Shown here: in pieces, positions 1 to 31,361 of the stretch | Layout: each line of letters begins with the position of its first letter | How positions within the stretch are numbered: position 1 is the first letter of the stretch | Assembly: GCA_000310025.1 (NCBI GenBank) | Contig: FN649737.1 | Span: 2,211,013 to 2,242,373 of the forward strand | Source of the DNA: Ectocarpus siliculosus | Taxonomy: Eukaryota > Sar > Phaeophyceae > Ectocarpales > Ectocarpaceae | Length of the DNA: 31,361 nucleotides | Direction of reading: 5' to 3' | Translations under genes and position numbers: made by a program | The notes under the pieces: model-generated | The model's input: only the letters and a program-made list of their open reading frames with translations | Databases searched by the model: none | What the model was told of the DNA's origin: nothing

Positions 1-901
1 GGGGGGGGGGGGGGAACAGCGGTGGCAAGCAGCAGCGAAAGACGAAACGAGAGAAAAACGTACCACTTTGTTGGGTTTTGTAGTCATGGTGTAGATTCGG
101 ATGTGATTGAAGAGAGACACTCCACTGCTGCTTGTAGGATGGAATTTGCTGCGTGTGACGGCCGTTAGTATTTCTCAGGGTGTGCGAACTTGTGTTTTTT
201 TCGTTCCTGTTCTTGATGCAATTGTTTGGTTGTGTCTGTCGTCCCATTTATTCTGGAGTTCATGCTTTTCTTACACGTTCCGGTATGCTGTGTTCTGGGC
301 GCATCATCAGCCGGGGTCATGAAGGAGGAAGACCGCACAACAGGAGATTTCGTGTGTTCGACTCCACCTTCTTTCTACCGCGTGCTACGTCACTTTTGGA
401 TGCACAAGAATTAGAATTCAGCCGTCGCTTTCCTTCGTCGACCGTAAATTCAAACCTGTACCGGAGGGTATTCTACACCATAATCAGGGCTCTGTATTCT
501 ACCAACCGAAACGCACGGGGATACCCGAGCGGCCGTTACTTCTTCATTTATTTTCTGTCTGTGCTAATATGAATGGTATATATTAGCGCGGAGCATTTTT
601 CGCCAACCCCAATTCATTAAAGTTCACACCTAGACGCTTCGCCGTATAGATAGGGGCTACTGCAGAACGTAGTGCGTCTTCGATACGCAGCTTGCGTGAC
701 ATGTGGAGTCAATCGTTGTTGCCTCCGGCGACCTACTGCGTCTAGACTACTATACATCCACAGCTGCAGCAGCAGCAACGGTAGCAGTACCAGTTCGTCG
801 TGCGCCCCATACTAACTAGCTTTCTTTATTGCAACGAATATTTTTCGTTACATTTTTCTGCTCGTTATGACTTCGAACGCAATTGCGGCCACACACAACA
901 G
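1..901. other. No gene recognised at left edge
   Basis: The window opens with a run of 14 G. Open frames here are short, overlap in several frames and show no recognisable domain. Upstream exons of the plus-strand gene that ends at 2133 may lie here, but I could not place any with good splice signals and matching phase. Confidence 0.5.
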
Positions 902-2133
902 GGGATGTGACGCAAAAAACCTTGCGGAAAACGAACATGCGACGAGTAAACGTCATTTGTCTCCATTGCATTGCCGCCCAAACTATTAAACTGTCCCTAG
1001 CGAGTGCTTGACTGTGGTTCGCTTACGTCCTGCACTCAATTCTGCCATCGTTGCTCTGTTTTGGCACCCCCAACAGGAACAGGAACTGGAGGTCGCAACG
1101 CAAAGAGTGGCGGAGGCCAGAGCCCGTGCCAAGAAGTGCCAGACGAGATACTTCCGGCTGAACAGTAAGTGACCTCGGAGACTAGTGGCCGCCCATCCGT
1201 GGCCCAACTTGAGTCCGTTCACCGCGGCCGTGGAGTCATTATGTGCGCGTTTCGAACGTCCTTGTCCCGCAGATGCTGAGCATGCGCGCTTTCCTAAGAG
1301 GTAGGAACAGCCAATCAATGATCTCTACGTTTTTCCCTCGGGCCTAGTACACCAGGAGGCGTGTTGTACCGCACAGCAAGCGCGATGGACGAGCGACGTG
1401 TAGCCGCGCGTCTCCCGCAGCACACAACAACGACTGGAGATGTTTCAGATATTTTGTTGTACATCTCGTTCGGCGGACCAAACGTTTGCGCCTACGTACG
1501 AGTGCAATCATGTGGTACAGCGCATCTAAAAAGTTTTATCTCTTTGGGAGTGCTACACTGATTGGTCACCCATCGTTCAGCCATCGTTCAGTGAGCAATG
1601 GTCTAGGGGTTTCGACGAGAACCCCCATGTGCCAAGACGCCCTGCGAGGAACGTACTCGGGCACAGGAGAAAATATGGCCGCGCTTGACGGTTCTTTGTT
1701 CTTCGACGTCCACAGCCAAACGGTGAAAAACAACGCCACCAACTTTGCGAATAATGTGTGAGACCCTCCACGTCGCAGCCGCAGCGATGTCGTACTTCCG
1801 TCGTCCAACCACTGCTGAAACTCTGCCTGCTTTCAGGGCCCTATTCATCATAGTCACGAACGCCGAGCAGCGACTTTTCACCACAGAGTCACTCGTGTCA
1901 GCGTTGGCAGTAGAATCAGTTATCGTGAGTGGAGTACAGTGAAAAATGCGCATTGTGTCTCGTCTTGTGCACGCGTGTAGTATTCTGTTGAGATACACCT
2001 CCTCCAAGAGTGTTCGCCTGTTTGATTATTGCAGACAACAGTTGCCGTGTTCCTGTATACTTGCCTGCGCATTCAAGACCAAGTTTGGGGTAAACTGCTC
2101 GTCTTAATCGGTGATTATATCCCTGATTCGTGA
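902..2133 (+). CDS. 3' exons of an unknown spliced gene
   Basis: This is the C-terminal part of a plus-strand gene whose family I do not recognise. Four exons chain with consistent phase: 1077-1164 (88 bp, leaves phase 1), 1273-1300 (28 bp, phase 1 to 2), 1837-1924 (88 bp, phase 2 to 0) and 2035-2133, ending in TGA at 2131-2133. Acceptors follow clear pyrimidine tracts ending CCCCCAACAG, TTGTCCCGCAG, CTGCTTTCAG and GATTATTGCAG. Donors are GTAAGT, GTAGGA and GTGAGT. A further exon 902-945 (donor GTAAAC, phase 0) would join upstream but is weaker. The four exons give about 100 residues: first a charged helical, coiled-coil-like stretch (ELEVATQRVAEARARAKK), then a hydrophobic stretch (TTVAVFLYTCL). 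A GTAAAC at 2090 is an alternative donor that would carry the gene past the retrotransposon. The N-terminus is not found. Confidence 0.5.
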
Positions 2134-2139
2134 CGTTGC

Positions 2140-2143
2140 GTAC
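2140..2143. repeat. Target-site duplication, left copy (GTAC)
   Basis: GTAC lies directly before the 5' LTR and recurs directly after the 3' LTR at 13656-13659. A 4-bp duplication is within the 4-6 bp range made by Ty3/gypsy integrases. Together with the TG...CA termini it fixes the element ends. Confidence 0.8.
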
Positions 2144-2413
2144 TGTTATGGGATTTGAATGTGTAAAGTACCAACCGTAGTGCGGGCAATGCCCAGAGGA
2201 AAGTGCGGGAGATGTAACTCCCGATTGAAGGATAAAGCAGGGGACAGGACCTTGGCAGCCCCTGTTAGAGGGAGCTGGTCTGCCCCCACATGCTCAGTCT
2301 ACCACAGAGAGCAAGCAATCAGCATGCACTGCTGTCCAAAGAGATGAATCAACAAGTGAGTCTTCACCAAGGAAGGGTCTTCAGGGATTGCTACGCGTGT
2401 CTATACCATTACA
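2144..2413 (+). repeat. 5' LTR (270 bp)
   Basis: It starts TGTTATGGG and ends CCATTACA, the TG...CA termini expected of LTRs. It aligns without gaps to 13386-13655. Differences lie at 2149 (T/G), 2176 (C/G), 2219 (T/G), 2349 (T/C) and 2383 (A/G): three transversions and two transitions. It should contain the element promoter and RNA start, but I see no convincing TATA box. A 62-codon open frame from 2159 is present in both copies; I do not call it a gene. Confidence 0.95.
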
Positions 2414-2415
2414 CT

Positions 2416-2433
2416 TGGCGTCGTCAGCAGGAC
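2416..2433 (+). promoter_or_regulatory. Candidate primer-binding site
   Basis: TGGCGTCGTCAGCAGGAC starts 2 bp after the 5' LTR. It begins with TGG, complementary to the CCA end of a tRNA, at the position expected for minus-strand priming. It is not the initiator-Met type (TGGTATCAGAGC) common in chromoviruses, and I cannot name the tRNA. Confidence 0.4.
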
Positions 2434-2779
2434 GAGCTAAACCTAAACCGACGACAACCACGGACTTCAAGCCCCCGAGACGATGGGAACTGAGCTACCT
2501 CTCTCTTTGCCGGCCGGGTGTTCGGCTGCTGCTGGAAGCGCGATTTCACGTACGAAGGAGGGACTGCCAGGAGGATGGGACGCCGCAGCCGGTGGTGTCT
2601 GATGAGCCTACGCTTGCAGTGCCTTTACTACCGGTGTGCTGGTGGAGTTCAATGTGGAGGGGCCTCTTGGGACAATTGGAACATGGCGCCAGCGGTGGAT
2701 TCCAGGTAAGTTGTGTCTTCACTCGTACATGCAGCTACAGATGATCCTGGAGTTTTTGTTTTTGGGGGATCGTTTTGTT
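2434..2779 (+). other. Retrotransposon leader (5' UTR)
   Basis: This stretch lies between the candidate primer-binding site and the first repetitive gag-side sequence. Several frames are open for 60-120 codons, but none shows a domain. The polyprotein start codon cannot be decided, because frame 1 and frame 2 both run into the repeat region. Confidence 0.4.
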
Positions 2780-3122
2780 CGGCTTCGGCCCCTACTTCGG
2801 CTTCGGCCTCTGTTGTGGCTTCGGTCTCTGCTTTGGCTTCGGCCTCTACTTTGGCTTCGGCATCTGCTTCGGGTTCGGCCCGCCCGTTTCTTCGGAAACC
2901 CGGGTTGCGTTTTCGAACCTTCCCCTGGCTTCGCCCCCCCCCGTTTCTTTGGAAACCCGGATTTTGTTTCCGAGACTTCCCCGGGCTTCGGCCCCCCCGT
3001 TTCTTCGGAAACCCTTGTTGCGTTTTCGAACCTTCCCCCGGCTTCGGCCCCCCCGTTTCTTCGGAAACTCGGGTTGCGTTTTCGAACCTTCCCCGTCTTC
3101 GGCCCCACCTGTTTCTTCGGAA
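2780..3122 (+). repeat. Tandem repeats in the N-terminal gag region
   Basis: About 90 bp of a short CTTCGGC-rich repeat (2780-2873) is followed by units of 55-57 bp starting at 2874, 2930, 2987, 3043 and 3098 (last one partial). Each begins TTCGGCCC and contains TTTCTTCGGAAAC and GTTTTCGAACCTTCCCC. In the best frames they encode Ser/Ala/Pro-rich sequence (SASAPTSASA, then PPVSSETRVAFSNLP-like units). Unit lengths not divisible by three shift the frame between copies, so the array is no longer one open frame. Confidence 0.8.
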
Positions 3123-3229
3123 ACTACTGCAACCCCTGTTTTTTTCTACCGCTCATCATGCTGTAGATTCAGGAGAAGTGCAGAACCCTGGGTTTTCGAA
3201 CTCACCCCTCTTCGGCGTTTGTACCACCT

Positions 3230-4248
3230 GTGCCGGGTGTTCCGCATGTTGTGTTGTCTTCGGACCATGCTTCCTCCGCTGCTTCGGTAGCTGCTGTCAC
3301 CCCCCCCGTTGTTATCGATGATCGTGTTTTGTCAATTTCTTCGAACATCGCACATGCTCGTCAAGCCTCGATAGATGCGACTGATGCTACTGCTCGTGCT
3401 GCTCATGCCAATACAATGCAACGCGAGTACATCACTTCTAACTTGAAAGTCGCTACCATGCCCCTTCCCACAACTCTGTTGCCGGGAGATGGCCATCAGC
3501 ACCTTATCCGCACAACACGCGCGGCCTTGTCCGACATTTTGTTGCTGCGTGATGAGAAGATTGCTGGGTTAACGGCTCTGATTTCGTTCGTGGATGGGAA
3601 CGTCCCCTCAAAAATATTTTTTTGAGTGCGATCACCCCTGACAAGCCCTCTACCTCCGACCTCGGTCTCTCCATTGCTGATTATTTTCAGCAAGTGGGCC
3701 GGAGCTTGGATGGTGGAGCCGCTGGGCCGGAAGCCTTTCAGCTGCTGTTGCGTCATCTTGCGGAGCAATTTGACGTCGGAGACCGTCAAGAGTCGTTATT
3801 GCGACCTCAACAATTTGGCGTAGCAGATGGTTCTTCTTTCGTGAACTACCTTCGTGCATTCCGTATGTTGGTTTCGTCTGTGACTGGCTCTGAACGTACG
3901 ATGGCTCCTAGTGTGTCCATGGTTCTAGAAATAGTGCGGCGTTCGGTCTGCAAGCAGTATTCGAGTCTTTCTCTGCTTTTGTACCCGGGTGCTCTGGCCA
4001 CGGCCGTCACTCCTTTTGGGTCGATGGCGGATATGTGGGAGGCGTTCGCGCCTTTAGCGACTAATATAACGCCGGCTATCGGTGGTTCATCTAATTTTGC
4101 GTTGTCTTCGACGCGTGGCTCTTCCCAGCCATGGCGGTCTAAACACCGCGCTCCAGCGCCTTCGGGCCAGTGGGCACCAGGTTCTGCACAGAACCCTGTA
4201 GTTTTGCCTGTACAATCTCACGATGGCGACCTCTTCACGCGAAACTGA
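3230..4248 (+). pseudogene. gag capsid-like region, frameshifted
   Basis: This is the likely structural Gag part, inferred from its position before a zinc knuckle and its helical, alanine-rich composition. Two frames carry it: frame 2 at 3230-3625 (with segments such as VVIDDRVLSISSNIAHARQA and LLLRDEKIAGLTALISFVDG) and frame 1 at 3622-4248 (SIADYFQQVGRSLDGG, then a hydrophilic C-terminal part). The change falls at a run of seven T (3617-3623) that creates TGA at 3623-3625. A one-base loss in the homopolymer is the simplest cause. A second change, from frame 1 to frame 2, lies at 4223-4248. Gag proteins diverge quickly and I recognise no specific capsid family. Confidence 0.6.
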
Positions 4249-4720
4249 AATTCTTGGCCCGCCTCGCAAGCCGATTGGTCTGATGTATTCGCCCTCGCTT
4301 CCAGTTTTCGTAACACAGACGACCGTTTTTTTTTTGTGGACTCCTTTGTTGACACAAGAGGCTCGCTCGCAAGCCTTCCGCGAAATCAGGAATCGCTGTC
4401 TGAACTGCTCGGGTGAAGACCGTTCCATGAAGCAATGCGCTGCGCCGTTCACAAATTCTAGTGGGTTGTTGAATCCCGATTTGGGTCTTCTCAATAACGA
4501 TTCTGCTGCTTTTAGGCGTTGGCAAGGCCGCATGAGGTCTTTCCGTCGAAAAATAGTCAGACGGCCGCAACAACAATCAGGGTAGACGCAACCAACGCTC
4601 TTCCTCTTGCTCCTCTAAGCGTCGAAATCACGCTCGGACTCGTCGTGTAGACGGTGTAGTTCTCCTCATAATCGCCCACCGCAGCAGTTATATAACAATG
4701 GCCACGCCCCGGGAAATTTT
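4223..4720 (+). pseudogene. Nucleocapsid region with altered zinc knuckle
   Basis: Frame 2 encodes RNRCLNCSGEDRSMKQCAAP at 4391-4450. This fits the retroviral zinc knuckle C-x2-C-x4-H-x4-C, with the cysteines at 4397, 4406 and 4436, but the histidine position (4421-4423) is CGT, arginine, one base from a His codon. The stretch after it (SGLLNPDLG) remains open. Downstream the basic, RNA-binding-like sequence moves to frame 3 near 4560 (GRRNQRSSSCSSKRRNHART), with a frame 2 stop at 4583-4585. Known function of the family: the knuckle packages element RNA in the particle. Here zinc binding is probably impaired. Confidence 0.65.
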
Positions 4721-6385
4721 GTGGGCAGCCGTCACACTACACAACGGACGTCAGGCAACACCCACCACACTGGTGCTTGTCCGTCTACCAACCACACCCG
4801 CATGCTCAAGTCGGTCCTTCTTCAGGCGTTATGGTTTCGACCTATCACACCGCTCGCCAGCCTGGTAATTTCCAACATGGTGGCCGTTCTCGCACTGGAT
4901 GACTCCTCGACGGTGGTTCACCCCCTTCCCTCGGACCGCCTCCAGCATCTTCGGGGACTTCGTCTTGTTCATCATAAGACGCGCGCGTGTCGAGCTCTGT
5001 TGCCTCTAACACCTCGGTGTTACGCAACACCAACACTACTTCGGTACATGTTGCTCCTTCACGCCCTGTTGCCTCTAATACTTCGGTGTTACGCAACACC
5101 AACACTACTTCGGTACATGTTGCTCCTTCACGCCCTACTGTTGCCTCTAATACTTCGGTTTTACGCAACACCAACGCTACTTCGGTACACGTTGTTCCCT
5201 CACACCCTGTTGCCTCTAGCACTTCGGTTCTATGCAACGATAACATCATCGGTGCCTGCTATCCCTACGCACTCTGATGCCTCTGGCATTGCGATGCCTC
5301 GCACTGACAACCATACTTCGGTACACGTTGTGTCTTCAAGTGTCGGTCAGGTCGGTATCCAGCGACATGCGCTCATCCCACCTCCACAATCGCACTTACC
5401 TTCTGCAACCCCTGCACCCTCGCCTCTTCGGACTAATGCTCCGTCGGAAACTAACCAGTCTGACGCGAGTGTTGTCTTGAGGTGCGGGAACAGGCCCGTA
5501 GGACCTTCGGGGCCATTGAGTGCCGCTCGCGTGACACCACTCATCCGCTCCCCCAGTCGTCTGCAGATAAGACCGGCTGTAGTCATAAACTTTTGGATGA
5601 TTGATGAGGAAACGCCTGAATTGGTTACTTCGGGTGAATCTTCGGACACGCTCAATTCGTCTGTGCTCGCTTCCGTCTAGGGTTCGCCCTCGATTGTTGC
5701 ACCGGTAGCTAACTTGACTGGTTCCGACCGGCAAGTTTCAGGGTCAAATTCATCTGGCTTCGAATCGCCTTGTTCCCCCGGTTCCGACCGCCGAATATCA
5801 TCAGGTTCCGCCACACGACATTTCGACCGTGGGTCGTCGTTGCACGATCCATCTCCTCCGACGCACGCTCGCCCAGAGGCACCTACTAATTGGACGCCGC
5901 GACCGACGTCGACAGTGTTGACACCACCGCTTCGGGAGGACGCCCCCGAAGTGACCTCCGAACAGCCGGAGGTCTCGCGTACCTCGTCACGGAGGAATGG
6001 CCAGGAGCACCACGCCTGGCTCAGTTATACTGACCCGGCCTCGGCCGCCGTTCCTAGCGAAAGCGACCTGTTGAATGACACCTTACGTGGCGTTTCTTCA
6101 GGTTTAGAATTGGGATGCACCCAGCATGATGTCGCTGGCCCAATTATTGCGAACAAACCGGCTTCGGTCAATTCTTCGCCGGTCTCTGACGTAGCCGAGA
6201 CCATCCACATGGATATCCATGCCGTCACACACAACACGAGCGTCCCGCTCGCTGCAGCTTCGGCTACACCAGCTTCGGCTGCCACCTCAGCTTCGGCTGA
6301 CAACACTCCGGGTGCTTCGGCTCCTGCAGCTCCGGCTGTTTTCGATCCGTCTACAGAGTATTGTACTCCTGACATAGGTTTCTTC
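4721..6385 (+). pseudogene. Ser/Thr/Pro-rich linker between gag and NADAR
   Basis: This is a long low-complexity region with no recognised fold. Around the 69-bp repeats the Ser/Thr-rich frame is frame 1; from about 5250 onwards it is frame 2, rich in Ser, Thr, Pro and Ala (for example ASATPASAATSASADNTPGA near 6260-6320). Stops interrupt frame 2 at 5678-5680 (TAG) and 6386-6388 (TGA). The frame 2 reading after 5681 runs straight into the NADAR domain, so the linker and NADAR were probably one polyprotein. Confidence 0.5.
4999..5240 (+). repeat. 69-bp in-frame tandem repeat
   Basis: Copies start at 4999, 5068, 5140 (after an extra ACT) and 5209 (partial). Each begins GTTGCCTCTAA and contains CTTCGGT and ACGCAACACCAAC. 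The unit is 23 codons and the first three copies keep frame 1, encoding VASNTSVLRNTNTTSVHV followed by a short Ala/Pro/Ser tail. Copies 1 and 2 are almost identical; copies 3 and 4 diverge. Confidence 0.9.
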
Positions 6386-6838
6386 TGAAAACCCTCCTCT
6401 TCTTTTTCTCAATGGACTCCTTCGACTTTTGTGGTTGATGGAGTTGTTTACTTGTGTGCTGAGCAGTTCTTCGCTGCGGAAACAGGTCGTCTGTTCGAAG
6501 ACCACAGCGCTTTACAGAACATCATGCGAGTGTCCGATCCTGCCTTACACGAGAAGTTTGGCCGCGAGGTTCGTGGTTTCGACCAACCTATTTGGGAACG
6601 AGAGCGTGAAAACACGGTGCTCACTGGCTCCTACGCAAAATTTAGTCAAAACTCCGAGTTTCGAGATCATCTCCTCGGATGTGGTGACCAAATCCTTGCC
6701 GAAGCCAGTCCCTACGACCGTATTTGGGGCATTGGCCTTCAGGCCGATGATCCTGATGCTCGCTCCACGTCTCGGTGGCGATGTCTCAATTTGTTGGGCA
6801 ACGCCCTGCAACGAGTTCGCCGTCTTTTACGACGCAGT
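6374..6838 (+). pseudogene. NADAR (YbiA-like) domain inside the retrotransposon
   Basis: The translation in frame 2 matches the NADAR family (formerly DUF1768; E. coli YbiA) along its length: FVVDGVVY, then AEQFFAAETGRLF with the conserved Glu at 6461-6463, a GREVRGFD segment, a W-x-R-E segment, LTGSYAKFSQN, then LAEASPYDRIWGIGL, and RWRCLNLLGNALQRVR at the end. About 145 residues is the usual size. Known members are N-glycosidases that cleave ADP-ribose-type or riboflavin-intermediate substrates. TGA at 6386-6388 interrupts the first strand, just before the SQWTPSTF segment, in the same frame as the upstream linker. Otherwise the core is open without frameshift. RWRC has Cys where family members often have Gly. 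It sits between gag/linker and protease, where no standard Ty3/gypsy domain belongs. Confidence 0.88.
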
Positions 6839-7059
6839 GCCCCGCCCCCCGAGCGCAGCTCTCATTTGCTGTCTACTACGAATCACATTCCGACGTCATC
6901 CCACCAGTGCCTCCGGACGGCCTCAAGCCCTCCGTCGACTGAACGATTTCCGTCGTTTTCACAATACGCTGCGAATGTTCCATCGGATCATGACACCGCT
7001 GCTTGGGCCGTGTCTTCCGGGTGCACCCCGCCATCCTCTTCCTCTTCTTGGCTTCCTGA

Positions 7060-8091
7060 GCAAGGCCCGGATTTGGTTGGTGCATCGATGATGACTCTTT
7101 CACCACCCCAATCCTCACTCACAGTGGTTCAGCTTCTGTTCAGTTTGGATGTGTTGCCCTTTTGGACACGGGTTCCCCGCAGTCATTTATTAGTGCATCT
7201 GCGTGGGAATCCATGAAAGCCGCTTCGGCCGCTTCGTCGTTGTCTGAGAAACAAACCCAACCTCGCTGTTGGGGTGGGTTCGACAAATCTGCGCCGCTTC
7301 AAACTTCGACTATGGTCCATTTGAGTGTCCAGTTCATCCGTAGGAGTCTTCCTACTTCCTCTTTCGCTGTTTGGGGGTATGTTGTTCCAGATGGTGTTAT
7401 GCATCATGACGTGCTCCTCGGGAGAGACAGTTGGATGCAGTTTAGCGACCGTTCTTACCGCACTTTGCGTGCGAAACGCCCTGGTGACCGTGTTTTTGGT
7501 GAGCTTACCCTGGCTCAGCATGGCAGTTGCGGTGCCACCGCTTTTGCTCACGATTTGTCTTCCACAGATGGTAACTACCAACTTCGCTATGCTGGGAAAC
7601 ATTCCGTCCAACTTCACCCCGAACATAGCCTTGTTCCGGTTAATTTGGTGCGCAGCGATGGCTCTCCAGCTCTCGTAGGTAACTATCTCGTGGATATGCT
7701 TCCACAATGTGCTATGTTTTCTTCCGAGGAACATTTTGTGCAAAATGGTTGCCAAAGACTCCTGCTCACGGGTATCTCTTCCCTCGAACTAGGCGGCATT
7801 CTGGGTACAGCTTCGGCTCCCCTTCTTCGCGTGCCTCTCAGTGCTGTGTCTCGCCACAGTTTGAGCGATGGTCTTCAATCTGCGGCTCAAGATCCCACCG
7901 TTGCTTCGGGCAACTGGGTTCCGGGTCCTGTTTCGACAGGTGGCATTGATTCGTCTGCCGAGCGTCGCATTGATGACCCCTTCGTGTATAATTTGCATGA
8001 GCGACCCACGCCGTCTCCACGCGGCAAAGTGACCTTTGTTCTGCCAGTGCTTCTCTTTCGTCGCCTCCGCCTGCTCTTCTCGAGCGGTTGA
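7060..8091 (+). pseudogene. Retrotransposon aspartic protease region
   Basis: Frame 1 from 7060 encodes a retropepsin-type protease: VQFGCVALLDTGSPQSFIS with catalytic Asp at 7165-7167, and the second conserved motif HHDVLLGRDSW near 7400-7435. Such enzymes work as dimers and cut the Gag-Pol polyprotein. The frame differs from NADAR (frame 2), and frame 1 has a stop at 7057-7059, so an indel lies in the linker 6840-7060. A further shift near 8030-8060 moves the reading to frame 3, where PPPALLERLTSEQRQSF leads into reverse transcriptase. Confidence 0.85.
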
Positions 8092-9601
8092 CGTCTGAAC
8101 AACGTCAGAGTTTTTCCCGCGTGTGGGATAAGCTCCCCTGCCATCTCCGTGAAATTTCTTTTGATCTCCATGGTCCGGGTTGGACTCTAGATGTCATCAC
8201 TCAGCTTGGTAACGTCCTGTGCGACTATCATGATGTCTTCTCGAGTTCCACCACCGACTTTGGATCTTGTTCGCTTTTTTCTTTCAAGCTTGTTCCCCCA
8301 GGCAGTGCACCCGTCACGTCTCGTCCATACCGCGTTAACCCCCCGGTGGCGAAACAAGTTGACGCGATCCCTGTTCAATATCTTGCGGCTGGTCTGATCC
8401 AACATTCGACCTCGCCCTACTCGAGCCCCTTGGTAGTCATAACAAAAAAATCTGGTGGTGTTCGCACCACTGTCAATTATCGCAAGCTCAACAAGCTTTG
8501 TGCTTTGAGCCAGCTTCCAATTCCTCGAGTTGATGATACTTTGGACAAGTTGTTAAAAGGGCGAATTTATTCCCTTTTTGATATGAAGTTTTCGTTCCAC
8601 CAAATCACGGTTCACCGTGACACAATCCCTTTGACAGCATTCGTGACGTCTTCCGGGCTTTTTGAGTGGTTGAAGATGCCTCAAGGCAGTTCTGCTGTCC
8701 CTGGGTGGTCTTGCAAGGTGGTCAATGAAGTCATCAAAAATCTCCACGGTGTTGCATCGTACTTGGATGATTTGATCGTTTTCGACGACAACCCTGCTTC
8801 TCATGTTGATACCATGCGCGCTCTGTTTGAACGTTTGCGTACACACAACTTGAAACTCACCTCACCGAAGGCCACCATTGGCGCTACCGAAGCGGACTTC
8901 CTCGGCCACACCATCTCTTCCGACGGTGTTCGGCCTAACGGGGCCAAGGTTGCGGCCCTCACCAAAATGCCCATGCCCAAGGATATTAGACAACTTTGCT
9001 CTCTTCTCGGCGGCCTCAGCTACTACCGCAAGTTCCTCCCCAACATGGCTACGCGAATTCGACCTCTGACCACTCTTCTCAAGAAGCAGGCGACGTTCGT
9101 CTTCACCCCTGCCAAGGAGCAAGCTGTTCGCGTCCTGCTGTCGGAGTTGGCCAGCCCTCCTATCTTGGTTTATTCGGATTGGGATGCCGTTCCGGACGTC
9201 TCGCGACCTTTTCGTCTCTACTGTGATGCTAGTCGCGATGGGTTCGGCGGGACTCTTTGGAGTAGAACAGCCGGATGGCTCCATCCGACCCATCGTTTTC
9301 ATCAGCCCAGCTACTTTGGACTCCCCTCGACCTCGAGGCGGGTAGCATCGTGTGATGTATCAAACGACTTCGCGGTTGTTTGTGGGGTACGAAATTTCGC
9401 ATTTGTACCGACCACAAATCTCTTGAGCATTTTGCCAAGGTGGGGGAGAACAATGCCCGCGTTCAGCGTTGGCTCGAATTTCATACCACCTACAATTACA
9501 CTCTAGAGTACCGCAAGGGTTCCGCAAATGGCAACGCTGATTTCCTCTCTCGCCTTCCGATCGATGCGGCGGAATGTGACGATCTGGTCGCAGCCGCTTG
9601 A
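8088..9601 (+). pseudogene. Reverse transcriptase and RNase H
   Basis: Frame 3 (8088 to about 9257) is an almost intact Ty3/gypsy reverse transcriptase: SPYSSPLVVITKKSGGVRT, then SLFDMKFSFHQI with the first catalytic Asp at 8580-8582, LKMPQGSS, and YLDDLIVF with the paired Asp at 8766-8771, followed by FLGHTISSDGV and SYYRKFLPNM. RNase H starts with RLYCDASRDG (Asp 9225-9227). It then suffers a +1 shift at about 9257 (to frame 1), a deletion with a shift near 9323 (to frame 2), and TGA at 9353-9355 where the family usually has Trp. The rest is readable in frame 2: TDHKSLEHFAKVG and NGNADFLSRLP, ending at 9601. The polymerase residues survive, but RNase H cannot be translated as one piece. Confidence 0.93.
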
Positions 9602-10480
9602 CACCGAATGACGATGAGGAGAGCGTGTTCTTCATCCGTTCTTGTGGCCTTACGCCTTCTGGCCATCGCGCCGTGGGTGTTGGCTTGGGTAGGCTCGTCC
9701 CCACTTCCCCGACTTCGGTCTTGGGTGGGCTGGCCCCCTCTACAGATGATTTCGTCGACTTCCGTCGGCATGGTCCACGTCTCTCGCCGTCAGGCCTTTC
9801 GTCTCCGCCTGGCATCTGGAACATCGCACCCTGGCCGTCCAAGAAACTCCGCGTGTTGTCTCCTTCGCGACTGAGTAAGCGGACCCTCGTTTGGTCTGGC
9901 TCCTTACACTCTTCGGTGGAGGACGTTATGGCTCTCGAGCCCGAGTCTTCGCTGGCCGTCTCACCGACTGCCGCATCACGCTCGACCCTACTCAAGTGAT
10001 TTTCACGCGGACTCGTCGCCGTACGGCGGTTGTGGCAGGCAAGCCCCTCCCGCCCTTAAATTATGGCTTCTCTGAGGACCCACCTGCTCCCACTCGGATT
10101 TCCGCTTCGCCCCGATCGTTTCGACGTTCTCCGCCCGCGCCTTCAGCATCGACTACGCCCCCCGTTTTGACCAGGTTGTTTTCGACTCCTGGTGCTGACG
10201 CTTCGATCCCGGACCTTCATACGCCTCTGGCTCGTGGAAGGGATCTTGCATCTTCGACGCATCCCGCAACTTCGGTGTCTCCTGCCCAGCAGTCTTCTGC
10301 TGTCCCCGATTCTTCGGAATCTCCGACGCGTTCGGTTTCAACCACTCGTACGCCTTCGTCTTCGGTTTCCGCTGCTACTCTGCCTTCGGGTGGATTGCAG
10401 TCGGAGTCTCATGTGTCGGCTCCCTCTTCTATCGAGGCGGCTTTACATTCTTCGGCAGATTTAGCCTTCCGGGCGTCTGT
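9602..10480 (+). pseudogene. Long Ser/Pro-rich spacer between RNase H and integrase
   Basis: From about 9891 frame 3 is open and continuous with the integrase zinc domain. It encodes a hydrophilic Ser/Thr/Pro sequence with many TCTTCGGT codon strings (SSESPTRSVSTTRTPSSSVS). No fold is recognised. The interval 9602-9890 has short open stretches in frames 1 and 2, and its true frame is uncertain. A spacer this long between RNase H and integrase is unusual for Ty3/gypsy elements. Confidence 0.55.
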
Positions 10481-12080
10481 CGAACGTTTCTCGCATGCTG
10501 ATTGGGCTCGCGAGCAACGTAACGAATCTGTTTGTGACGCAGCTATGCGTTTCATCCTTCTGGGTAGGCCTTCGGCTCTCCCTTCGGATTTCCTGGATCA
10601 TCTTCCGTCCGCTCGTCGACCTCCTCTGTCGGAGATCCGTGATCTGTCTCTCAAAGGCCGGTTACATGTTGACGATGATGGTTTGGTCTTGCTTGTTCGC
10701 AAGCAAACAGCGCCCCCGTCGTCTCCGACAACACGTCCTGGCGGGCGTGCTGCTCGCCTTCTCAACGACGAACCTCTTCGGATTTATGTTCCCATGTTCA
10801 TGCGTCCGTGGATCATGCAAGCCTGTCACGCTGATGCGTCCTGCCGCCTCGGTGCCGCTCGCACGCTTAGCATGCTGGAACGTTTCTATTGGTGGGTTGG
10901 CATGAGTGTTTGCACGAAGTGGTGGGTACGGCATTGTTTGCGATGCCAAGCCCGCAAATCATCTCGTTAAACTCCTCGATGGCCTACTTTGTGCCTTCCG
11001 CTGCCTTCGGGCCCTGGTGTGTCGGTGAGCGTCGATTATTTCGGTCCCCTCCCGTTGACACCGTGCGGAAACACATATATTCTGTTTTTCACAGATCGTT
11101 TCAGCCGCCGTGCTGATATGTACGCGGTTACGGCTGCGGAATTCACCGCCGAAGGCACCGCTGACGTCCTTGTCAACCGGCATATCCCTTTGTGGGGTTG
11201 CCCTTTGAGTGTTTTGTCTGATAATGGCTCTCAGTTTTGTTCTAAACTGTCGCAGGCTGTATACGCCCGTCTGGCTATCCGCAAAGTGGCTACCAGCTCT
11301 TACCATCCCAACGGCAATGGGGGTGTGGAGCGCATCAATCACACTATGGCTCAGATGTTGGCTATGGGCGTCACTGAGAGGCAAGATGATTAGGACATTC
11401 ATCTGCCGCACGTTGAGTTTGCCTACAACAATTCGGTTAATGCCGCTACTGGTTTGGCGCCCAACGAGGTGCATATGAACCGACTGCCACACATGCCGAT
11501 GGCGGTTTTTGAGCATCCATATGCTCGAGGCCACCAAAGCTTGCATCGCGATCAACTTGAGTATTGCGATCTTGCTGCTGATCGCCAACGTCATTCTTAC
11601 GATTTAGTTCGCGAACAGCACAACCTGTCCATTTCGCGGATTGAGCGGCGTAACTCCGCTCTATCGGATGCTTTGCGCAAGGTTCCCTCATACACCGTCG
11701 GTGGATGGGTTTGGGTGTACAACACCGAGTCTACCATTCGCCAAGGTGTTCGTTCAGGCACGGATGACAAGGTTCTCAAGGCCAAGTTGTCTTTCCTCTG
11801 GACTGGTCCGTTCAAGATTTTGGCCGTGGGTCCGTGTCCGGACGCCTCCGACGGTTGTCCTCTGGCTTCCAAGTTATTTTATGTGGATTTTCCATCAGAT
11901 CTGCCGGGTCCAGACTCGAAAAATCGTGTATCGGTTGCGCGTTGCAAGCCTTGCGCTGATCCACATGACACTGAAGACTTGCCTCGGTTCCTGCCTGCCG
12001 GCCTTACACCGTATGCGCTAAACTCCTATGAGAATAAATCTCCTCCCTACCATGTTACGGAAGACGACGTGTTGACTCCG
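10481..12080 (+). pseudogene. Integrase (zinc-binding domain and DDE core)
   Basis: The integrase is frame 3 throughout. The zinc domain reads ACHADASCRLGAARTLSMLE, then RFYWWVGM and RHCLRCQARK. The first His is at 10827-10829 and the Cys pair at 10935 and 10944, but the second His position (10845-10847) is CGC, Arg. The DDE core has VSVDYFGP (Asp 11034-11036), SDNGSQF (Asp 11220-11222) and GGVERINH (Glu 11328-11330), giving D-x35-E. Stops interrupt at 10968-10970 (TAA, after QARKSSR) and 11391-11393 (TAG, before DIHLPHVEFAYNN). After the core come a helical segment (11550-11700) and a beta-rich domain (VGGWVWVY ... LSFLWTGPFKIL), as in Ty3/gypsy integrases. Family role: inserts the DNA copy into chromatin. 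Confidence 0.93.
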
Positions 12081-12270
12081 GTCGAACGTCTCGAGGTTGA
12101 CCTCATTAGTGGCAATCAGTCTGTTCGTGGTCGTGGTGGCACAATCGCTGTTTTATACCAAACCCATTGGAAAGGTCTTCTTCGTCCTTCTTGGGAACGT
12201 GAGATGGACGTCCAGCATTCTAAGACCCACATTCTCCGGTACTGGACGGGTTCGCCTGATCAACACCGCC
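12081..12270 (+). pseudogene. C-terminal chromodomain-like module
   Basis: The frame 3 sequence begins VERLEVDLISGNQSVRGRGG, continues with AVLYQTHWKGLLRPSWEREM and ends HILRYWTGSPDQHR. The pattern of a three-strand sheet with HWKG and SWE followed by a helix matches retrotransposon chromodomains. The first cage aromatic (usually Tyr in YEVE) is Leu here, while the two Trp remain. In chromoviruses this module steers integration to particular chromatin. The segment itself has no stop or shift. Confidence 0.8.
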
Positions 12271-12564
12271 AAACGAATCGCCGCTATCGGGCGATGCTTA
12301 TTGGTGCGGCCACCCGGGAATGGCGCACGCTAATGGAGAGCGAGTTTCGTCTACGTCGTCCGCTTCTTGGACGACCCTGGACCTGTCAAGGTCGCCCTTC
12401 CTGATGTTCGCTACTCCACCGTCGAAACCGCCATCTCCGGATCCTGGTGCCTCCAAGCTCACAACGGCAGCGCCCTTTTCAAGGATATTCTTCGCAACAT
12501 CGACATGTCGCGTGGCGGCGTAGTGAAGGACTTGTTGCCCGATGACTTCGTGCGCACCCATTAA
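12271..12564 (+). pseudogene. Polyprotein C-terminal tail, frameshifted
   Basis: After the chromodomain the plausible reading moves from frame 3 to frame 1 near 12305-12345. Frame 1 then encodes FVYVVRFLDDPGPVKVALPD and GGVVKDLLPDDFVRTH, with a TAA at 12562-12564. Frame 3 stops at 12402-12404. The tail is hydrophilic and resembles no domain I know. It probably marks the true end of the polyprotein. Confidence 0.5.
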
Positions 12565-13385
12565 GATGGCATGCTTGGTTGTTTTTGCCTTCTGTTGCTC
12601 TTACAATAGGATTAGCGTGTTTTTTTTTCGTTTTCTCGTTTTCTTTCTTTTGGCTTCTATAGTCCGCCAGGTCGAACTTTCTCTGTTCCCTGCCGAGATT
12701 TTGCCAGCTATTGTTTGGGGTCGCGTCCCCTTTTCTTCTTTGCTTCGCTTCCGAAACATTTGGGTTCCGGCCTTTTTGGTACGTTGTGGTGCTTTTGTAC
12801 GTTTTCGACGTATTTTTGTCTCTACGCCTTCTCTTCTTAGAGTTTGCGGACTGTAGGTGTTTCGTGACCTTTGTTGTCGCTCCCACGCTACCGTGATGAT
12901 TGTTTGGCGTATCTTATCGTTTTGTCGATACAGGCCTTTTCACCGTTCCGACGACGTTCCTTTTTTTCGTCGTTTCGACGGCGTTAGTTTTTTTTTTTTC
13001 GTCGTTCCGACGACGTTCCTGTTTTTCGTCGTTCCGACAACGTTCGTTCCTCTTCGTCGCTCCGGCGTCGCTTATTTCTTCGTTTCTTTCGTGCCCTGTT
13101 TTCCCCTTTCTCTTAGGTTCCGACCTGTTATGGTATTTGTAGCCTTCGCCTGTTGCGGCTGTCCCGTTTGGTTCCTTTCTATTGTCCCACTTTGTTCCTT
13201 CCGGTACCTTCTTTTTTTTAGAGGTCAAACGATGGTCTTGCGACTCATCGAGTGAGAGGTGTGGGAGGGTGAATTGTGGTATTTTGGAGCTCCGCATCCT
13301 CGATACTTTCATTTGGAATTCGACAAGTAATTGTCAAGTTCCAAGATAGACGTATCTGCGTATGAGAACCTCCAGGGTGTGCTAG
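12565..13385 (+). other. Retrotransposon 3' non-coding region
   Basis: This is a T-rich stretch with no convincing coding frame. It carries the hairpin repeats at 12941-13070. The sequence directly before the 3' LTR (CCTCCAGGGTGTGCTAG) is not a clear polypurine tract. The best purine run is AGTGAGAGGTGTGGGAGGGT at 13251-13270, about 115 bp upstream of the LTR. Confidence 0.6.
12941..13070 (+). repeat. Hairpin-forming tandem repeat in 3' region
   Basis: Four to five imperfect units contain TCGTCGTTCCGACGACGTT, separated by T runs. CGTCG and CGACG within each unit are inverted, so each RNA copy could fold into a small stem. The last copies (CGTCGTTCCGACAACG and CGTCGCTCCGGCGTCG) vary while partly keeping pairing. 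Confidence 0.7.
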
Positions 13386-13655
13386 TGTTAGGGGATTTGA
13401 ATGTGTAAAGTACCAACGGTAGTGCGGGCAATGCCCAGAGGAAAGTGCGGGAGATGTAACGCCCGATTGAAGGATAAAGCAGGGGACAGGACCTTGGCAG
13501 CCCCTGTTAGAGGGAGCTGGTCTGCCCCCACATGCTCAGTCTACCACAGAGAGCAAGCAATCAGCATGCACTGCTGTCCAAAGAGATGAACCAACAAGTG
13601 AGTCTTCACCAAGGAAGGGTCTTCGGGGATTGCTACGCGTGTCTATACCATTACA
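13386..13655 (+). repeat. 3' LTR (270 bp)
   Basis: It starts TGTTAGGGG and ends CCATTACA, and matches the 5' LTR at 265 of 270 positions with no gaps. It should supply the polyadenylation signal of the element, but no canonical AATAAA is visible. Confidence 0.95.
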
Positions 13656-13659
13656 GTAC
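13656..13659. repeat. Target-site duplication, right copy (GTAC)
   Basis: GTAC follows the 3' LTR immediately and matches 2140-2143. GTAC is itself palindromic. Confidence 0.8.
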
Positions 13660-13789
13660 AGGTCTCAGAATGCTTGAACGGCGGCACTATGGAGGACGGA
13701 GGTGTCGTCGAGGCCTCCATCCAAGGAGCGCGAAAGCAAGAACCGTGGCCGTTGAAGCTTGGCTAGATACATGAAGGGGGTGGGTGGTG

Positions 13790-15222
13790 AAGGAACTGCC
13801 AGAGGCTTGTATCTCTTCATTTTCAATCTAGGTGCTTGAACGTCAGTTGTTCAGTAACCAGAGGCAGGACGTGGTCACACCATAACAAGAGGGGTAGTGC
13901 CAAACGTTTTATGTCCCTTCATTTTGACTCGAGCGGCTTGAGCGTCAGTTGTGCGGTAGGCAGAGGCAGGACGTGATGACTTCATAACAAGAGCGGTAGT
14001 GCCAATAGCTTTTGCCCCTTCATTTTCACTCTACGTGCTTGACCGCCAGTTGTCAGGTAGGCAGGACGTGATCCCTTCATAACAAGAGGTATAGCGTGCC
14101 AAACACTTGCGTCCATTTTTTTCATTCGAGCGGCTTGAGCATCGGTTGGTTGTGCTGTAGACAGAGGCAGGGCGTGATCACTTCATAACAAGAGGGGTAG
14201 TGCCAAACGAATGACCCTTCATTTCCACTCGAGGGGCTTGAGTTCAAGTTGTGTGTAAGACAGAGGCAGGACGTGATGACTGCATACCAAGAGGGGTAGC
14301 GCCAAACACGTCCGTCCCTTCATTTTCATTCGAGGGGCTTGAGCGTTCAGTTGTACTGCAGACAGAGGCAGGACGTGGTCACTTCATATCAAGAGCGTTG
14401 TGTTCCTTCGTTTTCACTCTAGGGGCTTGAGCGTCAAGTTGTACGGTAGACAGAGGCAGGACGTGGTCCCTTCGAAACATGAGCGGTAGTGCCAATCGCT
14501 TGTGCCCCTTCATTTTCAATCTACGTGCTTGCACGGTAGGCCGTTCAAAACAACGATGGGTAACGTGCCAAACACTTGTGTCCCTTCATTTTCACTCGAG
14601 GGGCTTGAGTGTCAGTTGGGTAGACGGAGGCAGGACGTGGACACTTCATAACAAGACGGGTAGTGGGCCAAACGCTTGTGTCCCTCCATTTTCACTCGAG
14701 CGGCTTGAGCGTCAGTTGTGCGGTAGGCAGAGGAAGGACGTGGTCACTTCACAACAAGAGCGGTAGCGCCAAACGCTTGTGTCCCTCCATATTCACTCGA
14801 GCGGGTGGAGCATCAGTTGTGTGGTAGACAGAGGCAGGACGTGATGACTTCATAACAAGAGCGGTAGTGTGTCCCTTCATTTTCACTCGAGCGGCTTGAG
14901 TGTCAGTTGTGTGGTAGACAGAGGCAGGACGTGATCCCTTCATAACAAGAGGGGTAGCGTGCCAAACGCTGGTGTCCCTTCATTTTCCCTCGAGTGGCTT
15001 GAACGTCAGTTGTGTGGTAGACAGAGGCAGGACGTGGTCACTTCATAACAAGAGGGGTATTGCCAAACGAATGACCCTCCATTTTCCCTCGAGCGGCTTG
15101 AGCGTCAGTTGCGCGGTAGACAGAGGCAAGACGTGATCCATTCATAACAAGGGCGGTAGTGGCAAACGCCTGCGTCCTTCATTATCACTCGAGGGGTTTG
15201 AACGCCGGTTGTACGGTAGACC
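13790..15222. repeat. ~102-bp satellite array, about 14 copies
   Basis: A unit containing CTTCATAACAAGAG, then GGTAGTGCCAAACG, CCCTTCATTTTCACTCGAG, GGCTTGAGCGTCAGTTGTG and AGACAGAGGCAGGACGTG recurs. The CATAACAAG motif falls near 13881, 13983, 14078, 14183, 14283, 14385, 14473, 14547, 14647, 14749, 14851, 14941, 15043 and 15142. Spacing is mostly 99-105 bp, with shorter copies (74-95 bp) carrying internal deletions. Copies are diverged, and short open frames inside on both strands are by-products of the repeat. Confidence 0.95.
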
Positions 15223-15255
15223 GCCCTCCCGCACCCAATTACTGAAGATGACACC

Positions 15256-16790
15256 AAATGTCTACGGGCGCGCGCGAACAGGAGAATGAAGGTTGTGGCC
15301 TCATGGACGTCGACGGAGGGCAAGAGGAGGCCTAGGAATCCACTGGCGGGGCAGAGAGGGAGAGTGGACAAGAGTCTTTGTCCGACCCGTTCGACAGCGA
15401 AGGTTGGTGCAGGCACTACAGCACATCGCTGGGTGCTGCCGACAACTTAGTCGTGCTTGACAGAGGATTGTCGTTATTCTCCAACGCGGCGGCCGCGATG
15501 GTAGGTACCCAAATTATGAGATGGCGTTTGAACATCTGGATCGTGTCGTCAAAGGGACGTCAGGCACAAAATGAAGAGTGGGTGGACGGGTAGGCACGGA
15601 TGTCAACAGAAAACCCTGAAGATTAGATCACCACGGTCGGTTGTAAGCTGAAGGGTTTCACCGTACATATCATCATGTCTCGCGATGGCTCATGCTGCCG
15701 CTCATCTTTCTCTGCATGCGGGTCGCGCGCAAGCATGACGCGGTTCCATTTTTCCGCGCAGATCAAAAAGGCGATGAAAGGCAAGCCACGATCCGATCAA
15801 CCTCGAGAAAGGCTTCACGTTCCCTGAGGAAGGCGATGGAGGTGCAACATGGAACTCGGTTCTGAGCCAAATCGAGAGAGAGCTTCATCGCCAAGGTTTC
15901 GAGGGGAAAACCACGGCGGTCAGAGGGGAAAAGGTGTGTGAGCATATTGTTCATCACGCTAGAGTATGTAGTAAGGCAAAAGGACACCGGGCTCCGCAGC
16001 TTTTAGAGGGAAGGTAAACGCGTCCAATCGAACAGATCGCAGGTGCAACGTCTCGGTGTGGACGGGTCGAGATACGGTATTCCGCCCACCGACAGCCGAG
16101 GAAGAACAGGAACGCCGAAGTCAGGACGTCATGGACAAAGAAGGTGCGACCCACGCATGCTCCCCTTTACTTCTTGTGTTAAAATATACCCGAAACTCCT
16201 TTGGTATCTCCGGGATGACACCGCAAGACATTGGATATGCCTTGGAGTTTACGCGCATGGCCTTGTTCGGGTGTTACTACTCCCCTACTGATCTCCACCC
16301 CAATGGTCTCATGTTCGTATTTCTCGTCTTTTTCGTTCCAGGTCGGCTGCGAGTTCCCAGTTGTCGTTACCTGGAACACGACGGATCCCGCGACGATCCA
16401 AACGGTAACGGCATCGAATAAGCTCCAACCGCGTTACAAAAGTCGGTTATGGTGCTAACACATTCGCGTCCATTGCTTGGAGTAGCCTTTCCTCGGAGTA
16501 GGTGCCACACAAGAGGTGAAGTACAGACTCAACGCGATCATCCGGAGTTGGTGGCGCATTTCCGGGTAGGAAATGATAGCAAGAATATAGATTCTTCCCA
16601 CCACCATCGAGGTGCAGTGTTTTCAAAAACAAGCAGAGCGTGCAAACGAAAATCTACTAAATGCGTTTTGTGACCTCAACCTCCTGGTGTCTGTTCAGGT
16701 CCACCTTGAACACCACGCTGACTGTGAGATGCAATAAGTTGCGAAGCAGCTCAAGGATGACAACGTGATACCGTTTGAAAAAATGGAAAT
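15256..16790 (+). pseudogene. Scattered coding-like plus-strand fragments, unknown
   Basis: Several stretches read like exons but do not chain cleanly. 15256-15500 encodes an acidic frame (MSTGAREQENEGCG) with a TAG at about 15331, then SLSDPFDSEGWCRHYSTSLG and DNLVVLDRGLSLFSNAAAAM before a possible donor GTAGGT. 15800-15895 encodes INLEKGFTFPEEGDGGATWN followed by SVLSQIERELHRQ, just after a stop. Around 16343, an acceptor TTTCGTTCCAG precedes VGCEFPVVVTWNTTDPATIQ. 16610-16790 encodes FQKQAERANENLLNAFCDLN, then HLEHHADCEMQ, a TAA, and VAKQLKDDNVIPFEKMEMGG. I do not recognise a family. It could be a decayed gene or pieces of an unrecognised element. Confidence 0.3.
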
Positions 16791-16799
16791 GGGCGGATG

Positions 16800-17290
16800 A
16801 CATTGAAACGGCAGATATTGAAACGGCAGACAATCTCCACTTATCACAAGAATCCTTCGCTGCGTCAATGTTCAGTTGAAGTCCCTCAGGGGTATCAGCC
16901 ATCCCAACAAATCATCCGCAAACAGCACTCCCGCCACCGAAGTTCCCCTACCTGTACTCCTTCCCCAACTGCCTCTACGACCTTCAATAGATCGTTGATG
17001 AACGCCTGGAACAATGTTGGGGACAAAGTGCAACCTTGTGTGACCCCCTGTCCAATGTTACAAACTTTAGACACTTCTCCGTCTATGTAGCATGACTGAG
17101 TTTTTCGTACACTCTGTCATCTTCTTCAGCACTCTCCACAATTTCCACTTTATCCAGTTGTTTCCACAGCCGATTTCTCCTTACTGTATCGTGTGCCTGT
17201 CGCACGTCCAAGAAGAAGCAGTATATTTGGTTCCCCAGCCCTCTTTCTCCCTTGGATGACTCTCCGAGGGAGAAAGACACACCCAAATCA
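16800..17290 (-). pseudogene. LINE-type reverse transcriptase fossil
   Basis: Read on the minus strand, this has non-LTR retrotransposon reverse transcriptase motifs in order: YCFFLDVRQAHDTVRRNRLW (about 17160-17225, motif A Asp), GVTQGCTLSPTLFQAFINDL (about 16990-17050), VLFADDLLG (about 16905-16930, catalytic Asp pair) and TPEGLQLNIDAAKDSCDKW (about 16845-16905). The motifs lie in different frames with stops between them, so at least three indels have occurred. Upstream and downstream LINE parts are not recognised. It is an old truncated insertion. Confidence 0.85.
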
Positions 17291-17404
17291 AGGTAGAATA
17301 ATTGCTTGTTTGTTCCTGTACATCGCAGTCAAAAGCGCAAGATGCAAAGCTCAACAGGAAACCTTGAAGCTCTCAATGAGTGACATTAATTTGTTAGCCC
17401 ATTG

Positions 17405-17720
17405 ATCGTGATCATGATCGGGTCACAGTTATGTCCCGATCATGACCCGATCATGGTAATAATTTCGGTTATGACCCGGTCATGACTCGGTCATGATCCT
17501 GACTAGGCTCTCAGTGACCGGATCATGACCGGATCATGACCGAGTCATGACCGGGCCATGACTTCGTTTGTTGTTTCTCACTTTCGCAGGAATTTTCGCC
17601 CTGACTGCTGGGTCATTACCCGATCATGATCTAGCCATGGCCGAGTCGTGATTGTGTCATTGTGTCATGACTGGGTCACGGTAAATGCACCATGACCGAG
17701 ACATGATCTTGTCATCACCC
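17405..17720. repeat. Palindromic TCATGA-rich repeat array 1
   Basis: There are many copies of a motif of about 11-13 bp, GGTCATGACCG with variants (ACCGGATCATG, CCCGATCATGA, CGAGTCATGAC). The core TCATGA is its own reverse complement, so the array reads nearly alike on both strands. Copies are interspersed with unique sequence near 17560-17610. Confidence 0.85.
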
Positions 17721-17919
17721 AGCCGGTCTGTCTAAGGATATATTGCATCAACGCCAGCCCTCTAGCGGCACCCCCACCTAGAACTTATCCACGCAGCGTC
17801 ACCCTACCACCTATCGTGTGGGTTCGGGGTTAGGATTGGGGTTGATGCAAGCGTTTCAAGCCGGTTTCATGCCCCTGCCAAACCACATAATCTGTTGTTA
17901 AGGAGAACCAGAATTGCAT
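17721..17919. other. Unique spacer between palindromic arrays
   Basis: No gene or known repeat is seen. It includes GTTCGGGGTTAGGATTGGGG at about 17821-17840, which looks loosely telomere-like but is not repeated. Confidence 0.4.
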
Positions 17920-18068
17920 TAGTCATGACCGAGTCATGAACTGGCCATGACTCGGTCATGGCTTAGCCATGACCAGGTCGTGACCGAAACATGACCGAGG
18001 CATAACTTCGGTCATGATCGAGATCATGACTCCATCTCGAAGACTTGGTCATTACCCGATCATGACCA
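17920..18068. repeat. Palindromic TCATGA-rich repeat array 2
   Basis: The motif is the same as in the array at 17405, with copies such as TCATGACCGAGTCATGA, CCATGACTCGGTCATGG and GATCATGACC. It ends against the TGTTGTTG tail at 18076. Confidence 0.8.
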
Positions 18069-18075
18069 AGAACAT

Positions 18076-18126
18076 GTTGTTGTTGTTGTTGTCTTCACAT
18101 TAAAAACCGTTCCGATCTCTCTCTAC
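18076..18126 (-). repeat. Non-LTR element 3'-end remnant with GTT tail
   Basis: Read on the minus strand, this is GTAGAGAGAGATCGGAACGG, then TTTTTAATGTGAAGAC, followed by about five AAC units. The same 36 bp with a longer AAC tail occurs in the opposite orientation at 26399-26460. A conserved short 3' end plus a simple-repeat tail is typical of LINE or SINE ends. The sequence to its right (its 5' side) does not match the other copy, so the shared part is only the 3' tip. Confidence 0.7.
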
Positions 18127-18554
18127 CCAGTACCTTCGTATGTCCGTACTGATCCAACACTCGACGCGGTCGATTCCCGTGGTCACAGGCTGTTAACTAA
18201 CCCTAAAAAGTTACACTCAAATAAACTGGCCCCGAGGGGTCCGCAAGTCAATAGAAATCAACGACAGATATTCTGGAATCCTCCACTCCCTCTGCGCGCT
18301 ATGCGAGGTACTAGGAGTCACTATCATGGGCCGGAGAAAAAGGGGTACGTCCCCTGGTTCAATCTTGGTACTTCACAACGCAAGCAGAGACAAGGCCATC
18401 TGGCACAGAAAAAAAGAGAAAAAAAGAGAGAAAAAGAGAAAAAATAAAAAAATGTCAACAGTAAGAAAAAATAAAATGAAAATAAAATGAAAAGGAGCGA
18501 GGACACAAAGGGACCAGGCCGAAATAACAAGAAATAAGAGGCAGAAACAGGGTC
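18127..18554. other. No gene; A-rich tract
   Basis: Unique sequence is followed by an A/G-rich tract at 18408-18500 (AAAAAAAGAGAAAAAAAGAG and similar, then AAAATAAAATGAAAATAAAA). A minus-strand Phe/Leu-rich open frame across it is simply the translation of the T-rich complement. Confidence 0.6.
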
Positions 18555-18640
18555 GTGATCAGGTAATGACCGTCATAACCGATTCATGATCGGGTCATGA
18601 CCGAGTGATGGTCGGGTCATGATTCAGTCACAATCAAAAA
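18555..18640. repeat. Palindromic TCATGA-rich repeat array 3
   Basis: A short array of the same motif (GTCGTGATCAGGTAATGACC, GGGTCATGACCGAGTGATGG) lies 43 bp beyond the stop codon of the minus-strand transporter gene, probably in its 3' untranslated region or just after it. Confidence 0.7.
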
Positions 18641-18682
18641 CCCAATGATGTCAAAACCCCGCTGGCTGCTGCCATACGTATC

Positions 18683-21600
18683 TTATATCAAGTCCATCTC
18701 GCCCGTGGATCGAGAGCAGGAAACAATACCTTTTGGATCACTTTTGGGCGTAAGGCCAGCATCATGGATCACATCCTCCACGTTTTCAGCGGCGGGTTTA
18801 TCCCCCAAAATCTCTGCAGGAAGAGTGCGCCATGCCACCACCGTTGCCACACCCAGGGAAAGAGCGGATGAATAGAAAACAAACCGGTGGTCGACCCAAT
18901 CAGGGTTGTCAGAAGAAATTGACCACGCGAACAAGACCCCGGAGCCAACGGCACTCGCGAACCGACCGAAGCTCTCAGCTGTGCCGTATAGCCCGCTGAG
19001 CTTGCCCCGCAATCTGGAGGGTACGATGCTAGTCGACGCCACTGCCAACGCGATGCCCACCTTTGTTCGAGAGGTCACGAGCGGGAAACGTTATGAGTGT
19101 TCGTACGGTAGTGAGCCAAGGCAAGCACGAAATGGAAGTTGCCCCAGTGGAGATAGGAGGGAGCGCGCACGGCAATATTAAGGCGGGCAACATCATACCC
19201 ATCAAGACGTAGATTCTGCTTCCTCGATTCGTCGCGTGGCGTCGTATGTACCATGGTGTGCAGCAAGGGAGAGGCTTTCAGTGACGCAACAGAGTTTTTC
19301 GTCGCGTTTGAATGGCCCATTTCCATGCGTTTCTCTTCGGGGACTCACCGCTGCCAAGCAGCAGTTGGCGACAGTCACACTCGCAACCAACGCTGCGAAC
19401 AGCGTGGTGTGGTTCCAGCTGAAGAGCTTGGCATTCGGGGTAGCAAGGAAGGTGCAGATGCCTAGAAGACAGCCTGTACGCATCCACGTCACCGCTCCAA
19501 GAATCTTGATCACCGACGGAAATATGAACACCTGAGCCACGACCATAATACAGCCCGACAAGAACAGAACCTGTTCGGACGGAAGCGCAAGAACGATCGC
19601 GCATTCATTCATTATCTGGCATGATGGTGAATACTAACGTGAATATGGAAACCCCGGGAGCACCCAAGTCGGAATCGATGTTCAGCAAGCCGGGAAATAC
19701 AATACAGTCGTGGCTCCGATTTCAGGGGGTGGTGTGACAAAGTCCCTCGACCCTCTTACATCGAAGCCCCGTCTCATATGGCACCCTCTGATATAGGAGC
19801 CACGACTGTTGTACTGAGGTGCCGTCAACCCGTCGATTATCCGTTTTCAGGCAAAAAAAAAACATCTTCTCGTCGTCTCCACACCTTGCCGATCTCCATG
19901 GTGCCCCAGTCCAGCCCCCCAACACCCACGGTGGAGAGCGCCCAAAGAGGAAACACCTCTTCAAAGCCCGCTAGGAGGCTCTATCGCATCTCGGTCCGTC
20001 GGGTTGAAGGCGTCACGGGGGGGGTTGGCGGACAGGCCGTCAGTTCAGTGAATGGCATCGGTGCGCGTTGGTGCAGGGCCCAAACGGTTTCGGTTCGACG
20101 TCCGCCAAGAAATAAGAATGTACAGACGCCGAGACATCTCAGGGAGCAGTCTATTCTCAGCATGGCGGAGCGTTTCGTTGCAGCTCGTTCGTGCAGATAT
20201 ACCCGCGTCGTGAAAACTCGTGAATTATGCCAAATGAAAACCCGTATTCCACTCAGCCCGGTGAATTTATGTGTTGTTTTTTTCGAGTTGGGACGTGTCA
20301 TATGTGATGCATGTCGAGGGGTTTCAAGCATTCCCGTTCCCATGCAACCCCCCACGTCAAACTTAAATCGAAATATCTTCGGAAACGCACCTTTAAGGAT
20401 TCGATGTTTCTCTGATCGGCGGGTGACCTTAATGGTACTCTGGTGGCATGGAATGTCGATGAAGATCGTCCTGCGACCCCAATCTGTCCCCCCTCAGCCC
20501 AAACCAAACCGACAAACAACGCATTGTGGCTCCCACCTCGTCTGCTTCTTGCAGAACGTTCAGGAGATGGAAAGCATCCCTCTGAACAATATGGGGTACA
20601 CCGGGACCTGATCTGAGTGACAGATTCGATTCAGATCCCCGTATAGCTTAGCCCGTCCAAGAATTATCCGGATACTTCCACGCAAGCCCAACAGCCAACA
20701 TAAAGCATTAATGATCAACTAGTTCGCTCATTCCACAGTACTTTGAGGGGGCTGCAGCGGATGAATTCGTGCCGAATATGTTCGCCTTCTGTTGTCTCCC
20801 CGATTTTACATGCGAGAGAACCATATCCGACTCCCCACCAAATCGGCAGCCCGCGCGTCTCACCTGCACAACGCACACGAGAAACAAGAGGGGCTTAACC
20901 CTCGGCACGGACAACAAGCCGCCAGGGCCGCAGAGCCCCTGCTCTTCTCGATTGCTGGTGACGGGTGGTTCACGGGCATGGAGGCCACCTTCCTTGTGCT
21001 TCGCTCGGCCTCCGGAGTCATTCACGCCGCGGGTCTCCTGTGCTTCTTGCTGAGCAGAGACGTCCCCGTCCTCCAGGGACCTGTAGGCTAACTTCCCGCC
21101 TTGTGGGGGATGTCGGGCAACCGCTCGATGCCGCGCGGGGGAGCTCTCGGCGGAGCTTTCGGCGGAATGGCCGGTCGTGTCCTCGCTGCTACTCTCGCTG
21201 AAGGATGGACACACAACGCAGGGTAGGAATGCGCCGGGACCAAGGTTGTTGAGTTGTGAATAGCGCCCATGCCTTTGGAGAGTCGTGCGTGACCCGTGGA
21301 GTACACGCGCCTGAAAAGTTACCCTAAACATGCGCGACGTTCTCTGCTTTCTCGCGACTTTGCTCTGTCCAAACGTCTGCCTAGCGCTCGATGTCCCAAC
21401 CAAGCCTCTCACTTCAGTAAGACAGAACCACGAGAAACCTGGCGATGCGTGTCCACAACAGCATCCAATGAACGGCACGCACGTCCCCGGCTAAGCAAAT
21501 CCTGTTGCACAGCCACCTGCCCTTTGAAGCACAGGCCGGCGTATATTTTCACCTACGAAATCTCGATCTTGAACGGGTCTTCTCGAAATCCTTAGTTTCG

Positions 21601-24600
21601 GGAACGTAGGCAATCACTGTCGGCAGGAGTAGGAGCGCCACACCCATCCCGACGAGGTTCGGAAGCAGGAACGGAAACCTGGATGGGATGTGCGAGTGGG
21701 GCGACCAACCGAAAAACACGTGTAGCCGGGGCTTCGTGTGAAGACAAGGGAAAACTCAACTTGACATCCCGATGAACCACACGGAATGGGAGAGCATCTG
21801 AAAAACCAAGAGCCAGCTTGCTAAGTGAGTATCCAGCATCGGATCAGGATGATAGCCTCGCGTTTGTTCCGCTACTGAAACACACCGTTGGGCCTCGACT
21901 ATCTTAGTTGCCACGCCGCGTCGAATTCCTCGCTCCTCGGCGCTTTCAAGGTTTCTGCGCGCAAGCGGTTTGGTGTACCAATACGTGCCATTTACCACGA
22001 AGGATGCTTATGGAGACCTTCATCACTCGACAACCCCGGACGAGAAACTGGGTTCGGACAATGTGACCAACTGGTTTAGCAAGTGGCACACAGAGCGTCG
22101 TCAGGCGACAGCAACCCCCTCTTCCTCCAGAACGTTCGCTCCTATAAAATGTACCACAGATAGGTATGAGATCGGGCATGTCGGTACATACACGATGGGA
22201 TTGCGTGAAAAACCACTCACCTCCCGAACAGACCCGTGGCAGAAAACACGCTCGGGTAGTGATCAACCGGCTGCACCAGGAGTCCCCCCATAGCCGAGCC
22301 GAAGACTATAGTACTAGCTCTGGCACCTGATGTAAGAAGCAGCGGGGGGAGGGTGCAAGACCTTGAGGAAGAGAATTTCCGCGACCTTTCCGCAGCCTGT
22401 ACAAAGTCAACACCCTACTAGAGTCGTTGCGAGGGCCGCGACGCCCCTACGCGTTAACCGAAGAGAGCGTGAATCCTTGCCCCACTACGTTTCGACATCA
22501 GCCACAAGTTGAGGGCCCATCGACGCGCCCCCTCGCTCAGGTTTTTCTGGGCACCCCTCACCGTCGATGTAGGCCATCGCTTGCACCACGTGCGAATTTG
22601 TTCCGCACACTTCGTACACGGTGGTCCTGACCGCGGGCGTGATGCCGTTCATGATCCCGAGGACGAACCTGGGAGCGCCAACCGCAGGCAAATGACAACG
22701 TTTCTTGGAATACGCGCTCAATTGCGGCACGGTTGGAAATCGCCCCAAATACAAGCAGCGCGTGTCACCCAATGCGGAATCCTGCCATAGTTTGGAGACG
22801 CCCTGAGATGAACACGAAGAACCGCGATGAGCAGCGCAGTTTTCTTCAGATTGCCACGAAAAGCGCTATTCTTCCTACTCAATGACCAGTCCAGTGCGGG
22901 TTGTTGGTTGCTTTGAGAGATCTGTTCGCTGTTGATTACAAGGAAACGGAAGCAGCAGCAGAAAACCTCCAAGGACGACATCTTCCTATGATATTCTCCA
23001 ACCCACCGCGGACAAACGTTTTCCCAGGCTTTTGGGCTGCCCGGCTGCTCAGAAGCAACGGGCACTGATGACTGTTTCGGCGCACACAGGTCATACGCGC
23101 GCCGCCACCGTGCACCTTCCACAACTACTGCCAGGTCCCCACCGTGGCCGCAACCCACCTGGACGAAATGGCGACCTCGTAGGTGGTGGACAGACCGAAT
23201 GTCAGCGACAGCACCGCAGTAGCCGATAGCCCGACGAGAATCACGGGTCTCCTCCCTACGGAATCGGAAACGTACCCCCACAAGTATCCGCTCAGAAAAC
23301 GTCCAAGCGTGAAAGCGCCGGCCACGTAGCCGGCATAGAATCCTGTGTGGGGAATCACCATCGTGGAGTTTGGAAGCAGAAGATCAATACCGACTGCAGC
23401 GAAAATTCAAGCAACACCTCCGCGGGGGAGATCGCAGCGCCCGCAAGGCGTGAAACGGTGCACAGGGTCCTCAAATAGCTGTCGCGACTCATGAAAGCAT
23501 GTATGAGGAATTAGTTCGGCACCGGCCATTCCTCTTGGACGAATAAAGAAGGCGATGTTAAGGTTTAAAAAGGCTCACAGGACAGAGGCCGGGCACTGTC
23601 TTGCACTCGTAGGGGGTGGGCCACTTCTCCCTAGTTTGTTTGAGATGGACGCCAGGCCAACAACGAAGAGCTCAATACTCACAATTACGTTAACATTGAC
23701 CGGAGATTCGACATGCCGCAAGAAGGAGGGCCTCCCCAGCTCTGCAAGAAGCAGGCGCTGGCGGTGCGGAAGTAAGTGTGTTTTAATATTGCAGTAGTAT
23801 TGGACGGGGCTTCAATTTGGTGGAGGACAGGCAACGTTTGGGCACAAATCGACCGAGATCGGAGCAACTTGGTGTCGGCAGCACCTGCTGCATGCTCGTG
23901 TTTCGTGCTTGAGAGTGCCGGTCACCGACACAGCCAACCGTCAACGCAGAAGACACCAATCAAGCTGACATTTGCGGAGGGCTTCCAAAGTAGTACAAGA
24001 CGGCCGATGGGGTGATTTCTCGCGTCTCGGGCGTTCGGCTAAAAAAAGTGCGTGGTTCAGACCTTCGGACTGAAGGTGATCATTCATTCAGTCAATCATT
24101 CACGTTGTATTTTTCCGTTCTGTGAGACCTCCAGAGACCGTATCGGTCTCTTAGAGGAATGACTCCACTTGATGTGTGTCCACAGCAAGTGCGTTGTTAA
24201 TAATTGGCCATAGCACGGACGTTCGCCTCGCTCGGCGGAATGTTCAGGCCTTGCGCATTTCTTGTGATCGTGTCTTTTAGCTGCAGTATGGTCCTCTCGT
24301 ACATCATACATTAGACAGCAGTAGAAGGCATATATACACTACAAGCGGATCTGAGTACATTATCTTTTACATACATATCCACGCCGGAGCTGCATGTATG
24401 TCCGGCAGCACGAAGTATCGATAGAGCGATTTGTTCTAGTACAAAGTGCAGAAGGACTATACGACTCTATTGTAGAGTCTTCCTGTTGGGTATCGCAAAT
24501 GCAAGGGAGGCCACCGGCAGTCCAGTGCATGCATCAGCACCAACCGCAGCGGCAATGTGGACAAAGGGTGCCGTGTGCTGTGTGCATGGGTTTGATGTAA

Positions 24601-26088
24601 CTTTTGAACGGTTTCATCGACGGAGAGACAAAACAAGCTTGCCGGTGCAACATCCCTTGTCAAGGACAACAGATTGTGACAGATTTATGTTTACATATAC
24701 TGTACGTATCGATATCCCTTGCCAAACAATAGATTTTGAACGTTCTTCCTCGACATCCCTTGTCAAGGCAAGTCAAGGACAAAAAATATTTTCAAAGGTT
24801 CTGCCGATATCCTTGTCATCCGCAACAGATTTGCGACGGTTTCTCTACCGATATAAGTTGGACGTAACAACAGACTGTCAACGGTAATATCGATGTCCGT
24901 TGTCGAAGGCGGCATTGGATTCATGCAAATGTTGTCGTTCTACACATGTATCTACATATGACGTCTTACCGTAGGTGACGTAAGATACCACTCCCCCTGT
25001 ACGATTATTATGTATGAAAGCCCGAACGCTCCACGTTGAAGAGGCTACATACACCCAGCAAGACATTGTAGGAAAGCTCTCGACGAGACGGCTCCAAGAT
25101 CAACAATATCGGCACCGCCACTCTTTGTGGTGTTGGTCCAGGGGGTGTGGTATCTTGTGTCACCTACGGTACTGTCTGCTGTGATGTGTATGTGTGTGCA
25201 CACACACCACAACGAACGGTCGTTCGTTCCAGGATTATTTGTTGTTGTTGGTTATCGACTGCCACCCGCCACCGCAAAACAGCAACGCAGATAGATTATT
25301 GCAAGGTATTGAGTCGGCTACCCCGCGGCTCATTACCCCGCCCTATCTACAGCATCACACAGCAGTAGTGCTGGTAGAACATACGTAGGTGGGTCTATTG
25401 TCCAGTGTGTGTAGACCATTGCGTGCGGTAATTACCGGTGCACGGCGATGACACGAGTCACTGGTAAGAGTGAGATGCATACCAATAATTCTGTCAATTA
25501 CCGGACAAGCATGGATCACCATCATGGATGAGGAGGGTTACTTGTTTTGTTCTTTCCTGATATCCAGCCCCGAGGAACGTTGTTGATGATCACCATGGGA
25601 CGAGGAGGATAAGATGAAAGTTGTTGAATACATGTCCTTTCCGCGCTGATACCTAGACCCGAGGAACCGCTCTACGCTCTACGTACAGGCCACATACGTA
25701 TACACATATATATGGTATGCATATGGCTCTGCCTGTGTCTGTGGGTTTAATGCGTTGCAAATGCACACGATTACATACCAAAATTGTTTGCCTCGGAAGA
25801 GACCTGAACGTCCAGAAACACAGCAATAAATATCGCCCCGGTATCGAAGACAGACGCGGGGAGAGCGGGGGGGGCAGATGAAGCCAACCAGGTCATTAGC
25901 TCACCGGATTTGTTGGTTGACTCCAGGTCCAACAGCTCCTTCGCCATTGTCCCCACGTACGGGATTAGGCTTATGAATGTGTAGGAGTGTATCGACATAC
26001 AGAGCGCCAGCACAATGATGGCGCGAATGGGAAAGGTCGAGACATTTCCGCTGACTGGCCCATAGGGAGCACTGGGAGTAGCTTCCAT
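18683..26088 (-). CDS. Major facilitator superfamily transporter, ZIF-like, nine exons
   Basis: Exons (minus strand): 26088-25905, 23342-23159, 22668-22562, 22326-22221, 21678-21553, 21197-20864, 19980-19885, 19570-19349 and 19060-18683. All junctions are GT-AG and all phases match (1,2,1,2,2,0,0,0), giving 578 codons plus TAA. TM1 covers residues 20-45. MFS motif A, GYVSDSVGRRPVI, is at 84-96 in the TM2-TM3 loop. RFVLGIMNGITPAVRT (123-138) is TM4. GSAMGGLLVQPVDHYPSVF and FPFLLPNLVGMGVALLLLP continue to a PET motif near 221. A charged loop (about 222-330, exons 5-6) precedes TM7. FEEVFPLWALSTVGVGGLDW is at 353-372, and the C-terminal half ends with SRLRGKLSGLYGTAESFGRF. The pattern is closest to eukaryotic ZIF-like/TetA-type MFS carriers, which are proton-coupled antiporters at plasma or vacuolar membranes; substrate unknown. 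No disruption is seen. The exon 7 acceptor (19981) has a weak pyrimidine tract and is the least certain junction. Confidence 0.92.
24600..24910. repeat. Degenerate tandem repeat in intron 1
   Basis: Four to five diverged units of about 60 bp carry ATCCCTTGTCAAGGACAACA, then GATTTTGAACGGTT or variants (CGATATCCCTTGCCAAACAA, CCGATATCCTTGTCATCCGC, TCGATGTCCGTTGTCGAAGG). Divergence is too high for exact borders. Confidence 0.6.
24969..25169. mobile_element. 201-bp Tc1/mariner-type MITE
   Basis: Terminal inverted repeats of 31 bp (24969-24999 and 25139-25169) begin CCGTAGGTGACG and match at 28 of 31 positions. A TA dinucleotide flanks both ends (24967-24968 and 25170-25171), the target duplication of Tc1/mariner elements. 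The 139-bp interior has no coding capacity, so it would depend on a transposase elsewhere. It lies in intron 1 of the transporter gene. Confidence 0.8.
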
Positions 26089-26153
26089 CCTCCCGTGTTA
26101 GGAATACTGTTCAGGTGGCCTTCTTGTCCAACCCTGTCCTGCTGCTATGCCAG

Positions 26154-26223
26154 ATGGGGAAGAGATACTGCGGAAGAAGGGGACACTGATGGGGAAGAGA
26201 TAATGCGGAAGAAGGGGACACTG
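26154..26223. repeat. 35-bp tandem duplication upstream of the transporter start
   Basis: ATGGGGAAGAGATACTGCGG and the following 15 bp (26154-26188) are repeated at 26189-26223 with one change (C to A at the fourteenth base). It lies 66 bp upstream of the transporter ATG, in its probable 5' untranslated region or promoter. Confidence 0.9.
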
Positions 26224-26398
26224 CTGTTCACGCATTGTCACTGCTGTCACAGCAGCAGGTGCGGGATGCATGTACATGCTCTGGATCTTTTGAACGGGTA
26301 GACTACTGCTGTGTCATTCTGTCTGTATTTGTGTATCATTGCGTGCACTTGCTCGGAAATTACTATTATTTCTCTTGCACTTTTTTAGCCGAATTATA

Positions 26399-26460
26399 GT
26401 AGAGAGAGATCGGAACGGTTTTTAATGTGAAGACAACAACAACAACAACAACAACAACAA
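26399..26460 (+). repeat. Non-LTR element 3'-end remnant with AAC tail
   Basis: GTAGAGAGAGATCGGAACGG, then TTTTTAATGTGAAGAC, are followed by eight to nine AAC units. It is the inverted counterpart of 18076-18126. Upstream sequence has no reverse transcriptase motifs, so this is a severely 5'-truncated insertion or a SINE-like end. Confidence 0.7.
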
Positions 26461-28431
26461 TTTGGCTCTGGTTTTCGGATACGATGGTTGGGAGTGCATT
26501 GCACACACGTGAAATTGCTGAATTTTGCCTACGTGCAGGCCAGAAGACCTAAAGTAGAGGGGCGGAAAAACAAAAACGAAGAGGTCACATCAGTCCCAGC
26601 AAACACAACAACAGGGCTGATGCACAGCCTCGCAGTCGGCCTGGTTTTGCACCCTGCTTCTACTCCTCCAGCTCTCGCTCTGTGTCTGTCTGTATCTGCT
26701 TGTCGGTCTCAGTCTGGCTCTCTCTATCTGTCTGTCTCTCTGTGGCCTGTGATTCTTGTGACACCATATGCATAGCTTCGTTGAGCGGCGGGCGGGGAAA
26801 AAAAACAAATCGTGACCGTGACAAAAAAAACATACGGGCCTTTCTTGTGGCATATTTAGAAACGCAAGATTACGTCGACCCAGCCAAAAGCATTCACCGG
26901 TGTGGTGGTCGCGCGTGGAACTTGTCTCATGGCGAGATTGGTTCGGATCCGTCGATGCCCTCGTGTTTTGTCTCCCCGACAATAAATCAGGGCGGCATCA
27001 ACTCCCATCGGGCTGTGGACGGACGGACGCTCCACGTGGCGTTTAAAAACCCAACAAACAATTAATTTAAGTCAAAACACCTTACATAGTCTACATATTC
27101 TTGTCCCGATCTTTTCTGATGCCACACCCAATAGGGGGTTGCTTCTGGATGATGATGATCTTTTCCAATGCTTGTGTAACGAAATCGACGTTCCTCCGCA
27201 CATACGATCAGTTCAAGGCGAAGTAGCAGGCAACCCCCCACAGGATAACAATGACGCTACGTAGCATGGTGTCTGAGACGATTGAGGCTCATCCTTGTAT
27301 CGAGGCGGTTAGGGTTTCCCGAGGCGACGCAACTACGCGGGTAGATTTTCTTCTATTTCGTCAGTGCTCCCGTGGTTGACAGAGTGCTATGGGCAACACG
27401 ACGATCCTTCCAGTTGTCCATTGGAGATTAAACTTACTTGACGTGCAATTCAGCCGCGAGGCGTGCTGGCGTCCCCCCGCGGTGGTCGCATAATAAAAAC
27501 ACACACAGAAAGACTACCCATATGATGCAACTGCAGTATTTTTGCCGATGTACGAAACCCGCGGAAAAACAAAACCCGCCTGGCAAAAGAGTGAACCATT
27601 TTCTTTTATGATGACTGCAATTATCGTCATTTTATTATTTCTTGCTCCTTTTTCCAGTCTCTGGGTACCTCGTAGTATGCGGGCCCTTCGCGTCCATTTT
27701 TTTCGTATACCTTTTTAGGGTAAGCTAGAACTGAAGCACTCTCTGTCGGGAAAAGCTCCAGCTTTGTGAAACGGAAGAACGTGCGCCAACATCTACTACC
27801 CGACAATGCTCGCCTGACGCATCACCATTTGGCCACGCTGCTGCAAGGGTTTCTCAGCACACACATACCGCGCAATCCGCACCCGCTCGGCGTTATGTGT
27901 GCTCTTCGTCGTCCTTTCTTGGGGTAAACGACCCAGCCTGGAGCTCATTGTGCTGACGACCGCTTCTTTTGCCCACAACGGGAATAAATAAATAAATAAA
28001 TAGGTGCCCTCTGCCCGTACCCATCCAAACATCAAGCACCTTCCTTGTCACGGCAGAGTGCAGCGACAAGCGCCACGCACGCACGCACACACGCACGCAC
28101 ACGCACACGCACACATCATTTTGAAGGGCGAGACTAGCTCATACCCCACCCCAACCGTTCCGATAGCAAACGACAACGGTTGCCAATGGATCGCAAGGAG
28201 GACGGTTCGGAGGAGGAGGAGGTACACATCAACTTGCGAAAGAGCGAGAGTTGCCATTGGTAGAGATAATGGTGGAGAAGAAAGCGAGGGCTCCCATCCC
28301 TTAGATCTTCCAGGGCAATGTTGGTAGACCGAGTTTGTTAAAGAGTTAGTTCCTGGGAAGACCGTGGTGCAGCTAGTAGCAATCTCCCAACGCTGAGCGA
28401 AGTCGACCATGAGGTAAATCAGTACAGCGCG
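26461..28431. other. Non-coding stretch with simple repeats
   Basis: No gene is recognised. It holds a CTGT/TCTG-rich pyrimidine microsatellite (26668-26750), A runs (26801 and 26823), an AATA repeat (27983-28002) and a CA/CGCA repeat (28073-28115). Open frames are short and follow these repeats. Confidence 0.6.
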
Positions 28432-28950
28432 ATGATGCTGACATGGGAGAACGACATGATGGAGCTGCAACGCCGCCTGACAAGATTGAGTCTTCTCCTT
28501 GTACTTCAGAAGCAGGGCACTGCTAATGTCGTCCAACTCCTCCGCCCCCCCGAACCCTCACTTAACCTCTTTTCATTGGTCACCCGATTAATTTGCACGG
28601 TCGATGCTAATCAAGAACACACGCGCTTGTGTGAGGAAGGAGAACGAGCGGCTGCTGCAGCCACAGCCGCTGTAGCAGTCCTCGCTGACGATGGGCACCT
28701 CTGTGTGTGCCCGCCAGTTCAGATCGCTCTTTGTGTGTGTGCATGTGTTGTGGCCTCTCCTCGGGTTTTGCCGAAGGCACGTCGCCTGAATCACGGCGGG
28801 CATTGTGCCGAAAAACAAACCCATGCGCTGGTGCCACATGTTATGCCTCCAATAGAACCCGGCTGTGTCAAATCCTCAGGTAAACCTGCGCATGCGTACG
28901 GAGGTGGGGGGTTACACGTATCCCCAGAGACTGCGCAGCAGCAGATTTAG
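28432..28950 (+). other. 172-codon open frame of unknown status
   Basis: An open frame from ATG at 28432 begins with a helical stretch (WENDMMELQRRLTRLSLLLV), then an Ala-rich part (ERAAAAATAAVAVLADDG) and a Cys-rich part caused by a GTGTGT microsatellite. The complementary strand is open too (28048-28536). Nothing matches a family I know and no splice partners were found, so it is probably chance, with a small possibility of an exon. Confidence 0.15.
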
Positions 28951-31361
28951 TCTGGAGCCTCCTCATCAAGGAGAACAAACACAATAAAATATTCTGGCCG
29001 GTTACAACCGCCCGGGGGGCACGTTTGGATTTAGAGACACTCGGAGTCGCCGGAGAAATGCGACAAATGCAGGGGCTAGGGAGATGATAGTTTATGTTGA
29101 CCGGCGAACATCACACCAGGCAGGCGAGAAGGAGGGAGAGACCATACTCATATTTCACGAAGGGTGCTTCCTTGCGATCTGCCGTGCAAAGAGACTTGTT
29201 GGCAGAGTACCCAACTACACGTGAAAAAGAATCATGTTGTTATACACGTATATACGCTGCCGTGACCCCTACCATCGGATGTTGTCGGGGGGTGTGTAGC
29301 ACCGCAAGGGCTTTTTTTCGGCATAGTATTGCGGAAAAATCGTCAATCGAAACGTACGGGGTGGTTTTCGGTAGGCTACGTGGCGAAAATCGAGACACAC
29401 TCGACCGCACACCTGGGTGAGAAAGAAAAGCGACTACAGCAGCACTGGCTGCAAACTAGTCTTCCCCTGTTGATCATTCTAGACAAGATCGGTGGGTGCC
29501 CATTGCTCCAAGTATCACGCCTCCGAGGCTCACCGGTCTAGAACCATCTTTAGTCTTCTTGTCCGGGCGGCTCATTGAGCCAGACGGCATCCCTCGCCCG
29601 TGCCACCCTCTTGCTCTCATTTTTGTATTTTTCGAAGCGCCGCGCTTCGGATTGACCGTCGAGCGCATGGCATTCACATAGCAACCGCATCCGCACACGA
29701 TAGGCCTCCCGTTCTGTAAGGACTTCAACATTGCGCCAGGTGCAGTGCCGCGGGATTGAAGAGACATGGAAGGGGTGAGACAAGATGTGTGGAGCAGGAC
29801 AGAGAGGGGTGTGGCAGACGGGAAACGCAACCTTGATGTTGCTCTTGCCTGCTCTGGCAGATGCGGCACAAGTCGGAACAGAATGCCAACTCTTTGAAAC
29901 TCCAGCTGGAGTGAGATGTAAGGGGGCGAAGACAAAATCAAGCTCCTGACGGCTGCATAGAGCACAGCACACACCAACGTTCCCCCGTGTTTTTTCCGCT
30001 CTGCATCTCAGCGACTAATGCTCCAACCCCAGCACGTTCGTTCGCATAATATGCTCCATAACGCGATATTAGCGGTTAATTACTCCCCGCGAGAGAAAAA
30101 TTGGATGAGAATGTGCGCTGCTGTCGAAGATAAGTCGAATAACGATCGATCGTGGTTTGAAAACATCGTTCTCTGTCATCCGAGCTTGAATCTCTCTTGC
30201 ACTACGGAAGCGGTAACAAGCTCGTGAGGCCTTTCGCGTTAGCAATTGAAGGCAGGGATACATAAGACGTAGTCGAAAAACAACCAAGGATGTATAGCTT
30301 CCTGCAGTGACCTCCTCCTGTGTGATCCCGCCTGATAATTCGAACTGAGATTGAACATATATATCGTACAACAAGGGTGCATAGGACAGGGACGCGATTG
30401 TCCTCCCTTCAAAACCCTTGCTGCTACAATCTCCTCGTAGCTCGATACAGACCGAATATGTATCCCCGCACTTGCCGCGAGAAAAAATACATGGCGGTAT
30501 GTAGAGGTTCAACTATTCAGGGGACGTGGACCACAACGCGCAAATGCATGTGCAGAGTATTCCTTTTACAAACCGGGAAAGTGGGGAACGATGAACGTTC
30601 TTCGGGAACCTTTTTGGTTCTTCGGGAACCTTTCTTTGGTCAACATGTGTTGTGCTTCTGGTGTGATATGAGTGTCGTGTGTAACAGACGCGAAATCCCG
30701 TGGGACTGCAATGCTGACAATATGGCGCTGCTCGAGGTCTCGGCGCCGGCGCGGTAACTGCTACGGGCGGCACCATCAACCTAGGATAAACAACCATCAA
30801 GGTACTGCACGGTGTACCTGTCAGATGGATCGTGTTCTCCAAGATTGGTGTGTAAAATGCTCGAGGCGCCCCCCCCTCGTGTTCCCATCCCCCGTGTTCC
30901 CGCCAAGCTCGGTACACTACCCCAACCTCACAGCGCCAACCTCAGTGAGCACGAAATACTAGCGCACCCCCCCCCGCGCGCCTTCCACCTTCCCCGGATT
31001 CGTTCCCACCTGAACCAGCCGCTCCAGATAGTGGGTGTCCGACGTGTCCGAAACACAGATCATCGACGCAGAGCCAACTATAGCTCTGGCAGCACCCATG
31101 GATCTTTCGTCAGTCGCTACGCGGAACACCAGTTGGTTTCGGTCTGGAAGCTTGCTGTGCTGTGCGAAGTGTTTGAAGCGGAGAATGGAGGGTATGGGAT
31201 GGATGTCCCATACCGAAAAGCGCTATCGCAAGGGAGTAGTCGTGAACCAAAATTATTGACAGACTACCGGACTGAGCAGGGGTAAACGAAAAACAATTTC
31301 CTGGACCCACACTCCACTTTCTTCATTTTGGGCCGGCCGGAGACGGGGGGGGAGGGTCGGG
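28951..31361. other. No gene recognised at right edge
   Basis: Both strands have only short overlapping open frames with no recognisable motif. One small tandem repeat is present at 30597-30638 (GTTCTTCGGGAACCTTTTTG twice, with small differences). C-rich runs lie near 30869 and 30966, and the window ends in a G-rich tract. Confidence 0.5.

Follow-up and report, generated by a model that had tools for sequence, protein, structure and literature searches.

A conserved YbiA-type NADAR domain in the Pol of an Ectocarpus Ty3/gypsy lineage and its possible role as a packaged ADP-ribose hydrolase

A degenerate Ty3/gypsy element in the window

The window, a 31,361-nucleotide stretch of Ectocarpus siliculosus DNA, harbours at 2144-13655 an LTR retrotransposon of the Ty3/gypsy type, 11.5 kb long with TG...CA ends and flanked by the target-site duplication GTAC (left copy 2140-2143, right copy 13656-13659). 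Comparison of the LTRs placed the 5′ LTR (270 bp, likewise TG...CA) at 2144-2413 and the 3′ LTR at 13386-13655; the pair is identical at 265 of 270 positions, with 5 differences. A putative primer binding site starting with TGG was assigned at 2416-2433 from its position 2 bases past the 5′ LTR. The LTRs, this site and all coding features of the element lie on the forward strand. A gag zinc knuckle of the form C-x2-C-x4-R-x4-C was recognised by eye at 4397-4438, with Arg at the place of the His of Ectocarpus P0001, and the gag frames are interrupted. At the gag/pol boundary, a UGA-C (4900-4902) is the counterpart of a context found in six subfamilies of the element. It is followed by a poorly conserved Pol linker (5681-6385), the last codons of which, from about 6365 on, form by alignment the start of a NADAR unit. 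An in-frame TGA at 6386-6388 then occupies a position where locus L002 and other aligned copies have Trp.

The NADAR domain itself, of the YbiA type, extends from 6389 to 6841. Pfam profile PF08719 matched the translation of window:6389-7213 (+) over residues 2-148 and profile positions 9-163 of 163, with 141.1 bits (E = 5.2e-41) against a curated cut-off of 35.1 bits, and the same profile scored 149.0-156.9 bits in the related loci L039-L043. The NCBIfam model TIGR02464, a riboflavin-intermediate N-glycosidase, gave 149.1 bits against a cut-off of 73.7. Matches in the PDB were 8bau_A, a NADAR (E = 4.8e-15), and 2b3w_A, YbiA (E = 2.7e-7). The initial annotation had proposed, from the letters of the DNA, a NADAR captured on the coding strand of a retroelement between the gag/linker region and the protease, and had suggested a search with PF08719; both the profile match and the aspartic protease motif LLDTG at 7159-7173 bear this out. 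Its further claim that the domain shares the frame of the preceding linker holds in that the two are in one frame across 5681-6388, but that frame is interrupted by the TGA at 6386-6388.

The protease is recognised by its motif, the Pfam match being weak (E = 0.14), and LLDTG or LLDSG was present in all four relatives compared. Downstream of it lie a reverse transcriptase (RT; RVT_1, 8439-8915, E = 3.2e-22), an RNase H found by Pfam and open reading frames at 9102-9481 and split over two reading frames in this copy, an integrase zinc-binding domain H2C2 (10791-10964, E = 3.3e-11) and an integrase core rve (11013-11309, E = 3.7e-10). The Ty3/gypsy order PR-RT-RH-INT is thus present, with PR identified by motif in four of four representatives, where Pfam matches are weak. 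Assignment to the Gypsy lineage is taken from the passages of PMC12477816 on these elements. A Pfam search of the C-terminal part of the window Pol gave no chromodomain match, and in the relative P0133 PF00385 appeared at E = 0.042.

The window copy is a dead, degenerate element. In addition to the TGA in the NADAR, its reading frame changes in the linker, after the NADAR and in RNase H, and one catalytic residue has been replaced. Residue offsets to the published NADAR of Phytophthora nicotianae (PMC11543638, from the part describing its active site) place the equivalent of Glu E43 at 6461-6463, and alignment places that of E125, the catalytic Glu of the YbiA subfamily, at 6701-6703. The position of the catalytic Lys, K50, reads ACA (Thr) at 6482-6484, so that the domain would probably be inactive even without the stop.

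Several further features were observed in the window. A diverged array of repeats of about 100 bp (13750-15200) lies directly past the right end of the element, and many copies of a TCATGACC-type unit occur at 11-bp spacing in 17463-18633. An inverted repeat of 52 nt, 100% complementary, is formed by 18075-18126 and 26399-26450, 8.3 kb apart, and the reverse-strand ORFs between its arms resemble, by eye, a membrane transporter.

Occurrence, selection and origin of the element NADARs

The genome (189.5 Mb in 492 contigs) was searched with both the window NADAR and the PF08719 model, which each gave at least 150 matches (the best 150 of 250 and of 230 candidates, respectively). Of the 150 listed NADAR matches, 23 lay in uninterrupted frames 2,000 aa or longer; one of these frames, of 10,887 aa, may contain a run of N, and open frames with NADAR reach 2,580 aa. 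The RT of the family was represented by 115 matches, from the best 114 of 626 candidates with one element counted twice, and 104 of them had a NADAR on the same strand no more than 6 kb upstream. The distance between the two was about 1.6 kb in 80 of these 104 cases and ranged from 0.65 to 2.7 kb. Other family copies with the NADAR at this position, for which the initial annotation had asked, are therefore plentiful, and the at least 150 matches at a fixed place in the family rule out that the window alone received an inserted host gene.

No NADAR was listed for the remaining 11 of the 115 RT loci. We inspected the upstream region of six of them, leaving aside C396 (a contig end), C8, C41, C3 and C19, and none of the six had lost the NADAR alone. 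At C43 the NADAR is present in pieces. At C26 (L052) LTR-like sequence is joined straight to the region past the NADAR, which indicates that gag and NADAR are missing together. Only 94 and 30 residues are kept beside the RT at C92 near 58 kb and at C11, and no protease or NADAR match was found within about 3 kb at C92 near 97 kb or at C16; at four of the six loci the protease region is thus largely or wholly missing as well. An active NADAR-free family at C26 was considered and rejected, as none of the other 40 matches listed (the best 40 of 206) extends over the L052 junction by more than 4 bases.

The low NADAR protein scores of L044 and L045 (89.0 and 86.1 bits) raised the possibility of exchange between subfamilies, which was ruled out at the DNA level. 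All 150-base windows of L044 show 95-100% identity to L040, and beyond about 1.8 kb L045 and L043 agree at 95.6%. Local frame changes explain these scores. Similarly, L051 (G000:C15:1557700-1561200) was rejected as a host NADAR gene, as it is a further old element that retains pieces of NADAR, PR and RT. It belongs to an older, separate lineage of NADAR elements, its closest relative being P0003 (46% over 397 PR-RT residues), and has a stretch of N upstream of the NADAR.

Six subfamilies, A to F, were represented by L040, L041, L042, L046, L039 and L043, respectively. Identity among these representatives was 53-79% for the NADAR and 59-89% for RT-RNase H. By Nei-Gojobori counts, the 15 representative pairs gave for the NADAR pS values of 0.70-0.88, at which synonymous sites are saturated, and pN values of 0.15-0.36; pN for RT-RNase H among the same representatives was 0.08-0.28. 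Since every one of the 15 pairs has a pN much lower than its pS, the past constraint at which the readable core of the window NADAR had hinted is upheld and, judged from these counts, the NADAR has been under purifying selection between subfamilies. For closer pairs, dN and dS of the NADAR were 0.072 and 0.41 for L040-L002 (dN/dS about 0.18), 0.011 and 0.10 for L039-L031, 0.014 and 0.09 for L043-L035, 0.020 and 0.07 for L043-L025, 0.016 and 0.04 for L046-L016, and 0.023 and 0.04 for L025-L023. The youngest pairs show weaker constraint, which would be expected if copies drift once inserted. Mean pairwise identity along four Pol frames was 0.44-0.66 in the NADAR and 0.63-0.81 in the RT core, against 0.10-0.30 for the N-terminal linker, 0.33 immediately past the NADAR and 0.06-0.27 before the integrase. 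In the otherwise variable linker, an SQD-x-R motif stands at residue 23-24 of Pol after the UGA in all four aligned frames and is perhaps a protease cleavage site.

Protein trees of NADAR and RT from the six representatives have identical topology, with one NADAR node supported at 53% and the others at 90 and 100. In a codon-model tree of the NADAR, L046 joins L039/L043, unlike in the RT tree. This conflict concerns the poorly supported node of the protein tree, so the agreement between NADAR and RT rests on the well-supported nodes. The broken state of the window copy would be expected had the element merely picked up, once or passively, a functionless fragment of a host gene. Such a capture is highly improbable; it is refuted by the purifying selection, by the agreement of the NADAR protein tree with that of the RT, and by the at least 150 matches, which occupy one position in several subfamilies.

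Database proteins combining NADAR and RT were found in Ectocarpus sp. CCAP 1310/34, namely P0001 (95% over the NADAR), P0002 (91%) and P0131 (91%), and further Pol-type proteins of this kind were P0003-P0006, P0132 and P0133 (ENA, Logan, NCBI and EukProt entries). A protein search with the L042 NADAR returned 1,897 proteins; those named among the best 120 include proteins of Nannocystis and other bacteria and of Chrysoparadoxa, together with two brown-algal proteins. Scytosiphon promiscuus P0020 and Pylaiella littoralis P0031 are stand-alone NADARs of some 250 aa whose N-terminus is rich in Cys and His. With P0031 as the query, no host NADAR gene was found in the genome among the best 150 of 265 candidates in a six-frame search that ignored introns. 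A tree of 61 NADAR rows left the backbone open, the 13 element rows forming one group in 16% of bootstrap trees. After removal of four long rows, the resulting 57-row tree grouped 17 rows (the 13 element rows and four fragments added after the first tree) at 79/5, and these 17 with the Scytosiphon and Pylaiella NADARs at 94/81; adding Chrysoparadoxa to that group was not rejected (p-AU 0.312). A brown-algal host is thus a possible donor of the domain, as far as these trees can indicate.

The metagenomic proteins P0008, P0010 and P0134 carry a NADAR followed by a common region of 482-815 aa (identity 24-29%, E-values from 2e-28 to 1e-35) in which the motifs YTDD/YCDD resemble those of RT. A cytosine methylase is additionally present in P0134, and an FHA domain and a weak AN1 match in P0008. 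Pfam searches of the three found no RT, and the match to a Gypsy RT profile was weak (E = 0.035, probability 1.5%). They may possibly represent an independent association of NADAR with retroelements; methylase-bearing DIRS elements exist in protists, and this association recalls them. Another metagenomic protein, P0009, is a further possible retroelement with a NADAR, to judge from its YLDD motif and a weak match to RNase H (E = 0.046).

Active site, gag/pol boundary and proposed function

In order to examine the active site across the family, the residue numbers of the P. nicotianae NADAR-ADP-ribose structure, as given in the structural part of PMC11543638, were mapped by alignment offset and not by structure. 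The 46 stop-free NADAR rows included 8 second reads of the same place, leaving 38 distinct loci, which come mostly from the best-scoring matches and are therefore biased towards conserved copies. Among these, the equivalents of E43, E125, D130 and W133 were present in 38/38 and that of K50 in 37/38, the exception being L002 with Thr. G78, R79, W89 and R93 had their equivalents in 36 loci and K75 in 35; the exceptions besides L002 were L044 and L045, in both of which part of the NADAR is out of frame. The counterpart of Y84 is Phe in 36 of the 38, and the D86 position is variable. According to the sections of PMC11543638 on this site, E43, K50, R79, W89, R93, E125, D130 and W133 bind ADP-ribose or matter for the de-ADP-ribosylation of guanine. 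The position of E125 separates the subfamilies, with Glu in YbiA, Asp in BC4488 and His in phage NADARs (PMC11125620 and PMC11543638, in their passages on classification). With Glu there at all 38 loci, the element NADARs fall with YbiA and not with BC4488, the DarT-linked antitoxin; the genome also gave no PF14487 match.

It is possible, though we do not favour it, that catalysis is unimportant and that Pol keeps the NADAR fold to bind nucleic acid or ADP-ribose or as a structural part, with a role in the processing of RNA, in packaging or in the processivity of RT. Processing of RNA intermediates was suggested by Dinatale et al. in their passage on this fusion (PMC12477816), and PMC11125620 mentions a nematode protein, with three such domains, that has been linked to trans-splicing. 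The Lys to Thr change shared by the window copy and L002, which probably means a dead NADAR at two loci, would also fit such a role. Against it stands the retention of the catalytic residues in 37-38 of 38 loci across six subfamilies, since a purely structural module would not need all of them.

The gag/pol boundary suggests how the domain could be expressed. A UGA followed by C is a leaky stop context. This pattern, which was chosen after inspection of the first contexts, occurs at the boundary in 24 of 42 distinct loci and in all subfamilies A-F, B being represented by 1 locus and D by 2; in 19 of the 42 it is the first in-frame stop upstream of the NADAR. The contexts are GGA-UGA-CUC in A and D, AAC-UGA-CUC in B, AAC-UGA-CAG in C, AAA-UGA-CUU or CAU in E and AAC-UGA-CAC in F, with GG(C/U)GG or GACGG shortly 3′ of the boundary UGA-C. 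The 18 loci without it include frameshifted or 5′-disrupted copies, the F representative L043, and L045, where a UGA-C is present but lies outside the NADAR frame. An open gag in the same frame directly upstream of the UGA was found in L039, L040, L042, L044 and L045, and gag is shifted in L041. RNA folding 3′ of the UGA was not unusually stable in five of the six subfamilies and showed nothing consistent (z-scores -0.25, 0.12, 1.06, 0.73, -2.3 and 0.0). Given UGA-C loci in all six subfamilies, the NADAR is probably made only by readthrough. We infer that it is probably produced only within a readthrough Gag-Pol and packaged; as part of Gag-Pol, it would enter the virus-like particle at Gag-Pol stoichiometry.

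Based on the above, we propose, with a probability of about 0.5, that this Ty3/gypsy lineage carries a YbiA-type NADAR fixed in its Pol as a readthrough-packaged N-glycosidase that clears ADP-ribose from the element. Occasional readthrough of the boundary UGA would yield Gag-Pol including the NADAR, which within the particle would remove ADP-ribose, with guanine bases in the element RNA or cDNA as the most likely target and element proteins as the alternative. Reverse transcription would thereby be protected from host or incidental ADP-ribosylation. YbiA-type NADARs are reported to take ADP-ribose off guanine (PMC11543638 and PMC11125620, in their accounts of substrates). The removal of ADP-ribose marks suggested by the initial annotation would thus fit this reported activity as well as the conservation of the active site, and the interpretation given in that annotation is supported overall.

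Instead of nucleic acid of the element, the NADAR might cleave reactive riboflavin-pathway intermediates or free NAD or ADP-ribose derivatives, altering host metabolism or immune signals. The TIGR02464 score above cut-off would agree with this, as would the argument of a survey in Viruses (2022) that the main substrates of phage NADARs are soluble derivatives of ADP-ribose; the same survey, in its discussion of substrates, argues that the NADARs of eukaryotic RNA viruses primarily target macromolecular ADP-ribosylation (PMC9503650). Fusion into Pol would, moreover, point to a role inside the particle, and we consider action on small molecules unlikely.

Proteins of ADP-ribosylation that could oppose the proposed hydrolase or belong with it were sought in the genome with searches that did not handle introns and whose controls, where they matched for DarT, Tpt1 and macro domains, were prokaryotes only. 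No match was found for DarT (PF14487; control matched in 1/14 genomes) or Tpt1/KptA (control 3/14). PARP gave only four short pieces, two with internal stops (control 0/14), and the macro domain one piece of 35 residues (control 8/14). With no DarT or Tpt1/KptA match and PARP only in pieces, no nucleic-acid ADP-ribosyltransferase was identified as an opponent, which speaks against the proposal, as does the riboflavin-intermediate assignment by TIGR02464. A wider and tentative idea is that brown algae restrict retrotransposons by ADP-ribosylation of their RNA, cDNA or particle proteins, that this Gypsy lineage counters with a packaged hydrolase of guanine-linked ADP-ribose acquired from a NADAR gene of a brown-algal host, and that other retroelements (P0008, P0010, P0134) have independently done likewise. 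A catalytic ADP-ribose hydrolase retained by selection while the lineage diverged would, if real, suggest that ADP-ribosylation is an unrecognised layer of eukaryotic transposon control. The conserved UGA context and six diverged natural versions of the domain make the proposal testable with isolated domains and reporters.

Comparison with known systems

The NADAR-Gypsy fusion of Ectocarpus was published by Dinatale et al. (Genome Biology, 29 September 2025; PMC12477816), and the fusion itself is therefore already known. Among the matches listed in a literature search on NADAR or YbiA with retrotransposons or brown algae, titles and abstract openings held no second report of it. Every family of their Gypsy-12_Ec32 lineage has, like the element described here, a Gypsy Pol with a NADAR in the N-terminal region; the likeness is drawn from the published description of that lineage. 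Gypsy-12_Ec32 is also the authors' example of a putative C-terminal chromodomain. The passages of PMC12477816 on the fusion make no mention of readthrough, dN/dS, an active-site tally or co-descent of RT and NADAR. Relative to those passages, the additions of the present work are the readthrough context, the selection analysis, the active-site tally, the common descent of NADAR and RT, and a tree that links the domain, with weak support, to brown-algal host NADARs. The two accounts differ on the donor: these passages suggest possible horizontal transfer from bacteria, with blastp hits almost exclusively bacterial, whereas one tree here leans weakly towards brown-algal host NADARs.

The NADAR antitoxins associated with DarT1 (BC4488) have the fold predicted for the element domain and, as published, the activity proposed for it, hydrolysis of guanine-linked ADP-ribose. 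They differ in having Asp for Glu at the subfamily position, and the genome analysed here is without a DarT match. The NADAR of P. nicotianae (8bau, by molecule name) shares with the elements Glu at E125, as in YbiA, together with E43, K50, D130 and W133, and hydrolyses guanine-linked ADP-ribose according to the biochemical part of PMC11543638, a paper in the text of which 'retro' has 0 occurrences; unlike that protein, the elements vary at the D86 position and mostly have Phe for Y84 (36/38). Another retrotransposon-borne NADAR is that in ORF1 of a Tx1 LINE of the Pacific oyster, which by its description in PMC12477816 is divergent and belongs to a non-LTR element and a different ORF. The NADARs of nidoviruses, hepe-like viruses and picornaviruses belong to positive-strand RNA viruses with another replication cycle but, according to the survey's section on these viruses (PMC9503650), tend like the element NADAR to sit in a polyprotein with the polymerase.
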